A DNA stretch of 64,000 nucleotides from Thermococcus stetteri (GTDB lineage Archaea; Methanobacteriota_B; Thermococci; Thermococcales; Thermococcaceae): positions 310,001 through 374,000 of the forward strand of contig NZ_JAGGKB010000001.1 of the NCBI RefSeq assembly GCF_017873335.1, in the 5' to 3' direction. Positions within the stretch are counted from its first letter, which is position 1, and each line of letters opens with the position of its first letter. Below, piece after piece: positions 1 through 64,000 of the stretch. The notes under the pieces were generated by a model, which was not told the DNA's origin, ran no database searches, and saw only the letters and a program-made list of their open reading frames with translations. Position numbers and translations under genes: made by a program.

Positions 1-393
1 GTCGGCCAGGCGAGACCGGCTCAGAAGGTGAGGATTGAAGAGCTTGGAATAGTGCTGGTGAACGTCCACATGGGGCTGAGCGAGGAGGAGCGTGCGATGC
101 AGGCGGAAGAACTCCTGAGCTTCGCCGAAAGCGAACCGGTAGCGCAGATAATCTTGGGCGATACAAATGCGGAGCCGGAGGAGAGGGCCATAGGGATACT
201 AACCAGGGACTACCGGGACGCCTTTGAGAAGAGGCCGCCGTACACCTTCAACTGGGGAGGAATAGACGTCGAGAACATTGACTACATTCTCCTGAAGAAG
301 GACTGGCCTGCGAAGGTGAAGAACTACGGCTGCCTCTGCGACGTTGAGGTCTCGGACCACAGGCCAGTGTGGGCGCTGATAGAACTTCCGTGA
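1..393 (+). CDS. Endonuclease/exonuclease/phosphatase family protein, C-terminal part
   Basis: The reading frame is open from the first base, so the N-terminus lies before the window. The visible 130 residues end with two hallmarks of the EEP (DNase I-like) fold: a GDTNAEP segment, where Asp and Asn bind metal and phosphate, and a terminal SDHRPVWA segment, where Asp-His is the catalytic pair. The family hydrolyses phosphodiester or phosphomonoester bonds in nucleic acids, lipids or signalling molecules; the substrate cannot be read from this fragment. The short length of the C-terminal half is typical of compact archaeal EEP proteins. kptA follows 31 bases downstream under its own promoter. 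Confidence 0.85.
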
Positions 394-404
394 GGTTTTT
401 AGCT
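394..404 (+). promoter_or_regulatory. TATA-like element for kptA
   Basis: A GGTTTTTAGC element sits about 25 bases before the kptA ATG and no Shine-Dalgarno sequence precedes that ATG. This spacing predicts a leaderless or nearly leaderless kptA transcript. Inference from spacing only. Confidence 0.45.
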
Positions 405-424
405 CTTCTTCACAATTTTTTCAC

Positions 425-967
425 ATGAAGCCTGAGAGGAAGCGGGTAAGCAAACTAATGGCGTACATTCTGCGACATTCTCCTGAAGAGTTCGGTCTCC
501 GGCCGGACGTTGAGGGGTTCGTTTCTCTCGGCGAGCTTGTCAATGCACTGAAAACCGTTTATCCCAAGGTCACTGAAGAATTAGTTCGTGAAATCGTCGA
601 GAACGATCCGAAGGGCCGCTACGAAATCCGTGGAGACAGAATAAGGGCCCGCTACGGCCACAGCTTTCCCGTCAGCCTGGATCACGAGGAGGACACGGAA
701 AGCCGCTTTCTGTACCACGGTACCCCTCGAAGGAATCTGCCCTCGATTTTGAGGGAAGGATTGAAGCCCATGATGAGGCAGTACGTTCACCTAAGCACTG
801 ACAAGACTGAAGCCCTGGAAACTGGAAGGCGGCACGGGAGGGACGTAGTCCTACTGGTGATAGACGCAGAATGCCTGAGGAAGAGGGGCCTTAAGATATA
901 CAGGGCCGGAAGGAACGTGAGAATAGTTGAGAGGGTACCGCCGGAGTGCATAACCCTAGCGGTTTAG
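425..967 (+). CDS. kptA: RNA 2'-phosphotransferase, Tpt1/KptA family
   Basis: A 180-aa protein of normal KptA length. The family transfers a 2'-phosphate from RNA to NAD, giving ADP-ribose 1'',2''-cyclic phosphate; in eukaryotes this finishes tRNA splicing, while the archaeal role is less clear. The N-terminal winged-helix lobe holds the [12 protein letters not shown] segment (Arg-His of the active-site quartet), and the C-terminal ADP-ribosyl-transferase-like lobe holds YHGT and VHLS segments and basic residues for NAD and RNA phosphate. The ATG at 425 is chosen because the protein aligns in length with the family and a TATA-like box lies 25 bases upstream. There is no RBS, so translation is probably leaderless. 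The gene ends at a TAG overlapped by the 3' end of an antisense guide RNA. Confidence 0.93.
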
Positions 968-1022
968 GTCAGCCCATGCGAGTTTCCTCACCGTTCGGAC
1001 GAAACTTCCCTCATCATCCCGA
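966..1022 (-). ncRNA. Box C/D guide sRNA (candidate 1)
   Basis: Read on the minus strand, the gap between kptA and the next gene has the geometry of an archaeal C/D RNA: box C ATGATGA (1017-1011), 12-nt guide (1010-999), D' CCGA (998-995), 3-nt spacer, C' GTGAGGA (991-985), 12-nt guide (984-973), box D CTGA (972-969). GG before box C can pair with CC after box D. A minus-strand TATA-like GCTTTTTAAC near 1041-1049 places the start of transcription at about 1020, which fits. Such RNAs bind L7Ae, Nop5 and fibrillarin and direct 2'-O-methylation of the nucleotide paired 5 nt upstream of D or D'. Targets were not determined. Confidence 0.8.
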
Positions 1023-1049
1023 GGAGAATAGAAGAGGGAGGTTAAAAAG

Positions 1050-1407
1050 CTAAGCCCTATCCACCGACAGGACAACGACGATGTCGCGGTAGAAGGACTT
1101 TATCGCCTTGAGGTGCTTCTCCTCGACTCTACCTGCCACGGCAACGTAGTTGTAGTACTTCTCCAACTTGTCGAGCAACCACTGGAGCTCCTCCTTGGCC
1201 CGTGGACTGAAGCCATTGCCCAAAAGCTTGCCCCTCAGAAACGGCATGACTTCCGATGGACGGCCGAGCGCGGCCCAGAAGAGACCTTCCTTTAGGATTT
1301 CAAACAGGAGTTCTTCGGAACCGGCCCTAACGGACGGTTTCTCCCTCCCCCCTTCCAAGCTTTCCGGGGACCTTCCTTACGATTTCGCCTGCACCAACCA
1401 TGGACAT
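1050..1407 (-). pseudogene. Hypothetical protein, probably frameshifted near its start
   Basis: I do not recognise this family. The frame ending at 1050 gives about 100 residues with charged helices (for example LQWLLDKLEKYYNYVAV) but can only start at a TTG (1358). A second frame, starting at ATG 1407 or 1401 behind GGTGAT-like bases, runs MVGAGEIVRKVPGKLGRG and then hits a stop. The frames join smoothly if one base is removed from the C6 run at 1347-1352 (plus-strand numbering), giving an intact protein of about 115-118 aa. Either the run is miscalled or the gene is a recent pseudogene. It lies head-on to kptA with the guide RNA between. Confidence 0.55.
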
Positions 1408-1538
1408 CACCGCGCCAAAATAGACCTTGGAGTATTTGGCTTTTTCGGAAGAGGAACTGGAGATGTGGCAAAATTTGAGTAAAAAAGGGAAGAACTTTTG
1501 GATATATGCCAGCCTGAGGCTTAATCCCTGACGTTATG

Positions 1539-1616
1539 TCATGCAATGAGCAGGATGCCAATGACCGCCAAGATGGGGGCAGCGTAGGAGAGTGCTATCA
1601 TGAGCTTCCTCTTCAT
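1539..1616 (-). CDS. 25-aa single-membrane-span micropeptide
   Basis: A short frame, too short for usual gene calling, encodes M-K-R-K-L followed by one hydrophobic helix (roughly residues 5-25) with no soluble domain. Support comes from its signals: GGTGA sits just upstream of the ATG and a good TATA box (about 1647-1654, minus strand) lies about 25 bases before the expected transcript start. The peptide would insert with its basic N-terminus inside the cell. Function unknown; small membrane peptides often modulate a partner membrane protein. It is divergent from nadB. The alternative is chance, since hydrophobic short frames are common. Confidence 0.5.
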   Translation of the reverse strand: MKRKLMIALSYAAPILAVIGILLIA

Positions 1617-1646
1617 GGGATCACCGTGCACGGATGTATGCATCCG

Positions 1647-1657
1647 TTTAAAAGCTT
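1647..1657 (-). promoter_or_regulatory. Promoter of the 25-aa micropeptide
   Basis: On the minus strand GTAAAGCTTTTAAACGG gives a purine-rich BRE followed by a CTTTTAAA TATA box. The predicted transcript start is near 1625, leaving a leader of under 15 bases with a GGTGA ribosome binding site. Confidence 0.55.
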
Positions 1658-1756
1658 TACGTTTGTAAAATCAATGGTCGTTGACCCAACGGTTTGATTC
1701 CCGTCCTTTCCAAGACGTTTTTAAGCTGGCACCCAAACTCGATTCAGGTGAGAGCA

Positions 1757-3157
1757 ATGGCCTCGATTGGAACCATCGGCGGCGGCATCGCGGGGCTTAC
1801 TGCCGCGCTTTCCCTAGCGGAGCGCGGTTACGAGACAACACTCATCCACACGGGGATAAAGATAACCAACTCATACTTGGCCCAAGCGGGTATTGCCCTC
1901 CCCGTCCTCGAAGGCGATTCCATTACTGCTCACGTGGTGGATACAATAAGGGCTGGCAAATACATCAACGATAAAGAGACGGTCTGGAACGTGATATCCA
2001 AAGCCAGTGAGGCCTATGACTTCCTTCTCTCCCTGGGCGTGAAGTTTGAGGCCAACGAGACAGAAGGTGGCCACTCGTTTCCGCGGGTCTTCACAATAAA
2101 GAACGAAACCGGAAAACACCTTACCAAGATACTCTACCTCCACGCAAAGGAGAGGGGAGTTAACTTCATCAAAGGCGAAGCTGAAGAGCTGGCAGTTAAG
2201 CACGGAAAAGCCTACGGGGTCTTTGTGAACGGCGAGTTCCTGAAGTTCGACGCGACGATTATAGCCTCCGGCGGGTTCACTGGGCTTTTCAAATACACAG
2301 CAGGTTCGCCGACGAATCTCGGAACGCTCATCGGGGATGCCATAATGAAAGGCGCTTTTGCAAGAGACCTCGAGTTTGTCCAGTTCCACCCGACTGGGTT
2401 CATTGGGAAAGACGGGGTTAAACTTATCAGCGAGGCTGTGAGGGGAGCGGGTGCGAGGCTCGTAACCGAGGATGGAAAGCGCTTCGTAAACGAGCTTTCC
2501 ACGAGGGATATAGTGGCGAGGGCAATCTACCTCCAGATGAAGGCGGGGAAGAAGGTTTTTCTAGATGCAACCGGAATAGCGGACTTCAAGAAGAGGTTTC
2601 CACAGATCTACGCCTTCCTTAAAAAGGAAGGACTAGATCCATCCAAGGACTTGATACCCATTGCGCCGATAGCCCACTACACGATAGGCGGAATAGCGGT
2701 GGACGCATGGTACAGAACGGGGATTAAAAACCTCTACGCAGTAGGCGAAGCCGCGAGCAACGGCTTCCACGGGGCGAACAGGCTCGCCAGCAACTCCCTG
2801 CTGGAGTGCGTTGTCTCTGGCCTTGAGGTTGCCAGGACGATAACGAGGGACAAACCAAAGGTCAGGGAGGTGAAGGAGCCTCCTTACCACGGCTACGAGA
2901 CTGGGGACGTTGAGTCCATCAAGGAGGTTCTCTGGGAGCATGCGGGCATAGTAAGGAACGCAAAGATCCTCAAAGAGGGCTTAAAAAAGCTGGACGGCGT
3001 TGAAGCCGATCCAAGACTCAAACTCCTGGCCAGGGGCGTTCTTGAGTGCGCCCTAGCGAGGGAAGAGAGCCGTGGTGCCCACTACCGCGAGGACTTTCCG
3101 GCTATGAGAAAGGAGTTCGAGAGGTCAAGCTTCTTCGACGGAAAGTGTCGCCTTTAA
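1757..3157 (+). CDS. nadB: L-aspartate oxidase
   Basis: A 466-aa flavoprotein that oxidises L-aspartate to iminoaspartate, the first step of de novo NAD synthesis, in the cytoplasm. The N-terminus has the dinucleotide (FAD) fingerprint GGGIAGLTAA at residues 8-17. Family motifs follow: FHPTGF and AVRGAGAR in the substrate-capping region, an ASNGFHGANRLASNSLLE block, and near the C-terminus the SRGAHYREDFP signature seen in fumarate reductase/aspartate oxidase proteins. The start is set at ATG 1757 because GGTGAG lies 4 bases upstream; longer starts lack a signal. A TATA-like GTTTTTAAG near 1717-1726 could drive it. nadA follows after 62 bases. No nadC is present next to the pair. Confidence 0.95.
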   Translation: MASIGTIGGGIAGLTAALSLAERGYETTLIHTGIKITNSYLAQAGIALPVLEGDSITAHVVDTIRAGKYINDKETVWNVISKASEAYDFLLSLGVKFEANETEGGHSFPRVFTIKNETGKHLTKILYLHAKERGVNFIKGEAEELAVKHGKAYGVFVNGEFLKFDATIIASGGFTGLFKYTAGSPTNLGTLIGDAIMKGAFARDLEFVQFHPTGFIGKDGVKLISEAVRGAGARLVTEDGKRFVNELSTRDIVARAIYLQMKAGKKVFLDATGIADFKKRFPQIYAFLKKEGLDPSKDLIPIAPIAHYTIGGIAVDAWYRTGIKNLYAVGEAASNGFHGANRLASNSLLECVVSGLEVARTITRDKPKVREVKEPPYHGYETGDVESIKEVLWEHAGIVRNAKILKEGLKKLDGVEADPRLKLLARGVLECALAREESRGAHYREDFPAMRKEFERSSFFDGKCRL

Positions 3158-3172
3158 CCAAAGGTGTCCAAA

Positions 3173-3183
3173 AACCCTTTTAA
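3173..3183 (+). promoter_or_regulatory. TATA-like element for nadA
   Basis: ACCCTTTTAATG lies between nadB and nadA, about 40 bases upstream of the nadA ATG, so nadA may have its own promoter besides any read-through from nadB. Confidence 0.4.
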
Positions 3184-3219
3184 TGTTCTTTTCTATGGCC
3201 CCTACATAGAGGTGAGAAA

Positions 3220-4128
3220 ATGGAGATAGAGAAGCTAATCGAGGAGATAAACCGACTGAAGGAGGAGAGAAACGCGATAATCATGGCTCACAACTACCAG
3301 CTACCGGAGATACAGGACATAGCGGACTTCCTTGGCGACAGCCTTGAGCTGGCGAGGAAGGCCGTAAACGTTGATGCCGACGTTATAGTCTTCGCGGGCG
3401 TTGATTTCATGGCAGAGACAGCGAAGATACTTAACCCGGAGAAGACAGTCCTCCTGCCAACGAGAAGGGCCACCTGCGCCATGGCCAACATGCTCACAAT
3501 AAAACACATCGTTGAAGCCAAGAAAAAGTATCCAGACGCTCCGGTTGTTCTCTACGTCAACAGCTCTGCAGAGGCGAAGGCCTATGCCGATGTTACGGTT
3601 ACTTCAGCCAACGCCGCCAAAATCGTTGGGAAACTTGACTCCGACGTGGTCATCTTCGGCCCGGACAAGAACCTTGCCCACCACGTTGCCAAGGTTACTG
3701 GCAAGAAAGTCATCCCAGTTCCTCCAAACGGCCACTGCTACGTCCACAGGAAGTTCACGCTGGAAGACGTTGAAAGGGCGAGGAAGCTTTATCCAAACGC
3801 AAAGCTCATGGTTCATCCCGAGTGCGAACCGGAAGTGCAGGAGCAGGCAGACATAATTGTCTCCACCGGCGGGATGATAAAGAGGGCCTGCGAGCACGAC
3901 GAGTGGGTGGTCTTCACTGAGAGGGAGATGACGTACAGGCTGAGCAAGCTCTATCCAAACAAGAAGTTCTATCCTGCAAGGAATGACGCCACATGCATTG
4001 GGATGAAAGCGATAACGCTCCAGCACATCTACGAATCCCTAAGGGACATGAAGTATCAGATAGAGGTGCCGGCAGAGATTGCAGAGAGGGCGAGGAAAGC
4101 TATAGAGAGAATGCTGGAGATGAGCTGA
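3220..4128 (+). CDS. nadA: Quinolinate synthase A
   Basis: A 302-aa 4Fe-4S enzyme that condenses iminoaspartate with dihydroxyacetone phosphate to quinolinate, using the product of nadB. The protein has the three-fold pseudosymmetry expected of NadA, and the three cluster cysteines are visible as TCAMAN (Cys86), GHCYVH (Cys173) and ATCIGM (Cys259). Their spacing (87 and 86 residues) matches that known for Pyrococcus and Thermotoga Nad[19 protein letters not shown] near the N-terminus is the conserved substrate-binding segment. GAGGTG lies 6 bases before the ATG. Oxygen-sensitive cluster chemistry suits an anaerobe. Confidence 0.97.
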
Positions 4129-4147
4129 GGAATAAAAGTCAAAAAGG

Positions 4148-5745
4148 CTAACGCCTCCTTCTCGCAACCAGGGGAGGGAGTGCAAAGAGAACAAATGCAG
4201 CCGGCCCGCAAGTTCCCTTCTTTCCCTTTTCAGTTATTCCAGTCGGCTTTTCTTGGGAGGAGGTGCTCGAAGAAGAACGGGAGGATACAGACGTTACCGT
4301 CACGGTTCCTGTGGTGGAGCCCTGGGTCGTAGTTGTTGTGAGCTGACCAGACGAAGTAGAGGTTGGGATTGTCGGGGAGCTCCCCTCTGAACAGGCTTTG
4401 CCGACGATGACGTTGATGTCCTCTGTGGAGACCTCAACGTTATTAAACTCATCTATCCTCGGCGTGTCGGTCTTCGGGGCGCCGAGGGTCTTGAAGGCGA
4501 GGTCGAGGGCTTTGACCTCAAGCTCCGGCCTGTCTGCAGTGCAGGCGAAGGGACGGATCCGTCCTTCCCAAGGGCGAGCGAGACGATTGCCCTCTTCTTG
4601 TAGACGTTCCTGAAGTAGAAGACGTGGACATAGTCCCCAACCGCAATTCCACCCAGCCTATCGTCCAGCAGTGAGTCCCCAAGGAGTGCCTGCCACTTCA
4701 GCTTCCCGCTTCCGTCAAAGGAGAGAACCCAGACGTGCCTGTTGTAGTCCTTCCCTTCTTGGAGGGTCGCCCCGGCGTAGCCGAGGACGTATATCGAGCC
4801 GCCGGAGACGAGCTGGACGAACTTCTCGCCGGAATTGGGGAACTTCTCAGCCCAGATCAGCTCCCCGTCCGTGGAGAGCGCTATGAGGAATGGCTCGTAG
4901 AGTTTGGGCTTTACCGCCCCAGTCAGGTACACTCTGTTCCCATCGCGGGCAAGATCTGTGAGGATGTAGTAGTATGTGGAAACGTCTACGCGGAGTCCCT
5001 TTATCACGTTCCCGTTTTCACTGATCTAGTAAAGGGTGAGCTTCTTCCAGGCGACAAGAAGGAGAACCTGCCCGTTTCCAAGGGGTTCAATGCCCACTGG
5101 TCTCATCGGCGGCGTGTAGGCTCCATAGACTCTCGCACACTCAAGCTTTCCGTCCGGAGAGAGCTTCATTAGAACCGACGCATCCCCTGAGGATGAGAAC
5201 CAGCCTATAGTCTCTGCCAGGACATAGATGCCATCTTCTGTAACGGCAGCGTCAACTGGGATCAGTTCTCTTGTCAGGTACTTGTCGTAGGTCTTCTTGT
5301 ACTGCCACGCCCTGTAGTATCTTGCCCACAGAACCTCTCCTCCAGGGGTTATTTTGAAGACAACGGTTCCGGAGAACGCTGTAGCATCTAAACGGCTCAC
5401 TCTGAAAAATCCAATAATATTCCCATCTAGGCACTTTCTGAGAATCAGACCGCTGTTTTTCAGGAGGGATTGTGGCTTCAGCTCCGTTCCGTTGACCTTG
5501 AACGTTAACTTCTTGACCCACACGAGATCGCCAGTTGAGGGGTCGAATGACATGACGTAGAAGAACTTTGATGAGAAACCCACATCATAGACACCGGGTA
5601 GGTAGATACCACCATCCGTAATTAGGGGGTGCCCAAGGTATACGAAATCGGAGTCCTGTATGTTATATGTTCTCGCCCATTCATCCGCTACAGCCAGTGG
5701 AGTGACCAGAAGGAGGAGAAACAGCCCAAAAATTGCACTCCTCAT
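4148..5745 (-). pseudogene. CGP-CTERM surface protein, interrupted by an in-frame TAG and a frameshift
   Basis: Three pieces form one protein of about 530 aa. Residues 1-20 are a signal peptide (MRSAIFGLFLLLLVTPLAVA). The body has repeated beta-strand blocks of the type GGIYLPG, VFKITPGGEVLWARYY, MKLSPDGKLECARVYG and LSFDGSGKLKWQALLG, suggesting a beta-propeller-like secreted domain. A Ser/Thr-rich stalk follows, then CGP, a hydrophobic stretch and a terminal RRRR: the CGP-CTERM sorting signal of Thermococcales. An in-frame TAG lies at 5028-5026. A one-base shift near 4559-4560 is repaired if CC is read as CCC on the plus strand; this restores the stalk and anchor exactly. A TATA-like box near 5780 and AAGGTG precede the ATG. 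Either a recent pseudogene or a sequence fault. Confidence 0.8.
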
Positions 5746-5911
5746 GCACAGTCACACCTTAATTAGGATAGTCCTCAGGCCTTAAATAGGTTGATTTAAA
5801 GGAGCATTTAATCGAGTAGAAAAACGAAGAGCCACTTAGAAAAAAACTCGAGATTAAGGAACAAAGCTATCAAATAGTTAGTCACGAAATGCCTATAAAC
5901 CCCAGCGATGA

Positions 5912-6907
<996 letters not shown>

Positions 6908-6951
6908 AGCTGTTCTCCCTCTTCTTTTCAGTTCAACGGTATGGCTTAAAA

Positions 6952-6972
6952 GGAGTATGCCTTTTATACTCC
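6952..6972. promoter_or_regulatory. Perfect inverted repeat in the nop5 promoter/leader
   Basis: GGAGTAT (6952-6958) and ATACTCC (6966-6972) form a perfect 7-bp inverted repeat around a 7-base loop. It directly follows a TATA-like GCTTAAAAG (6944-6952) and lies 25 bases before nop5. It could be a repressor site or an RNA hairpin at the 5' end of the nop5-flpA mRNA. Confidence 0.55.
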
Positions 6973-6997
6973 AGGCGACAAAACCCCAGAGGTGGTA

Positions 6998-8281
6998 ATG
7001 ATGAAAGCTTACATATCTGAGAACGTCAGAGGCATCTACGCCTTTGACGAGAGCGGGAAGCTCATAGGGAGCAAACCCTTCAGCGGGAAGCCCGAGGTGA
7101 GCCTCGACAGGCTCCTCAAAGGCGAGCCGAGCGACGAGCTCATAGAGTTCCTTGACGAGCTTGGAAACGAAGGCTACACCGAGTTCGTGGTCGAGGACTC
7201 CGAACTTAGCAGGAACCTCAAGGAGCTCGGCTACAACGCAACTGCCGAGTTCCCGAACATAGCCGGTGAAAAGCTCCGCTCAAGCCCTGAGGAGTTCCTG
7301 GGAGAGAACTGGTTCGATGAGTACTTCAGCGTTGGCGTTGCCTTGACCAGGCTCCGCATACAGGAGCAGAGCGGGGCAAGGGACAAGATGATCATCCAGG
7401 CCATTGAAGCCCTCGACGACATTGACAAGGTCATAAACCTCCTCGTTTCTCGCCTTAGGGAGTGGTACGGCCTCCACTTCCCGGAGCTCGATGAACTCCT
7501 TCCGAAGCACCCACAGTACGTTGCGTTCGTCAAGGAGATCGGCCCGAGAGAAAACGCCACCAGGGAGAGGCTTGAGAAGCTCGGCTTCTCCGAGGGTAAG
7601 ATGGAAAAAATCCTCGAAGCGGCCGAGAAGTCCATGGGCGCTCCGCTGGGCAAGTTCGACAGCGCTATAATCCAGAAGTTGGCCAGCGAGATAAGCGACC
7701 TCTACAAGCTGAGGGAGCAGATAGAGGACTACCTCGAAACTGCCATGGACGAAGTTGCTCCGAACCTCAAGGCTCTCGTCGGAGCGAAGCTTGCTGCCAG
7801 GCTCATGAGCCTCGCAGGTGGGTTGAAGGAGCTCGCAATGATGCCGGCCTCAACAATACAGGTTCTTGGCGCGGAAAAGGCGCTCTTCAGGCACCTCAGG
7901 AGCGGTGCCAAACCGCCCAAGCACGGTGTCATCTTCCAGTATCCAGCAATAAACCGCTCGCCGTGGTGGCAGAGGGGTAAGATAGCTCGCGCTCTGGCAG
8001 GAAAGCTCGCGATAGCTACCAGGGTGGACTACTTCTCCGGCGAATACATAGGTGAGGAGCTGAAGAAGGAGCTCGAGCAGAGGATTCAGGAAATCAAGGA
8101 GAAGTACCCGAACCCGCCGAAGAGGAAGGCCAGGCCCGAGAAGAAAAAGAAGGAAAAGAAGAAGTTCAAGGGCAAAGGCAAAGGAAAACCCGAGAAGGGC
8201 AAGGGCTTCGGCGGAAAGAGGGAAGGAGAGGGCAAGAAGGACAAGAAGAAAAAGAAGAAGGGTAAGGGCGGTAAGAGGTGA
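6998..8281 (+). CDS. nop5: C/D box RNP core protein Nop5 (Nop56/58)
   Basis: A 427-aa scaffold protein of the archaeal box C/D RNP. It binds L7Ae-RNA and fibrillarin, and two copies dimerise through a coiled coil. The N-terminal fibrillarin-binding domain (about 1-120), the coiled coil (about 130-240) and the NOP domain (about 250-365) are all present; the NOP block contains [20 protein letters not shown] and [19 protein letters not shown]. The last 60 residues are almost only Lys, Gly and Glu, an RNA-binding tail common in hyperthermophiles. ATG 6998 or 7001 both follow GGTGG. The flpA gene starts 5 bases after the stop, so both subunits are co-expressed. Confidence 0.97.
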
Positions 8282-8286
8282 TTGAT

Positions 8287-8967
8287 ATGAAGGTTAAGAA
8301 GCACAGGTTCCCTGGCGTTTACATCGTTATTGACGAGGACGGTAGCGAGAAGATAGCGACCAAGAATCTCGTCCCGGGTCAGAGGGTCTACGGCGAGAGG
8401 GTTATCAAGTTCGAGGGCGAGGAGTACAGGATATGGAACCCGACGAGATCCAAGCTCGGAGCGGCCATACTTAACGGCCTCAAGAACTTCCCGATAAAGC
8501 CAGGCTCAACGGTACTCTACCTCGGCGTCGCGAGCGGAACCACCGCTTCCCACGTCAGCGACATCGTTGGCTGGGAAGGCAAGGTCTTCGGCATCGAGTT
8601 CTCGCCGAGGGTTCTAAGGGAGCTCGTCCCGCTAGTCGAGGAGAGGCGGAACATCGTGCCCATCCTCGGTGATGCCACGAAGCCAGAAGGCTACCGCGCG
8701 CTCGTCCCGAAGGTGGACGTCATCTTCGAGGACGTTGCCCAGCCGACCCAGGCGAAAATCCTGATAGACAACGCCAAGGTTTACCTCAAGAGCGGCGGCT
8801 ACGGCATGATATCAGTTAAGAGCAGAAGCATAGACGTCACCAAGGAGCCGGAGCAGGTCTTCAAGGAAGTGGAAAAGGAGCTTTCAACGTACTTCGAGGT
8901 CGTCGAGAGGCTTTCGCTCGAGCCCTACGAGAAGGACCACGCGCTTTTCGTTGTCAGGAAGCCCTGA
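8287..8967 (+). CDS. flpA: Fibrillarin-like rRNA/tRNA 2'-O-methyltransferase
   Basis: A 226-aa S-adenosylmethionine-dependent methyltransferase, the catalytic subunit of box C/D RNPs. The SAM site is seen as [15 protein letters not shown], followed by the acidic residue in GIEFSPR and the [12 protein letters not shown] segment that lines the active site; Lys in [10 protein letters not shown] belongs to the K-D-K-H set. Archaeal fibrillarins lack the eukaryotic glycine-arginine domain, as here. The start is ATG 8287 because the RBS GGTGAT overlaps the nop5 stop codon and sits 4 bases upstream. At least two well-formed guide RNAs in this window are likely partners of this enzyme. Confidence 0.97.
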
Positions 8968-9012
8968 TTTCTCTTTTTTGGCTTTCTGTCTTCAAATAGG
9001 GGAGAAAAGTAC

Positions 9013-9681
9013 TCAGTCCCTTTTCGGCAGGTGTGGAACGAGCCAGCCCAGGAAGCTGTCCATGCTCCTCGTCTGGATGTAGAGCGTTCCAGTTCCGTAG
9101 AACTCCGCAACGAGCCCTTCTCCGCTGAAGAGAGTGCTCTTAAGCCTGCCGACGCGTCTCACGTTGAAGTCAAGTCCCTCGCTGAAGGCCACTATATGGC
9201 CGGTGTCTATAATAAAGCGCTCGTTGTGGAGCTCCTTCTTGTATATTGCGCCGAAGCTCGAGAGGAAGACGGTTCCCCTTCCAGTCATCTTGAGAAGGAA
9301 CAGCCCTTCCCTTCCAAAGAAGGTCTTGGCGCCGCCCCACTTCGTGTCGATGTCAACGTCCCCATAGCTCGCCAGGAAGGCACCGCTCTGGGCGTAGAGG
9401 GTGCCGTTCAGTTCAAAAGCCTCTACGTCGCCGGAATAAGCCGGGGCAAGACCGAGACTTCCTGGACCGTCCTCAGCCCGGAAGGTGTTTATGAAGAAAC
9501 TTTCACCTCCGAGCATTGAGCGCTTGAGTGCACTGAAAACACCGCCCCTAGCTTTGGTCTCAAGCTTTATCGTCGGACTCATGTGCACCATGGCACCGGC
9601 TTCCGCCTGTATCTCCTCACCGCGGTCGAGCTCAACCTCAAGGAGGGAAAAACTCGGCCTGTGCAGAATCTCATACCTCAC
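9013..9681 (-). CDS. AIM24/TIGR00266 family protein
   Basis: A 222-aa protein of the AIM24 (DUF124) family, built of repeated beta strands with glycine-rich turns. Family features are the early block EAGAMVHMSPTIKLETKARGG, later GLAPAYSGDVEAFELNG, and the central SGAFLASYGDVDIDTKW. Bacterial and archaeal members have no proven biochemical role; yeast AIM24 is mitochondrial. There are no signal peptide or membrane spans, so it should be cytosolic. The gene converges on flpA. A minus-strand TATATAAGG box lies near 9715-9723. The call rests on overall sequence resemblance. Confidence 0.85.
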   Translation of the reverse strand: MRYEILHRPSFSLLEVELDRGEEIQAEAGAMVHMSPTIKLETKARGGVFSALKRSMLGGESFFINTFRAEDGPGSLGLAPAYSGDVEAFELNGTLYAQSGAFLASYGDVDIDTKWGGAKTFFGREGLFLLKMTGRGTVFLSSFGAIYKKELHNERFIIDTGHIVAFSEGLDFNVRRVGRLKSTLFSGEGLVAEFYGTGTLYIQTRSMDSFLGWLVPHLPKRD

Positions 9682-9760
9682 CTAAAACACCTCAGTATCT
9701 CTTGACGGCGGTCCTTATATATCCTTCCTCGTCAATCGTCTAAAATCTCTTTTACTTTTA

Positions 9761-9777
9761 CCGAAAGACTTTTATAA
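9761..9777 (+). promoter_or_regulatory. Promoter of the HMG-CoA synthase operon
   Basis: CCGAAA (BRE, 9761-9766) followed by CTTTTATAAC (9769-9778) is a textbook Thermococcales promoter. The predicted start near 9800 gives a leader of about 35 bases with AAGGTGG before the ATG at 9837. Confidence 0.65.
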
Positions 9778-9836
9778 CTTCCCCCCAACCCCATGCGAAT
9801 TAAAATTAAGTTCAACACATTCTAAGGTGGTGCCCA

Positions 9837-10889
9837 ATGCGAAAACTCCTGAAGCCCAAGAGGGAGGTCGGCATTATCGGCTACGGCGCCTATGTGCCGA
9901 TGTATAGAATCAAGGCTGAAGAGATAGGGAGAGTCTGGGGAGTAAACAGCTTTCCAATCCAGGAGAAGTCCGTCCCCGGCCTCGATGAGGACACGATAAC
10001 CATCGGTATTGAAGCGGCGAGAAACGCCCTCAAGAGGGCTCAGATTGACCCCAAGCTCATCAGGGCCATCTGGCTCGGAACCGAGAGCAAGCCCTACGCG
10101 GTTAAGCCGAGCGGAACGGTCATAGCTGAAGCCATTGGTGCTACACCAGACCTTGACGCGGCAGACTTTGAGTTCGCCTGTAAGGCAGGAACAGAGGCCA
10201 TACAGGCCGCTATCGGGTTCGTCGGTTCCGAAATGGCCGACTACGCGATGGCCATAGGTGCCGACACTTCACAGGGAAGGCCAGGTGACCATCTCGAGTT
10301 CACGGCCGCGGCAGGAGGTGCCGCCTACATCCTCGCGCCGAAGAGCTCGGAAACCCTGGCTTACTTCGAGGCGAGCTATTCCTACGTCACAGACACCCCC
10401 GACTTCTGGAGGAGGCAGCACGAGCACTACCCGAGGCACGGGAACAGGTTCACCGGCGAACCCGCCTACTTCCACCAGATAATAAGCGCCGCCAAGACCC
10501 TCATGGAGGAGCTCGGCTACACCCCGAACGATTTCGACTACGCGGTCTTTCACCAGCCGAACGTCAAGTTCCCGCTCACCGCTGCCAAAATCCTTGGAAT
10601 CCCGAAGGAGAAGGTCCTCCCGGGACTCCTCAGCGGGATAATCGGCAACACATACAGCGGCGCTACCCTCGTGGGTGTATCGGCGGTTCTCGACATAGCC
10701 AAGCCCGGCGACAGGATTCTGTGGGTATCCTTCGGTTCAGGAGCTGGAAGCGACGCCTTCAGCCTCGTCGTCCAGGATGCAATAGAGGAGAAGGGGAACC
10801 TGGCTCCGAAGACGATGGACTACGTGAACAGGAAGAAGTACATAGACTACGCCCTCTACGCGAAGCATAGGGGCAAGTACATACTGTGA
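9837..10889 (+). CDS. Hydroxymethylglutaryl-CoA synthase, archaeal type
   Basis: A 350-aa thiolase-fold enzyme that condenses acetoacetyl-CoA with acetyl-CoA to HMG-CoA, the committed carbon input to archaeal isoprenoid lipids. The nucleophile is Cys115 in [10 protein letters not shown]; the conserved Glu is in [15 protein letters not shown] and a catalytic His in FHQPNVKFP. Length matches archaeal UPF0219/HMGCS proteins, which are shorter than eukaryotic ones. It is first in a tight three-gene operon with a thiolase and a DUF35 protein. In a methanogen these three proteins form one complex that channels acetoacetyl-CoA, so the same is expected here. AAGGTGG precedes the ATG. Confidence 0.95.
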
Positions 10890-10899
10890 GGTGGTTGGA

Positions 10900-12066
10900 A
10901 TGGAGAAGCCCGTCATAATTGGAGTTGGTATGGTTCCTGTTGGCGAGCACTGGAGGGTCTCACTCAGGGATATGGCCGTTGAGGCCCTCCTCAATGCGAT
11001 GGACGACGCTGGAATAGACAATGTTGACTCGCTCTACGTCGGGAACATGGCATCAGGCTCGTTCATCGAGCAGGAGAACCTGGGGGCACTCATAGCGGAC
11101 TGGGCCGGACTCGGAAACATCCCAGCAGTTAAGGTGGAGGCCGCCTGTGGAAGCGGCGGCGCGGCCGTTCAGGAAGGGGCCAAAGCCGTAATGGCCGGAC
11201 TGGAGGACGTGGTCGCGGTCGTTGGAGTTGAAAAGATGACCGATGCATGGCCGAGCGACGGAACGCGCTATTTGGCCTACGCGGCTGACGCCGAGTACGA
11301 GCTCTTCCACGGGGCTAGCTTCGTGGCACTTAACGCCCTCATCATGAGGCTCTACATGAAAACCTACGGCTACACCGAGGAGGACCTCGCCTACTTCGCC
11401 GTCAACGCCCACGCAAACGGTGCCAAGAACCCCTACGCTATGTTCAAGAGGCCGATAACGGTCGATACCGTCCTCAAGAGCCCCTACGTTGCAGACCCGC
11501 TCAAGCTCTTCGATGCCGCCCCCATGTGCGACGGTGCGGCGGCTGTGATAATAACCTCAAAGGAAAAGGCGAAGGAGCTCGGCGTCCCGAAGGACAAGAT
11601 GGTCGAGCTTGCCGGCTTCTGGAGGGCGATTGACACCATCAATCTCGCCAACAGGGAGGACTTCCTCACGCTCAAAGCGGCTAAGGTCGCCGCCGAGAAG
11701 GCCTACAAGATGGCCGGGGTAACTGCCAAGGACATCGACTTCTTCGAGGTTCACGATGCCTTTACGGTGATGGCAGCCCTCAGCCTCGAAGCTTTAGGGG
11801 CCGCGGAGAGAGGAAAGGGAGCCCTGCTCGCGAAGGAGGGCCAGATAGCAATAGACGGCGACTATCCAATACAGACTATGGGCGGCCTTAAGAGCAGAGG
11901 ACACCCCGTCGGAGCCACCGGCGTTTACCAGACGGTTGAGGCAGTCCTCCAGCTACGTGGAGAGGCGCCGGAAGGAATACAGGTTCCCGACGCTGAGGTC
12001 GGCCTGACCCAGAACATAGGTGGAACCGGTTCAAACATAACCGTCAACATCCTGAGGAGGGTCTGA
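10900..12066 (+). CDS. Acetyl-CoA C-acetyltransferase (archaeal thiolase)
   Basis: A 388-aa thiolase that makes acetoacetyl-CoA from two acetyl-CoA. The acyl-accepting Cys83 is in EAACGSGGAAV, and the C-terminal half has the SRGHPVGATG histidine motif and NIGGTGSNI. It belongs to the SCP2-like archaeal thiolase group. The reaction is unfavourable alone and is pulled by the HMG-CoA synthase encoded 10 bases upstream. ATG 10900 follows GAGGTGG. The next gene begins 1 base after the stop, which supports translational coupling and complex assembly. Confidence 0.94.
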   Translation: MEKPVIIGVGMVPVGEHWRVSLRDMAVEALLNAMDDAGIDNVDSLYVGNMASGSFIEQENLGALIADWAGLGNIPAVKVEAACGSGGAAVQEGAKAVMAGLEDVVAVVGVEKMTDAWPSDGTRYLAYAADAEYELFHGASFVALNALIMRLYMKTYGYTEEDLAYFAVNAHANGAKNPYAMFKRPITVDTVLKSPYVADPLKLFDAAPMCDGAAAVIITSKEKAKELGVPKDKMVELAGFWRAIDTINLANREDFLTLKAAKVAAEKAYKMAGVTAKDIDFFEVHDAFTVMAALSLEALGAAERGKGALLAKEGQIAIDGDYPIQTMGGLKSRGHPVGATGVYQTVEAVLQLRGEAPEGIQVPDAEVGLTQNIGGTGSNITVNILRRV

Positions 12067-12067
12067 A

Positions 12068-12472
12068 ATGGGGAGGCCGATGCAGGTTGCAAGGCACTGG
12101 AGACACTTCCGTGAGAAGTACGCCCTCATCGGGGGCAAGTGCGAGAACGGCCACGTCTTCTTCCCGAAGAGGCCCGTCTGCCCGGTCTGCGGCTCAAGAA
12201 ATGTTGAGGAGTACCAGTTCAGCGGAAAGGGCAAGGTCATAAGCTGGACCATAGTGAGGAACCCGCCGAGCGGCTTTGAGTACTACAAGCCGTATCCCTT
12301 AGCCCTCGTCGAGCTTGAGGAGGGGCCGGTCGTTCTGGCCCAGCTCACCGACGTTGATCCAGAAGAGATTCACGAGGGCATGGAAGTCGAGATGGTGACA
12401 AGAAAGATAAGGGAGTTCGGCGAGGACGGCATAATCCTCTACGCCTACAAGTTCAGACCGCCGATAAAGTGA
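12068..12472 (+). CDS. DUF35 OB-fold/zinc-ribbon protein of the thiolase/HMGCS complex
   Basis: A 134-aa protein with an N-terminal rubredoxin-like zinc ribbon (KCENGHVFFPKRPVCPVCG, about residues 25-42, though only three of the usual four cysteines are present) and a C-terminal OB fold. Known from the methanogen complex, this protein bridges thiolase and HMG-CoA synthase and shapes the shared CoA channel. The gene is last in the operon and overlaps nothing, but its start lies next to the thiolase stop. T-rich sequence follows immediately and probably ends the transcript. It has no catalytic residues of its own. Confidence 0.92.
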   Translation: MGRPMQVARHWRHFREKYALIGGKCENGHVFFPKRPVCPVCGSRNVEEYQFSGKGKVISWTIVRNPPSGFEYYKPYPLALVELEEGPVVLAQLTDVDPEEIHEGMEVEMVTRKIREFGEDGIILYAYKFRPPIK

Positions 12473-12473
12473 T

Positions 12474-12491
12474 TTTTCTTTTTCTTTCTCA
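12474..12491 (+). terminator. T-rich terminator after the HMGCS operon
   Basis: The stop codon is followed by TTTTTCTTTTTCTTTCT with no hairpin. Runs of T on the non-template strand are the usual intrinsic termination signal of Thermococcales RNA polymerase. Confidence 0.5.
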
Positions 12492-12570
12492 TGGCTTGTG
12501 CCTCTTTTCGAGACGACAACAGCGGGCAACTCTTTTAAGTCAACTCAACCCTTCCGCTCTGGGAAGGAAA

Positions 12571-14556
12571 ATGAACGAAAAAGAGGGAAAGCTGTCAAAG
12601 TTCATCGATCATCTCACAGAACTCGTCGAGATGGAGCGGAAAGCCGAGATAGAGGCTATGCGCCTAGAGATGCGGAGACTCACTGGAAGGGAGCGAGAGA
12701 AGGTTGGGAGAGCGGTTCTCGGCCTCAACGGAAAGGTCGTTGGGGAGGAGCTGGGCTACTTTCTGGTGAAATACGGCCGAGACCGGGAGATAAAAACGGA
12801 GATAAGCGTTGGCGATCTCGTTGTGATTAGCAAGCGTGACCCATTGAAGAGCGATTTGGTCGGGACTGTGGTCGAGAAGGGAAAGCGCTTCCTAACGGTC
12901 GCCCTTGAAACCGTTCCCGAGTGGGCGTTGAAGGGAGTCCGCATCGACCTCTACGCCAACGACATAACCTTCAAGCGCTGGCTTGAGAACCTTGAGGCCC
13001 TTCGCGAGAGCGGGAGGAAAGCGCTGGAGCTTTACCTCGGTCTGAGGGAGCCCGAGGAGAGCGGGGAAGTCGAGTTCACGCCCTTTGACAGAAGCCTGAA
13101 CGCGAGCCAGAGGAAAGCTGTGGCGAGGGCTTTAGGCAGTCCCGACTTCTTCCTGATTCACGGCCCGTTCGGAACCGGCAAGACGAGGACTCTCGCCGAG
13201 CTGATACGGCAGGAGGTGGCGAGGGGCCATAAGGTTCTCGCAACCGCCGAGAGCAACGTTGCCGTGGACAACCTAGTGGAGAGGCTGGTCCATTCGGGCA
13301 TTAAGGTGGTTCGCGTCGGTCACCCGAGCAGGGTCTCAAAGAGCCTCCACGAGACTACTCTGGCTTACCTCATGACCCAGCACGACCTCTACGCCGAGCT
13401 TAGGGAACTTAGGGTCATCGGTGAGAACCTCAAGGAGAAGAGGGACACCTTCACAAAGCCGGCTCCAAAATACAGGAGGGGTCTGAGCGACAGGGAGATT
13501 CTGAGGCTCGCTGACAAGGGCATCGGGACAAGAGGAGTTCCTGCAAGGCTCATCAGAGAGATGGCAGAGTGGATTAGGATAAACCAGAAGGTTCAGAAGA
13601 CCTTCGACGATGCGAGGAAGCTTGAAGAGAGAATAGCGAGGGAGATAATCAGGGAAGCCGACGTGGTTCTGACGACAAACGCATCAGCTGGCCTAGAAGT
13701 TGTTGACTACGGCTCCTACGACGTGGCCATAATAGACGAGGCGACGCAGGCAACCATTCCAAGCGTGCTCATACCAATCAACAGGGCAAAAAGGTTCGTA
13801 TTGGCTGGAGACCACAAACAGCTCCCGCCGACGATACTGAGCGAGAAGGCGAAGGAGCTGTCGAAGACCCTCTTCGAGGGCCTCATCGAACGCTATCCGG
13901 AAAAGAGTGAAATGCTTACCGTCCAGTACAGGATGAACGAGAGGCTGATGGAGTTCCCGAGTAGGGAGTTCTACGACGGGAAGATAGAGGCCCACGAGAG
14001 CGTTAGGAACATAACGCTCGCAGACCTTGGAGTTGATGAGCCCGCTCTCGGCGACTTCTGGGACGATGCCCTTAGGCCCGAAAACGTGCTGGTCTTCATT
14101 GACACAGCCAAGCGGAAGGACCGCTTCGAGAGGCAACGCTATGGAAGTGAGAGCCGTGAGAACCCGCTCGAGGCGATGCTCGTGAAGAAGACCGTCGAGA
14201 GGCTTCTAGGACTCGGCGTTGGACCTGAGTGGATTGGGGTCATAACGCCCTACGACGACCAGCGCGACCTGATACGCTCGCTTTTGCCGGAGGAAGTTGA
14301 GGTGAAGACGGTCGACGGCTACCAGGGGCGCGAGAAGGAGGTAATCGTTCTCTCCTTCGTTCGCTCCAACAGGAAGGGTGAGCTGGGCTTCTTGAAGGAT
14401 TTGAGGCGCTTGAACGTCTCGCTGACAAGGGCGAAGAGGAAGCTGATTCTTATCGGCGACTCCTTGACTCTGAGCGCCCACCCCACCTATAAAAGGCTGA
14501 TAGAGTTCGTAAAGGAGAGGGAAACGGTGGTTGATGCCAACGAGCTGGGGGTGTGA
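12571..14556 (+). CDS. SF1 DNA/RNA helicase, IGHMBP2/Dna2-like (TIGR00376)
   Basis: A 661-aa superfamily 1B helicase. The order of motifs is clear: an N-terminal SH3-like region, Q-motif [12 protein letters not shown], Walker [11 protein letters not shown], motif Ic ESNVAVDNL, Walker B IIDEATQA, motif [12 protein letters not shown], motif IV VQYRMNE, motif [12 protein letters not shown] and motif [12 protein letters not shown]. The family (IGHMBP2, Upf1-like) unwinds nucleic acid 5' to 3' with ATP; the archaeal role is not established, with replication or RNA surveillance as options. ATG 12571 is chosen because GGAAGGAAA precedes it and upstream sequence is T-rich non-coding DNA. It overlaps the taw3 start by 4 bases. 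Confidence 0.93.
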
Positions 14557-15146
14557 GGTGTGTTCCTCTACACCAAAACTTCAACGAGCAGAAGGAAAAG
14601 GCAATGGAAGGCCTGAGGAAAGCCTTGGCTGAGGACAAGGTAGATCACGACATAATCCCGCTCCTGGAGAAGATAAACGCCCTTCCAAACTACTCCACTA
14701 CTTCTTCCTGCTCCGGGAGGATCTCTGTCATGGAGATGCCGGACTTCGGGGACAAGGTGAACTCGGTCTGGCTCGGCAAGTGGCACAGGGAAGTTTCCGT
14801 CGAGGAAGTCCTTGAAGCCATTGGGAGGCACGAGAAGGGCCAGCTCTGGTTCCTCGTGAGGAGTCCGATTCTTCACGTTGCTGCCAGGACTATGGAGGAC
14901 GCTGTAAAGCTCCTCAACCTCGCGATCGGGCTAGGTTTCAAGTACTCTAACATCAAGAGCGTGAGCCACAGGAAGCTCCTCGTCGAGATTCGCTCGACGG
15001 AGAGAATGGACGTGCCTCTGGGGGAGAACGGCGAATTGTGGGTGAGCGAGGACTACATCGAGAGAATCGTTGGCTTGGCAAATGACCAGCTGAGGCGCTT
15101 CAAGGGGAAGCTGAAGAGGCTGGAGGGGAAATTGAAAGGCATCTGA
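14553..15146 (+). CDS. taw3: tRNA wybutosine-synthesis methyltransferase Taw3 (Tyw3)
   Basis: A 197-aa SAM-dependent N-methyltransferase that acts on 4-demethylwyosine-type intermediates at G37 of tRNA-Phe. The family hallmark TTSSCSGRI is present near residue 52, followed by EMPDFG and later SVSHRKLLVEIRSTERMDVPLG. Start choice is uncertain: GTG 14553 overlaps the helicase stop, while ATG 14604 would drop 17 residues. The longer form aligns better with Pyrococcus Taw3, whose first helix is equivalent to QKEKAMEGLRKAL. Other wybutosine genes are not in the window. Confidence 0.9.
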   Translation: MRCVPLHQNFNEQKEKAMEGLRKALAEDKVDHDIIPLLEKINALPNYSTTSSCSGRISVMEMPDFGDKVNSVWLGKWHREVSVEEVLEAIGRHEKGQLWFLVRSPILHVAARTMEDAVKLLNLAIGLGFKYSNIKSVSHRKLLVEIRSTERMDVPLGENGELWVSEDYIERIVGLANDQLRRFKGKLKRLEGKLKGI

Positions 15147-15153
15147 TCAGAGA

Positions 15154-15425
15154 CTATGGAAACACATTCAGATACATCCACCTCAACAGGAATAATAAAA
15201 ATGCCACTCCCAGAAACTGAACAAACTTCTTGCTGTCTCTTCCAATTTCATTGAGAGAATCCGCAAACAGATACATCACTAGCGTAACTGAAGCCAATGA
15301 CAGACCGAGTAGTAGGTACGAAGTAAAGAGATCCGGGGAGTCACCACCACCCGTAGCCAAAAAAACAAAAAGACAAATATTGGAAACGTCCGTAAAAGTT
15401 CCTCCCGAAGTATTCGCTCCATCAT
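15154..15425 (-). pseudogene. Small multi-span membrane protein, frameshifted in an A7 run; partner of the halocin-like peptide
   Basis: Not a family I recognise. The gene begins at ATG 15425 behind a strong GAGGTGAT and reads MMERILREELLRTFPIFVFLF, then shifts frame. The second frame runs to 15154 and carries two clear membrane helices (SYLLLGLSLASVTLVMYLFA and FVQFLGVAFLLFLLRWMYL). The frames join if the plus-strand A7 run at 15359-15365 is read as A8, giving a protein of about 90 aa with three membrane spans. It lies 30 bases downstream of the secreted Cys-rich peptide gene and on the same strand, so it may protect against or export that peptide. Immunity is a guess from position. Confidence 0.6.
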
Positions 15426-15455
15426 TATCACCTCAAAAAATTAAGAGTTTAGGAA

Positions 15456-15710
15456 CTAAAAACCCAACGCGCATTGAAGCATGCACATTCCAGCACTAAC
15501 ACCCAAGCATGCGGCACATGCCAGCACAGTGGCGACGTTGAGCTGGAGTTGTCCCTTCTCATCGTACCAAGCAACCACAGCCCTGTGGAAGGTTACGCTG
15601 GAGCTGTTAGCGGTCATCGCCATGGCCTGTGGAGCCGCAATCAACTGAAGACTCAACAGCATGGCAAAGAGGAAAACCCCAAAAGCAGTCTTCCTCCAGT
15701 TTATGGCCAC
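15456..15710 (-). CDS. Secreted small peptide with a halocin-C8-like cysteine pattern
   Basis: An 84-aa precursor. Residues 1 to about 31 form a signal peptide (basic NWRK, then a hydrophobic core ending PQAMA). The mature part of about 53 aa ends with the pattern Cys-x2-Cys-x7-Cys-x3-Cys in LACAACLGVSAGMCMLQC. From memory, the first four cysteines of the archaeocin halocin C8 have the same spacing (CSAC-x7-CTIGC). No other cysteines are present, so it would be a reduced version. GTG 15710 is chosen because the TATA box at about 15730-15738 would start the transcript right there, giving a near-leaderless mRNA; an upstream GTG at 15722 is possible. A small membrane protein follows in the same transcript. 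Confidence 0.6.
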   Translation of the reverse strand: MAINWRKTAFGVFLFAMLLSLQLIAAPQAMAMTANSSSVTFHRAVVAWYDEKGQLQLNVATVLACAACLGVSAGMCMLQCALGF

Positions 15711-15727
15711 CTTAAGTATCACAAGAA

Positions 15728-15744
15728 ACTATATAAACTTTTCC
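15728..15744 (-). promoter_or_regulatory. Promoter of the halocin-like cassette
   Basis: On the minus strand GGAAAAGTTTATATAG is a strong BRE/TATA combination centred near 15733. The predicted start is near 15708, at the first codon of the peptide gene. Confidence 0.65.
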
Positions 15745-15804
15745 TTTTACAAGTTGGATTTAATAACGTTTTTTTTTCCGCAGGAGTTTCAATTTCCAAC
15801 CGTA

Positions 15805-16050
15805 TCAAAACGACGAGGATGAAACGAAAGAAGCCAGAGTAAAAGAGCGAACAAAAGAACACAGTAGATCCGCCACAGGTATGTTGGAGAGTTTTATAGT
15901 TCCAACGGGCTCCCTCATCCTCACCTCCAGGTAGAATCCTATCCCAAAGATCTACATTCAGAATGAGATTGTTCCAAGGACTATTCCTGGAAGCCCGAAC
16001 CAAAGCGCATAACGAGGAGAGTAGTAATAAGAAGGACGTGGGGCCTAAAT
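15805..16050 (-). pseudogene. Remnant of a membrane protein gene
   Basis: No intact gene fills the 360 bases between the peptide gene and 16083. On the minus strand one frame reads YALWFGLPGIVLGTISF, then TGA, ATG, TAG, then IFGIGFYLEVRMREPVGTI and KLSNIPVADLL before drifting into low-quality sequence. Another frame just upstream reads LGPTSFLLLLSSL. Together they look like a small membrane protein broken by two stops and a shift. A GAGGTGAGGATG at 15928-15916 could still start a 37-aa peptide (MREPVGTIKL and onward, to 15805). Homology is not recognised; call based on residue pattern only. Confidence 0.35.
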
Positions 16051-16082
16051 AGTGAAATAGGAGCCCTAAAAGAAGGGTAAAG

Positions 16083-17150
16083 TCAGACCTCCAGCGGGAG
16101 CTTCAAGTACTCAAGAACACTCCCGCGGCTCTTCTTTATCTCAACGTGCTCCACCAAGTCCTTGAACTGCCCACCAGCCAGACCGTCAGCTATTATTGCG
16201 CTTCCCTGGGCCGCTTCCTTCGCCTTGCCCTCAAGACCCCTCTGCTTGACGACGGGAAGTCCAAAGCGCTCCTCGAAGAGATCTTCCACGTCCTTTCTGA
16301 GCTCGTCTATGCGCATCAGCCTGCCGGAGAGGATTATCTCCTTAGCGTTGCCCACAACGGCCAGCTCGCTCGCAACGGCCTTTAAGAAGCCATCCTTCAT
16401 GGCCTCCCAAGCCTTTGCGAACGGTTCTTCGTCGAGCCTCTTGGCAAACTCCTCCGGCGGGAGTATCTCGTTGGCGGCTATTACCGTAGCTCCGCCCCAG
16501 AAGAGGTGCCACTTCTTGACCTGCCCCATGAGGTAGGCAACTTCGCCGTCGAGGGCACCGCTGTTCACGTAGGCCGGGCCGGGGAAAATGGTTCCGCCGA
16601 TGCCATCAACGATTTTCCCACCTTTAACTGCTCCGGCGTAGTTGTAGCCGAAACCTACCTCAAGAAGGACGAATGAAACTTCACCGTACTCGGTTCCAAA
16701 CCTTTTCGCTTGGTCGTAGATACCGAGCACTGTTATCGCCATCTTGTCGGCCGTTCCCATGTCAACCTTGTTGTACTTCCTCCACTCCGGCACCGTCTGG
16801 AGGTGGATAACGCCAGGGATGAACCAGACGTTCATGCCCTTCTCAGCCATCTCGCTTACCATCTTCTGTAATCCGATGAGGACAGGGATTTCCTTCATCT
16901 CCTCCTCTCTCACGAGCGTCATCTCGAAGCGGTCCCTGTCTGTCAGCTCGCTTATGTGCTTCAGCGGGACTCCGTAGCCGGAGGGCCCGATTATAAGATC
17001 GGCATTGAAGTCCTCAATGGCCTTGACAATCTTTTCAGGCGCCTCTGCGACCACTTCGCTCGGAAAGGTAAGGTCAAGCTTTATCCTCCCGTCTTCAAGT
17101 CCTATAACGTCGAAGCTCTTCGTTCCGGGATCGACGCCTATGACCCTCAT
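16083..17150 (-). CDS. DUF1464 family protein, actin-like ATPase fold
   Basis: A 355-aa protein of the archaeal DUF1464 family, predicted to have the ASKHA (acetate kinase/Hsp70/actin) fold. The N-terminal phosphate-1 segment is VIGVDPGTKSFDVIGLEDG, and later segments LLEVGFGYNYAGAVKGGKIVDGIGG and IILSGRLMRIDEL match the phosphate-2 and adenosine positions of that fold. Members have been called predicted butyrate kinases, but I know of no biochemical proof. ATG 17150 is used because GGGTG precedes it; an upstream in-frame start lacks a signal. The gene lies between the thermosome gene and the peptide cassette, all on the minus strand. Confidence 0.85.
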   Translation of the reverse strand: MRVIGVDPGTKSFDVIGLEDGRIKLDLTFPSEVVAEAPEKIVKAIEDFNADLIIGPSGYGVPLKHISELTDRDRFEMTLVREEEMKEIPVLIGLQKMVSEMAEKGMNVWFIPGVIHLQTVPEWRKYNKVDMGTADKMAITVLGIYDQAKRFGTEYGEVSFVLLEVGFGYNYAGAVKGGKIVDGIGGTIFPGPAYVNSGALDGEVAYLMGQVKKWHLFWGGATVIAANEILPPEEFAKRLDEEPFAKAWEAMKDGFLKAVASELAVVGNAKEIILSGRLMRIDELRKDVEDLFEERFGLPVVKQRGLEGKAKEAAQGSAIIADGLAGGQFKDLVEHVEIKKSRGSVLEYLKLPLEV

Positions 17151-17275
17151 GGAAAACACCCTTAGGTTTATCTCCAGTTGAGAATGGAAGGTTCTTTAAA
17201 AAAGGCTTGCCACCAGAGAAGCCCAGCCAAAAGTCGGGAGAACAGAAAAGGTGGAAGGGCTAAAGCTCAAAGCCT

Positions 17276-18916
17276 TCAGTCAAGGTCGCTGCTGAAGTCC
17301 TCGCTTCCGCCCTTGCCGCCTTCCTTGTCCTTCTCAAGCTTGCTGGCAGCGATGACGTCGTCGATCCTGAGGATCATTATGGCAGCCTCGCTGGCGCTCT
17401 TGATGGCCTGCTTCGGAACCCTGAGCGGGGCTATAACGCCGCGCTCGAGCATGTCGGCCGGCTCGCCCTCGAAGACGTCAACACCGATGGTCGGTCCCTT
17501 CTCCTTGTGCGCTGCTATGACCTTAACGAGGGTCTCGATCGGGTCGAGACCGGCATTCTCGGCGAGGGTCCTCGGAATAACCTTGAGGGCCTCTGCGAAG
17601 GCCTCGATGGCGAGCTGCTCCTTGCCACCGACCTCCTTCGCGTACTCGTCGAGCCTGATGGCGAGCTCGATCTCCGGAGCACCGCCGGCTGCCACGATCT
17701 TGCCGTCCTCGACGATGTCCTTGACGACCTTGACGGCGTCCTCGAGGGCCCTCTCGACCTCGTCAACCACGTGCTCAGTGCCGCCCCTGATGAGGATCGT
17801 TACCGCCTTCGGGTTCTTGCAGCCCTCGACGAAGATCATGTTCTCGCCGGCGACCTTCCTCTGCTCGACGAGCTCGGCCTCACCAAGGTCCTCTGGAGTC
17901 AGGTCGCGGACGTTGGTGACGATCTTGGCGCCGGTGGCTTTGGCGAGCTTCTCCATGTCGCTCTTCTTGACCCTCCTGACTGCCATTATACCGTACTTGG
18001 CCAGGTAGTGCTGGGCGAGGTCATCAATACCCTTCTGGACGAAGACGACGTTTGCTCCAACCTCCTTGATCTTGTCGACCATCTCCTTGAGCATCTTCTC
18101 CTCCTGCTCAAGGAAGGCCTGGAGCTGCTCGGGGCTGGTGATCCTGATCTCGGCGTCGGTCTCGGTCTCCTTAACCTCGAGGGCCTCGTTGATGAGGGCG
18201 ATCTTGGCCCCCTCAACCCTCTTCGGCATTCCTGGGTGGACGACCTCCTTGTCGATGACGACGCCCTTGATGAGCTGGGTGTCCCTGACGCTTCCGCCCT
18301 CCTTCTTCTCGAACTTGATGTTGTCGAGGTCAACGTGGTACCCGTCCCCGACCTTCTCGGCCACCTGCTTGACGGCCTCGACAGCTATCTCGGCGAGGTA
18401 CTCCCTCTCCTCCTCGGCGGCCTTTCCGGTGATGGCAGTCATGGCGGCCTTCTTGAGAATCTCCTTGTCCTCGACGTCAACGTCCTTGGCGATGCCCTCG
18501 AGTATCTCCTGGGCTTTTTCAGCGGCGAGAGCGTAACCCTTGATGATTATGCTCGGGTGAATGTTCTGGTCGAGTAATTCTTCAGCCTTCCTGAGGAGTT
18601 CTCCAGCGATAACAACGGCAGTGGTAGTACCATCACCGGCCTCCTTGTCCTGAGTCTTAGCGACCTCAACCATCATTTTAGCGGCCGGGTGCTGTATGTC
18701 CATCTCGTCGAGAATGGTGGCACCGTCGTTGGTAATGACGATGTCTCCGAGGCTGTCGACGAGCATCTTGTCCATTCCCTTTGGACCGAGGGTGGTTCTA
18801 ACGGTCTCGGCTATGATCCTGGCCGCGAGAATGTTGAGCCTCTGGGCGTCCCTTCCAACGTACCTCTGGGTTCCCTCAGGCAGAATAACAACTGGCTGGC
18901 CTGCGAGCTGGGCCAT
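17276..18916 (-). CDS. Thermosome subunit (group II chaperonin), CpkB-like
   Basis: A 546-aa chaperonin subunit that forms double eight-membered rings and refolds proteins with ATP. Signature segments are [26 protein letters not shown], the nucleotide-binding GDGTTTAVV and the late GGGAPEIEL-like block ([14 protein letters not shown]). The apical helical protrusion lies around residues 240-270. The C-terminal tail [14 protein letters not shown] resembles the heat-induced CpkB subunit of T. kodakarensis rather than the GGM-tailed CpkA; this is from memory. A strong promoter (BRE CCGAAAA, TATA TTATAAATA, 19003-19020) drives it. Only one thermosome gene is in the window. Confidence 0.96.
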
Positions 18917-19002
18917 CTCCCCTCACCCCCTCCCTCTTTAGTTTTTGAGGATGGATGAGTTTTAGTTACAATCCGTGTTTTCCGCGCTATTGTTCTTTTG
19001 TG

Positions 19003-19022
19003 CTATTTATAAGCTTTTCGGT
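19003..19022 (-). promoter_or_regulatory. Strong promoter of the thermosome gene
   Basis: The minus strand shows CCGAAAAGCTTATAAATAG: BRE followed by a near-perfect TATA box, about 95 bases before the ATG. The predicted leader of about 65 bases is long for this organism, leaving room for heat-shock control. Confidence 0.65.
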
Positions 19023-19076
19023 CACTAACAAACGTTAAAAGCGGGCCGCCATAGGAGAACCGAGACGGTGATGATC

Positions 19077-20327
19077 ATGGACTATCGCGAGTTCTTCTCC
19101 CAGTTCAAGCACCTCAGCAAGAAGCGAGGAACAGGAGGGAAGATAAAGGTCTATCCCGAAGACTTCATCGTGATTGAAGAGCCTATACCCTCAATCTTCG
19201 AAGGTAGAAAATATGCCATATTTCTCCTTAAAAAGAGAAACTGGGACACAATGGCGGCCGTGAAGGAAATAGCCAAGCGGGCTGGCATAAGCCACCGAGA
19301 TATAGGCTTCGCCGGGACGAAAGACAGGCACGCCGTGACCTACCAGTACATAAGCGTGCCGGCTGAGGCCAGAAATAGGGTTGAGCAGGTAGAGATAAGG
19401 GACGTCGAGCTCCGCTTTGTCTCATACGGGAGGTTCATCAAGCTCGGCCATCTTCTCGGCAACAGGTTCAGGATAATTGTGAGGGATGTCAGCGAAGATG
19501 CCTTGGATAGGACTAAAGAAATAGTGAGAGAGCTCAGGGAGAAAGGCGGCTTCCCCAACTACTTCGGCTATCAGCGCTTTGGGGAGAGAAGGGTTGTAAA
19601 CCACATAATAGGTAGGTTACTCCTCCAGGGGGACTTTGAAGAGGCGGCAAGGCTCTTCTTAGGGGCATACGATGGTAGTATGGAGGGGGACGAGGCAAGG
19701 AAGAACTTCTGGGAGACCGGGGATGTTGAGAGAGCCCTTGAGGAGTTTCCGGGCTTTCTGAGATACGAGAGGACGCTCCTTCACAGGTATAAAGAGACCG
19801 GGAGCTGGAAGAGGGCCTTCCTCAGCCTCCCGCTCCCAATAATGCGCATATTCATCCACGCCTACCAGAGCTATCTCTTCAACCTATACCTCTCAAGGAG
19901 GATAGAAGAGGGCCTGCCTCTAAACGAACCTCTCGTCGGAGACATAGTGGTGCAGGTCAAAGGGGGAATACCGTACAGAGATAGGACGTACCGCGTAACT
20001 GAGACCAACATTGAGTTCGTCAGGGGAAAAGTGGGGAAGAACCAAGCTATGGTCTCAGGCCCGCTCTTTGGTTTTGCCATGAGGAGGGCAAAGAGCCTTC
20101 CGGGACAACTTGAGGAAGGAATACTCGAAGAGGAGGGCCTAAGCCTTGAAACCTTCAAGAAGCTCCCGAAGCCGATGGCCGAGCCTGGCGGAAGGAGAGA
20201 ACTGCTCCTAAGGCCGATCGGCCTGACCTACGGCTACATCCCTGAGGTCGGGATGTGCTTCCGCTTCTTCCTGCCGAAGGGGACATATGCAACGAGCGTC
20301 CTCAGGGAAATTATGAAGGACCACTGA
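19077..20327 (+). CDS. truD: tRNA pseudouridine synthase D
   Basis: A 416-aa TruD-family enzyme that makes pseudouridine 13 in tRNA. The catalytic Asp is in [17 protein letters not shown], followed by GNRFRI and NYFGYQRFG, all family signatures. The TruD insertion domain accounts for the region around residues 180-300. ATG 19077 is preferred because GGTGAT (19067-19072) sits 4 bases upstream; two earlier in-frame codons overlap that RBS. The gene is divergent from the thermosome and about 50 bases ahead of the phosphatase gene, likely one transcript with pgp and pth2. Confidence 0.95.
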
Positions 20328-20376
20328 TGGGAACCCTTTTATTGGGAGCTTCTCCCTCATTTTCCGGGTGAAAAAG

Positions 20377-21084
20377 ATGAGGATAAAGGCAATATCGGTT
20401 GACATAGACGGTACGATAACCTATCCAGACCGGCGTCTTCACGAGAAAGCCCTTGAGGCGATAAGGCTTGCGGAGAGCCTGGGAGTACCCGTGATGCTGG
20501 TCACTGGGAACACCGTCCAATTCGGCGAGGCTGCAGCGATCCTCATAGGGACGAGCGGTCCCGTTGTGGGGGAAGATGGAGGTGCGCTTTCGATAAAGGA
20601 AGGGAAGCTAAGAAAGAGGGTTTACCTAACCAACATGGACAAGGAGTGGATACTCTGGAGCGAGCTGAAAAAGAGACATCCAGAGGCACTCCTGAGCTTC
20701 TCGATGCCGGAGAGGAAGGCAGGCCTCGTTGTGCTCAGGACAGTTCCTGTGGAAGCCGTGAGGGAGCTTATAAAGGAGCTTGGATTGAACCTCGTGGCAG
20801 TTGATTCGGGCTTTGCAATCCACATAAAGAAGCCCTGGATAAACAAGGGGACGGGGATAGAGAAGGCCTGCGAGTACCTGGGCATCTCACCTAAAGAGGT
20901 CGCCCACATTGGTGACGGGGAAAACGACCTCGACGCTTTCCGCGTCGTCGGCTACCGCGTTGCAGTTGCACAGGCACCGGAAAGCCTCAAGGAAAAAGCG
21001 GACTACGTTACTGGGAAGCCCTACGGAGAAGGCGGGGCTGAGGCCATAGAGCACATCTTGAGAGAGTTTGAATACCTCCAGTGA
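20377..21084 (+). CDS. Phosphoglycolate phosphatase, archaeal HAD type
   Basis: A 235-aa HAD-superfamily phosphatase of the Thermoplasma TA0175 type. Motif I is [11 protein letters not shown], with the nucleophile Asp and the acid/base Asp; motif II is LVTGNT; Lys is in the [13 protein letters not shown] region; motif IV is [12 protein letters not shown]. The C2B cap lies between motifs II and III. It removes phosphate from 2-phosphoglycolate, which could come from DNA repair or from oxygenase activity of RuBisCO. ATG 20377 follows GGGTGA. The stop overlaps the region before pth2, suggesting co-transcription. Confidence 0.9.
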
Positions 21085-21104
21085 AAGGGCCGGGGGTGGT
21101 TGCC

Positions 21105-21461
21105 GTGTTTAAGTACAAGCAGGTTATCGTCGCCAGAAAGGATCTCAAGCTCAGCAAGGGGAAGTTTGCAGTCCAGGTCGCTCACGGAGCGGTTACCGCC
21201 GCGATAAAGGCCCAGAAGGAGAAGCCAGAATGGTTCAAGGCCTGGTTCCACGAGGGACAGAAGAAGGTCGTCGTCAAGGCTGAGAACCTGGAAGAGCTCT
21301 TCAGGCTGAAGGCGGAAGCTGAGAAGCTCGGACTCCCAACGGCCCTGATAAAGGACGCGGGGCTGACGGAAATCCCTCCGGGGACCGTAACTGTTCTCGC
21401 TATTGGCCCTGGACCTGAAGAAGTCGTGGACAAGGTGACGGGGCACTTAAAGCTCGTCTAG
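21105..21461 (+). CDS. pth2: Peptidyl-tRNA hydrolase 2
   Basis: A 118-aa Pth2 enzyme that releases peptides from peptidyl-tRNA. Conserved residues include [16 protein letters not shown] at the N-terminus, [16 protein letters not shown] in the middle and [27 protein letters not shown] near the end (read as consecutive short motifs). The start is GTG 21105: GGGGTGG lies 5 bases upstream and the resulting N-terminus [15 protein letters not shown] matches other Pth2 proteins. An in-frame GTG 24 bases earlier lacks an RBS. The stop is TAG, showing TAG works as a terminator here. Confidence 0.96.
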
Positions 21462-21513
21462 CCCTACCCACACATTTTTAACCTCTCTTCTGAGATAGGG
21501 GTCGGTGACCGAA

Positions 21514-22539
21514 ATGAGTGAAATTAAACTCGAATGGGAGAAGGCCCTCGAAGAAAAGGACTGCGAGAGGCTCCTTGAGCTCTTTGACGATTACATTGAC
21601 TCAATAGAGGACGAAGAGACTCTTAAGAAGGAGCTTGAACGCCTCAAGGAGGCCGTCATTGAGTGCGAAGATCCCTATGACCTGGCCCACGAGATAGCCC
21701 ATGTTTATTCCCACCTTGGCGACGTTGATGCCGGGATAGAGCTTTACAGGAGGCTCGTCGAGAGGAAAAAGGACGATCCGGAAGAGTACGCGACGGCACT
21801 CTATTACCTGGCAGACGCATACGAGCACTTTGGGATGCCGGAGAAGGCCATAGAGACCTATCAGAAGCTCCTTGAGCACGAGGAAAACGTCCTGAAGAAC
21901 GAGAAGGAGATCGCCCTGACCCTCGCCAACCTCGCGGTGAACTACGACGAGATAGGCGAGACAGAAAAGGCCATAGAGCTCATGGAGAAGGCCAGGGAGG
22001 TATTCGAGAGGCTGAACGAGGAGAAGAACTACCTCATAAGCCTCCTCGACTTGGCCCACTTCAAGTACGAGCTTGGCGAGTACGACGAGGCCGAGGGACT
22101 TATAAAGGAAGTCCTCAGGAACCCGAGGGACGACGAGATAGAGATAAACGCCAAGCTCATAGAGGCCGAGATATGGGCCGAAAGGGGGGACTACGACAAG
22201 GCCTTCAAGGCCCTCCGTGAGGCCCTTGTCAAAGCGATAGACGTGAGCGATGACATCTTTGGAATCGTCTTCGACACCCTGATAGACTTCATCAGCGGAC
22301 TCTTCGATGAGGGCTCCTACGAGACCGTTGCAAGGAACATGGAGAGCTTTGCCGAGCTGTTCGAGGACGATACAGCATACTTCTTCAGGGCCATTGGGGA
22401 GCTTGCTAAGTGGAAGGCAGGGGACGACGAGGCCAAGAAGCGCTTCGACGAGCTCTACGAAAAGGTCGAGAACGAGGAACTGAAAGAGATCCTCGACGAC
22501 TGGAAGAGGCCAAAGCTGACCCTCGGATTGAGCCTCTGA
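21514..22539 (+). CDS. TPR-repeat protein
   Basis: A 341-aa acidic, fully helical protein. Tandem 34-residue helix pairs are visible, for example ATALYYLADAYEHFGMPEKAIETYQKLL, ALTLANLAVNYDEIGETEKAIELMEKA and ISLLDLAHFKYELGEYDEAEGLIKEV, each with the TPR small and aromatic residue spacing. TPR proteins act as binding scaffolds; the partner cannot be told. No signal peptide or membrane span. ATG 21514 follows GGTGACC. It is 52 bases downstream of pth2 and may belong to the same run of genes. Confidence 0.88.
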   Translation: MSEIKLEWEKALEEKDCERLLELFDDYIDSIEDEETLKKELERLKEAVIECEDPYDLAHEIAHVYSHLGDVDAGIELYRRLVERKKDDPEEYATALYYLADAYEHFGMPEKAIETYQKLLEHEENVLKNEKEIALTLANLAVNYDEIGETEKAIELMEKAREVFERLNEEKNYLISLLDLAHFKYELGEYDEAEGLIKEVLRNPRDDEIEINAKLIEAEIWAERGDYDKAFKALREALVKAIDVSDDIFGIVFDTLIDFISGLFDEGSYETVARNMESFAELFEDDTAYFFRAIGELAKWKAGDDEAKKRFDELYEKVENEELKEILDDWKRPKLTLGLSL

Positions 22540-22576
22540 CTTTTCTTTTTCAGCATTTTACCAACGGTGCGTTGAG

Positions 22577-23377
22577 ATGGGAGTTAGGGTCATAAAGAGA
22601 AGGGCCAAGAGCCTATACACCCGCTCCAGGATACCCGGGGTCGGTTGGTCAGTCAACCAGTACGTCGGCTGTGCCTTTGCCTGCTCCTACTGCTACGCCA
22701 AGTTCCTCACGAAGTGGAGGGACTATGGGGAATGGGGGAGAGCTGGGTTGAGATCAAGGTCAACACACCCGAGCTCGCGAGGAAGAGGGTAGAGGGAAGC
22801 GTCGTCATGTCCACAGTCAGCGACCCTTATCAGCCGATAGAGGCCGAGCTGAAGCTTACGAGGCGGGTTCTCCAGTACATGGACAAGAGGAACGAGCTCT
22901 CGATCCTGACGAAGTCGCCGCTCGTCACGAGGGATATAGACCTCTTCAAGCTCTTTGACAGGATAGAGGTGGGGCTGACGATAAACGGGTTTGCCGGAAG
23001 GGAGAAGAGGCTCTTCGAGCCCTTAACCCCAGTGCAGAAGGCCAGGATCAATGCCCTGAAGGAGCTTAAGGAAGCTGGCGAAGACGTACGTTTTCGTAAG
23101 CCCTATAATACCCGAAGTCACAGACGTCTCCTCGATAGTGGAAGAGACGCGTGACTTCGCCGACTACTACTTCTTTGAAGTCCTAAACCTCCGCGCTTCC
23201 GGTAGGGAGTTTCAAAGGCTCCTTCAGGATAAGTACCCGGAGAGCTACAAGGTTCTGACCGAGGATGAGAAGTTCGGGGAGTTCATAGAGAAGCTCAGAG
23301 AGGAGGTCAAAGGCCTTGGGGTGAAAACCGAGGGGATAGAGACGCATAAACGGGGCTGGGAGCTCATTGAGGTATAG
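22577..23377 (+). pseudogene. Radical SAM protein (SPL/Elp3-like), two frameshifts
   Basis: Three frames make one protein of about 265 aa. The first carries the radical SAM cluster motif GCAFACSYCYA (Cys-x3-Cys-x2-Cys) near residue 30, the second the core with SDPYQPIEAELKLTRRVL and ILTKSPLVTRDIDL, and the third the C-terminal part YVFVSPIIPEVTD to the end. This architecture is that of the spore-photoproduct-lyase-like/Rv2578c group. The first shift is repaired if G5 at 22734-22738 is read as G6 (giving WGESWVEIKV). The second, near 23078-23083, needs one base removed or two added. Sequence error or recent decay are both possible. The substrate is unknown. Confidence 0.75.
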
Positions 23378-23392
23378 CAGTCCAGTTGGCAC

Positions 23393-23836
23393 CTATGCTC
23401 GCTTATCCAGGTTTTCAACCTTCGCCTTCTCGACGTTGCACCCCGCCAACTGGAGGGAAGCGATGACCCTTCTGGCTTCTTCTTCGGTTATCCTGCCCTC
23501 CTCAACGGCCTTCTCGAGGAGGTAGAGGGTAGTGAAGCACTGGGCCGGGAGAAGCGGGTTCCTGGTTAGGGCGTAGCTCTGCTCCCTCTTGTACATGAAG
23601 TGCCAGTCGAGCTGGGCCAGAATTATAAACCCAGCTATTGCCAGGGCGTAGGCTATGCCAACGAACTCCCTGAAGGAGAAGGCCTTCGCTATCCATGGAA
23701 CCGAATAGAGCTCCTTGACGAAAACGAAGAGTATCATGAAGCTGTTGGCGATGCTGAGGTAGCTCGCCGCCCTCGTTATCTTCAGCTTCCACAAAACTAA
23801 CAAGTCCCTCGTCCGTACGAGCCTTCGGATGTCCAT
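23393..23836 (-). CDS. Membrane protein, Thermococcales-type, function unknown
   Basis: I do not recognise the family. The 147-aa protein has two hydrophobic segments (about residues 25-42 and 55-77, with AYALAIAGFIILAQL), then a soluble C-terminal tail with a helix-turn-helix-like pair of amphipathic helices (KAVEEGRITEEEARRVIASL). ATG 23836 follows GGGTGAG. It converges on the broken radical SAM gene and lies just downstream of the minus-strand gene 23878-24546, with which it may be transcribed. Confidence 0.65.
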   Translation of the reverse strand: MDIRRLVRTRDLLVLWKLKITRAASYLSIANSFMILFVFVKELYSVPWIAKAFSFREFVGIAYALAIAGFIILAQLDWHFMYKREQSYALTRNPLLPAQCFTTLYLLEKAVEEGRITEEEARRVIASLQLAGCNVEKAKVENLDKRA

Positions 23837-23877
23837 ATTCTCACCCAGAGAAAATTGAAAAAACTGCTTAAAGCCGT

Positions 23878-24546
23878 TCAGTCGAGCATGGCCAATATCT
23901 TATCCACCTCGTTGGACACCTCCACGTCAAAGAGATGTATCGTAGGCAGGAGCCACCAGAGGCTGTACTGGTGGGCTTTGTCTTCCTCGCCGAAGTACTG
24001 GAAGACGAACCTTCCGAAGCCTGTCATATCTCTGTGGATGTCCCGGACTGCCCTCAGAACCCTCCTAACCTTCGGCGGGTACTCCTCGTAGGGAAGCGGC
24101 AGGCTCTTGACGAAGACCCTGTCCTTGAAGAAGTCCGTCGTTAAGCCGACGCTACCAACGTGCTTCTCGAGCTGGTTGAACTTCTTCTCAGTCCAGAAGC
24201 GGTGGAGTATGAGCCTCGGATCCTCCTTTGCCAACGGGAAGTTGCCTTCCTCGGTATCGAGCCAGAACTCAAGGTAGGGCTAGCCCTTCTCGATGATTAT
24301 CCTTGCTAGTAGCCTCGCATCCCTGGGAATCTCGCTCTGGGTCTCGCTGATGTAATACTCTCTGCCGTTCTCCCTGTAGGTCTCGCCCTCTTCCCTTGTG
24401 CCTGCCTTTGAGACGAAGTAAGCTTCTCTGCCGTCTATAGTCCCGAGGTGAAGGTCGTAGCCCCAGGCCTTGAGATCCTTAAACTTGAACCTCCTCTCCG
24501 CGGGCACAATGCCAGTATTCTCGACTATGTAGTAGCCCTCGAGCAT
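23878..24546 (-). pseudogene. Conserved-looking hypothetical protein with an in-frame TAG
   Basis: Two open frames of 88 and 133 residues lie in the same frame and are separated only by a TAG at 24282-24280 (sequence ...IIIEKG, TAG, PYLEFWL...). Without the stop the protein is about 222 aa, rich in aromatic and charged residues, with no membrane span or signal peptide. ATG 24546 follows GGGTGAG. The codon pattern and charge balance stay the same on both sides, so the downstream half was under selection until recently. GAG or AAG to TAG would be a single change. Family unknown to me. Confidence 0.65.
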
Positions 24547-24582
24547 TTTTCTCACCCAAAGTTAATAAAGGAGTGAAAGCTT

Positions 24583-25011
24583 TTAAAGGTTTTCGTCCTC
24601 GATGAGGAGCTCAATCACGGCAACCTGTCCAGGATTCTTCAGAAGCTCGACTATGCGCCTGTCCACGTCTTTGGCGGCCTTGTTGGCCCTTATAGCGAGC
24701 GTCCTTGCATCTATGTAAGTGCTCTTCCTGACGACCATGGATACATCATGGTCAAGAATAAGCTCGGGACTCCCCCACGCAACGACCTCATCCACGAGGT
24801 CGCCAACCTTTATCCTTATCAGGATTTTCTTACCCTCCCTAAGGGCATTTTTGAACTCATCACTGAGGTCGTTGATTGCTTTGTCTGCCCCAATGCATAT
24901 TATGCAGTCTCCTCTTGGCGTCAGAAAGTCCTCTTTGGTGAATTCGAGGGTTGAGCGGTGCGTGGCCCTGACGTTCTCGTGACCGCGGCAGTGAATCACT
25001 TCCCTCAACAT
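24583..25011 (-). CDS. DUF371 family protein
   Basis: A 142-aa protein of the archaeal DUF371 family. Characteristic segments are HCRGHENVRATHRSTLEFTK at the start, PRGDCIICIGADKA, and later IDARTLAIRANKAAKDVDR. No enzymatic role is known. ATG 25011 is used because GGGAG precedes it and the family starts there; an upstream TTG is possible. The gene points away from rps17e, with which it shares a 125-base divergent promoter region. Confidence 0.85.
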   Translation of the reverse strand: MLREVIHCRGHENVRATHRSTLEFTKEDFLTPRGDCIICIGADKAINDLSDEFKNALREGKKILIRIKVGDLVDEVVAWGSPELILDHDVSMVVRKSTYIDARTLAIRANKAAKDVDRRIVELLKNPGQVAVIELLIEDENL

Positions 25012-25136
25012 GGTCTCCCGTTTCAAAGGGCGGTTAATAACGTTTGCTTCTTTGGAGAACCAACCGGACGGGAAAACCTTTAAAAGGACACTCCTGATTT
25101 TGGTTACGGCTGAAGATTATCCGAGGGGTGGTGAGA

Positions 25137-25340
25137 ATGGGAAACATCAAGCAGACGTTCATTAAGAGGACTGCCCGTGAGCTCTTTGACAGGTACCCTG
25201 ACAAGTTCACCAGGGACTTCGAGCACAACAAGAAGATGGTGGCCGAGCTCACCAACGTTACCAGCAAGACCATAAGGAACAGGATCGCCGGCTACATAAC
25301 GAGGCTTGTCAGGATGAAGGAGGAGGGCAAGATACTCTAA
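25137..25340 (+). CDS. rps17e: 30S ribosomal protein S17e
   Basis: A 67-aa small-subunit ribosomal protein found in archaea and eukaryotes only. The sequence [20 protein letters not shown] and the later [29 protein letters not shown] block are diagnostic. ATG 25137 follows GGGGTGGTG. A TATA-like CCTTTAAAAG lies near 25077. It is a single-gene unit here. Confidence 0.97.
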
Positions 25341-25376
25341 ACGCCCTCTTTTCCAGCTTTCTCCCTTAACGACTTC

Positions 25377-25973
25377 CTAAAAGCCCTCAAGGTCTTCCAA
25401 TATCTTCTTCGGGAGCCTTGGCCCGAGCTCTCTCAGCAACTTTTCGAACTCTTCCTCGTTTTCCTGGGCGACCCTTCTCATAAGGTTCTCTATGTAGGTC
25501 TCAACCAGCAGGCGAACCTCCTCAAGCTCCTGCTTCATCCTCATGGCCTCGTCAATACGCCTCTGCACCTCCTCAAGGAACTGAACCAGCTCGTCAACCT
25601 TAGTCTCAATCGGCTCCGTGGACTTTATCAGCTCCCTGGCCTGCCGGTACTCGGCCGTCGCCCTCGGCCTCTTCGGTTCGTATATGTCTGTACCGAATGT
25701 GTACGGAGTTAGCAGTACTTCAAGTCTAAAGCCGCGCTTTATCGTGTAGTATTTTCTGGGCCTCCCTCGCGGTATCTTTTCTGTCCTTCCCTCGATCAGG
25801 CCCGCACTCTCAAGTATCCTCAAGTGCTCCAGCACTGCCTTCTGGCCAACACCAAGCTCCTGGCTCAGCTCGCTGACGAAGTATGGCCGCTTGGTGAGCA
25901 GGAGAAGTATCCTCCTCCTCGTCTCGTTACCCAGGATATCAAGTAGTCTCCCAAGCTCTTTATTTGACTCCAT
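25377..25973 (-). CDS. ArsR-like HTH transcriptional regulator with C-terminal coiled coil
   Basis: A 198-aa regulator. Residues 5-75 form a winged helix: LLDILGNETRRRILLLLTKRPYFVSELSQELGVGQKAVLEHLRILE (helices 1-3) and the wing RTEKIPRGRPRKYYTI. Residues 110-198 are predicted long helices rich in Glu and Arg, likely a dimerising coiled coil. No metal-binding cysteines are seen, so it is not a classic arsenic/metal sensor. A perfect 15-base palindrome (25992-26006) lies between its TATA box and its start, which suggests self-repression. ATG 25973 follows GGGGGTGAG. Target genes elsewhere are unknown. Confidence 0.88.
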   Translation of the reverse strand: MESNKELGRLLDILGNETRRRILLLLTKRPYFVSELSQELGVGQKAVLEHLRILESAGLIEGRTEKIPRGRPRKYYTIKRGFRLEVLLTPYTFGTDIYEPKRPRATAEYRQARELIKSTEPIETKVDELVQFLEEVQRRIDEAMRMKQELEEVRLLVETYIENLMRRVAQENEEEFEKLLRELGPRLPKKILEDLEGF

Positions 25974-25991
25974 AGCTCTCACCCCCTTTCT

Positions 25992-26022
25992 CTAACTTGA
26001 AGTTAGTAAAAAGTATTTAAAC
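25992..26022 (-). promoter_or_regulatory. Promoter and palindromic operator of the ArsR-like gene
   Basis: CTAACTT (25992-25998), G, AAGTTAG (26000-26006) is a perfect inverted repeat. A minus-strand TATA box GGTTTAAATAC (26022-26012) precedes it, so the palindrome covers the predicted transcript start. A bound dimer there would block RNA polymerase. Confidence 0.7.
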
Positions 26023-26115
26023 CTTTTTCGGTCTGGGTCAGTGGTAACGCCAAACATACATGCAAATAGAAGGCAAGAATAAAAGGGGCGAAACAAATAC
26101 TCAGCCAACCCAGGC

Positions 26116-27450
26116 TCAGATAGGCGTAACGTGGCCCCACTTTTCTAAAGCCCTTGCGAGCTCCCTGTGGGTCTTCGCGTACTCGTCGAGCGGTATTCCC
26201 TGCATTATAGCATCTATAGCCTGCCTGACGGCTCTTGCACCGGCGGCAGGCCCGTCGGGGTGGCCGAGGGTTCCACCGCCGAGCTGTAAAACGATGTCCT
26301 TTCCGAGAGCTTCTATGACAGGCTGAATGTTGCCCGGATGCAGTCCGCCGGAGCTCGTTGGGAAAGCGGCCTTTATGTGGTAGAACTTTTGCTCAAGGTG
26401 GAAGACGTCGTTCTCATCGGGAACGTAGTGCTCCTCTGTAATGATCCTCTTGTACTGGATTACCTCCCACCTGCTTCCCTCGAGCTTTCCTGCCCCGGCA
26501 GTTCCAACGTGGAGCTGGTCAACACCGATAACCCTCGCGAGCTTGGCTAGGACGAACATCGAAATGCCGTGCATCGGGTTCCTGTCGAAGGCCGCATGCA
26601 TAGCCCTGTGGGCGTGGAGGGCTATGCCGTAGTCCTCGGCAAGCTCCCTGATGTAGTCGAGAACACCCCAGCCAAGCACCACTATGTCGATCATCGCATG
26701 GGGAACGCCATAGTCGGCGAGTATTTCAAGCCTCTGCTCCATTTCAAGGAGAGGCGCTGTTATGTTGGCGAACCAAGTCTTCTTCTCACCAGTCTCGTTC
26801 TCGGCCTTCTCCATTGCCTTCGTTACGACCTCAACGCGCTTCTCAAACCTGTTATACCATGGACCGGTAAGGTTCTCATCGTCCTTGAGGTAGTCGGCAC
26901 CGCCCGTGTAGAGATCGAGGGCAAGCTTGTAGAGCTCCTCAGGAGAGTAACCAACCTTAGGCTTCGGAACGACACCGTAGAGAGGCCTGTCGTAGATTTC
27001 GAGCTTCTTCCTGACGCCCTCTATACCAAAAGCCGGGCCGGGGTAGTCCCTCAGGAACTTCTCGGGCAGGTATATGTCCTCGAGGCGGAGCCAATCAACG
27101 CGCTTCATACCGAAGATGTTGCCTGCTACACTTGCGAGGAAGCCGGGCATGTTGCCCTCCTCGAAGATGTGCTCCGGATATGCTATCCTGACTATCCAGC
27201 TTCCGTCGCCCATGTCCGTGAAGTGGTAGGCCTTGGCCGACATGTCGGCCCATCTCTCCTGCTCGTACCAGGGATAGAGGGTCGTCCAGGTTCCGGTAGA
27301 GCTCTCGGCGGCAACTGCACCGGCCGCCTGCTCAATGGTGTAGCCCTCTGCCGGGGTTATGCGGAACACGGCTATGACATCCCTCTTCCTGTTGGGCTCA
27401 TAGCTCTTGTCCACATAGTAGTCGTATATCTTATCAAACTTCTCAACCAT
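26116..27450 (-). CDS. rbcL: Ribulose-1,5-bisphosphate carboxylase, form III
   Basis: A 444-aa archaeal RuBisCO. It turns ribulose 1,5-bisphosphate plus CO2 into two 3-phosphoglycerate, in nucleotide salvage rather than a Calvin cycle. Catalytic residues sit where expected: Lys163 in GVVPKPKVG, carbamylated Lys189 with Asp191-Glu192 in YLKDDEN, His281 in LHAHRAMH, and loop-6 Lys322 in VGTAGAGKLEGSRW. The N-terminal domain occupies about 1-135, the TIM barrel the rest. ATG 27450 follows GGGGGTG and gives the same length as the T. kodakarensis decameric enzyme. Its partner R15P isomerase lies at 5939-6907; no AMP phosphorylase or phosphoribulokinase is in view. Confidence 0.97.
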   Translation of the reverse strand: MVEKFDKIYDYYVDKSYEPNRKRDVIAVFRITPAEGYTIEQAAGAVAAESSTGTWTTLYPWYEQERWADMSAKAYHFTDMGDGSWIVRIAYPEHIFEEGNMPGFLASVAGNIFGMKRVDWLRLEDIYLPEKFLRDYPGPAFGIEGVRKKLEIYDRPLYGVVPKPKVGYSPEELYKLALDLYTGGADYLKDDENLTGPWYNRFEKRVEVVTKAMEKAENETGEKKTWFANITAPLLEMEQRLEILADYGVPHAMIDIVVLGWGVLDYIRELAEDYGIALHAHRAMHAAFDRNPMHGISMFVLAKLARVIGVDQLHVGTAGAGKLEGSRWEVIQYKRIITEEHYVPDENDVFHLEQKFYHIKAAFPTSSGGLHPGNIQPVIEALGKDIVLQLGGGTLGHPDGPAAGARAVRQAIDAIMQGIPLDEYAKTHRELARALEKWGHVTPI

Positions 27451-27549
27451 GTTTTTCACCCCCAGGTAAATTTAATGTCACATTGGCACAGCTAAAAAGT
27501 TTTCTGGACAGATTTGCCCATCCAAGTACACATCTTTGGAGGAGTGATT

Positions 27550-27633
27550 ATGAGTAACAGAGCACTACAAGAACTTTTTCAGTACGTTAGAGCGTCCTCG
27601 ATGCCCCTTCTGATAACGGTTAAAAACTCTTAG
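27550..27633 (+). CDS. 27-aa ORF, gene remnant or micropeptide
   Basis: ATG 27550 follows GGAGGAGTGATT, a good ribosome binding site, and encodes a short amphipathic peptide (contains RALQELFQYVRASSMPLLIT) before TAG at 27631. The sequence resembles the first helix of a larger protein rather than a complete one, so it may be a truncated remnant. No clear TATA box precedes it. Low certainty. Confidence 0.3.
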   Translation: MSNRALQELFQYVRASSMPLLITVKNS

Positions 27634-27733
27634 TTTTTAGTCCTACATGCCAGTGGACTTCCCAAGCTCAAGTTCTAACCATCCCACCTAAAACTGCCAG
27701 AAAACTGGCCCCACAACTGTCCTTTTCCGAAAG

Positions 27734-27746
27734 GTTTATATAGACC
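27734..27746 (+). promoter_or_regulatory. Histone gene promoter
   Basis: CCGAAAGGTTTATATAGACC contains a BRE (CGAAAG) and an excellent TATA box (TTTATATA), about 65 bases before the histone ATG; GGAGGTG follows as a strong RBS. High expression is expected. Confidence 0.75.
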
Positions 27747-27802
27747 TTTGCTTCTAATTTAGAACGCAGAAACCTGCAAACAACAAGAAGGAGGTGTTGT
27801 GA

Positions 27803-28006
27803 ATGGCCGAGCTTCCGATTGCCCCGGTTGACAGGCTTATAAGGAAGGCCGGCGCCGCCCGCGTCAGCGAGGAGGCCGCCAAGGTTCTCGCCGAGCACCT
27901 TGAGGAGAAGGCCATCGAGATCGCCAAGAAGGCCGTCGCCCTTGCCCAGCACGCTGGCAGGAAGACCGTCAAGGCCGAGGACATAAAGCTCGCCATCAAG
28001 AGCTGA
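27803..28006 (+). CDS. Archaeal histone
   Basis: A 67-aa HMfB-type histone that wraps DNA as dimers and longer stacks. The three-helix histone fold is complete: [22 protein letters not shown], the long central helix [25 protein letters not shown] and [14 protein letters not shown]. The DNA-contacting Arg in the first helix and loop (RKAGAARVS) and the RKTVKAEDI loop are conserved. Start ATG 27803? The RBS GGAGGTG (27790-27796) sits 6 bases upstream, confirming it. By position beside rbcL it corresponds, from memory, to HpkB of T. kodakarensis. Confidence 0.97.
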
Positions 28007-28045
28007 TGGCGCTTTTTGTCCTTTGCTTTTCATAACTTTTCTAAA

Positions 28046-28546
28046 TCACCAGAACGTTATTCTCTCCACGCTGACGTCTTCCCCGACAACATGGAGAACT
28101 GCAAACCCCGGCGAGTCCATTCTGGGAAAAAGTGGAGATCCAGGATTGAGCAGAATAACTTTTCTGCCGTATAAAGAGTGGGTATCATAATAATATCTAT
28201 GAGTGTGACCGAAGATAAGGACATCAACGTCCATCTCAAGGGCCTTGAGAGTTAGGAAGTGGGCGTTCAGAGAGAGCAACTGATGACCGTGGATCATGCC
28301 TATTTTGAGGTCTTCAACTTCGACGACCTCCCCCTCTGGGAGGTTAAGCCTGTCGGCGTTCCCCCTAACGGCGAGTGCTGGAGCAATCTCCTCGAGCCTT
28401 TCAAGGAGTTCGGGATCCGTTATGTCTCCCGCATGGAGAATAAGACCCGGCTGAACCTTTTCAAGGCGATCAAATAAAATAGTGGGAAGGTTTCTGGTCT
28501 TGTCTCCGTAATGGGTGTCGCTTACAACGGCCACCTTCAAGGCCAT
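28046..28546 (-). CDS. YfcE/MJ0936-type metallophosphodiesterase
   Basis: A 166-aa calcineurin-like phosphoesterase. All metal-site motifs are present in order: SDTHYG, HAGDITD, VRGNADR, IHGHQ and FGHTHRYY. MJ0936 and relatives hydrolyse phosphodiesters (model substrates and possibly 2',3'- or 3',5'-cyclic nucleotides) with Mn or Ni; the natural substrate is unknown. The gene starts 3 bases after the TFB stop, so it is probably translated from the gar1-tfb-yfcE transcript. It converges on the histone gene. Confidence 0.93.
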   Translation of the reverse strand: MALKVAVVSDTHYGDKTRNLPTILFDRLEKVQPGLILHAGDITDPELLERLEEIAPALAVRGNADRLNLPEGEVVEVEDLKIGMIHGHQLLSLNAHFLTLKALEMDVDVLIFGHTHRYYYDTHSLYGRKVILLNPGSPLFPRMDSPGFAVLHVVGEDVSVERITFW

Positions 28547-28549
28547 CCC

Positions 28550-29470
28550 TCAGATGGGGACGTTTATGCCCAACTTCTCCACAAGCTCCTTGTAGCGGTT
28601 CCTGACGGTTACTTCTGTTACGTGGGCAACTTCCGCAACTTCCCTCTGAGTCCTCTTCTCGCCCTCCAACAGAGCCGCTATGTAGAGGGCCGCCGCGGCC
28701 AGACCTGTTGGACCCTTACCACTCGTTATCCCGCGTTTTATGGCCTCGTTCAGGATTTCCTTGGCCCTCCTCTTAGTCCTAGCGCTCACTCCAAGGGCAT
28801 CACCGAAGCGGTCAACGTACTCTACGGGGCTGGTTGGCCTGAGGTTCAGACCGAGGCCCCTTGCCATGAAGCGGTAGCTCCTCCCTATTTCCTTCTTTGA
28901 GACCTTGGATACCGATGCAATCTCGTCCAGTGTTCTTGGGATGCCCTCCATCCTGCAGGCGGCGTATAGTGCCGCCGAGACCATACCCTCTATTGAACGG
29001 CCGCGGATGAGCTTTTTCATAACGGCTTTCCTGTAGAGAGAAGCGGCAACTTCCTTGAGATGCCTCGGTAGGCGGAGCTGAGCGGCCATCCTGTCAAGCT
29101 CGCTTAAAGCAAAGGCAAGGTTCCTCTCGGCGGCATCGTTGATGCGCATCCTCCTCTGCCACATGCGGAGCCTTCTGAGCTTCGTCCTGTACATCCCAGT
29201 TATCTGGTTGCCGTGGATGTCTTTATCGCGCCAGTCAATGTCGGTAGAAAGGCCCTTGTCGTGGATCATCAGGGTCATGGGTGCGCCGGTTCTGGCGCGC
29301 TTTTCCCTCTGACCCGGCTCAAAGGCCCTCCACTCGGGCCCTTCGTCCACAACGTTCTCCTCAATTACGTAGCCGCACTTGGCACAGATTATCTCTCCCC
29401 TTCGCGGGTCGTAGATAAACTCCGTCGAACCGCAAACGGGACATTCCCTCCTCGGGCTAATATCTCTCAC
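28550..29470 (-). CDS. tfb: Transcription initiation factor B (TFB2-like)
   Basis: A 306-aa TFIIB homologue that recruits RNA polymerase to TBP-TATA complexes. The N-terminal zinc ribbon has Cys10, Cys13, Cys29 and Cys32 (CPVCG and CAKCG). The B-reader/linker is basic, and two cyclin folds follow, with [19 protein letters not shown] starting the first and [17 protein letters not shown] the second. The C-terminal helix-turn-helix for BRE contact is [20 protein letters not shown]. From memory, TFB2 (TK2287) has this location in T. kodakarensis. The start GTG 29470 overlaps the gar1 stop (GTGA); a slightly later start cannot be ruled out. Confidence 0.95.
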
Positions 29471-29826
29471 CCCCTTCTCCTGGGGGTGGGGCCGGAACGC
29501 TTGCCATTCTTACCCTTTTCAGGATAAGACTTGGAGTTCTTGGAGGGTTTGCCTTTACCACTAGCCCTCCCCTTCCGGGGAGCCTTTTTGCTCCCCTTTT
29601 CCCGCTTGCCAACGTAGAGAACCGCCCCAACGTACTTCTCGGGATCCTTCACCCGAGGTTTAACGGCGACATAGGGATAATTAACCGGACCAAAAACATC
29701 CTTGACTACTCCGATGGGTTTCAGCTCCTTGTCAACAACAGGCTCATTCAGGGACGGCACCCAGTTTGTCCTGACTATGAGGAAGCCCTGCTTCGCGTAG
29801 TGAGAAACAACTCCTAGGCGTTTCAT
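29467..29826 (-). CDS. gar1: H/ACA RNP protein Gar1
   Basis: A 119-aa subunit of the H/ACA RNP, which guides pseudouridylation with Cbf5, Nop10 and L7Ae; Gar1 helps product release by binding Cbf5. The reductase-like six-stranded barrel spans about residues 1-80, with [19 protein letters not shown] as its conserved core. The tail is Lys/Gly-rich, as usual in hyperthermophiles. The stop overlaps the TFB start by 4 bases, coupling RNA modification and transcription genes. ATG 29826 follows GGGGTGG. Confidence 0.93.
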
Positions 29827-29948
29827 AGCCCCACCCCAAAACCAGGTTTCCTTTTAAGCTTTTCGCTTTTCCCCTTTATAAAGCTTTCGATAATTTGAGA
29901 AAGATTTTTAATAAGAACTTTCCAACAATAAAGTTTGGGAAGGATAAA

Positions 29949-30770
29949 ATGAAGTGCCTCGTAGTTGGTCACGTTGTGAGGGACGTGGTTAAGAAAGGTG
30001 ATAATGTTCTTGAAAGGCTTGGAGGCGGTGCTTATTATTCAGCACTTGCCCTCTCCAGGTTCTGCGATGTTGAGATATTCACTTCTTTCTCAGAACTCCC
30101 CGATGAGTGGATTAAAGAGCTAAAATCCATTGGAGAACTGCATATAGTTCCGTCCGAGGAAACGACCACTTACGAACTGACTTACCTGGACAGTAACAGG
30201 AGAGCGCTAAAACTTCTAGAGAGGGCGTCACCCCTCAAAGGACTTCCAGACGGAAACTACGACATAGTCATTATAAACCCCGTAGCGGGGGAAGTACCTC
30301 CTGCTCTGGTTGCCCATGCGGTCGGGAATTTTCCCCTCGTAGCGGTTGATTTGCAGGGGTTTATCCGTTCCCCTCATCCAGGCGAAGTCGGGTATCTAAC
30401 GCTCGACGGCTCGTTCTTAAAGGGGGTAACTGTTCTCCACGCGGATGTGAGTGAGTTCCAACATCTAGAGAACTTCTCCCCGGAATTAGTGGACGTCCTT
30501 CTCCTCTCCAATGGACCAGAGCCGGGGAAAGCGTTCCTCCATGGGAGAGAGTACATGTTCAATTCAGTCCGAGTAGATGTAGATGAATCAACAGGAGCGG
30601 GAGACGTTTTTCTTGGAGCTTTTACTGGATTATACTCCCAGTGTCCTTTCGTGCAGGCCCTTAAGAGAGCCGTTGCTTTCACCGCACTGTTCCTCAAGAA
30701 AAGGCACGTTGATTTCCCAATGGAAGACGTTAACAGACTCGCAATGGAAGTTGAAGTGAAAAGGGTATAA
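29949..30770 (+). CDS. PfkB-family kinase, probable myo-inositol 3-kinase
   Basis: A 273-aa ribokinase-fold enzyme. The PfkB signatures are visible: an N-terminal [14 protein letters not shown] segment and the anion-hole motif [16 protein letters not shown] with the catalytic Asp. From memory, the T. kodakarensis gene in this position (TK2285) phosphorylates myo-inositol at O3 with ATP. In this window it stands 1.7 kb from IPCT/DIPPS and inositol-phosphate synthase, which supports an inositol substrate; it could recycle free inositol into the di-myo-inositol phosphate pathway. Unlike fructokinases the protein is short. ATG 29949 follows GGAAGGA. Its stop overlaps the promoter of a guide RNA. 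Confidence 0.85.
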
Positions 30771-30774
30771 ACAT
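30763..30774 (+). promoter_or_regulatory. TATA box for the guide RNA / Nudix transcript
   Basis: AAAAGGGTATAAAC overlaps the kinase stop codon (GTATAA). Its centre near 30768 predicts transcription from about 30793, which coincides with the base of the box C/D RNA stem. Confidence 0.6.
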
Positions 30775-30792
30775 TCACACCCTAACTTCTCA

Positions 30793-30852
30793 ACACCGAT
30801 GATGAAACGTCAGCACGCTGAAGGATGAAGAGAAGGGACTTCCCTGAGGTGG
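30793..30852 (+). ncRNA. Box C/D guide sRNA (candidate 2)
   Basis: Ideal archaeal geometry: box C ATGATGA (30799-30805), 12-nt guide (30806-30817), D' CTGA (30818-30821), 3-nt spacer, C' ATGAAGA (30825-30831), 12-nt guide (30832-30843), box D CTGA (30844-30847). The flanks CACC (30794-30797) and GGTG (30848-30851) pair to form the terminal stem of the kink-turn. A TATA box lies 25 bases upstream. The 3' stem strand doubles as the ribosome binding site (GAGGTGG) of the Nudix gene, so RNA processing and translation of that gene may compete. Guides AACGTCAGCACG and GAAGGGACTTCC; targets not determined. Confidence 0.88.
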
Positions 30853-30857
30853 TTTCG

Positions 30858-31361
30858 ATGGACAGGTACGTTCTCCTGGTTAAGGCCCCAACGGAAGCGG
30901 ACGTCTCTTCCTTTAGAAAGGAAGCAAAGGAGCTAGCCGAAAAATACGGCTTTAAGGCAGAGCTCCACAGGTGCATAGGTCTTACTGTTGACGCGGTGAT
31001 AGTTTACAACAACGGAGTTGTCCTGATAAAGCGGAAGAACGAGCCATTCAAAGACCACTACGCCCTTCCCGGGGGCTTTGTAGAATACGGTGAGACCGTT
31101 GAAGAGGCTCTTCTACGTGAGGCTAAGGAGGAAACGGGGCTTGACGTGAGGCCCGTCAAGCTGGTCGGCGTCTATTCAAAGCCCGACAGAGACCCAAGGG
31201 GACACACAGTAACGGTTGCTTTCCTCTGTATAGGGGAGGGAGAGCCGAAGGCGGGCGACGACGCCAAGGAAGTCTTCGTGTTCCCCATAGAAGAGGCCCT
31301 GAAGCTTCCGCTGGCATTTGACCATGAGGAGATACTTAGAGATGCTCTCAGCTTGAGGTGA
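30858..31361 (+). CDS. Nudix hydrolase, ADP-ribose pyrophosphatase-like
   Basis: A 167-aa Nudix enzyme. The full Nudix box is GGFVEYGETVEEALLREAKEETG (read as Gly, five residues, Glu, seven residues, REAKEE), which binds Mg and cleaves nucleoside diphosphate derivatives. Archaeal relatives hydrolyse ADP-ribose. An extra N-terminal segment of about 45 residues (VKAPTEADVSSFRKEAKELAEKYG) precedes the core. ATG 30858 is chosen because GAGGTGG is 5 bases upstream; an earlier in-frame ATG (30825) lies inside the guide RNA. The next gene starts 4 bases downstream. Confidence 0.9.
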   Translation: MDRYVLLVKAPTEADVSSFRKEAKELAEKYGFKAELHRCIGLTVDAVIVYNNGVVLIKRKNEPFKDHYALPGGFVEYGETVEEALLREAKEETGLDVRPVKLVGVYSKPDRDPRGHTVTVAFLCIGEGEPKAGDDAKEVFVFPIEEALKLPLAFDHEEILRDALSLR

Positions 31362-31365
31362 GCGC

Positions 31366-31722
31366 ATGATGCTCGAATACCCTGCTTTTGGCAGAATAAC
31401 CGTGAACGGAACCACCTACGAGCACGACATCGTCGTTTATCCAAGCGGGAGAATCGAGCGCAGGAAGAAGGAGATAAGCAAGCGAAAACACGGAACGAGT
31501 CACAAGCTCGATCCCGAAGAGTTAAAGGAGTATCTCACTGAAGACTTCGATGTTCTCGTTGTGGGGACTGGGATGTACGGTATGCTCTCCCTCCTTCCGG
31601 AGAGCAGGGAACTTGTGAAGGAGAAAGAAGTCCTTGAACTCCCAACTGGAAAGGCCGTTGAAATCTTTAATGACCTCCAGAAAAAGAAAAGGGTGCTGGG
31701 AATATTCCACGTTACTTGCTGA
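31366..31722 (+). CDS. Mth938-like domain protein
   Basis: A 118-aa single-domain protein of the MTH938/NDUFAF3-like (DUF498) fold. The typical start YPAFGRITVNGTTYEHDIVVYPSG and the later DVLVVGTGMYGMLSLLPES are the family core. No catalytic role is known in archaea; mitochondrial members assist complex I assembly. It follows the Nudix gene by 4 bases and converges on the diphthamide gene. Start ATG 31366 or 31369 behind GAGGTGAGC. Confidence 0.88.
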   Translation: MMLEYPAFGRITVNGTTYEHDIVVYPSGRIERRKKEISKRKHGTSHKLDPEELKEYLTEDFDVLVVGTGMYGMLSLLPESRELVKEKEVLELPTGKAVEIFNDLQKKKRVLGIFHVTC

Positions 31723-31725
31723 ACT

Positions 31726-32403
31726 TTACTCTTTTGGTTCAAGGTGGGCCCTCTTTACCTCAAGCACGCCTGAATAGGTGCACTCGTCCCACTTCCTCTC
31801 GACCTCGTCGAAGACCACCCTCGCCCTGAAGAATGGGGCGTCCCTCACGAAGGTCTCGAACTCGCCGCCTTCACCTGCAACGTGAAGTTTGTACTTCTCG
31901 TGGAGTCTTATAAGCTCTTCCAGGGCCATCTCGTCTATCCTCCTTCCGAGCCAGCTCTGGTCAAGGCCGTAAGCAGCGGTTCCAACTACGACCACGTCAA
32001 AGATGCTTATGATTTCCCTCATATAATCAACCGGATCCCTGTGCCAGGCTGGGGCGAAGCTCTCAATCCCGAGCTCCCTCACAACCCTGTCCACCCTCTT
32101 CTTCTGGTACTCGCTGGCCAGGGCTCCAGCGACGACCCCATCAATTTTCAGCCCCTCAAGGACGGCCTTCATGTCCTCGACTTCTTTCTCCTTCTCTCCG
32201 GAGGTGAAGCCCTTGACGAGGGGGATTCCCACCGCCCTAGCCTGGAGCTCGGTGAGGTGTATGTTCGGGACGTGGTACATATAGCTCTCGTGGTTCTCGC
32301 TCACCATTGAGACGAGATACTTCACTTCAAACCCCTGCCTGAGCGCCCAGTAAAGGGCGTAGTTCGAGTCCTTCCCGCCGGAATACAGCACCGCAACGCG
32401 CAT
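31726..32403 (-). CDS. dph6: Diphthine--ammonia ligase
   Basis: A 225-aa ATP-pyrophosphatase-type enzyme that amidates diphthine on elongation factor 2, the last step of diphthamide synthesis. The PP-loop is [13 protein letters not shown] at the N-terminus, and the family blocks [35 protein letters not shown] and [13 protein letters not shown] follow. ATG 32403 is used because GGGTAAG precedes it. It is divergent from the IPCT/DIPPS gene; a minus-strand TATTTAAA box lies near 32425. Confidence 0.93.
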
Positions 32404-32496
32404 CTTACCCACCCGAAAATTTTTAAATACATTGAGTTAGTTTAACCTGAGTGCTTCTGGATTTCCATCGCACAACCCGTTAAAAAGGTGATGCCA

Positions 32497-33795
32497 ATGG
32501 CACCAGAGACCGCAGTAATCCTGGCGGCGGGCCTCGGGACGAGGATGGGCGGAAGGCCCAAGGGACTTATCAGGGTAGCCGGAAGGGAAATCCTGTACAG
32601 GACAATGGCCCTTCTCAAGGAGCACGGGGTGAGAAAGTTCGTGATAGTCACCAACAGTAAATACGCCCCCCTTTACCGGGAGTTCATCGAGAGACACTCC
32701 TTTCCGGCGGAGCTCATCATCAACCCAGAGCCCGAGAAGGGCAACGGCCACTCCCTCCACCTAGCTAGGGGAAAGGTTTCCGGAAAGTTCGTACTGGTAA
32801 TGAGCGACCACGTCTACTCCAGGGACTTCATCGAACGGGCAGTGAGAGGGGAAGGACTTATAGCGGACAGGAAACCGAGATGGGTTGATACCGGCGAGGC
32901 AACTAAAGTCCAAGTAAAGGACGGAAGGGTGTGGAAGATCGGTAAAGGCCTCGATGAGTGGGACGCGGTCGATACCGGGTTTTTCATCCTCGATGAGGGC
33001 ATCTTCGAAGTCACGGAAGCCCTCGAAAGAGAAAGGGACGGCGACTACTCCCTGAGCGAGGCCATGGAACGGGCAGGGATTCCAGCAACCTTCATTGACG
33101 GCCTCGGCTGGACGGATGTAGACACTCCAGGGGATCTGAAAAGAGCCAGGAAAATGCTGGTGAGGACGGCCGTGAAGGGAACTGGAGACGGGTTCATAAG
33201 CAGACATTTGAACAGGAGAATCTCAACGAGGATAAGCGAACTTCTGGTGGAGAATGTTACGCCAAACCAGATGACAGTGGTAACGTTCCTCTTAGGCATC
33301 GTATCGGGGCTAACTCTTCTCATAAACCTTCCCTTAGCCGGAATACTCTATCAGCTCAGCTCAATCCTCGACGGCGTTGACGGGGAGCTGGCGAGGGCCC
33401 AACTCAGGACGAGCAGGCTCGGTGGCTACGTTGATTCAATCCTCGACCGCTACGTTGACGGGAGCTTCCTGGCACTGCTGGCCTACACAACGCTCAGAGA
33501 ACCGCTCTGGTATCTAATTGCCCTCTTAGCCCTCCTCGGCTCGGTGATGGTAAGCTACTCTACGGAGAGGTTCAAGGGAGCCTTCTGCAGGGATGCCTAC
33601 AAAGAAGTTTCTCTCCTTAGAAAACTTCCCGGGAAGAGGGACGAGAGGGTTTTCCTGACGATGCTCTTCCTTCTGTATCCGGCTGAAATCTCGGTAAAGG
33701 CCCTCTTCCTGACCCTTGCCGTGCTGACTAACGTTAGGGTCGCCCTCACGATGTATTTTATTGCCCGGAAAGTTTCACATCCGAAAACTATTTAA
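32497..33795 (+). CDS. Bifunctional CTP:inositol-1-phosphate cytidylyltransferase / DIPP synthase
   Basis: A 432-aa fusion typical of hyperthermophiles making di-myo-inositol phosphate. The N-terminal nucleotidyltransferase (about 1-220) shows ILAAGLGTRMGGRPKGLI and MSDHVYS and activates L-myo-inositol 1-phosphate with CTP. The C-terminal CDP-alcohol phosphotransferase has the motif DGVDGELARAQLRTSRLGG then YVDSILDRYVD (DG-x2-AR-x8-G-x3-D-x3-D) and four to six membrane helices; it joins CDP-inositol to inositol 1-phosphate. It therefore sits in the membrane with the transferase in the cytoplasm. ATG 32497 follows GGTGAT. Inositol-phosphate synthase lies 42 bases downstream. Confidence 0.95.
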   Translation: MAPETAVILAAGLGTRMGGRPKGLIRVAGREILYRTMALLKEHGVRKFVIVTNSKYAPLYREFIERHSFPAELIINPEPEKGNGHSLHLARGKVSGKFVLVMSDHVYSRDFIERAVRGEGLIADRKPRWVDTGEATKVQVKDGRVWKIGKGLDEWDAVDTGFFILDEGIFEVTEALERERDGDYSLSEAMERAGIPATFIDGLGWTDVDTPGDLKRARKMLVRTAVKGTGDGFISRHLNRRISTRISELLVENVTPNQMTVVTFLLGIVSGLTLLINLPLAGILYQLSSILDGVDGELARAQLRTSRLGGYVDSILDRYVDGSFLALLAYTTLREPLWYLIALLALLGSVMVSYSTERFKGAFCRDAYKEVSLLRKLPGKRDERVFLTMLFLLYPAEISVKALFLTLAVLTNVRVALTMYFIARKVSHPKTI

Positions 33796-33837
33796 CTGCT
33801 ATAAAATATTTTAAACCAGCACTGGAGGTGAATAACG

Positions 33838-34986
33838 ATGGTGAGGGTTGTAATTCTTGGACAGGGATACGTTGCAAGCATATTCGCAAGCGGGCTTGAG
33901 AAGATAAAGGCTGGGAAGATGAAGCCCTACGGCGTTCCGCTGGCCGATGAGCTCCCGATTAAGATAAAGGACATAGAAATCGTCGGTTCTTACGACGTTG
34001 ACTCCAACAAGGTCGGAAAGGATCTCTACGAGGTTGTCAAAAGCTACGACCCCGATGCCCCAGAAAGCCTCAAGGGGATAACCATAAGGAAGGGCGTCCA
34101 CCTCGGAAGCCTCAGAAACCTGCCGCTTACCCCAACTGGCCTCGACGACGAGATGACGCTTAAAGAGGCTGTTGAGCACCTCGTAAGCGAGTGGAAGGAG
34201 CTCAAGCCGGATGTTTTCGTCAACGTCTGCACCACCGAGGCCTTCACTCCCTTCGAGAGCAGGGAAGAGCTCGAGAAGGCCATCGAGGAGGACAGGAAGG
34301 AGAGGCTCACCGCCACACAGCTCTACGTCTATGCCGCCGCCAAGTACGCAAAGGAGGTCGGAGGGGTGGCCTTCGTCAACGCCATTCCAACCCTCATAGC
34401 CAACGACCCAGTTTACGTTGAGCTCGCGAAGGAGAGCAACCTGGTTATCTTCGGTGACGATGGAGCAACCGGTGCAACACCGCTTACCGCAGACGTTCTC
34501 AGCCACCTCGCCCAGAGGAACCGCTACGTTTTGGATATAGCCCAGTTCAACATCGGCGGCAACCAGGACTTCCTGGCCTTAACCGACGAGGAGAGGAACA
34601 GGAGCAAGGAGTTCACAAAGAGCTCAATCGTCGAGGACATCCTCGGCTACGACGCCCCCCACTACATCAAGCCCACAGGCTTCCTCGAGCCCCTCGACGA
34701 CAAGAAGTTCATAGCGATGCACATCGAGTACGTCAGCTTCAACGGCGCCCACGACGAGATAGTCATCACCGGCAGGATAAACGACAGCCCTGCCCTCGCC
34801 GGTTTGCTCGTCGACCTCGTGAGGCTCGGTAAAATAGCAGTTGACAGGAAGGAGTTCGGAACGGTCTATGAAGTCAACGCCTTCTACATGAAGAACCCCG
34901 GCCCGAAGGAGGCCAAGAACATACCAAGGATAATCGCCCACGAGAAGATGCGCATGTGGGCTGGACTGAAGCCAAAGTGGCTCTAA
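33838..34986 (+). CDS. Inositol-1-phosphate synthase
   Basis: A 382-aa NAD-dependent enzyme that cyclises glucose 6-phosphate to L-myo-inositol 1-phosphate, the first step to di-myo-inositol phosphate, a heat and osmotic protectant. The N-terminal Rossmann motif is VVILGQGYVASIFASGLEKI, and family blocks include NVCTTEAFTP, VNAIPTLIA, FGDDGATGATPLTADVLSHLA and FNIGGNQDFLAL. GGAGGTGAATA precedes the ATG. Transcribed with IPCT/DIPPS. A converging gene pair meets just downstream. Confidence 0.96.
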   Translation: MVRVVILGQGYVASIFASGLEKIKAGKMKPYGVPLADELPIKIKDIEIVGSYDVDSNKVGKDLYEVVKSYDPDAPESLKGITIRKGVHLGSLRNLPLTPTGLDDEMTLKEAVEHLVSEWKELKPDVFVNVCTTEAFTPFESREELEKAIEEDRKERLTATQLYVYAAAKYAKEVGGVAFVNAIPTLIANDPVYVELAKESNLVIFGDDGATGATPLTADVLSHLAQRNRYVLDIAQFNIGGNQDFLALTDEERNRSKEFTKSSIVEDILGYDAPHYIKPTGFLEPLDDKKFIAMHIEYVSFNGAHDEIVITGRINDSPALAGLLVDLVRLGKIAVDRKEFGTVYEVNAFYMKNPGPKEAKNIPRIIAHEKMRMWAGLKPKWL

Positions 34987-34987
34987 A

Positions 34988-35044
34988 TATTTTTCTCTTC
35001 TCTAATTTTCTATCGTAAGAAGATAGAGATAGAAAAAAGTAGTA
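34988..35044. terminator. T-rich/hairpin terminator between convergent genes
   Basis: ATTTTTCTCTTCTC follows the synthase stop, and TTTTCTATC pairs with GATAGAAAA around a 13-base loop. The A-run on the far side would act as the T-run for the opposite gene, so the element may stop transcription from both sides. Confidence 0.45.
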
Positions 35045-35054
35045 AAAAAGAAGT

Positions 35055-35663
35055 TCAAAGTCCCAGCATCTCTTTGGCAGCTTTGACTCCCAGCTCAAAG
35101 GCCCTCATGTTGACATCTATCGTCTTCAGCGGGACGCTGATCCTGATGACCTCCTTTATCTGCTCCTCCGAAAGCGGGAAGCCCGGAGTCTGGCTGAGTG
35201 CACCGATTAGGACGACATTTGTGGTAACGATGTTTCCTGCTTCCATAGCTAACTTCTCGGCGTCGAAGGCCATGAACTTGCCGCCGAAGTCCTCTTCAAC
35301 GATCTTCCTCATCTCCTCAAGCGTTGGGTAGGTTGCGAGTCCCATCGAGACCTGAACCGGCGGGATCGGCCTCGCATTGGTAAAGACGAGGCCACCCTTC
35401 TTGAGGTAGTTAATGTAGCGCAGGGCTTCTACCGGCTCGAAGGAGAGTATGACATCGGCCTTCCCCTCGGGAACCATAGCTCCGTACACGTTCTCGCCGA
35501 AGCGGACGTAGGCTATAACGCTTCCAAAGCGCTGGCTCATTCCGTGAACCTCGCCGACACGAACCTTGTAGCCTGCCCCCAAGGCCGCCCAGCCGAGCAA
35601 GTTGGCAGCGGTGAGGATTCCCTGCCCGCCAACTCCGGTGATAACGATGTTGTACTCCTTCAT
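35055..35663 (-). CDS. iorB: Indolepyruvate ferredoxin oxidoreductase, beta subunit
   Basis: A 202-aa gamma-type domain protein that pairs with IorA. Together they oxidise aryl pyruvates from aromatic amino acids to aryl-CoA with ferredoxin reduction. The start [23 protein letters not shown] and the block [21 protein letters not shown] are diagnostic of 2-oxoacid:ferredoxin oxidoreductase gamma domains. ATG 35663 follows GGTGAG and overlaps the IorA stop region by the usual few bases. Enzyme is oxygen-sensitive and cytosolic. Confidence 0.95.
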
Positions 35664-35664
35664 T

Positions 35665-37608
35665 TCACTCACCCTCCTTCATAGGCACGAACGCATCGAA
35701 CGGACATACCTGGGCACATCCGCCGCAGCCCCAGCACATCGTCGGGTCGATCTTGGCCTTCTTCTTCTCGGCGTCCCAGTAGATTGCCGGACAGCCGTAG
35801 GCGTTGATACATATCTTACAGCCTGTACACTTGTCCTCAATGACGTGGTAGATCGGCCACTTCTCGCCTCTCCTCCTCATCTGGCCCACCTTGTAGAGGG
35901 CGCAGACCTGCCTTGAGACGACGACGCTCACTCCCTCGACCTGGAGGGCCTTCTTTACCGTCTCGTAGGTGGCCTTTATGTCGTAGGGGTCAACCACTGC
36001 CACGAAGTCGGCGCCCATGGCCCTGGCGACGTCCTCTATCGGTATCCTCTTACCCATACCGTGCGGTGTCTGGCCTGTGCTCGGGTTGGGCTGGTCGCCT
36101 GTCATCGCGGTGACGAGATTGTCGAGGACGACTATGAGAACGTTGGAGCGGTTGTAGATGGCGTTGGCAAGGGCTGGAAGACCCGTGTGGAAGAAGGTCG
36201 AGTCACCGATTGTGGCGACTATAATCTGCTTCTCCTTTCCGCTCTTGTGATCCTCCTCCGCGAGGGAACCGTTGGAGGCTATGCTGAGCCCGTGGGCTAT
36301 GCCGATAGAGGCACCCATTGCAACGGTGGTGTCAACGGTTCTGAGCGGCGGGAGGACTCCGAGGGTGTAACAGCCTATGTCGCTCGGGTATATTGCCTTG
36401 GGACCAGCCGCCTTCCTTATGGCGAAGAAGCTGTTCCTGTGCGGGCACGCCGGACAGAGTGAAGGTGGCCTCGGCGGAACTATCTGAGAGACCTTCTCGT
36501 ACTTCTCGTCGATCTCGGCGAAGTTTATCGGAGTTTCAAGGCCAAGGAACTTGGCTATCGCCTCAACGGCTCTCCTCGTGGTCATCTCATAAACTCTCGG
36601 CACGAGATCCTTTCCGTGAATTGGAATTCTAAGGCCCTTATCGTAGGCCCAGGTCTTGACCTGTTCCTCGACGACAGGCTCGAGCTCCTCAACTATGAGA
36701 ACTTTCTCAAGGCCGTCGAAGAACTTCTCAAGCAGGCCGTAGGGCACTGGGAACGGCGTTCCGAGCTTGAGAACCTTGACGTCCTCGACTCCAAGCCAGG
36801 CAAGGGCTTCCTTTACGTAGGCGTAGCTTAAACCGGGAGCGATGATGCCGACCTTCGCATCTTCCTTGCCCTCTATCCAGTTGAACGGGCAGTTGTTCAG
36901 CTCTTCCCTGATCTTCTCTATCTTCTCAAGTATCTGCGGGTGGAACCTTCTGGCGTTGGAAGGGACGTCAACGAACCTGCTCGGGTTCTTCTTGAACTTC
37001 CCGAACTTCCTCTTACCACTCTTTATCTCCTCGGGCAGTTCGCCGAGTATGACATCTCCCCTAGCGTGAGAGCTTCTGGTCGTGGTTCTCAAGATAACGA
37101 AGTGCTTGAACTTCTCGCTCAGCTCGAAGGCGTACTTCGTCATCTCCTTTGCCTCGTGCGGTGAACTCGGCTCGAGAACCGGGACGTTGGCGAACTTGGC
37201 GTAAACTCTCGTGTCCTGCTCGTTCTGGGAAGACCACATACTCGGGTCGTCCGCGACCATTATGACGAAGCCGCCCTCGACACCCATGCCAACGGAGCTG
37301 AGGAAGCTGTCGGCCGCGACGTTAAGACCAACGTGCTTCATTGCCGTCATTGCCCTGAGGCCGCTCCATGCTGCGGCTAAAGCCGTCTCAAAGGCGACCT
37401 TCTCGTTGGTCGAGTACTCCATGTAAACTCCTGCCTTCTTTGCGACGGCCGCCATCGTGTCTGTGAGCTCTGAACTCGGCGTTCCTGGATAGGCGGCGTA
37501 AACAGCTATGTTCGCTTCGAGAGCTCCCCTCGCTATCGCGTGGTTGCCCAGGAGTAGCACCCTCTCCCCGGGCTTGTCCCACAACACTATGTCGGTAACT
37601 TTCGCCAT
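35665..37608 (-). CDS. iorA: Indolepyruvate ferredoxin oxidoreductase, alpha subunit
   Basis: A 647-aa fusion of the alpha, beta and delta-type domains. The pyrimidine domain carries [14 protein letters not shown]; the TPP-binding half has [12 protein letters not shown], the Mg/TPP motif [13 protein letters not shown] and [13 protein letters not shown]. The C-terminus has two 4Fe-4S clusters ([14 protein letters not shown] and [16 protein letters not shown]). The real start is ATG 37608 behind GGAGGTG; a longer in-frame stretch upstream is antisense to the next gene. With the ADP-forming synthetase encoded upstream it allows ATP formation from aromatic amino acids. Confidence 0.96.
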
Positions 37609-37645
37609 CTCAACACCTCCGTTAATGAAAGATAAACACGAAAGC

Positions 37646-39022
37646 TCAATCTTCCCTCGGCAAGCCAACGTTCTTCGCCTGCTGGACGAGGGCATAGGCT
37701 CCAGCGGCAACATCCTCGGGCCTCTCATAGCTCGGGATTCCGTTTGCCTCAAGAAGCTCCTTAGCCTTCTCACTGACGTATCCCGCCATGAAGAGGCCGA
37801 GGACGGGCTTGCCGTTGTTGACCTCTTTTACAGCTTTGATGACGCCCTCGGCGTGCTCAGTCGGCGTCATTCCCGCAAAGGTCGGGACGACGCAGATTGC
37901 TATCAGCATGTCAACGTTAGGATCTTCAAGCAGGAGCTTGGCAGTCCTGTAGTAGTCCTCTCCGCGGGCAGAGGCTATCATGTCCACCGGGTTCTTCACA
38001 GCCGCCATCGGCGGAAGGAAGGAGCGGAGCTCCTCGATGGTCTTCTCCTCAAGGTTGGCCAGCTTGAGGCCTTTCCTGTCTATGGCATCAGCGGTGAGAA
38101 CCCCTGGGCCGCCGGCGTTGGTCATTATGGCTACTCTCTTACCCTTTGGAAGCGGCTGGGTGAATGCCCTCGCCATGCTGAGCATGTCGTCAATTGTATC
38201 AGCCACCAAGACGCCGCTCTGCTTGAAGGCCGCCTCGTAGATCTTCCAGCTTCCTGCTAGAGAACCTGTGTGAGATGATGCCGCCCTCGCACCGCTCTCG
38301 CTCCTGCCAGCCTTTAGCGCTATGACGGGCTTCTTCTTTGTGACCCTCTTTGCAACGTCGATGAACTTCCTGCCGTCCTTGAGGCCCTCGATGTAGAGAG
38401 CTATGGCTTTGTCCTCTTCAGTATCAGCGAGGTACTCCATGAGCTCTGAGAAGTCCACATCGGCCATGTTCCCTATGCTGACGAACTTGGAGAAGCCTAT
38501 TCCCTCCTTAACGGTCTTGTAGACTATTCCAGCTCCGAGGGCACCGCTCTGGCTGATGAAGGCTATGCTTCCCTTCTTGGCGTCCATGATAAAGGTGGCG
38601 TTCATGTCGTTGTGGGTGTTCATCACTCCCACGCAGTTCGGTCCGATGAGCCTCATGCCGTACTTGTGGGCGATCTCAACTAATTCTCTCTCTTCCCTCT
38701 TGCCCTCCTCGCCGGTCTCGCCGAAGCCGGCAGTTATGATGACGGCGCCCTTAACGCCCTTCTCGCCGGCGTCTATTATCGCTTGCTTGACGAACCTCTT
38801 GGGCACGACGATGACCGCCATATCAACTTCTCCCGGGATGTCCTTGATGTTCTTGTAAGCCTTAACTCCCTGAACTTCCTCGTCCTTGACGTTGACCGGG
38901 TAAACCCTTCCGTCCCTGTACTTCTTGAGGTTCTTGAAGACCTCGTAGCCCAGCTTGAGCGGGTCGTTTGATGCCCCTATGACCGCTATCCCCTTCGGCT
39001 TGAAGAAGTAGTCAAAGTCCAT
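37646..39022 (-). CDS. ADP-forming acetyl/acyl-CoA synthetase, alpha subunit
   Basis: A 458-aa subunit with a CoA-binding domain (YFFKPKGIAVIGASNDPLKLG), a ligase-CoA domain, and the phosphorylated His in the segment SSHTGSLAGS. It converts acyl-CoA, ADP and phosphate to acid, CoA and ATP with a beta subunit that is not in this window. Its place directly upstream of iorAB on the same strand suggests that it prefers aryl-CoA such as phenylacetyl- or indoleacetyl-CoA, as described for the second isoform of Pyrococcus; this is inference from context. ATG 39022 follows GGTGA; a TATATA box lies near 39055. Confidence 0.94.
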   Translation of the reverse strand: MDFDYFFKPKGIAVIGASNDPLKLGYEVFKNLKKYRDGRVYPVNVKDEEVQGVKAYKNIKDIPGEVDMAVIVVPKRFVKQAIIDAGEKGVKGAVIITAGFGETGEEGKREERELVEIAHKYGMRLIGPNCVGVMNTHNDMNATFIMDAKKGSIAFISQSGALGAGIVYKTVKEGIGFSKFVSIGNMADVDFSELMEYLADTEEDKAIALYIEGLKDGRKFIDVAKRVTKKKPVIALKAGRSESGARAASSHTGSLAGSWKIYEAAFKQSGVLVADTIDDMLSMARAFTQPLPKGKRVAIMTNAGGPGVLTADAIDRKGLKLANLEEKTIEELRSFLPPMAAVKNPVDMIASARGEDYYRTAKLLLEDPNVDMLIAICVVPTFAGMTPTEHAEGVIKAVKEVNNGKPVLGLFMAGYVSEKAKELLEANGIPSYERPEDVAAGAYALVQQAKNVGLPRED

Positions 39023-39049
39023 GAGCTTCACCGTTTAAATCTCGGTCAG

Positions 39050-39064
39050 AGCGTATATAAGCTT
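39050..39064 (-). promoter_or_regulatory. Promoter of the ACD alpha / iorAB gene group
   Basis: On the minus strand GGGAAAGCTTATATACGC combines a BRE and a strong TATA box, about 30 bases before the predicted transcript start leading into the synthetase gene. Confidence 0.6.
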
Positions 39065-39148
39065 TCCCAAAACGGTCATCGGAGAATTTTTTGGCATTAT
39101 TGAGCTTAAAAATTCCTTCATGACCAAAGAGAACCATTCGACTTGCAC

Positions 39149-39691
39149 TCACAGGCCATAGCCCCATACAATCTGCGGCGGAAACTTTCCCCTCATGATC
39201 TTTTCGAGTAGTTCACGGGCAACACTGTACGCAAAGTCGAATGTTTTCCTATCAACCAGACCATGGAGAAGAGCCATCTCAAGCTCGTCTTCATCCAAGA
39301 GAAACGCCTTACCATCGGGAAACACGAATATGTCAAGGAATAAATCAAGCATTTCAATTGTATTCCCACGCCTCTTTGTATAGTCCAATACGTCTATGTA
39401 AAGCCCCTTGAAGTTCCCCTCATTGTCATACACTTTTAGCACATCGTAGTGCTCCCCGACAAAGGCGAAGTACACCATAGAGTAACCATTTTCAATAACC
39501 TCAACGCCGTTCACTGAGAGAGGGGCCAACATACCCTCGAACTTCGACTTTGCTACGACGATATTTCCAAGATCCTCAATAAGCTCGTCGTCCCTCTCAA
39601 TGACCCTGTTTGGGATGCGCCTGTAAATGAGATGGATTTTTCCGGGTATCACAGGGATTGGTTTTATTCCAGTGTTTTTAGCGGTTTCCAT
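39149..39691 (-). CDS. DUF402 domain protein
   Basis: A 180-aa protein with the DUF402 beta-barrel core, seen as YIDVLDYTKRRGNTIEMLDLFLDIFVFPDG followed by FLLDEDELEMAL (given here as adjoining motifs). DUF402 occurs in FAU-1-like RNA-binding nucleases and in nucleoside di/triphosphatases, where the acidic residues bind metal; which applies is not clear. The N-terminal 60 residues include IPVIPGKIHLIYRRIPNRVIERDD. ATG 39691 has no strong RBS. The gene lies alone between two promoters and is more AT-rich than its neighbours. Confidence 0.75.
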   Translation of the reverse strand: METAKNTGIKPIPVIPGKIHLIYRRIPNRVIERDDELIEDLGNIVVAKSKFEGMLAPLSVNGVEVIENGYSMVYFAFVGEHYDVLKVYDNEGNFKGLYIDVLDYTKRRGNTIEMLDLFLDIFVFPDGKAFLLDEDELEMALLHGLVDRKTFDFAYSVARELLEKIMRGKFPPQIVWGYGL

Positions 39692-39777
39692 AGAGCTACG
39701 TCCGCGGAAGAAGGGAATGTATGCTACCCGAAACCTTTAAGTAAGCTCCGGTTATTTTAACTCTGGAGGTGATGGCG

Positions 39778-40452
39778 ATGGTAAAGGTGAAGTTCCTGGG
39801 CCACGCTGCCTTTCTGATCGAGGGTAGCAAGAAGATACTCATAGACCCCTTCCTCAGCGGCAACCCTCAGACGGCCGTTAAGCCCGAGGAAGTCGAGGCA
39901 GACATAATCCTGGTAACCCACGCCCACGGCGACCACGTTGGGGACGCCATAGGGATAGCAAGGAGAAGCGGAGCGAAGATAGTTGCCATGTACGACGTTG
40001 CCAACTACATCTCCCAACAGGCGAGCGATGTAGAGACCGTTGGAATGAACTACGGACCAACAGAGATAGACGGAGTCTTCATCGTCCAGGTTCCGGCCTG
40101 GCACTCCAGTAGCGATGGGGTACACAGCATAGGCAACGCCTCAGGATTCATAGTGAAGCTCGACGGAGTTACCATCTACCACGCCGGAGACACATTCGTG
40201 TTCTCCGACATGGCGCTCTTCAACGAGCTCTACGGCCCGATTGACGTTGCCCTCCTCCCGATAGGCGGACACTTCACGATGGGGCCAAGGGAAGCCGCCA
40301 AAGCAGTCGAGCTCCTCAAGCCGAGGAAGGTTGTTCCGATGCACTACAACACCTGGCCGCCGATCGCCCAGGATCCCGAGGAGTTCAAGAAGCTCGTCGG
40401 TGACAAGGCCGAAGTTGTTATCCTCAAGCCCGGAGAAGAGCTTAAGCTTTGA
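39778..40452 (+). CDS. UPF0173 metal-dependent hydrolase
   Basis: A 224-aa metallo-beta-lactamase-fold hydrolase. Motif 1 is FLGHAAFLIEG, motif 2 the metal site THAHGDHVGDA, motif 3 VPAWHSS, motif 4 YHAGDTFVF and the last His is in VPMHYNTWPP. Family UPF0173 (YtkL-like) has no proven physiological substrate. ATG 39778 is chosen because GGAGGTGAT precedes it by 4 bases. A TATA-like CTTTAAG lies near 39736. Confidence 0.93.
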   Translation: MVKVKFLGHAAFLIEGSKKILIDPFLSGNPQTAVKPEEVEADIILVTHAHGDHVGDAIGIARRSGAKIVAMYDVANYISQQASDVETVGMNYGPTEIDGVFIVQVPAWHSSSDGVHSIGNASGFIVKLDGVTIYHAGDTFVFSDMALFNELYGPIDVALLPIGGHFTMGPREAAKAVELLKPRKVVPMHYNTWPPIAQDPEEFKKLVGDKAEVVILKPGEELKL

Positions 40453-40497
40453 AAAACCTTTTAAATTTCTCTTCTTAGCTTACTTTCAGGTGGTGGA

Positions 40498-41496
40498 ATG
40501 GACAGAAAAATCCCAGCAACAGCAGTGATCGTGCTTTTTGTCTTCCAGATGGTACTCCCCGCTGTAAGTGCCCAGAACAACGAGTACGACCTTATATTAG
40601 TCCGCAACGATGATCTCATTGACTATATAGTGGCGCTTCCCTATTCAAAGCATCTGGATGTCCCTATTCTCCCCGTAAACCCACAGGAGCTTGACCCCGC
40701 CACACTAGCCCAGCTTCAAAGCTATGAGCAGTTTGGCTGGTACCACGTCTTAGTCATAGGCGACTATCAGGCGATAAGCCAAAAAGTCCAGGAACAGCTG
40801 ATGAGCCTCGGCTTCCAGGTCACCAGGATAGGGGGTGCCACTAGGGTTGATACGGCCGCAAACCTGGCCAAGGAGTTTTATTCCCCAAAGGTTGACGCCG
40901 TGGTTCTTGCCAGTGCAAGCGACTATGGGTCCGCGCTCGCTGCCGCCAGGTGGGCTATGGCCTACAATCACCCCCTACTGTTGACCTCACCCTCAAACCT
41001 TTCAGCCTCCGTAAAATCTACACTGGAATACCTTCAGCCCCACATCATCATCCTCATCGGCGCAGGTATGTCAAAGAACATCGAGGATGAGCTGAACAGC
41101 CTCGGGTACACGACCCACTGGGTAAAGGAGAACCTGACCATATCCGTGCCAACATCAACAACGCCACAGGGCACCAACTGGAGCTATGTAATCGGAGCGG
41201 TCATAATAACACTAGCCATTGCAATTCCCACCTCGCTGTACTACGCTAAGAAGAAGTGGGCCGCCAACAGGGTTCCAATCGAAGTTCTAACAGAGAAGGA
41301 GCGTGCGGTGGTTAAGGCTATCCTTGAAAAGGGCGGAACCATAAAGCAGGAGGAGCTCCCCGAGCTCACTGGATATTCTCGCCCAACGATAAGCAGAATA
41401 ATCCAGGAGCTTGAGAAGAAACAGCTCGTCGAGCGCGAGAAAACGGGGAAGACCTTCATCGTGAAGCTAACAAAGGAAATCATTATGCGCGAGTGA
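40498..41496 (+). CDS. Membrane-anchored one-component regulator: CWB2 sensor, membrane span, winged HTH
   Basis: A 332-aa protein with an unusual order of parts. Residues 1-25 are a signal peptide; 28-210 resemble cell-wall-binding repeat 2 domains, with the repeat signature RIGGATRVDTAANLAKEFY and DAVVLASASDYGSALAAA; 212-228 is a Ser/Thr-rich stalk; 229-250 is a membrane span (VIGAVIITLAIAIPTSLYY); 260-332 is a winged helix (LTEKERAVVKAILEKGG and TGYSRPTISRIIQELEKKQLVEREK). The sensor would face outside and the DNA-binding part the cytoplasm. It probably senses an envelope or peptide signal, but the ligand and targets are unknown. AGGTGG precedes the ATG; a TATA-like CTTTTAAA lies near 40458. 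Confidence 0.82.
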   Translation: MDRKIPATAVIVLFVFQMVLPAVSAQNNEYDLILVRNDDLIDYIVALPYSKHLDVPILPVNPQELDPATLAQLQSYEQFGWYHVLVIGDYQAISQKVQEQLMSLGFQVTRIGGATRVDTAANLAKEFYSPKVDAVVLASASDYGSALAAARWAMAYNHPLLLTSPSNLSASVKSTLEYLQPHIIILIGAGMSKNIEDELNSLGYTTHWVKENLTISVPTSTTPQGTNWSYVIGAVIITLAIAIPTSLYYAKKKWAANRVPIEVLTEKERAVVKAILEKGGTIKQEELPELTGYSRPTISRIIQELEKKQLVEREKTGKTFIVKLTKEIIMRE

Positions 41497-41556
41497 GGGT
41501 CGGACAAGCCCTCCGTTCATCACTTTTCTCAGGGTCCTGGCTGTCTCCTCATCCCC
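41497..41556 (-). ncRNA. Box C/D-like guide sRNA (candidate 3)
   Basis: On the minus strand: box C ATGAGGA (41552-41546), 13-nt guide, D' CTGA (41532-41529), 5-nt spacer, C' GTGATGA (41523-41517), 13-nt guide, D-like CCGA (41503-41500). GGG before box C pairs with CCC after the D-like box. It fills the gap between the regulator gene and the zinc-finger gene and would be made as the 3' part of the zinc-finger transcript. The guide lengths (13 instead of 12) and CCGA lower certainty. Confidence 0.5.
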
Positions 41557-41576
41557 AAAAAAGAGGGAAAACCGAA

Positions 41577-41720
41577 TCACTTGCGGAAGAGATGGCCGTG
41601 GGCCTTGTTCACGTGCCTCGTGTACGCCTTGGCACTGCGGAAGACCATTCCACACCTCGGGCAGCGGAAGAGTATCTCCCCGTCCCTGTCCTCGATCTTG
41701 ATGGCCTTCAGCACCGCCAT
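41577..41720 (-). CDS. C2H2 zinc-finger microprotein
   Basis: A 47-aa protein consisting mainly of one classical C2H2 finger: [25 protein letters not shown] (Cys-x2-Cys-x12-His-x4-His). Such tiny fingers occur across Thermococcales, with presumed DNA or protein binding. It starts at ATG 41720 behind GGTGGAGGAG; a TATA box (AATTTAAAAG) lies near 41755. It was missed by length-based gene calling, and a longer overlapping frame on the same strand is a shadow. Confidence 0.88.
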
Positions 41721-41770
41721 CTCCTCCACCCCCGGCCATCCTTGGGGTTTGGGCTTTTAAATTTTGCTGG

Positions 41771-42580
41771 TTAGACCCATATCCGGTTCCCCTTGACTTT
41801 CAAGTATCCAAGTGTCTGGAGTGTTTTAAGGAAGTCCTCTATGGCGTCTTCATCGTAGTAAACGTTCACCCTATCCCCATCAGTTTCCACTGTTATAGGT
41901 TCTGCTTCCATAAGTGCCTCTATTAGTTCGTTCTTTTTCCTGTGTTTTTCTGCAAGCTCAAGGATCTTTTCGGCCAGAACAGAACGAGCTACCGCATCAA
42001 AAGTGGCCTCAACGATACTCTCCTCGGTTGCGTAATCTTTGGCTATTTCGAGTGCGTTCTCGAGGAGCTCTCTGTCAACTTCTAGCACCTCAACGTAGTA
42101 GTGCTTGGACAGTGTATACTCTGTTATGAGAGTGGTGCCCAAGTCTTCAATTTCCTCAAGCTCTTCTTCGACTTCTTCGATGGGGAACCTCAGCTCAAGC
42201 TCAAGGTTGTCAAGGGGCGGCTTCTCTCTCAGGATTAGAACCCCATCGTGCTCGTCGATTGCCCCTTCCTCAATCAGTGCTGTTATGAGGGACAGCTTCG
42301 AGAGGTCAGGCTCCTCAAAAAGTTCGCTTAGGGATCTTTCCTGGCCGACGTCCCATTCCCTCAGAAGCTCCTCATACGCTAGTTGTATTGCATCAAGTTC
42401 CTCACCCAAAACCGGTGCCTTGGGACTGAGCTCAACAAGCTTTGAGTACCTCCCCCTAACTACGAGATAGTGCTCGATCTCCGGTCTGGTCTCCTCAACA
42501 GGTCGGTTCATTATTCCAGCCCGACTGAGAGTTCTTGAAAGTTCGTTCATATCTTCACGGCTCAGTACTTCGAGCCTCAT
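41771..42580 (-). CDS. Hypothetical acidic protein
   Basis: I do not recognise the family. The 269-aa protein is very acidic, all soluble, and alternates helices and beta strands. A coiled-coil-like acidic stretch (IEEVEEELEEIEDLG) lies in the middle, and the C-terminal 40 residues (DRVNVYYDEDAIEDFLKTLQTLGYLKVKGNRIWV) look like a winged helix, so DNA or RNA binding is possible. ATG 42580 is preceded by GGTGGGA and overlaps the end of the upstream membrane protein gene by 26 bases, which indicates joint expression and perhaps a joint function at the membrane. Confidence 0.75.
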   Translation of the reverse strand: MRLEVLSREDMNELSRTLSRAGIMNRPVEETRPEIEHYLVVRGRYSKLVELSPKAPVLGEELDAIQLAYEELLREWDVGQERSLSELFEEPDLSKLSLITALIEEGAIDEHDGVLILREKPPLDNLELELRFPIEEVEEELEEIEDLGTTLITEYTLSKHYYVEVLEVDRELLENALEIAKDYATEESIVEATFDAVARSVLAEKILELAEKHRKKNELIEALMEAEPITVETDGDRVNVYYDEDAIEDFLKTLQTLGYLKVKGNRIWV

Positions 42581-43244
42581 AATTCCCACCCACGCTATCT
42601 CCTTCCAAATGATTATAACCTTTCCCCAAAAGAGTCTCGAGGAGTACCCTCACAGGTTTGTTTGTCAGCCTCTGAAGGACTTCCCTCACCTCGTTCTCCA
42701 GATCAGGTTGGTACCTCGCGTAAAGAAGGAGTGCATACGAAACCACCTTTGGGTCGCCTTCGTTTAGGGCCTCCATCGCAGAGGCGAGTACTGGGTCCTC
42801 AAGCAGTTTGTCCGCAAGCGCTTCAATCTTACTGGTATCGTTCGTCTGAACGGCCTCTTTAAAGGGCTTATAGAACCTTTCCAGGAGTGCCCTTGCCATC
42901 CTCTCCCTCTCAACAAAGTCTGCTTCGGGGTTTTCACTCGATGTGCCCCCCTTGGCAAGCAGGTAGTAGAGGGCTGGTATTGAAAAAAGAAGTGCGAGCA
43001 CAAAATAAAGCCCTACAGGAATGTGTATTATCCCGCCAACCCGCTTGGAGACTATCGAGAGAACAACTGCCCCAAGGAGTAACCATGCAACCATGAAAAG
43101 CATGTAATAAGCAGAGTAGTTCCTAACTTGAGGCCCCCTCGCCCTAACCCCGAGTTCCTCAATGTGTTTTATCCGCTCCTCGGATATCTCTATTATTGCG
43201 TTGAGCCTCTTTTCCCTTTTTTCTATTTCCCCAATGACATCCAT
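42555..43244 (-). CDS. Hypothetical protein with two membrane spans and soluble tail
   Basis: A 229-aa protein. A short coiled-coil N-terminus (EIEKREKRLNAIIEISEERIKHIEELG) precedes two membrane helices (about 47-67, MLFMVAWLLLGAVVLSIVS, and 75-95, VGLYFVLALLFSIPALYYLL), followed by a 130-residue soluble helical tail with HEAT-like pairs (SKIEALADKLLEDPVLASAMEALNE). It is the first gene of a two-gene unit with the acidic protein at 41771. No homologue comes to mind. Confidence 0.72.
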   Translation of the reverse strand: MDVIGEIEKREKRLNAIIEISEERIKHIEELGVRARGPQVRNYSAYYMLFMVAWLLLGAVVLSIVSKRVGGIIHIPVGLYFVLALLFSIPALYYLLAKGGTSSENPEADFVERERMARALLERFYKPFKEAVQTNDTSKIEALADKLLEDPVLASAMEALNEGDPKVVSYALLLYARYQPDLENEVREVLQRLTNKPVRVLLETLLGKGYNHLEGDSVGGNYEARSTEP

Positions 43245-43411
43245 ACCTAACCCTCAATGTGTTCGGCATAGAGGATTAATAACCTTCTGGTGCCTTCGAG
43301 CTCTCTTAAAACTGATATCCCGTTTTCTTGAATAAATTATACCAGGGCGTCGTATACAAGATGTGATTCACAGACCCGTTAGACAGGCAAAAAGAAAACA
43401 GGGGAAAGTAA

Positions 43412-44278
43412 CTACTGACCCTCTAGGAGCTTTCTGACATAGCGCGGCATCTGGAAGAGGGTCTCGTGTCTCTCGGGATCGTAGTAGTAGAGGTCGAGCT
43501 TCTTTGCCCTCTCAAGGTCTATCTCAGTGAAATCAACGTCGCCCTTGACTCCAACGAGGAAGCTCCACGGTGAGGCGTAGCCTATTACCGGGAAGCTGAA
43601 GTAGTACACCCTATCGAATACTTTTTTCATAGCCCTATACGCGTCGAGGAGCTCGTTCGTGAATAGGTAAACACTGCCGGCCTGGGTAATGTAGAGTCCT
43701 CTCTCGTTCAGCTTCTCGTAGGCATCTCTGTAAAACTCTTCGCTGAAGAGAAGCTTCGCGGGGCCAACCGGATCCGTCGAATCCACGATTATAACGTCAA
43801 AGCGTTCGTCCGTTTCCCTGAGGTACTTGACGCCGTCGCCGATTATCAGCTCGGCCCTCGGCTCTTCCTTCTTTATAAGCCTGTCTAAGAGGTCTTTAGC
43901 GACGTCCAGGTAGAGGTAAGAGGCCTCCACAACACCCTCGTCTATCTCCACCATTATCGCCTTCTCAACGGTATCGTGTCTCAAGACCTCACGGAGCGTC
44001 CCGCCGTCTCCACCGCCGATGACGAGGACCCTCCTGGGGTTCGGGTGCGCGAGCATCACTGGGTGAACGAGAACCTCGTGGTAGCTCTCCTCACCGACTT
44101 CGACGAGCTGAACGGTCCCGTCGAGAACGAGGAGCTTTCCAAAGCCCTCAGTCTCGTATATCTCAAGCCTCTGGTAATCCGTTTGGGTCTCAAACAGCCT
44201 CCTATTAACTTTGAAGCCGACTCCATAGCCACGAGGGTACCATTCGATGAAAGCCCTCTCCTGCTCGTTGTATCCCAT
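43412..44278 (-). CDS. speE: Polyamine aminopropyltransferase (spermidine/agmatine type)
   Basis: A 288-aa SpeE-family enzyme that moves an aminopropyl group from decarboxylated SAM to agmatine, cadaverine or putrescine; in Thermococcus agmatine is preferred. The dcSAM site is [16 protein letters not shown], the acidic residues are in [12 protein letters not shown] and GDGVKYLRE, and the catalytic Asp is in [15 protein letters not shown] 44278 follows GGTGGGAC. pdaD, which makes agmatine, lies 550 bases away on the same strand with one unknown gene between. Confidence 0.95.
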
Positions 44279-44368
44279 GAGTCCCACCATCAGTGAATAC
44301 GACGTTGGGTTTTAAAGCTTAGCGTGGGCGAGAGGTTTATTAAGGAGGCACAACCACTATGTTATACT

Positions 44369-44839
44369 ATGTGGCGAGAGGATATTGGAAAAATCGTTGC
44401 GGAAAAGGTTGTAGAGGTATGGAACGAGCTCCTAAACAGCGAGATAGTTGGTGTTCCTCACATTGTCGGCAGGATTTCTCCTGATGGCGACGTTGAACTG
44501 TCACTGGTGTTCTTTGAGGACTACACGTTTAACAGGATTATAGACGACGCTGCAGTTAGCTTTACGTTTCCAGTTGACGCCAGGGATCCAAAGGAACTAT
44601 TCGTGTCCCTTCTGAAGTTCATCCGGGATGGGACAACACCGATGCTTCTCGAACCCGGTGAAAAGATAAAGGAACCTCTGAAAGAAAACCTAGTGAGAAG
44701 GGGCTTCGAAGTTCTATGGATTGCAGGGGACAGTTATGTTGACGTATGGGTCTCTAAGAACGGGATAAGATACCACTTAAGCTTTGAGAGGACAGGAAAA
44801 GAGGAGTACACCTTGATAAGAAAAGAGAGAATTCAGTAG
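44369..44839 (+). CDS. Hypothetical protein between polyamine genes
   Basis: I do not recognise it. The 156-aa cytosolic protein has mixed helices and strands (IVAEKVVEVWNELLNSEIVGVP, then VELSLVFFEDYTFNRIIDDA) and no motif I can name. It lies between divergent speE and convergent pdaD and overlaps pdaD's end by 7 bases. ATG 44369 is chosen; GGAGG lies 20 bases upstream and a TTTATTAA element near 44335 could place the transcript start close to the ATG. A longer start at GTG 44324 is less likely. Confidence 0.65.
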   Translation: MWREDIGKIVAEKVVEVWNELLNSEIVGVPHIVGRISPDGDVELSLVFFEDYTFNRIIDDAAVSFTFPVDARDPKELFVSLLKFIRDGTTPMLLEPGEKIKEPLKENLVRRGFEVLWIAGDSYVDVWVSKNGIRYHLSFERTGKEEYTLIRKERIQ

Positions 44840-45306
44840 GGGAACATTACGACGACCGCTATTGCTGCGGCGGGCCTGTCCTTGACCGTTATCTCTGCGC
44901 TGGCAACCCTGAACTCACCGAGCTCCCAGCCCCTCTGCTTGAAGCCCTCCTCAACCATCTTCCTAACCATCTCTTCGGCCTCTTCCTTGGTACAGTAACC
45001 GGAGTACTCGTAGATCAGACCGCCTTCGTTGTTCTTGCTTATCCCGACGCCGAGTGCAGCGCTGATAGTCATTCCAGGCTCGTCGCTTTCGATGTGGGCG
45101 TAAACTGTCGGCAAAAGCATTCCTATTGGGACGTCGTGTACCTTCTCCATCCACTCGATGTGTGCTGGGATGACACTGCTGAGCTTGACCAGGTTGACGT
45201 TTCCTATGCCCAGCTTAAGAAGGGCGTTGTCAAAGGCGTTGAGCTTGGTTCCGCCCTCAGCGGCTGCAGCACCTATAAAAGCTCTCTTGGGAGTTGTCCA
45301 GCTCAT
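44833..45306 (-). CDS. pdaD: Pyruvoyl-dependent arginine decarboxylase
   Basis: A 157-aa proenzyme that cleaves itself at the serine pair in KLSSVIPAHIEW (Ser43-Ser44) to make the pyruvoyl group, then decarboxylates arginine to agmatine. Other family blocks are GGTKLNAFDNAL, IGMLLPTVYA and GLIYEYSG. Agmatine feeds SpeE to give N1-aminopropylagmatine and, after urea-type hydrolysis, spermidine, needed for growth and tRNA modification at high temperature. ATG 45306 follows GGAGGTTGAG. A minus-strand TATA-like GTTTTTAAGCC lies near 45395. Confidence 0.96.
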   Translation of the reverse strand: MSWTTPKRAFIGAAAAEGGTKLNAFDNALLKLGIGNVNLVKLSSVIPAHIEWMEKVHDVPIGMLLPTVYAHIESDEPGMTISAALGVGISKNNEGGLIYEYSGYCTKEEAEEMVRKMVEEGFKQRGWELGEFRVASAEITVKDRPAAAIAVVVMFPY

Positions 45307-45548
45307 CTCAACCTCCTCCTTTTTCCTTTAGACTCACTCTCATCTTGTTATTGGATGAGTAGACTGTTTAATCAAACGCAACTTTTTCAATGGCTTAAAA
45401 ACGTTTCGCTATATCTAAACGACAGCTTTTCAGGCCTGTTAAAGAAAAAAACAAGCTATTGCTTGGATTTGAGACCACAATGAATGTTATCTTGGCAGTT
45501 TTGACGGTCTTCTTACCGGCTTGGTTTCGACGACAACTCAGGACATGA

Positions 45549-45562
45549 TAAGGTTTAAATTC
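45549..45562 (+). promoter_or_regulatory. Promoter of gcvH
   Basis: ATAAGGTTTAAATTCCC is a fitting TATA box about 30 bases before the likely transcript start of gcvH. The 286-base gap between pdaD and gcvH holds this and the pdaD promoter; no gene is seen in the rest. Confidence 0.5.
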
Positions 45563-45592
45563 CCAAAGCCACAACCATGGACGGTGGTGCTC

Positions 45593-45997
45593 ATGATCGA
45601 AGTCGGTGAATACAAGGTTAAGGAAGGACTCTACTACACGAAAGACCACGAGTGGGCTCAGGTCCTTGAGGACGGCACAGTCCTCGTGGGCATAACCGAC
45701 TACGCCCAGAAGGAGCTCGGCGATCTCGCTTATGTAGAGCTCCCCGAAGTGGGCAAGGAGGTCAGCAAGGGCGACGTTCTCTGTGAGGTAGAGAGCGTTA
45801 AGGCCGTCAGCGAGGTCTACGCTCCTGTCAGCGGTGAAGTAATAGAGGTCAACGAGGCCCTCGAGGACAGCCCCGAGCTCCTCAACGAGGATCCCTATGA
45901 GAACTGGATCGCCAAGCTCAAGCCCAGCAACCTTGAAGAAGAACTCAAAGAGCTTATGGACGCTGAAGCCTACGCCGAATACCTGAAGAGCCTCTGA
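45593..45997 (+). CDS. gcvH: Glycine cleavage system H protein
   Basis: A 134-aa lipoyl carrier protein. The lipoylated Lys is in VESVKAVSEVYAP, and the start YYTKDHEWAQVLEDGTVLVGITDYAQ and end NEDPYENWIAKLKPSN match the family. H protein carries the aminomethyl group between P, T and L proteins when glycine is split. Those subunits are not in this window. ATG 45593 follows GGTGGTGC; an upstream in-frame start lacks a signal. Confidence 0.96.
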   Translation: MIEVGEYKVKEGLYYTKDHEWAQVLEDGTVLVGITDYAQKELGDLAYVELPEVGKEVSKGDVLCEVESVKAVSEVYAPVSGEVIEVNEALEDSPELLNEDPYENWIAKLKPSNLEEELKELMDAEAYAEYLKSL

Positions 45998-46066
45998 TGG
46001 GCTTTTCTTCTCCCCTTATTCCAGAACGTTTAAGTACACTGATGCATATTTTCTACGGTGATCTCC

Positions 46067-46405
46067 ATGAAGGGTCTTAAGGAATGGGACGTTAAGGTAA
46101 AGCTCGTCAGGACAAAGAGGGGAGCGATTCTCCACATGATTGAGATCGAGCCAGGACACTTCTACCTCGAGCAGAACCCCCTCAAGGACTCCTAGTACGG
46201 CGTGGCCTACAGGAAGATAAAGGAGAACTTCCCTGAGTTTTACATGTTCTGGGAGATAAAGAACAACCGCTACACTGGGAAGCTCCTTGCCGGGGCGATC
46301 TTGGAGAAGGAGGAAATAGACGAGTTCGTGACGCTCCTCGCGAAGACTGAGGACTTCAAGAAGTTTGAGGAGATCCTCGAGGAGATCGAGGAGATGGAAG
46401 AGTGA
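46067..46405 (+). pseudogene. Conserved-looking hypothetical protein with an in-frame TAG
   Basis: Starting from ATG 46067 behind GGTGATC the frame codes for 112 residues if the TAG at 46193-46195 is read through: ...LEQNPLKDS, TAG, YGVAYRKIKENFPEF... and ends at TGA 46403. The acidic C-terminus (EEILEEIEEMEE) and regular charge pattern on both sides indicate one protein. AAG to TAG at this codon would be a single change. The stop lies in CTAG. No family is recognised; cytosolic, no motifs. Confidence 0.65.
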
Positions 46406-46463
46406 GCTCGGCCCTTTTTCTTCATCATTTTCCTTCAGATACCCTAGAGGTCGTCATCGCTCG
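46404..46463 (-). ncRNA. Box C/D-like guide sRNA (candidate 4)
   Basis: Minus strand: GAGC, box C ATGACGA (46457-46451), 12-nt guide (46450-46439), D' CTGA (46438-46435), 6-nt spacer, C' ATGATGA (46428-46422), 10-nt guide, D-like CCGA (46411-46408), GCTC. GAGC and GCTC pair as a terminal stem. A minus-strand TATA-like CCTTTTAAC (about 46484-46492) predicts a start at about 46462. The second guide is short and contains an A5 run on this strand, so it may be shortened by homopolymer under-calling. Confidence 0.45.
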
Positions 46464-46564
46464 TTGTACTCTCCAGACCGAAAGTTAAAAGGATAGCGGC
46501 TCGGCCAGTATGCCCCTCGTCACCCTTCGGCTATCGTGAGGCTCCTCATCGCCGTGTTGCCTGC

Positions 46565-47719
46565 TTACAACCTGCTTAAAACCTCTTCGTACACGCTTTC
46601 GATCTCGCCTGCAACCACCTTCCACGAGTAGCGCCTTTCAACGGCCTTTCTCCCGGCCTCTCCAAGTTTTCTGGCGAGCTCTTTATCGAAGAGTATCTCC
46701 AAGACCGCCTCGGCAAGAGAAGCTTCATCGCCGGGCGGGACTAGTACGCCGCTTCCGCTTTCCCTGATGACTTCAGGGATTCCACCAACGGTTGTCGTTA
46801 CAACCGGAGCTCCAGAGGCCATCGCCTCGAGCACCACTATGCCAAATGCCTCTGCCGTTGTTGAGGGCAGGACAAAGACATCTGCAGAAGCGTAGAGCTT
46901 GGGGAGAAGTCCATCGGGAACGTAGCCCATGAACCTCACGCGGTCTTCGATGCCCAGGAACTTCGCCTGCGCCTTCAGGAACGGGAGCATCTCACCCGAA
47001 TCGACCATCACAAGGGTTGCATCGCCCCTTTCTCTCGCTATGTTCTGGAAGGCGTTGAGGAGCACGTGCGGTCCTTTCCTGACGGACATTCTGCTGACGT
47101 AAAGGATAAGGTCGCCGCTGATTCCAAGCTCCTCTTTTACCCTTTCCTTTTCCCTCTCACCAATCGGTCTGAAGCGCTCGTCATCAACGCCGTTTGGAAT
47201 TACCCTAACGGGAGAAGCAGTAAAGTGCTCTATGAAAGCTTTCGCGGCCTTGCTGACGGCTATTATTTCATGAGGGTGTTTAAGGTAGTGGCTGAAGAGC
47301 GGGAAAGTTAATCCAAGGGCCTTCCAGAGGGAAGACTCGTGGGAAAAGGATATGCTGTGGGTGGTGAGCAGGGTGGCCTTTCCAAGGCTTCTCCCGGCTT
47401 TGACCGCCTTCAGGGAAAGGGGCGTGAAGGCGTGGTGGGCATTGACAACCTCAAAATCCCTGAGAAACTCGCCGATTTCCCTGTTCGATTTAAGGCTGTA
47501 AGTCACGTTTATCCCGAGCACGGGGCTGACAATGCCGGGAACCTTGACGAGCCCGATTCCAAGTTCTTTAAGCTCCTCTTCCTTTCCAGTCCTCAGGTCG
47601 TTGGTTATTATTGAAACCTCGTGGCCGCGCTTTCTAAGATAGATCGCAAGCTGGTGCACGTGTGTGGCGACGCCGCCTATCTTAGGATAGTACCAGTCGC
47701 TTACGAGGGCGATTTTCAT
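46565..47719 (-). CDS. Glycosyltransferase family 4 protein
   Basis: A 384-aa GT-B fold glycosyltransferase. The N-terminal acceptor domain starts MKIALVSDWYYPKIGGVATHVHQLA and the C-terminal nucleotide-sugar domain has VIPNGVDDERFRP, LYVSRMSVRKGPHVLL and the EAFGIVVLEAMASGAPVVTT segment with the conserved E-x7-E. It probably adds a sugar to a lipid or glycan. It overlaps the following (upstream on this strand) flippase-like gene by 4 bases, so both may serve one glycolipid pathway. Confidence 0.93.
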   Translation of the reverse strand: MKIALVSDWYYPKIGGVATHVHQLAIYLRKRGHEVSIITNDLRTGKEEELKELGIGLVKVPGIVSPVLGINVTYSLKSNREIGEFLRDFEVVNAHHAFTPLSLKAVKAGRSLGKATLLTTHSISFSHESSLWKALGLTFPLFSHYLKHPHEIIAVSKAAKAFIEHFTASPVRVIPNGVDDERFRPIGEREKERVKEELGISGDLILYVSRMSVRKGPHVLLNAFQNIARERGDATLVMVDSGEMLPFLKAQAKFLGIEDRVRFMGYVPDGLLPKLYASADVFVLPSTTAEAFGIVVLEAMASGAPVVTTTVGGIPEVIRESGSGVLVPPGDEASLAEAVLEILFDKELARKLGEAGRKAVERRYSWKVVAGEIESVYEEVLSRL

Positions 47720-48321
47720 TTTCCGGCACCTCCACCAATGCTCCGATAAAAAGCCACCGTACCGACTATCGAGTAGACGTACTGGAAGAGGAACTTGTAA
47801 GTGAAGGCTGTCAGAGCGGCTTTTGTTGATGCCCCAATCCCAAGGACTATCCCCATCTCATTCGCCCCGAAGCCACCTGGGATACCCGCGAGAGAAGCGA
47901 AGAGGACGCTCATCAGGAAACCGTAGAGTGCTCTGCTGAGGGGCACTTCCAACCCAAAAGCCTTCCCAACTACTACTATACCAAAGACCTGAAGCAGGAT
48001 CACGGCGAGCGATAGAAGGAACGACAGTGCAAAGGCTTTTGTGTTCTCCTTCGCCTTCTTCCACCCAGAATATCCTCGTTTAAGATAGCCCCTGAGCAGT
48101 GCCGCGACCCCCTTTAGGCCGGAATTTTCCCAGAAGGCCAAGAGAGAGTCCAGGGTTTTATAGAGGCCCTCCTCCCAGATCAGAGAGATGGCAATAAGCA
48201 CGAGGAGGATAAGCCCCAGCTTTGTGAAGCCCACGAATATAAGCGCCATTGAGAGAAGAACCACGGCCTCCGTTGTAATGCCGATGGCCAGGGCCGATGA
48301 AGCACCTGCTCCAGCTCGGCC
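47716..48321 (-). pseudogene. Lysylphosphatidylglycerol synthase/AglD-like membrane protein, N-terminus missing
   Basis: The frame covers about 200 residues with at least four membrane helices and the family block GIPGGFGANEMGIVLGIGAS. Homologous-looking sequence (SSALAIGITTEAVVLLSMALIFVGF) extends upstream to about 48,305 but then meets a stop at 48324 with no start, so the first 100-150 residues of a normal protein of roughly 300-340 aa are absent. The frame breaks where a truncated regulator gene begins on the other strand. The partner glycosyltransferase gene is intact and overlaps its 3' end. Confidence 0.75.
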
Positions 48322-48470
48322 TCATAGAGCGCAAGCTCGTAAACCGCGGGTGGCTCGGGTACATCTACTACGCCAGAAACCCCGCCGAGGCCATCAACGA
48401 ACTGCTCAAAAGGATCGAAGATGTCCTCCAGAGCATTGAAGAGGCGACCGCCAAGAACTTAAAAGGATAA
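48297..48470 (+). pseudogene. C-terminal fragment of an HTH transcription regulator
   Basis: A 57-codon frame reads QLGLIERKLVNRGWLGYIYYARNPAEA followed by a helix (ELLKRIEDVLQSIEEATAKN). This is the recognition-helix end, wing and dimer helix of an ArsR/TrmB-like regulator; the first two HTH helices are missing. No RBS precedes the first ATG. The fragment abuts the truncated membrane protein gene, so both lost their 5' ends at one break. Confidence 0.6.
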
Positions 48471-48485
48471 AGGAGACGTGAAAAA

Positions 48486-50806
<2,321 letters not shown>

Positions 50807-50849
50807 GATGAACACCTCCGTACATGAGACCAAATCTGGACATCTAAAG

Positions 50850-50876
50850 GTTCACAACTCTGAGTGCTTATAAACC
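50850..50876 (-). promoter_or_regulatory. nfn promoter with a SurR-like half-site
   Basis: TATA box GGTTTATAAGC (50876-50866) is followed by GTTGTGAAC (50858-50850), which fits the GTT-n3-AAC half of the redox regulator SurR's site. The second part (n5-GTT) is not seen, so SurR control is only a possibility. Confidence 0.35.
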
Positions 50877-50980
50877 TGTTGTTAACCAAAGGTTTAGAAC
50901 GGTGAAGGTTTTTCAGTGCGACCTTGAAAGAGTGGAAGAAACGTTTTTAAGTGGCCGCGAGAAGTGAGCCGGGGGTACGT

Positions 50981-51187
50981 ATGAAGAAGGTTGCGTACAC
51001 TTTCGCTGTAATAATGGCCGCCTTCGGCATGTTCCTTCCGCTGGTCTATGGGGCAGTACCCGCTGTCCAGAGGCTCCTGGGTAAGAACCCACTCCTGAAA
51101 TCCCTCGGAATCTCCCTCATATTCTGGATTCTGGCGTACATCCTGCTCGAGGAAGAAGAGAGGAGAGCTGACCTCACAGCTTCCTGA
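50981..51187 (+). CDS. Small protein with two membrane spans
   Basis: A 68-aa protein with two hydrophobic helices (about 4-24 and 43-60, LGISLIFWILAYILLEEEE) joined by a short basic loop, and an acidic tail. Family unknown to me. ATG 50981 follows GGGGGT, and TATA-like CGTTTTTAAG lies near 50941-50950. It converges on trmI and overlaps it by 14 bases. Confidence 0.7.
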   Translation: MKKVAYTFAVIMAAFGMFLPLVYGAVPAVQRLLGKNPLLKSLGISLIFWILAYILLEEEERRADLTAS

Positions 51188-51935
51188 GGAATGTTATGTA
51201 GCCAGTGTGGGACAGCATGGTAGTTTTTGGCCTCATGCACTCCCTCTTTACTTCCTGTTCTCTAACGAGAACCTCCACGACCCTCGGCTTCATGAACTCC
51301 CCCTTGAACTCCTCAAGTGCCCTGAAGAAGCGGTGCACCTGGTTCATGCATGGAGTATAGGCAACGAAATATCCTCCAGGCTTCAGAACGTCAACTGCAT
51401 GTGGCAGGACGTTCTCAGGCTGGGGAAGGTCGAGGACTATGTGGTCGGCCTCTTCCTCATCTATACCGTCGTATATGCTCTTGTTTTTCAGGACTACCCT
51501 GTCGGAGAAGCCCGCAAGCTCCACGTTCCTCCTCGCTATCTCGTAGAAGTCCTTTCTAACCTCGTAGCTTATGACTCTTCCCATCGGCCCAACTGCGTTC
51601 GCTAAAAAGAGGGTGAGTGCCCCGCTTCCCGCTCCTGCCTCGATGACCGTGTCGCCAGGGGATATCCCAGCGTAGGCAATGATTATTCCCGCGTCCTTCG
51701 GGTGGACTATCTGGGGGCCCCTCTTCATCTTGGCTATGATGTCGTTGATATCAGGCTTGAGGGCAGTAAACGTCTCACCCCTGTGGCTCTGGATTTTCGC
51801 ACCGTAGGGCGTTCCTATAAGCTCTCCAAGGTCTAGTATGCCCAGGTCAGTGTGGAACTTCCTCTCTTCGACAGTTACAAGGTACCTCTTACCCCTAGGA
51901 TCGACGAGGAGAACCCTATCACCTTCTGATATCAT
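51174..51935 (-). CDS. trmI: tRNA (adenine-57/58-N1)-methyltransferase
   Basis: A 253-aa class I methyltransferase. The N-terminal beta domain (MISEGDRVLLVDPRGKRYLV, then GELIGTPYGAKIQSHRGETF) precedes the SAM domain with VIEAGAGSGALTLFLANAV, SYEVRKDFYEIARRN and the product-site block DHIVLDLPQPE. TrmI forms m1A at 58, and in Pyrococcus also 57 on the way to m1-inosine. Its start overlaps the stop of the DUF257 gene by 4 bases (ATGA), so both are co-translated. Confidence 0.94.
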   Translation of the reverse strand: MISEGDRVLLVDPRGKRYLVTVEERKFHTDLGILDLGELIGTPYGAKIQSHRGETFTALKPDINDIIAKMKRGPQIVHPKDAGIIIAYAGISPGDTVIEAGAGSGALTLFLANAVGPMGRVISYEVRKDFYEIARRNVELAGFSDRVVLKNKSIYDGIDEEEADHIVLDLPQPENVLPHAVDVLKPGGYFVAYTPCMNQVHRFFRALEEFKGEFMKPRVVEVLVREQEVKRECMRPKTTMLSHTGYITFLRKL

Positions 51936-52543
51936 GTCTTTCCTCCCCCGATTACAAGCCTCCCGCCAGAGATTTCGGCGATTTTTGTACTCAGCTCCTC
52001 CAGGATTCCAATATGTTCCTCTTTGAGTATGCTGGTGTTAACGAAGTTAATAATGGCGATGTCTTCGATCGGTATCGTACTGACCGCCGTTAATATTGAC
52101 TTCAGGGCTTTCTCAGGGTTGAAATAAATGTAATGGGAAAGGCCGAACATTACCACGTATCTAGGCTTTTTGGGAAGGCGGGAAACCCTGCTTAAGATTG
52201 AGTAGTAGTTTCTCAGGAAGTTCTGAGGCTCGTAGGTGGGGACAATGTCCTCAAGAACCTCTCCATAGGAGATAGCCCCTGGACCAACTTTAATGACCTT
52301 TATCTCCCTCATGACGTCGAGGATTTTCGTATACTCTATCCCGCTGGTCTTTGCAAACTTTCTCACGAGGATTTCCCCAATGCCCCAAAAGTCAATTGAG
52401 ACGATTCCATGATCGTGAAGGGAGGGTATCACCTCGCCCCAGGCTACTCTCTCCACGGGTTCGGTGGATGTGTACTTGATTAAAACTATGTCACCCGGCA
52501 TGACCGCTGTGAGAAAGTCAGTGGGGATTCTTTCATTAGACAC
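51932..52543 (-). CDS. DUF257 family protein
   Basis: A 203-aa protein of a family restricted mainly to Thermococcales (DUF257), distantly like RecA-fold KaiC relatives: MPGDIVLIKYTSTEPVERVAWGEV resembles a P-loop strand without a Walker A lysine. Further blocks are GIVSIDFWGIGEILVRKFA and VVMFGLSHYIYF. No activity is known. The start is GTG 52543, 4 bases after GGTGAT; a TATA box (GTTTAAAAG) lies 30 bases upstream. Divergent from the SRP19 gene. Confidence 0.75.
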   Translation of the reverse strand: MSNERIPTDFLTAVMPGDIVLIKYTSTEPVERVAWGEVIPSLHDHGIVSIDFWGIGEILVRKFAKTSGIEYTKILDVMREIKVIKVGPGAISYGEVLEDIVPTYEPQNFLRNYYSILSRVSRLPKKPRYVVMFGLSHYIYFNPEKALKSILTAVSTIPIEDIAIINFVNTSILKEEHIGILEELSTKIAEISGGRLVIGGGKT

Positions 52544-52601
52544 TCCCATCACCAGAAGGGTTTTTAATGACTCAACTTTTAAACCTTGCCAGGTGAAGGA
52601 A

Positions 52602-52928
52602 ATGAAATTCGTCGTGTGGCCGAGCGAGATAGATTCAAGGCTGCCCAGGAAGTACGGCAGACTGGTTAAAAAAGCGGTTGCCGTTGATGCCCCCACCATC
52701 GATGAAATACGCGACGCCGCGGAGATCCTTGGTATGAAGGTTGTTGAATTCGAACCTGAAAAGCTAAATCCACGTCTCTCGGGCATTGATGAGGAACTCA
52801 GAACCAAAGGGATGCTGAGAATTGAGAGTCCATACCCCAAGGGGAAAAGCCTTAGGATGATCTGCGAGAAAATCAGAGAACTCAGGGCAAAGAAGCGTAA
52901 AGCCCACGGTAAGAGGAAGAAGAGGTAA
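52602..52928 (+). CDS. srp19: Signal recognition particle 19 kDa protein
   Basis: A 108-aa RNA-binding protein that clamps helices 6 and 8 of SRP RNA so that SRP54 can bind. Core segments are VVWPSEIDSRLPRKYGRLV, DAPTIDEIRDAAEILGMKV and the basic tail with KRKAHGKRKKR. ATG 52602 follows GGTGAAGG. It abuts the small Lrp-like gene on the other strand. Confidence 0.95.
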   Translation: MKFVVWPSEIDSRLPRKYGRLVKKAVAVDAPTIDEIRDAAEILGMKVVEFEPEKLNPRLSGIDEELRTKGMLRIESPYPKGKSLRMICEKIRELRAKKRKAHGKRKKR

Positions 52929-53171
52929 TCACCCCTCCTCTGTCTCCACTACTATTGCTGTGGTCGTGTCGATAACGCCGTCAATGTTGTGTATGTCGTG
53001 GAGGATCTTTCTGGTCAGCTCGCCAAGGTCCTTGGCCTCAATGTGGACTATCGCGTCGTAGGGGCCGGTGACGGCATCTGCCTTCGTAACGCCCGGCATC
53101 TTTCTGAGAGCCTCTATAACGCTCTCGACCTTCCCAATTTCAACAGTAAGCAACACGTAGGCCCTGACCAT
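52929..53171 (-). CDS. Stand-alone Lrp/AsnC ligand-binding (RAM) domain protein
   Basis: An 80-aa protein that is just the alpha-beta effector domain of Lrp/AsnC regulators (YVLLTVEIGKVESVIEALRKM, then VTGPYDAIVHIEAKDLGELTRKI), with no DNA-binding helix-turn-helix. Such domains form rings or bind full-length Lrp proteins and sense amino acids. Its neighbour at 53393 is a peptide transporter gene, which would suit amino-acid sensing. ATG 53171 follows GGTGGTTACC. Confidence 0.88.
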   Translation of the reverse strand: MVRAYVLLTVEIGKVESVIEALRKMPGVTKADAVTGPYDAIVHIEAKDLGELTRKILHDIHNIDGVIDTTTAIVVETEEG

Positions 53172-53392
53172 GGTAACCACCTCGGAGTTTTACGATATTA
53201 TTTCAACGGGCGTTAATTTAAGCTTTTCGCAGGATCCCTCTATTCAGACACTGCTACCCATGGAAGTTTTGGAAATATACATTAAAGCGCATTTTTCATA
53301 TGGACACAATAAGACTGCCATCGAAAGATTTATTATATACTATCTAGATACTAAGAATGCCCCAATGTGTTTAATTCCGGAGGGATGCCCAC

Positions 53393-55514
53393 ATGAAGTC
53401 AGGCGGCAAAATCGTTGCCCTTTTGATTTTGTTTTTAATGGCCTTCTCAGTAGCTGCCAGCGGCTGCATTGGTGGCGGCGGACAATCAACAGCTACTTCT
53501 GCGTCCTCAGGTACGTCAACTCAGACAACCTCCAGTCCGTCAACCCCCCCAGGTCGGAATCCTTGAGATGGGAAAGGTCTACGTAATAGCCACCGATAAG
53601 AGCGTCGTTGTTGTTGGTCCGAAGGGCGAAAGCCCGACCGTAAAGCTCCCGAGCGGAAAGAAAGTTATCAAGGTTCAGTATGAGGTTGATGCGGAGAACA
53701 CTCCATCAGTTAAGGACCTTATGGACCAGGGTCAGGGATTCGGTGCTATTAACCCAGCCTTCTTCCGCGATGAGCACGTTGATGCCCTCGTCGTCGCGGC
53801 AAGGAGGGAAACCGACCCCACGATAAGGACTGAGCTCTTCAAGGCCCTCTACATCCTTGGAAACTACTTTGTCCCAGAGGCCATCCTCGGTCAGAACAAG
53901 CAGCTCCGCGTCTACTGGAGCTGGGTGAAGGGACGCTACTACCACCCGACCCTCGCCGAGCGCTATGACTTTCTCAGCGAGGACCCGAACGCTCCTACCG
54001 TTGACATCGGAATCAAGGACTACAAGAACGACCCGAAGACCTACGTTATAGCCACCTTCGGCTGGCCGGAGAGCTTTGACCCTGCCTGGACGTATGAGAC
54101 CTTTGGATGGGAAATCTGGCACGAGATAGGCGACACCCTCGTCACCTACTGGAAGGAGGACACTGAAGAAGTCAGCCCAGACCTTGCCGTTGCATGGGCA
54201 CACAACAAGGACGGTACCGAGTGGTACTTCCTCATCAGGGGTGGTGTAAAGGCCTACAACCCGTGGAACGACAAGACCTACCCAATAGACGCTACCGATG
54301 TTGCCTTCACCTTCCTCCACGTTGAGAGGCTCGGCCACTCCGTCAGCTGGATGGTGGACAGCTTTATGGACGTCAACCACTCCGCTGCCCTCACCGAGGA
54401 CGAGTTCAACCAGTACCTCAAGGAGCACCCACTCATCGCCGAGTACAACGGCAAGAGCACCGAGATAAAGAGCCTCGACGAGCTGAAGAAGTTCTTCGGC
54501 TACAGCGGTGAAACCGCTGGAGTCTTCAAGCTCGTCCTCCCACAGCCCTACGCTCCTGTCCTCGGAATCCTCGCCGACCCATTCCTGAGCGTCGTTCCGA
54601 TGGAGTACCTACTCGGCGACAAGTACGAAGAGGCCCTGAAGGCCAGCGACAACGGCCACGACCCGAGCGCCTGGTGGAACTACCTCCAGCAGGGACAGGA
54701 CGACCCGACCCACCAGCTCATGCACCAGAAGCCAGTCGGAACTGGCCCGTTCTACGTCAAGGACTACCAGGAGAACAGCTACATTGTCCTCGAATACAAC
54801 CCGCACTACTGGAACGCCACGAGCAACCCAGGCCACACCAAGGTCATCTACGTCCTCAACAAGGATGCAATGGCAAGGATACAGCTCTTCAAGACCGGTA
54901 CCGCTGACACCGTTGCCGTCCCACCTGACAAGCTCGACACCGTTAAGGGACTCGAGCTCAACGGCTTTAAGTCAATAGTCCAGACCGACATCCTCGAGCC
55001 GATACTGACCTTCATCGTCTTCAACACCCAGAAGGAGCCCTTCAACAACCCGAAGGTCAGGCAGGCGATAGCCTACGCCATTCCGTACGACCAGATAGCA
55101 AAGCTCGTCTACAACAACCTCCTCGAGAGGAACTACGGCCCGATACCCAAGCCGTGGCCGGGCTACATCGAGGAGGGCATCATCAAGTACAACTACAACC
55201 TGGCGAAGGCCCAGCAGCTGCTCAAGGAAGCCGGCGTTGACCCGAGCAAGTACAGCATCGAGCTGATCTACAACGAAGGAAACACCGCCCGTGAGAAGAT
55301 AATGACCTACCTCCAGAACACCCTCACCCAGCTCGGCTTCAAGGTCACCGTGAACAGCTACAACTGGCCGACCTACCTCAGCAAGACCGAGCACGGCCAG
55401 TACGACATCTACGTCGTCGGTTGGGTTCCAGACTACCTCGACTCCGACAACTGGGTCGGTCCGTTCCTCTACGGTGCCACCGAATTCAAGAGTGTTGAGG
55501 TTACGACGAGCTGA
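53393..55514 (+). pseudogene. Peptide ABC transporter substrate-binding lipoprotein, frameshifted, apparently permuted
   Basis: ATG 53393 opens a lipoprotein-like signal peptide ending ASGCIGGGG and a Ser/Thr-rich linker. The frame then breaks; reading the C7 run at 53544-53550 as C8 joins it to the long frame (PPPQVGILEMGKVYVI) to 55514, about 707 aa in all. SBP_bac_5 features follow: FGWPESFDPAWTYE, PDLAVAWAHNKDGTEWYF, DATDVAFTF, VGTGPFYVK. The segment NPAFFRDEHVDALVVAARRETDP to SWVKGRYYHPTLAERY looks like the usual C-terminal end of this family but precedes the N-terminal domain, and the protein stops early after GWVPDYLDSDNW. It would bind peptides outside the cell for the permeases encoded downstream. 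Confidence 0.82.
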
Positions 55515-55623
55515 TTTTCAGTTCTTTCTTTTTCCCGTCTTTTTCGGTTTTTTATAGATCCTGAAACGTAAATTTATAAGTTTTGAGCACCATTGAAACG
55601 TGACAGTAATCAGGGGTGATCGG

Positions 55624-56624
55624 ATGGCCAACCTGAAGAAGTTCCTCGTGAGGAGAACTCTGACGTTCATACCGACCATAATCGGAGTCACCCTGATAGT
55701 CTTCCTTATCGCGTACGTCATTCCGGCAGACCCGGCGAGGGCCTGGGCTGGCGGAGAGAAGGCAAGTCCGCAGGCAATAGAGAGGGTCAGACAGCAGTAC
55801 CACATGAACGACCCCTGGTACGAGCAGTACTGGTTCCTCATCAGCAGTCTCGCAAGAAACAAGCTGATAGACCCCAGGACGTCCAACTACGTGTTTGACG
55901 ATGTGGGCAAGTACTTCCCAGTCACATTCGAACTGGCGCTGATAGCGTTCGTTTTCATAATAATTTTGGAATCCCGCTCGGTATAATTGCGGCCCTCAAG
56001 AGGAACACGTGGATCGATACAGTTGTGAGGATCTTCGCACTCACTGGCGTCTCCATGCCCGTTTTCTGGCTGGGTTACCTGCTCATCTACATCTTCTTCG
56101 TGAAGTGGCGCGTCATAACCCTCGCCGGCTTCCCGGCACCGCCCGAGCACACGATAACCCACATCCCGATGATAGACGCCCTCCTCACCGGAGACTTCAA
56201 GACCTTCTACCAGCACCTCCACAGGCTATGGCTCCCGGGATTCACGCTCGGTTTCATGAGCTCAGGTGTACTGGCAAGGTTCGTCAGGAACTCCTTCCTT
56301 GAGGCCCTCAGCAGCGACTACGTTGCTTTCCTCAAGGCCAAGGGCGTCCCCAAGCTGAGAATATACCGCCACGCCCTCAAGAACGCCCTCGTCCCGATAG
56401 TTACAGTGCTCGGCCTTCAGTTCGGCGGGCTCCTCGGCGGAACTCCGATCACCGAGACAGTCTTCGGCCTTCCGGGAATGGGTTCCTACGCGATAGACGC
56501 AATCAGCAACCTCGACTTCCCGGTGGTGGTTGCGATAACCTTCGTCTACGCCATGATCTTCGTGACGACCAACCTGATAGTTGACATCCTCTACGCGGTC
56601 ATAGACCCGAGGGTGAGGTACTGA
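55624..56624 (+). pseudogene. Dipeptide/oligopeptide ABC permease DppB/OppB, one frameshift
   Basis: About 333 aa when repaired. The first frame has the N-terminal membrane helix (RTLTFIPTIIGVTLIVFLIAYVIP), a long outside loop, and breaks at FVFIII. Reading T4 at 55964-55967 as T5 continues into FGIPLGIIAALKRNTWIDT and the rest. The cytoplasmic EAA-type loop DYVAFLKAKGVPKLRIYRHALKNALVPI and ETVFGLPGMGSYAIDAI are diagnostic. ATG 55624 follows GGGGTGATC. dppC starts 10 bases after the stop. Confidence 0.87.
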
Positions 56625-56634
56625 GGTGGTTGAG

Positions 56635-57816
56635 ATGCAGGAGGAGTACAAGAAGGGCATCCTCGACAGGCTCGCCGATAAATTTGTTGATCTCCTCGGC
56701 TCGTTCATATCACTCTTCAAAAAGGACTGGAAGAAAAAGAACCGCTCCAAGATGGAAGAATGGCGTCTCATGCTCTACGCCCTCAACCGCTCGCCACCGG
56801 GCCTCATAGGTCTTGCCCTCGTCCTCATGTTCGTCTTCCTCGGAATATTCGGCCCGTTGCTGGCCCCCTGGAACTACAGGTTCTTCCCATCACTGTACAA
56901 CCCAGATACATACCTCGCTCCACCGGGCTCAACTTTCACACTCAACGTTACCGAGCTTAAGGACGGCCAGTTCATCAACTACATGACCCAGATCCACTAT
57001 ACCCTCGGTGCCGACCACTACGGCAGAGACCTCGTCAGCCTTATCCTCTACGGTGCAAGGGTCTCCTTTGTAATCTCAATAATAGTCATAGTCCTTGGAG
57101 TTCCACTCGGCATAATACTAGGACTCATAGCTGGCTACTACGGCGGCAAGGTTGACGAGCTGATAATGCGTATAACAGATATGTTCCTTGCCTTCCCCGC
57201 GCTGATACTGGCAATAGCCTTCTCGGCGGTGCTCCCACAGAGGCTTCAGCAACTAATATCTTCTCACGTGATCTTGGAAAAGCTCACCCTCTGGCTCTTC
57301 GCACTAAAACCTGAGGACGCCGGCAACCTCGGAAAGCTCTTGGCTGTCATATTCGCAATGATCATAGTCTGGTGGCCTGGCTACGCAAGGATAACGAGGG
57401 GTTCAACGCTCACCGAGAAGGAAAACCTCTACGTCGAGGCGGCGAGGGCAATAGGCCTAAGCTCAAGGACGATAATGTTCAGGCACATTCTCCCAAACAT
57501 CATAGGCCCGATACTCGTCTACGTTACCCTGGACTTCGGTGGAGTCGTTCTGATGGAGGCAGGTTTAAGCTTCCTCGGACTGGGTGCGACGCCGCCGATA
57601 GCGGACTGGGGTAGGATAGTCTACGACGGCTCCCAGTACTTCCCGGAGAAGTGGTGGCTGGTTACGTTCTCGGGCTTCATGATCATGCTTGTTGCACTCG
57701 GCTGGAACCTGCTTGGAGATACGCTCAGGGACATCCTTGACCCGAAGACGAGGAGGAGCATCGAGTTCAAGGTGAAGAAGGCCAAGCAGATGGAGGAGGG
57801 TGAGAACAATGCCTGA
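56635..57816 (+). CDS. Dipeptide/oligopeptide ABC permease DppC/OppC
   Basis: A 393-aa second permease subunit. The N-terminal cytoplasmic part is long and basic (about 50 residues); then six membrane helices. The periplasmic-side block LGADHYGRDLVSLILYGARVS and the EAA loop EAARAIGLSSRTIMFRHILPN are family signatures, as is LSFLGLGATPPIADWGR near the end. ATG 56635 follows GAGGTGG. It overlaps the ATPase gene by 8 bases. Confidence 0.94.
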   Translation: MQEEYKKGILDRLADKFVDLLGSFISLFKKDWKKKNRSKMEEWRLMLYALNRSPPGLIGLALVLMFVFLGIFGPLLAPWNYRFFPSLYNPDTYLAPPGSTFTLNVTELKDGQFINYMTQIHYTLGADHYGRDLVSLILYGARVSFVISIIVIVLGVPLGIILGLIAGYYGGKVDELIMRITDMFLAFPALILAIAFSAVLPQRLQQLISSHVILEKLTLWLFALKPEDAGNLGKLLAVIFAMIIVWWPGYARITRGSTLTEKENLYVEAARAIGLSSRTIMFRHILPNIIGPILVYVTLDFGGVVLMEAGLSFLGLGATPPIADWGRIVYDGSQYFPEKWWLVTFSGFMIMLVALGWNLLGDTLRDILDPKTRRSIEFKVKKAKQMEEGENNA

Positions 57817-58798
57817 ACCGATCCTCGAGGTTAGGGACCTCACAGTTCACTTCTACACTTACGCAGGAATCGTCAAGGCCATCGAGAAGGTCTCCTTCGA
57901 CGTTTACAAGGGTGAGACGTTCGCCCTGGTTGGAGAAACCGGCTGTGGAAAGAGCGTAACCTCAAGGGCCCTCACCCAGCTCATCGAAAGCCCCGGAAGG
58001 ATCGTTGGGGGAAAGGTCATCTACCACCGCGAGGACGGATCAACGGTTGACCTCCTGAAGCTCAGCGAGGAGGAGATAAGGGAGATAAGGGGCAAGGAGA
58101 TAGCCTACATCTTCCAAGACCCGCACGCTTCCCTCGACCCGCTCTACACTGTCGGCTACCAGATAGCAGAGGCCATGGTCGTCCACAAGACAGTCAAGGA
58201 CTGGAAGGAGGGCTTTAAGAGGGCCGTTGACATTCTCCGCCAGGTCCTCATCCCTGACCCGGAGAACAGGGTCAAGAACTACCCCCACGAGCTCTCGGGC
58301 GGTATGAAACAGCGTGTGGTCATTGGAATAGGCCTCTCCAACTACCCGAGGATACTCATAGCGGACGAGCCGACGACGGCCCTCGACGTTACGGTTCAGG
58401 CTCAGATACTCGACCTCATGAACCAGCTCAAGGAGAAGTACAACACTACCCTCATCCTGATCACCCACAACATGGGTGTCGTCGCTGAGATGGCCGACAG
58501 GGTTGCGGTCATGTACGCCGGAAAGATAGTCGAAGTAGGCTCGGTTGACCAGATCTTCAAGAACCCGCTCCACCCGTACACGAAGGGCCTTCTGAAAGCC
58601 GTTCCGAACCCGCTCGGAAAGATAGAGAAGCTTGAAGCGATTCCAGGAACGGTTCCAAACCTGATAACACCGCCCAGTGGCTGTCGCTTCCACTCGAGGT
58701 GCCCCTTCGTCATGGACAGATGCAAAAAGGAAGAACCTCCGCTCATTGAAGTCGAGAAAGATCACTACGTTGCCTGCTGGCTCTACGCCAAGGCCTAA
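57809..58798 (+). CDS. Dipeptide/oligopeptide ABC transporter ATP-binding protein DppD/OppD
   Basis: A 329-aa ATPase with Walker A GETGCGKSV, Q-loop FQDPHASLDP, signature LSGGMKQRV, Walker B ILIADEPTTALDV and H-loop LITHNMG. The C-terminal oligopeptide-transporter extension carries four cysteines (CRFHSRCPFVMDRC and ACW), the set that binds a 4Fe-4S cluster in OppD/DppD. ATG 57809 follows GGAGGGTGAG. The usual second ATPase (DppF) is absent: the next gene is on the other strand. The missing subunit must be encoded elsewhere or this ATPase works as a homodimer. Confidence 0.94.
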   Translation: MPEPILEVRDLTVHFYTYAGIVKAIEKVSFDVYKGETFALVGETGCGKSVTSRALTQLIESPGRIVGGKVIYHREDGSTVDLLKLSEEEIREIRGKEIAYIFQDPHASLDPLYTVGYQIAEAMVVHKTVKDWKEGFKRAVDILRQVLIPDPENRVKNYPHELSGGMKQRVVIGIGLSNYPRILIADEPTTALDVTVQAQILDLMNQLKEKYNTTLILITHNMGVVAEMADRVAVMYAGKIVEVGSVDQIFKNPLHPYTKGLLKAVPNPLGKIEKLEAIPGTVPNLITPPSGCRFHSRCPFVMDRCKKEEPPLIEVEKDHYVACWLYAKA

Positions 58799-59361
58799 TC
58801 TTTTTCTCCTTTTATTTTCAGCCAGCTCAGGGCTATTCCAGCTATGGGGTCAACCTTGAAGAGCTCCCTGTAAACCGGGTCGCTGACTTCCCTCCCGTTA
58901 ACTTCGAGCTCGAAGACGCCGTATCCAAGGAACTCCAGCCGGGCCTTCTCAATCTCGCTCGGCCGCTTCACTCCAAGAACTTTCCTCATGATTGCCAGGG
59001 CAAGCAGGGCCTCCCTGTTCTCGCGCGCCAGCCCCTCTTCCCTTTCGATGTGCCTCTGATGGCCTGAAGGAATTCCGATGAGCCTCAACAGGTTCCAACG
59101 CCGCATGTGGTTCGTCCTTTCTTTCATCCTTTCACCGCTAAGCTCGTAGAGCCTGGAGAACAGCCCGAAGAGGTATTCCTCAAGGTCTTCTCCTCTGAGA
59201 ACTGCAGTCGGCGGTTTTTCGGGGACGGGCTTCACTACCTCAGCCTTTCTGATGAGCGTTGCCCTCCTCTCCACTTTCTCAACGTTCAGGGAGAAGTAGG
59301 CGTCAAGTCCGTACTCACCGGTTTTCGTCCTGAAGAGTATGTAAGGAACCCTGACCCTCAT
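58795..59361 (-). CDS. Hypothetical protein next to hel308
   Basis: A 188-aa basic, soluble protein that I do not recognise. Features: an N-terminal strand-rich part (VRVPYILFRTKTGEYGLDAYFSLN), a Pro-rich turn (VKPVPEKPPT) and a helical, Arg-rich middle (ERMKERTNHMRRWNLLRLIG). ATG 59361 is picked since the frame upstream is antisense to the hel308 promoter region; GGCGG precedes it. It is divergent from hel308 with 73 bases between, so the two may share regulation. Confidence 0.68.
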   Translation of the reverse strand: MRVRVPYILFRTKTGEYGLDAYFSLNVEKVERRATLIRKAEVVKPVPEKPPTAVLRGEDLEEYLFGLFSRLYELSGERMKERTNHMRRWNLLRLIGIPSGHQRHIEREEGLARENREALLALAIMRKVLGVKRPSEIEKARLEFLGYGVFELEVNGREVSDPVYRELFKVDPIAGIALSWLKIKGEKD

Positions 59362-59434
59362 CCGCCGCACCGCTATACATAGAACGGTAGACATATAAAA
59401 CCACCGTTCCCACTCCAGTGGGATGTGAGAGGAG

Positions 59435-61603
59435 ATGAAGGTTGATGAGCTTCCCGTTGACGAGAGAATAAAGCGCGTTATCAAGAAGAGGGGTATTGAA
59501 GAGCTTTACCCACCCCAGGCAGAGGCGCTGAAGAGCGGCGTTCTTGAGGGGAAGAACCTCGTGTTAGCTATTCCAACTGCGAGCGGAAAGACCCTTGTGA
59601 GCGAGATCGTGATGGTTAACAAGCTTCTGAGCGAAGGCGGAAAGGCCGTCTACCTCGTTCCGCTCAAGGCCCTCGCCGAGGAGAAATACAGAGAGTTCAA
59701 GGAGTGGGAAGTCCTCGGCCTTAGAGTGGCGGCGACGACCGGAGACTATGATTCAACCGATGAATGGCTCGGAAGGTACGACATAATAGTGGCCACAGCC
59801 GAGAAGTTCGACTCCCTCCTGAGGCACGGGGCGAGCTGGATCAAGGACGTTAAGCTTGTCGTTGCTGATGAAGTTCACCTCATAGGCTCCTACGACAGGG
59901 GCGCGACGCTTGAGATGATACTCACCCACATGCTCGGGAAGGCCCAGATTTTGGCCTTAAGTGCTACCGTCGGGAATGCCGAAGAGCTCGCGGAGTGGCT
60001 GGACGCTTCTCTCGTTGTGAGCGACTGGCGCCCGGTGGAGCTGAGGAAGGGTATCTTCCACCTCGGCCAGCTCTTCTGGGAAGACGGTAAAATCGACCGC
60101 TACCCAGAGAACTGGGAGAGCCTTGCAGTTGACGCGGTTAAGAGGGGGAAGCAGGCCTTAGTTTTCGTCAACACGCGAAGGTCGGCCGAAAAGGAAGCGG
60201 TAAGTCTGTCGTCAAAGATAGGCAGGCTCCTAACAAAACCCGAGAAGAGGGCGCTTGAAGAGCTAATTGCATCCATAGAGGACAACCCAACCAATGAAAA
60301 GCTCAAGAGGGCGCTGAAAGGGGGAGTTGCCTTCCATCATGCTGGCCTGAGCAGGGCGGAGAGGACGCTGATAGAGGACGCCTTCAGAAACGGCTTGATA
60401 AAGGTGATAACGGCGACTCCGACACTTTCGGCCGGTGTGAATTTACCATCATTCAGAGTAATAATCCGCGACACCAAGAGATACGCCAACTTCGGCTGGA
60501 TCGACATTCCCGTCCTGGAGATACAGCAGATGATGGGCCGTGCTGGAAGGCCGAAGTACGACAAAGTGGGTGAAGCCATCATCGTCGCGAGAACCGAAGA
60601 CCCCAAGAAGCTGATCGACAAATACATCCACGGGAAGCCGGAGAAGCTGTTCTCGATGCTGGCCAACGAACAGGCCTTCAGGAGCCAGGTTCTGGCGCTG
60701 ATAACCAACTTCGGTGTCGAGGACTTCAGAGAGCTTGTGAACTTCCTCGCGAGAACCTTCTACGCCCACCAGAGGGGCGACACTTCATCGCTCGAGTACA
60801 AGGCCAAGGACATCGTCTACTTCCTCATCGAGAACGAGTTCATAGACATGGACGTGGAGAACCGCTTCATAGCCCTTCCCTTCGGAAGGAGAACTTCCCA
60901 GCTGTACATCGACCCGCTGACGGCTAAGAAGTTCCGGGATGCCTTCCCGGCCATCGAGAGGAACCCCAACCCCTTCGGAATCTTCCAGCTCCTCGCCTCG
61001 ACCCCGGATATGGCCACTCTGGCGGCCAGACGGAGGGAGATGGAGGATTACCTCGACCTGGCCTACGAAATGGAGGAGCATCTTTACTCGAATATCCCCT
61101 ACTACGAGGATTCCCGCTTCCAGGGCTTTCTGGGCCAAGTGAAGACTGCCAAAGTCCTCCTCGACTGGATAAACGAGGTTCCCGAGGCGAGAATCTACGA
61201 GACCTACAACATAGAACCCGGGGACCTCTACAGGATTCTCGAGCTCGCCGACTGGCTCCTCTATTCTCTCATCGAGATCTACAAGCTCTTCGAGCCAAAG
61301 GAAGACGTCCTCAACTACCTCCGCGACCTCCACCTCCGTCTGAGGCACGGCGTAAGGGAGGAGCTCCTCGAGCTGGTAAGGCTCCCGAACATAGGAAGGA
61401 AAAGGGCGAGGGCGCTCTACAACGCAGGCTTCAGGAGCGTTGAGGACATAGTGAGGGCCAAGCCGAAGGACCTCCTCCAGGTCGAGGGCATCGGCCTGAA
61501 GATCCTTGAGGGAATCTACAGGCACCTCGGCGTCGAGTACACGGTTCCCAAGGCGGACAAGCAAAAGAAGAAAAAGAACAGCCTATACGACTTCCTCAAA
61601 TAG
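59435..61603 (+). CDS. hel308: Hel308/Hjm ATP-dependent DNA helicase
   Basis: A 722-aa Ski2-like SF2 helicase that unwinds forks and lagging strands 3' to 5'. Motifs: Q-motif YPPQAEAL, Walker A AIPTASGKTL, Ia PLKALAEEK, DEVH box VADEVHLIG, III LSATVGN, IV VFVNTRRSA, VI QMMGRAGRPKYD. A winged helix, the ratchet domain and a helix-hairpin-helix end (LPNIGRKRARALYNAGF and VEGIGLKILEGIYRHLG) follow. The last residues KKNSLYDFLK resemble a PCNA-binding PIP box, matching reports of PCNA contact for Pyrococcus Hjm. GAGAGGAG precedes the ATG. Confidence 0.96.
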   Translation: MKVDELPVDERIKRVIKKRGIEELYPPQAEALKSGVLEGKNLVLAIPTASGKTLVSEIVMVNKLLSEGGKAVYLVPLKALAEEKYREFKEWEVLGLRVAATTGDYDSTDEWLGRYDIIVATAEKFDSLLRHGASWIKDVKLVVADEVHLIGSYDRGATLEMILTHMLGKAQILALSATVGNAEELAEWLDASLVVSDWRPVELRKGIFHLGQLFWEDGKIDRYPENWESLAVDAVKRGKQALVFVNTRRSAEKEAVSLSSKIGRLLTKPEKRALEELIASIEDNPTNEKLKRALKGGVAFHHAGLSRAERTLIEDAFRNGLIKVITATPTLSAGVNLPSFRVIIRDTKRYANFGWIDIPVLEIQQMMGRAGRPKYDKVGEAIIVARTEDPKKLIDKYIHGKPEKLFSMLANEQAFRSQVLALITNFGVEDFRELVNFLARTFYAHQRGDTSSLEYKAKDIVYFLIENEFIDMDVENRFIALPFGRRTSQLYIDPLTAKKFRDAFPAIERNPNPFGIFQLLASTPDMATLAARRREMEDYLDLAYEMEEHLYSNIPYYEDSRFQGFLGQVKTAKVLLDWINEVPEARIYETYNIEPGDLYRILELADWLLYSLIEIYKLFEPKEDVLNYLRDLHLRLRHGVREELLELVRLPNIGRKRARALYNAGFRSVEDIVRAKPKDLLQVEGIGLKILEGIYRHLGVEYTVPKADKQKKKKNSLYDFLK

Positions 61604-61937
61604 CCTCTCCTTCTCTTCCATTCCCAAATCTCAGGACGGCAAAGACGTTCCTGCCCGGTTCGAGGCCGCTTTCAACGGCCCTGGTGTAGAGCTTTCCTCC
61701 AGTCTTCTGACCGAGGAAATAGGCCAGGACGAAAGCGATTATGAGGGGAACCCCGGAAGTGTCCCAGCTCAGCCCCGCAAGCCGCCTCAGAACCACCACG
61801 AGCGGAACCGGGAGGTGAACGGCGAGGGCCCATTCCAGCTTGCTCTTCCTCCTCTTGGCATCGGCTCTCCAGAAACCGAACGGGACGTTTACGAGGAACG
61901 TAATCACAAGACCCGCAATGAACCACCCAGCGTTCAA
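61596..61937 (-). CDS. Small membrane protein, function unknown
   Basis: A 113-aa protein with three membrane helices (about residues 4-22, 37-55 and 61-80, VPLIIAFVLAYFLGQKTGG) and a soluble tail (GLEPGRNVFAVLRFG). The likely start is TTG 61937, because GGTGAG lies 4 bases upstream; a GTG at 61946 overlaps that RBS. It converges on hel308 and overlaps its last 8 bases. Family unknown to me. Confidence 0.65.
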   Translation of the reverse strand: MNAGWFIAGLVITFLVNVPFGFWRADAKRRKSKLEWALAVHLPVPLVVVLRRLAGLSWDTSGVPLIIAFVLAYFLGQKTGGKLYTRAVESGLEPGRNVFAVLRFGNGREGEAI

Positions 61938-62040
61938 TGTTCTCACCCTCAGGGTTTTTGAGGCGAACCTTAAAAAATTTTGCCCCTCTAACTGTCCATC
62001 AGGTTTTTAAACGTGCCGCGAGCTACTCCGGGTGGGCACG

Positions 62041-62598
62041 ATGATAATCATCGTCACGGGAATGCCAGGTTCCGGGAAGAGCAAGATCGTGAAGGAGTTT
62101 GAAAAGAGGGGTTTTCCGAGCGTTTCTCTGGGAGATATCGTCAGGGAGGAAACGGTGAAGCGCGGCCTTGAACTTACCAAGGAGAACGTCGCGAAGGTCA
62201 GCATACGACTGAGGCAGGAACTCGGACAGAACGCGGTTGCAAAGCTCGCAGTTGAGAAGATAAAAGCTCTTTTGAAGGGTTCAAAAGTCGTTGTGATAGA
62301 CGGCGTCCGCTCCCTCGATGAGGTGGGAACCTTTAGGGGGGCCTTTCCAGAGGAGAGGATAGTTATCATAGCGGTCCACACGCCACCAAAACAGCGCTTC
62401 GAGCGGCTGAAGGCGAGGGGAAGGCACGATGACCCCCAAAGCTGGGAAGACTTCGAAGAGAGGGACTGGAAGGAGCTCCGCTTCGGTATCGGCGGTGTCA
62501 TAGCGATGGCCGACTACATGATAGTGAACGATGGTTCGAAGGAAGACTACGAGAGCGCCGTTAAGAGGCTCGTTGACGGCATCCTTTCCCAGCTTTGA
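62041..62598 (+). CDS. UPF0200 nucleoside/nucleotide kinase-like P-loop protein
   Basis: A 185-aa P-loop kinase-fold protein. Walker A is VTGMPGSGKSKIVKEF, the lid-type block GRHDDPQSWEDFEERDWKE and the segment SLGDIVREETVKRG match the UPF0200 family, which is often labelled dephospho-CoA kinase-like; the archaeal dephospho-CoA kinase is now assigned to another family, so that name should be avoided. ATG 62041 follows GGGTGGG. The UPF0201 gene follows; UPF0200 and UPF0201 genes commonly occur together. Confidence 0.88.
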   Translation: MIIIVTGMPGSGKSKIVKEFEKRGFPSVSLGDIVREETVKRGLELTKENVAKVSIRLRQELGQNAVAKLAVEKIKALLKGSKVVVIDGVRSLDEVGTFRGAFPEERIVIIAVHTPPKQRFERLKARGRHDDPQSWEDFEERDWKELRFGIGGVIAMADYMIVNDGSKEDYESAVKRLVDGILSQL

Positions 62599-62641
62599 GA
62601 AGCTTTTTAACACATTCTTCTAAACCGACGTGGGTGAGAAC

Positions 62642-63058
62642 ATGAGCGAACTGTTTGATGAGGTCGAGGTCGAGGCCTACGTTTACCCCACTGAGGACAT
62701 CGAGAAGGTAAAAAAGGCGATGCTCAACCTTATTCCTGATTTGGAGTTCGAGGCATTCGATAGGGGAGACTACATAATCCTGACAGGGAAAACCAAGAGC
62801 AGAAAAGCCCTGAGCAGGCTTTATGAGCTCTTCAGGGGTCAGGCGATACTCGACACGGCCAGGAGCTTCCTTGAGGAGGGCTACTTCGGCGAGGAGATTA
62901 TCATCAAGGTGAACAAGCAGGCTGCCTATGCAGGCGTCGTTAACTTCAACGAGGAGAGCCCTCTCGGCCCGATAACGATAATCATAAGGACGAAAGACCC
63001 GCAGAGGCTCATGAAGTGGCTGGCTCCGAGGACGAAGGACGGCGTGCCGATAGAGTGA
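62642..63058 (+). CDS. UPF0201 RNA-binding-like protein
   Basis: A 138-aa protein of the archaeal UPF0201 (COG1931) family, predicted to have a ribosomal-L5-like fold. Typical blocks: [40 protein letters not shown] and [12 protein letters not shown] then [16 protein letters not shown]. Exact role unknown, with RNA binding suggested by fold. ATG 62642 follows GGTGAGAA. It is 43 bases downstream of the UPF0200 gene. Confidence 0.88.
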
Positions 63059-63072
63059 AAAAAAAGGAGGGA

Positions 63073-64000
63073 TCACTTCCTCTTCTTCCCCCAGCTTATC
63101 TTCGCCGTCAGAACCTTTTCGCTTGAGAACACCTTCGCCGTCATGTAGAGCGTTACGAGGGCCACTGCCGCTAGGTAGGCGATGCTGAAGAGAGTTGGAA
63201 CGTATTCACCGGTTATGGCGTACCTGTAGGCTGCTATCGGGTGAGTGAACGGGATCGCCAGCAGGCCGTAGCGCGCAAAGGCCGGGAGCTGGGATAGGTC
63301 AACGAACATCAGGAGGAAGGCCGGGAAGGCCAGCGGAAGGATTACGGAGCTTACAACGGTATTGGCGCTCTGAACGTCTTCAGCGTATACAGCAAGGAGC
63401 ATCGCCAGCGCCAGGGCGAAGACTATCGTCAGGAAGACCACTACCGAGAACAGGGCCATTCCCTCTGGCGTTATGCTGAGTCCCAGGTCTTTGAGGCTTA
63501 TTCCTGCCTCCGTCTGGAAGGTGCCGAGGTAGCTCCTCAAACCGACCATGTAAGCTAAAGCCGCGATGAGGCCCATAACGGCGGTTCCAGTTATTTTCGA
63601 CGCCACTATCGTCGTCCTCTTCACCGGAAGGGTCAGCAAGGTTTCTAACGTCTTGTTCTCCTTCTCAGCCGCCACTGCTCCAGCGGACATCTGGGCGGTT
63701 ATGGTCACCATAAGGAACACTATCAACGGCAGGCTCGTGGATTGAGAGGCGAGGACCGATGAGACTATCGAGGGCGAAACGTCGACTACCCTGCCGCGGA
63801 TGACTGACCTGCTGACGGCGTTGATCGGGTGCAACACGGCATCAGGGTTCTCAAAGCCCGCGCTCTTTATTTTTATTTTAGCTAGCTCCTCCGAGAGCAC
63901 GTCGAGTACCACCTTTATCCTTGCCTCACTTACGCTCTCCTTGAGTCCGGTTCCAACGGTGTTGAATATGCCATATATCTCCACCTCCGCCCTCTGGTTG
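63073..64000 (-). CDS. ABC-2 type transporter permease (NatB-like), N-terminus beyond window
   Basis: The frame is open at the right edge, so the first part of the protein is outside. The 309 visible residues start in an outside loop (IYGIFNTVGTGLKESVSEARIKV), then show five or six membrane helices with the conserved inner helix-loop SAGAVAAEKENKTLETLLTLPVKRTTIVASK, the cytoplasmic signature of NatB/ABC-2 permeases. They export small molecules, Na+ or drugs with a separate ATPase, whose gene is probably next beyond the window. The C-terminus is short and basic (WGKKRK). Confidence 0.9.
   Translation of the reverse strand, partial: NQRAEVEIYGIFNTVGTGLKESVSEARIKVVLDVLSEELAKIKIKSAGFENPDAVLHPINAVSRSVIRGRVVDVSPSIVSSVLASQSTSLPLIVFLMVTITAQMSAGAVAAEKENKTLETLLTLPVKRTTIVASKITGTAVMGLIAALAYMVGLRSYLGTFQTEAGISLKDLGLSITPEGMALFSVVVFLTIVFALALAMLLAVYAEDVQSANTVVSSVILPLAFPAFLLMFVDLSQLPAFARYGLLAIPFTHPIAAYRYAITGEYVPTLFSIAYLAAVALVTLYMTAKVFSSEKVLTAKISWGKKRK

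What the first reader, a model, noticed from the sequence alone, without database searches (positions are those of the whole stretch)
15154..15744. Possible Thermococcus archaeocin cassette: halocin-C8-like secreted peptide plus membrane protein
Seen: a short precursor with signal peptide whose mature end is built around Cys-x2-Cys-x7-Cys-x3-Cys, a strong promoter starting almost at its first codon, and a three-span membrane protein of about 90 aa behind a strong RBS 30 bases downstream. Known (from memory): the first four cysteines of the haloarchaeal antimicrobial peptide halocin C8 have this spacing, and small membrane proteins often give immunity. Inferred: a two-gene toxin/immunity or signalling cassette in a hyperthermophile. 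It stands in the only accessory-looking patch of the window.
Basis: partly seen in the sequence, partly recalled or inferred. Interest (0 to 1): 0.75.

Follow-up and report, generated by a model that had tools for sequence, protein, structure and literature searches.

The report
Dead relic of a Thermococcus archaeocin
The two small genes are the broken remains of a peptide-toxin and self-protection cassette; intact relatives in other Thermococcus-group archaea share one carrier protein, carry a dozen interchangeable cysteine-rich toxin ends, and each end type has its own matching membrane gene that probably protects the producer.

Summary
The 84-codon ORF and its CX2CX7CX3C tail are real. It is not a complete gene. 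It is the first 57 and last 25 codons of a ~310-aa secreted precursor, joined by a ~680-nt in-frame deletion. The ATG has become ATA and a conserved 19-bp leader is gone. The "three-span 90-aa membrane protein" is not one frame: it is the head of one small membrane gene and the tail of a second, joined by a deletion and out of frame. G048 has the intact version at the same site, between taw3 and DUF1464; at least nine genomes have an empty site there. The family occurs in about 25-40% of related genomes. It has a conserved ~240-aa N-domain and about 14 alternative hydrophobic Cys-rich C-domains, almost all with an even Cys count. Each C-type is followed by its own membrane-protein family. C-domains move between N-domains. 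Five C-types match, fully or marginally, the halocin-C8 model TIGR04449; the window's type A does not. Best reading: a decayed member of a modular archaeocin/immunity system. Halocin C8 was the right neighbourhood, but this copy is most likely dead. No activity is shown for any member, and I could not read the 2019 survey that may already list part of the family.

The parts
15154..15863 (-). Relic of a type-A archaeocin/immunity cassette (conserved upstream element, internally deleted precursor, fused membrane genes), inside a 942-bp taw3/DUF1464 gap
   Evidence: Same-site intact copy in G048; slot sizes; empty site in other genomes is about 19-39 bp
15730..15863 (-). Conserved upstream region including TATA box (15737-15730); begins sharply at TGTTCTTTTGTTC
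   Evidence: 76-99% identical upstream of nearly all family copies, unrelated sequence further upstream
15710..15711 (-). Junction of a 19-bp deletion that removed the conserved leader TGACCAACTGGTCAGGTG
   Evidence: Alignment to G048 and family
15456..15710 (-). Internally deleted precursor ORF (from GTG 15710; the ancestral ATG at 15704-15702 is now ATA); codons to 15459, stop 15458-15456
15534..15704 (-). N-terminal remnant: 57 codons of the conserved N-domain (signal peptide plus start of domain)
   Evidence: 93% aa identity to G048; 4 non-synonymous and 1 synonymous differences
15459..15533 (-). C-terminal remnant: last 25 codons of a type-A Cys-rich domain (Cys 5-8 of 8)
15345..15425 (-). 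Head of type-A membrane gene 1 (family c14), frame broken
   Evidence: 85-90% identity over residues 1-21 of the G048/G038 genes; frame
15154..15333 (-). Tail of type-A membrane gene 2 (family c10), lacking its start
   Evidence: 68% identity over residues 27-88 of G048 gene; 13 synonymous, 23 non-synonymous differences
14553..15146 (+). taw3 (TYW3-like tRNA methyltransferase), conserved flank of the slot
   Evidence: Pfam TYW3 3.4e-52; NCBIfam Taw3 4.2e-82
16083..17147 (-). DUF1464 gene, conserved flank of the slot (convergent with taw3)
   Evidence: PF07318 8.7e-128

Best explanation
The feature is a decayed copy of a Thermococcaceae archaeocin cassette. In intact copies (arrangement shown; activity inferred), one promoter drives a Sec-type secreted precursor: signal peptide, a conserved ~240-aa carrier domain, and a short hydrophobic Cys-rich C-domain. 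After export the C-domain would be disulfide-bonded and cut free, as in halocin C8, and would act on the membrane of related cells. The one or two membrane proteins encoded directly downstream are specific to the C-type and would protect the producer. C-domain and immunity genes act as an exchangeable payload on a common carrier, in the manner of polymorphic toxins. In the window the payload is type A. The precursor lost its start codon, leader, carrier domain and half of its cysteines, and its two immunity genes are fused and frame-broken, so the locus is most likely non-functional. Steps shown: family, architecture, C-type/membrane-gene linkage, domain swapping, site occupancy, lesions. Steps inferred: secretion, cleavage, killing, immunity.
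For: Intact same-site copy in G048 with both membrane genes. Family in 40 of 94 order genomes with a single-sequence query at a permissive E<=1, and in 29 of 115 phylum genomes with the profile at E<=1e-3, in 3 genera of one family. N-domain 45-98% identical while C-domains fall into about 14 types. C-domain Cys counts are 6-20 and even in 31 of 31 open copies listed; one MAG fragment (L084) has 7. TIGR04449 matches types C1, C3, C4 above cut-off, C2 and C5 at or below it. C-type to membrane-gene linkage without exception where several members exist: A to c14+c10, B/B' to c1, C1 to c108, D to c23, E to c63, G to c30, H to c126. C-domains 99% identical on N-domains 53% identical (L051/L055b), and 89% across genera on N-domains 69% identical. 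Displaced type-A tail plus type-A membrane genes behind an F-type toxin in G060. About 13 loci have a damaged toxin with an intact cognate membrane gene; none has the reverse (my count). Window lesions.
Against: No killing or immunity assay is known to me for any member. Type A, the window's type, has no detectable similarity to the halocin-C8 domain, so its toxicity rests on the shared carrier and on gene order. The window ORF is still open and in frame, has a usable GTG near the predicted transcription start, and keeps four Cys, so some product could be made. AlphaFold gave no usable model (mean pLDDT 42).
Confidence: 0.8

Rival explanations
1. The shortened gene is not dead: in-frame deletion made a minimal secreted four-Cys peptide that still works as a toxin, signal or decoy.
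For: Three internal deletions seen in the family (window; G038 41-codon copy; E-type L067 with 8 of 20 Cys) are all in frame and keep an even number of Cys; the window and G038 deletions end within a few codons of each other. A promoter is present and a leaderless GTG start is possible.
Against: ATG changed to ATA, conserved leader lost, both cognate membrane genes broken, 4 of 5 N-terminal differences non-synonymous. The G038 version has lost the signal-peptide end, and its retained immunity genes fit a simpler reason for in-frame deletion.
Confidence: 0.07
2. The system is not antagonistic: the proteins are variable surface/adhesion or kin-recognition proteins, and the downstream membrane proteins are partners rather than immunity.
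For: Thermococcales have another hypervariable surface module, VARTIG, for which adhesion/self-recognition is one of the hypotheses (PMC8416519). The N-domain is Asn/Thr-rich, as in glycosylated surface proteins.
Against: C-domains are short, hydrophobic and Cys-dense, and five types match a halocin-C8 domain model fully or marginally; toxin genes are often broken while cognate membrane genes stay intact; a displaced toxin-tail/immunity module occurs.
Confidence: 0.1
3. Sequencing or assembly artefact: the real locus is intact.
For: The 1-nt frame break lies in a T7 run.
Against: The 19-nt, ~680-nt and ~185-nt deletions are not homopolymer errors; a similar internal deletion at the same site occurs in G038; the own genome's other two copies are broken as well.
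Confidence: 0.03

Closest known systems
Halocin C8 (ProC8/HalC8; NCBIfam TIGR04449 halocin_C8_dom)
   Same: Exported precursor of similar size (283 aa, 76-aa C-terminal mature peptide per PMC11509114), C-terminal hydrophobic Cys-rich domain. C-types C1, C3, C4 of the Thermococcus family pass the TIGR04449 cut-off, C2 and C5 are marginal.
   Different: The window's type A does not match. In halocin C8 one gene gives both toxin and immunity (HalI; reference title); here one N-domain serves many C-types and specificity tracks separate downstream membrane genes. Halocin C8 uses Tat; here the N-terminus looks like a Sec signal without twin Arg.
Polymorphic toxin systems (CDI, Rhs and related)
   Same: Constant carrier, exchangeable C-terminal toxin, cognate immunity gene directly downstream, displaced orphan tail/immunity modules.
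   Different: C-domains are short Cys-rich membrane-type peptides rather than enzymes; no RHS, filamentous or T6SS parts seen. Membership of any named system is not claimed.
VARTIG hypervariable module of Thermococcales (PMC8416519)
   Same: Thermococcales, secreted protein with a recombining C-terminus in hypervariable loci.
   Different: VARTIG proteins are large Ig-domain proteins (arCOG07710). The present family has no recognised Ig domain in Pfam and a different gene content.

Membership tests
Thermococcaceae carrier/C-domain archaeocin family (defined here) | Conserved N-domain with signal peptide | tested here: not met
   Only 57 of ~240 residues remain in the window; clear homology, so a relic of the family rather than an intact member
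Thermococcaceae carrier/C-domain archaeocin family (defined here) | Complete Cys-rich C-domain of a recognised type with even Cys number | tested here: not met
   Last 25 residues of type A only, 4 of 8 Cys
Thermococcaceae carrier/C-domain archaeocin family (defined here) | Cognate membrane gene(s) directly downstream | tested here: not met
   c14 head and c10 tail present in the right place but fused and frame-broken
Halocin C8-like (TIGR04449) | Match to curated model above 24 bits | tested here: not met
   No hit for window ORF or intact type A; met by relatives of types C1, C3, C4
Halocin C8-like (TIGR04449) | CX2CX7CX3C as the first four Cys of the domain (spacing from memory) | tested here: not met
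   In type A the motif is Cys 5-8 of 8
Halocin C8-like (TIGR04449) | Antimicrobial activity of the mature peptide | not testable with these tools
   needs culture work
Polymorphic toxin system | Constant N-domain with exchangeable C-domain and type-specific immunity gene | tested here: met
   Arrangement met by the intact relatives, not by the window copy itself; that the downstream gene gives immunity is inferred

The most novel reading that the evidence does not exclude
Repeated in-frame deletions keep a signal or membrane anchor plus a four-Cys CX2CX7CX3C tail, so the window and G038 carry selected, shortened archaeocins (miniature toxin, signal or decoy) evolved from a modular, polymorphic-toxin-like family of hyperthermophiles.
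Probability: 0.07. Interest if true: 0.75.

Novelty: new variant of a known kind. Interest (0 to 1): 0.5.

Why it matters
The window copy is a fossil, but it leads to a family-wide system in hyperthermophilic archaea that combines halocin-C8-type peptides with polymorphic-toxin logic: one carrier, about a dozen toxin ends, dedicated membrane proteins for each end. Thermococcales include genetically tractable laboratory species, so this makes archaea-against-archaea killing and immunity directly testable at high temperature. It also offers a catalogue of disulfide-rich peptides expected to be heat-stable. I could not check how much of it the 2019 survey of archaeal toxins (Makarova et al., mBio, not held here) already lists.

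Tried and rejected
Direct profile hits for the 84-aa ORF: only sub-threshold TauE, MgtC and holin matches in Pfam and none in NCBIfam, rejected as hydrophobicity. Programmed -1 frameshift at the T7 run to restore the membrane ORF: rejected because G048 shows two separate genes there with a deletion between them in the window. RNA element: only an irrelevant sub-threshold Rfam hit. Virus or plasmid carriage: no relative in IMG/VR or PLSDB. Structure: low-confidence model, so no fold search was made. PDB profile search: nothing significant. The palindrome TGACCANNTGGTCA is not clearly enriched genome-wide. Makarova et al. 2019 could not be read by DOI, PubMed id or PMC id.

Full report
What is in the window. 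On the minus strand at 15456-15722 there is an open frame of up to 88 codons whose end reads CAACLGVSAGMCMLQCALGF, so the CX2CX7CX3C motif is real. A TATA box lies at 15737-15730. Downstream, the ATG that follows the strong ribosome-binding site (15425) opens a frame of only 48 codons. The hydrophobic 68-codon frame 15154-15360 is in a different frame and has no start signal.

What it is. Searching the order showed that residues 1-63 match the start of proteins with open frames of mostly 270-380 residues, and that the last ~25 residues match the end of some of them. G048 carries the intact version at the same site, next to taw3: a 309-aa precursor (from its ATG) followed by two small membrane genes. 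Against it the window's toxin gene has three main lesions: a 19-bp deletion that removes the conserved leader and brings the promoter to the first codon; ATG changed to ATA at the start; and an in-frame deletion of about 680 nt joining codon 57 to the last 25 codons, with half of the cysteines lost. Of the five single-base differences in the N-part (the ATG change among them), four are non-synonymous. The two membrane genes are joined by a deletion with a frame break.

The site. taw3 and DUF1464 converge. In at least nine genomes their ends are 19-39 bp apart, which is the empty site. In the window the gap is 942 bp. G048 holds a type-B and a type-A cassette, G038 a type-B cassette and a type-A relic with a different internal deletion, G026 a promoter-less type B, G041 a type C2. 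A few genomes have unrelated sequence in the slot. Several other neighbourhoods recur around the cassettes of other genomes, but I did not map them in detail.

The family. Counts depend on the query: 40 of 94 order genomes match the 84-aa sequence at a permissive E<=1, and 29 of 115 phylum genomes match the family profile at E<=1e-3, all in one family and three genera; no hits in viral or plasmid collections. The N-domain (~240 aa, no significant Pfam, NCBIfam or PDB relative) is 45-98% identical between copies. The C-domain falls into about 14 types of 63-120 aa with 6-20 Cys. The number is even in all 31 open copies tabulated; one MAG fragment has seven. Types C1, C3 and C4 match TIGR04449 above cut-off, C2 and C5 marginally. 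Type A, the window's type, does not, and a direct profile comparison with the C types finds nothing. C-domains move: L051 and L055b share a 99% identical C-domain on N-domains 53% identical; L071 from another genus shares an 89% identical type-B domain with L058 on N-domains 69% identical.

Immunity logic. Directly behind each C-domain stands a membrane-protein gene whose family depends on the C-type without exception where a type has several members (spans by simple hydropathy; no Pfam hits). In G060 an F-type toxin and its gene stand in front of an orphan type-A tail followed by the type-A membrane genes, like displaced modules of CDI or Rhs loci (the comparison is from general knowledge). 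By my count about 13 loci have a damaged toxin and an intact cognate membrane gene, two have both damaged (the window and G071), and none has an intact toxin with a damaged partner. Toxin genes are longer than most partners, which explains part of the asymmetry. The window's own genome has three copies, all with a broken toxin; the type-G and type-D partners are intact and the type-A partners are not. The strain therefore looks like a non-producer that kept two immunities. That is inference.

Mechanism. By analogy with halocin C8, whose 283-aa precursor is exported and matures into a 76-aa peptide and HalI (PMC11509114), the C-domain would be released outside the cell, held by disulfides and act on membranes. 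Here the common carrier cannot give type-specific immunity, so the downstream membrane gene is the better candidate. I tested none of these steps and found no laboratory test of them.

Verdict. The value lies in the family to which it leads. I cannot say how much of that family the 2019 survey of archaeal toxins already covers, because that paper is not in the library.

Noticed in passing
L038, L039, L040 (G018, G072, G070): A second, unrelated N-domain scaffold (~264 aa frames with a CPCC motif) also carries TIGR04449 C-domains in Thermococcus, so the halocin-C8-like domain sits on at least two carriers.
   Followed up: partly
L041 4870-6400; L086 3361-4202: The window's own genome holds two more copies: a type-G precursor frameshifted just before the C-domain with an intact partner gene, and a type-D precursor that lost its N-terminus with an intact partner gene.
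   Followed up: yes
upstream of NWRK-class copies; lost in window at 15710/15711: A palindrome TGACCANNTGGTCA (often with a mismatch) followed by GGTGGTGGCC stands directly before the start codon in most copies with the MNWRK N-terminus; possible operator or leader hairpin.
   Followed up: partly
window 15730-15863 and homologous regions: About 130 bp upstream of the gene are conserved across almost all family copies and start sharply at TGTTCTTTTGTTC, whatever lies further upstream.
   Followed up: partly
L053, L046: Copies in G072 and G060 have an in-frame TAG at the same position after AAP (codon 26, signal-peptide end) where other copies have Gln.
   Followed up: no
window, L058 7629-7751, L067: All three internal deletions found in precursor genes are in frame, and two have 3' ends within a few codons of each other. 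Unexplained; may protect translation of the downstream partner.
   Followed up: partly

Follow-up and report, generated by a model that had tools for sequence, protein, structure and literature searches.

The window, a 64,000-nucleotide stretch of the Thermococcus stetteri genome, contains a forward-strand open reading frame, located by an open-reading-frame check, that starts with ATG and encodes a protein of 332 amino acids, referred to here as the regulator. The 2.03-Mb assembly of the source genome holds one copy of the gene. Its upstream neighbour is a metal-dependent hydrolase gene (39769-40452), which we take to be UPF0173, and the stop codon of that gene lies 45 bases before the regulator start. 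Ahead of the start are a ribosome-binding-site-like sequence and a TATA/BRE-like promoter, the latter assigned on its presumed fit to the archaeal consensus (Table 1). Of 30 same-genus orthologues (L001-L030, counting the one in the window), 27 have the promoter core, AAAAACCTTTTAA, ahead of the gene, and the remaining three have one extra T in it.

Table 1 Features of the regulator gene and its upstream region, with positions in the window.
Feature	Position	Strand	Residues	Remarks
TATA/BRE-like promoter	40452..40468	+		AAAAACCTTTTAAATTT; begins on the final base of the preceding gene's stop codon
Ribosome-binding-site-like sequence	40489..40496	+		GGTGGTGG; by eye
Whole gene	40498..41496	+	332 aa	stop codon within range
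Signal peptide	40498..40572	+	1-25	ends ...AVSA, followed by Q; hydrophobic 5-23; cleavage site inferred by eye
Outside CWB2 module	40582..41142	+	29-215	about 1.75 CWB2 motifs
Linker (first-pass Ser/Thr stalk)	41134..41181	+	213-228	
Membrane span	41182..41238	+	229-247	inside modelled helix 228-256; followed by KKKWAANR
MarR-type/DUF7343 winged helix	41272..41493	+	259-332	predicted cytoplasmic
Putative recognition helix	41380..41418	+	295-307	within SRPTISRIIQELEKK (294-308); role inferred

An imperfect 11-nt inverted repeat (40443-40453 and 40472-40482, 82%) flanks the TATA-like box on both sides and is possibly an autoregulatory site or a chance occurrence. We do not claim it as an operator, as its left arm falls mostly within the end of the preceding coding sequence and its right arm was not seen, by eye, in many relatives; no inverted-repeat operator was found in the divergent gap of the Hydrothermarchaeum locus described below. 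A search with Rfam at gathering scores over 38000-44500 returned no RNA element. On the other side of the gene lies a convergent 47-aa open reading frame (41577-41720, reverse strand) with a C2H2-like zinc-finger pattern, noted by eye.

The protein is predicted to comprise, in order, a signal peptide, a CWB2 module, a short linker, a single membrane span and a C-terminal winged helix. Pfam profiles identified CWB2 (PF04122) with 64.3 bits against a cut-off of 24.9 (E 1.5e-17) and DUF7343 at residues 264-324 with 42 bits against a cut-off of 27.6 (E 8e-11); MarR families likewise exceeded their cut-offs at the C-terminus, and no NCBIfam profile did so for the protein. Searching the outside part against the PDB with phmmer yielded Clostridioides difficile Cwp6 (E 2.4e-20), Cwp8 and S-layer proteins. 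Kinship with the CARF regulator Csa3/CasR was considered and discarded: the best-matching stretches fall in residues 232-327, the winged-helix region, and residues 29-215 match CWB2, not CARF. The first-pass annotation had described much the same layout, and profiles, structural model and fold comparison agree with it on the signal peptide, CWB2, single span and winged helix. Its Ser/Thr stalk, by contrast, shrinks to a 16-residue linker, LTISVPTSTTPQGTNW, that contains 7 S/T and is not conserved as such; the S/T content of the linkers averages 17-18% across the alignments. That annotation had staked its reading on the CWB2 similarity withstanding a profile search, and the similarity did so here, in the fold match (below) and in 47 of 49 aligned proteins.

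Two alignments were used. A1 has 33 rows including the window protein, 22 from Thermococcaceae and 11 from other families. A2 has 49 rows, the window protein plus 48 of the 66 loci from a genome scan, after leaving out three bacterial hits, seven fragments or split genes and eight proteins judged by eye to be near-duplicates of retained rows. At E <= 1e-3, CWB2 was detected in 47/49 A2 proteins and DUF7343 in all 49. Residues S294, R295 and P296, in the segment that holds the putative recognition helix, are invariant throughout A2.

Only two segments of the window protein exceed the hydropathy threshold, 5-23 and 229-247. By the same measure, a span precedes the winged helix in 49/49 A2 proteins, and an N-terminal hydrophobic segment is present in 48/49; it is absent in L107, where the start codon is perhaps mis-set. 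The 12 residues after the span of the window protein include 4 K/R, against none in the 12 before it. At least two K/R occur within 12 residues past the span in all 49 proteins, although in some distant rows (e.g. L093, L095 and L096) the K/R before the span equal or outnumber those after. The window protein thus shows a clear charge bias, which not all homologues share. On these features the winged helix is predicted to be cytoplasmic and the CWB2 module to lie outside the cell.

An AlphaFold2 model built from A2 had a mean pLDDT of 90.4 and a pTM of 0.65, a value at which the placement of the domains relative to each other is not reliable. In the model, residues 29-215 (27-215 in one comparison) adopt the CWB2 fold, an alpha/beta module, and superimpose in VIA on eight CWB2 entries with Z 15.7-18.1 and an rmsd of 2.1-2.5 over 179-183 residues; Foldseek returned the same fold (E 1.5e-8). 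Residues 259-332 match winged helices, mostly of MarR-type proteins, with Z 10.3-11.4. The outside part has the fold of C. difficile Cwp6, Cwp8 and SlpA and sites that resemble their PILL motif, and the number of motifs is where they part: these wall-anchored proteins have three CWB2 motifs, the window protein about 1.75. From the phmmer alignments and the model, the second motif is full (about 107-209, with R110, R116 and T119), whereas the first (32-103) is without the RxxGxxRxxT helix. The first-pass annotation's “CWB2-like repeats” hold as to similarity, with the correction that they amount to about 1.75 motifs. PILL-type sites occur as PILP at residues 56-59 and PLLL at 159-162; the latter fits the pattern P[ILV][ILV][LV] and the former deviates at the fourth residue. 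Under relaxed patterns the two sites are found in 45/49 and 41/49 A2 rows, respectively. D31, R36, D38, R110 and R116 are invariant in 33/33 A1 rows, and D38, R110 and R116 in 49/49 A2 rows.

In C. difficile, three CWB2 motifs build an intertwined pseudo-threefold prism (PMC8881574) and all three are required, such that loss of any one, or a PILL to AAAA substitution in one motif, abolishes anchoring (PMC4973711). With about 1.75 motifs against the three needed there, classical wall anchoring by a single chain is unlikely. Against the sensor reading too, a module with so few motifs may lack binding of this type altogether, and archaea are not known to make PSII, the polymer bound by the wall-anchored proteins of C. 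difficile.

We consider it likely that the protein is a one-component transmembrane regulator of type I topology, whose CWB2 module, having fewer than three motifs, serves as a sensor rather than a wall anchor, and through which a change at the surface alters the expression of unlinked genes. The protein probably lets cell-surface conditions switch genes directly. The signal peptide would export the chain until the single span stops transfer, placing the CWB2 module outside, presumably beneath the S-layer, and the MarR-type winged helix inside. The module would act as an interaction or glycan-binding sensor for a surface partner, and together with the span may decide whether two winged helices pair on an operator, so that a surface change would alter transcription of unlinked genes, most likely those for surface proteins. 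Coupling through one span would most simply proceed by oligomer state, as has been proposed for ToxR/CadC-type proteins. MarR-type winged helices bind DNA as dimers, and no cytoplasmic dimer element other than the winged helix was seen in this protein. To our knowledge, it is largely open how archaea monitor the condition of their protein coat, and this one gene, deeply conserved and pairing an outside S-layer-type domain with an inside DNA-binding domain, offers a direct, genetically testable candidate. If correct, the CWB2 fold, best known as a Clostridium wall anchor, would here be the input domain of a gene regulator.

The module could instead have been re-used as a binding protein for a small extracellular ligand such as a sugar, metal or peptide, with no surface structure being sensed. 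The alpha/beta fold, the five residues invariant in A1 and a motif number below that needed for anchoring in C. difficile (PMC4973711) are all consistent with this. Against it, CWB2 proteins lead the fold matches clearly, with solute-binding proteins far lower (E about 4e-3, TM 0.18-0.19), and the PILL-type sites are mostly kept. Both observations would be compatible with a small ligand, and we regard this reading as rather unlikely.

The span bears on another possibility, namely that the protein is a membrane-held precursor and that a surface signal leads to a cut in or near the span, freeing the winged helix as a soluble regulator. The architecture is compatible with regulated proteolysis of this kind, and a proline in the span, P244, present in 22/22 Thermococcaceae rows of A1, could loosen the helix. 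However, this proline is missing in 11/11 A1 rows from other families, the modelled helix 228-256 continues unbroken through the span, and archaeal transmembrane transcription regulators (TTRs) are described as acting from the membrane (PMC10269533). Release by proteolysis thus seems improbable, and we favour a regulator that works as a one-component protein in the membrane.

The architecture is widely conserved. By hand count, 79/94 Thermococcaceae genomes contain a match at E <= 1e-90; the remainder comprise one fragment (G062), ten genomes without a match and four with short or weak matches. Near-full-length homologues with 33-37% identity are present in 18 of the 21 genomes from four other families, the rest (G100, G106 and G107) having only partial, split or winged-helix-only matches. 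A scan of named genomes added records from Methanofastidiosia, Theionarchaea, Hydrothermarchaeota, Pyrohabitans, Naiadarchaeum, Methanodesulfokora and others. Eleven distant genomes, chosen because an earlier scan had given a hit, have one full-length copy each, and ten of them have extra partial matches to the CWB2 or winged-helix parts. The survey across Thermococcales proposed in the first-pass annotation thus finds the whole layout kept there and beyond. A bacterial origin of the fusion was considered and dropped, as the three bacterial hits combine a Fic domain and a winged helix.

Median identity to the window protein is 79% for the winged helix and 52% for the sensor among the 32 other rows of A1, and 53% and 33%, respectively, among the 48 other rows of A2. 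The helix region 292-308 is especially well conserved in A1 (median 91%). Better preservation of the winged helix than of the sensor is as expected for a shared DNA target. Gene context is less constant: neighbours include the metal-dependent hydrolase, elongation factor 1-beta, ribosomal protein S6e and tRNA genes. We looked for a target among operon partners and neighbours and rejected this route for all lineages other than Hydrothermarchaeum, since the neighbours change from lineage to lineage and include housekeeping genes, so that context points to no target in them. In L117, L119 and L121 (Thermoproteota/Methanodesulfokora) the homologue begins right after tRNA-Ala and tRNA-Ile genes.

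This variable context, from which no regulon is apparent, would suit a protein whose winged helix is no longer regulatory and which is mainly a surface protein that holds the chromosome, or some partner, at the membrane. Since conservation is higher in the winged helix than in the sensor, above all at 292-308 in A1, a pattern typical of specific DNA recognition, we judge such a role very unlikely. A false fusion, in which misassembly or read-through merges a CWB2 protein with an independent regulator gene, has nothing in its favour except the unusual pairing and is refuted by the same fusion in 79/94 family genomes and in distant archaea.

The favoured reading, a transmembrane one-component regulator, invites comparison with the bacterial ToxR/CadC family, to which the first-pass annotation had likened it. 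The plan is shared, with a single protein, a sensor outside, a winged helix inside and no kinase, and the likeness is fair as a working analogy. It does not extend to membership: ToxR/CadC proteins are of type II topology and carry an N-terminal winged helix of the OmpR type, whereas the winged helix here is of the DUF7343/MarR type, lies at 259-332 and follows an N-terminal hydrophobic segment read as a signal peptide. By domain content the protein is a predicted TTR, a class that likewise combines a DNA-binding domain and a membrane span in one chain. The cytoplasmic side expected for its DNA-binding domain is predicted here from the K/R past the span in 49/49 proteins. The survey by Demey et al. 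2023 names Thermococci among the groups enriched in TTRs (PMC10269533). With a second such protein in the source genome (L130), membrane-bound regulators are not unusual in this group, which qualifies the earlier remark that the layout is not that of the usual soluble archaeal regulator. ArnR and ArnR1 of Sulfolobus are likewise archaeal membrane-bound one-component regulators, and theirs is a role in controlling surface structures; they differ in having an N-terminal HTH, a putative HAMP and two C-terminal spans, with CWB2 not mentioned in the accessible part of the source (PMC6396743).

Several related proteins (L054, L055, L057, L060-L062 and L130) follow the same plan of signal peptide, outside domain and span by eye, with DUF7343 identified by profile, and L056 also does so, with another outside domain, from its sequence by eye. 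Their outside domains are not CWB2. L057 has DUF7345 (DUF7345-DUF7343), DUF3857 falls just under the cut-off in L061, and a profile scan gave nothing above cut-off for the outside domains of L054, L055, L060, L062 and L130. The source-genome protein L130 (contig C4, 1492-2508, reverse strand) has a signal peptide, a different outside domain, a span and, ahead of it, an extended stretch that is a true Ser/Thr stalk, all by eye, and a DUF7343 winged helix by profile. Membrane-bound regulators as such are already known. “CWB2” has 0 occurrences in the main text of the TTR survey (PMC10269533), and we found no description of a CWB2 sensor on a membrane-bound regulator among the titles and abstract openings of the literature searched, which covered hit lists in part and few subscription papers.

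At one locus the regulator adjoins a surface-protein gene. In Candidatus Hydrothermarchaeum profundi (L132) the regulator (5221-6150, reverse strand) is divergent from a forward-strand gene (6251-11518), with 100 bases between them, that encodes a protein of 1,756 aa, in which NosD/beta-helix and Ig-like domains are combined with a CWB2 module at the C-terminus. No second CWB2 gene was seen beside a full-length regulator in the other loci scanned, with flanks mostly of 1.5-5 kb and some ended by the contig. At L133 (572-3830, reverse strand) a CWB2 protein adjoins two winged-helix proteins with another outside domain.

Thermococcaceae also encode a family of apparently secreted CWB2 proteins (L058:2404-3633, L059:2347-3612, L210 and L211), in which a charged region of helical appearance comes after the CWB2 module; secretion was judged by eye from the N-termini, and L058 and L059 were confirmed to lack a winged helix. 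Relatives of L058 are present in 74/94 family genomes at E <= 1e-15, mostly as frames of about 355-440 aa. In the source genome, the regulator is the only CWB2 protein. In two genomes of genus g3, presumably Pyrococcus, two secreted CWB2 copies lie near the hydrolase gene that adjoins the regulator in the window. The sensor could be pictured as an incomplete CWB2 prism, to be completed when a partner, such as a secreted CWB2 surface protein, a second regulator chain or an S-layer component, supplies a CWB2 motif. Occupancy of the prism would then report coat assembly to the genome through the one span, and the regulator would form, with the secreted proteins, one ancient archaeal coat-sensing system. 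We offer this as a speculative and, on balance, improbable elaboration.

In hand-read sets from 93 genomes (G062, a 73%-complete genome with a partial hit, was left out), 72 had both the regulator and a secreted CWB2 protein, 7 the regulator only, 2 the secreted protein only and 12 neither (Fisher 9e-9). Genomes without the regulator are thus mostly without secreted CWB2 too (12/14). The two with a secreted protein and no full-length regulator (G076 and G082) and the seven regulator-only genomes, the window's own included, argue against a fixed partnership. The L060-type regulator, which has a different sensor and served as a control, was also associated, both with the regulator (54/25/2/12, p 2e-4) and with the secreted CWB2 proteins (p 3.5e-8), so the raw joint-absence association is inflated by clade structure. 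Among 27 same-genus genomes without the control gene the association persists (9/6/0/12, p 0.001 with no correction for phylogeny). This shared absence and the Hydrothermarchaeum divergent gene, a single case, hint at control of surface genes.

On a Hel308 tree of 60/94 genomes, 11 regulator-lacking tips required 11 parsimony steps. Regulator-lacking tips were scattered too in a three-gene tree of 17 genomes, which disagrees with the Hel308 tree in places, and five regulator-lacking genomes have one replaced flank in common; the trees therefore do not fix the number of independent losses. The Hel308-type helicase gene of the window (59435-61603) has no insert, and in several relatives this gene carries about 400 extra residues in frame near residue 332, intein-like in appearance.
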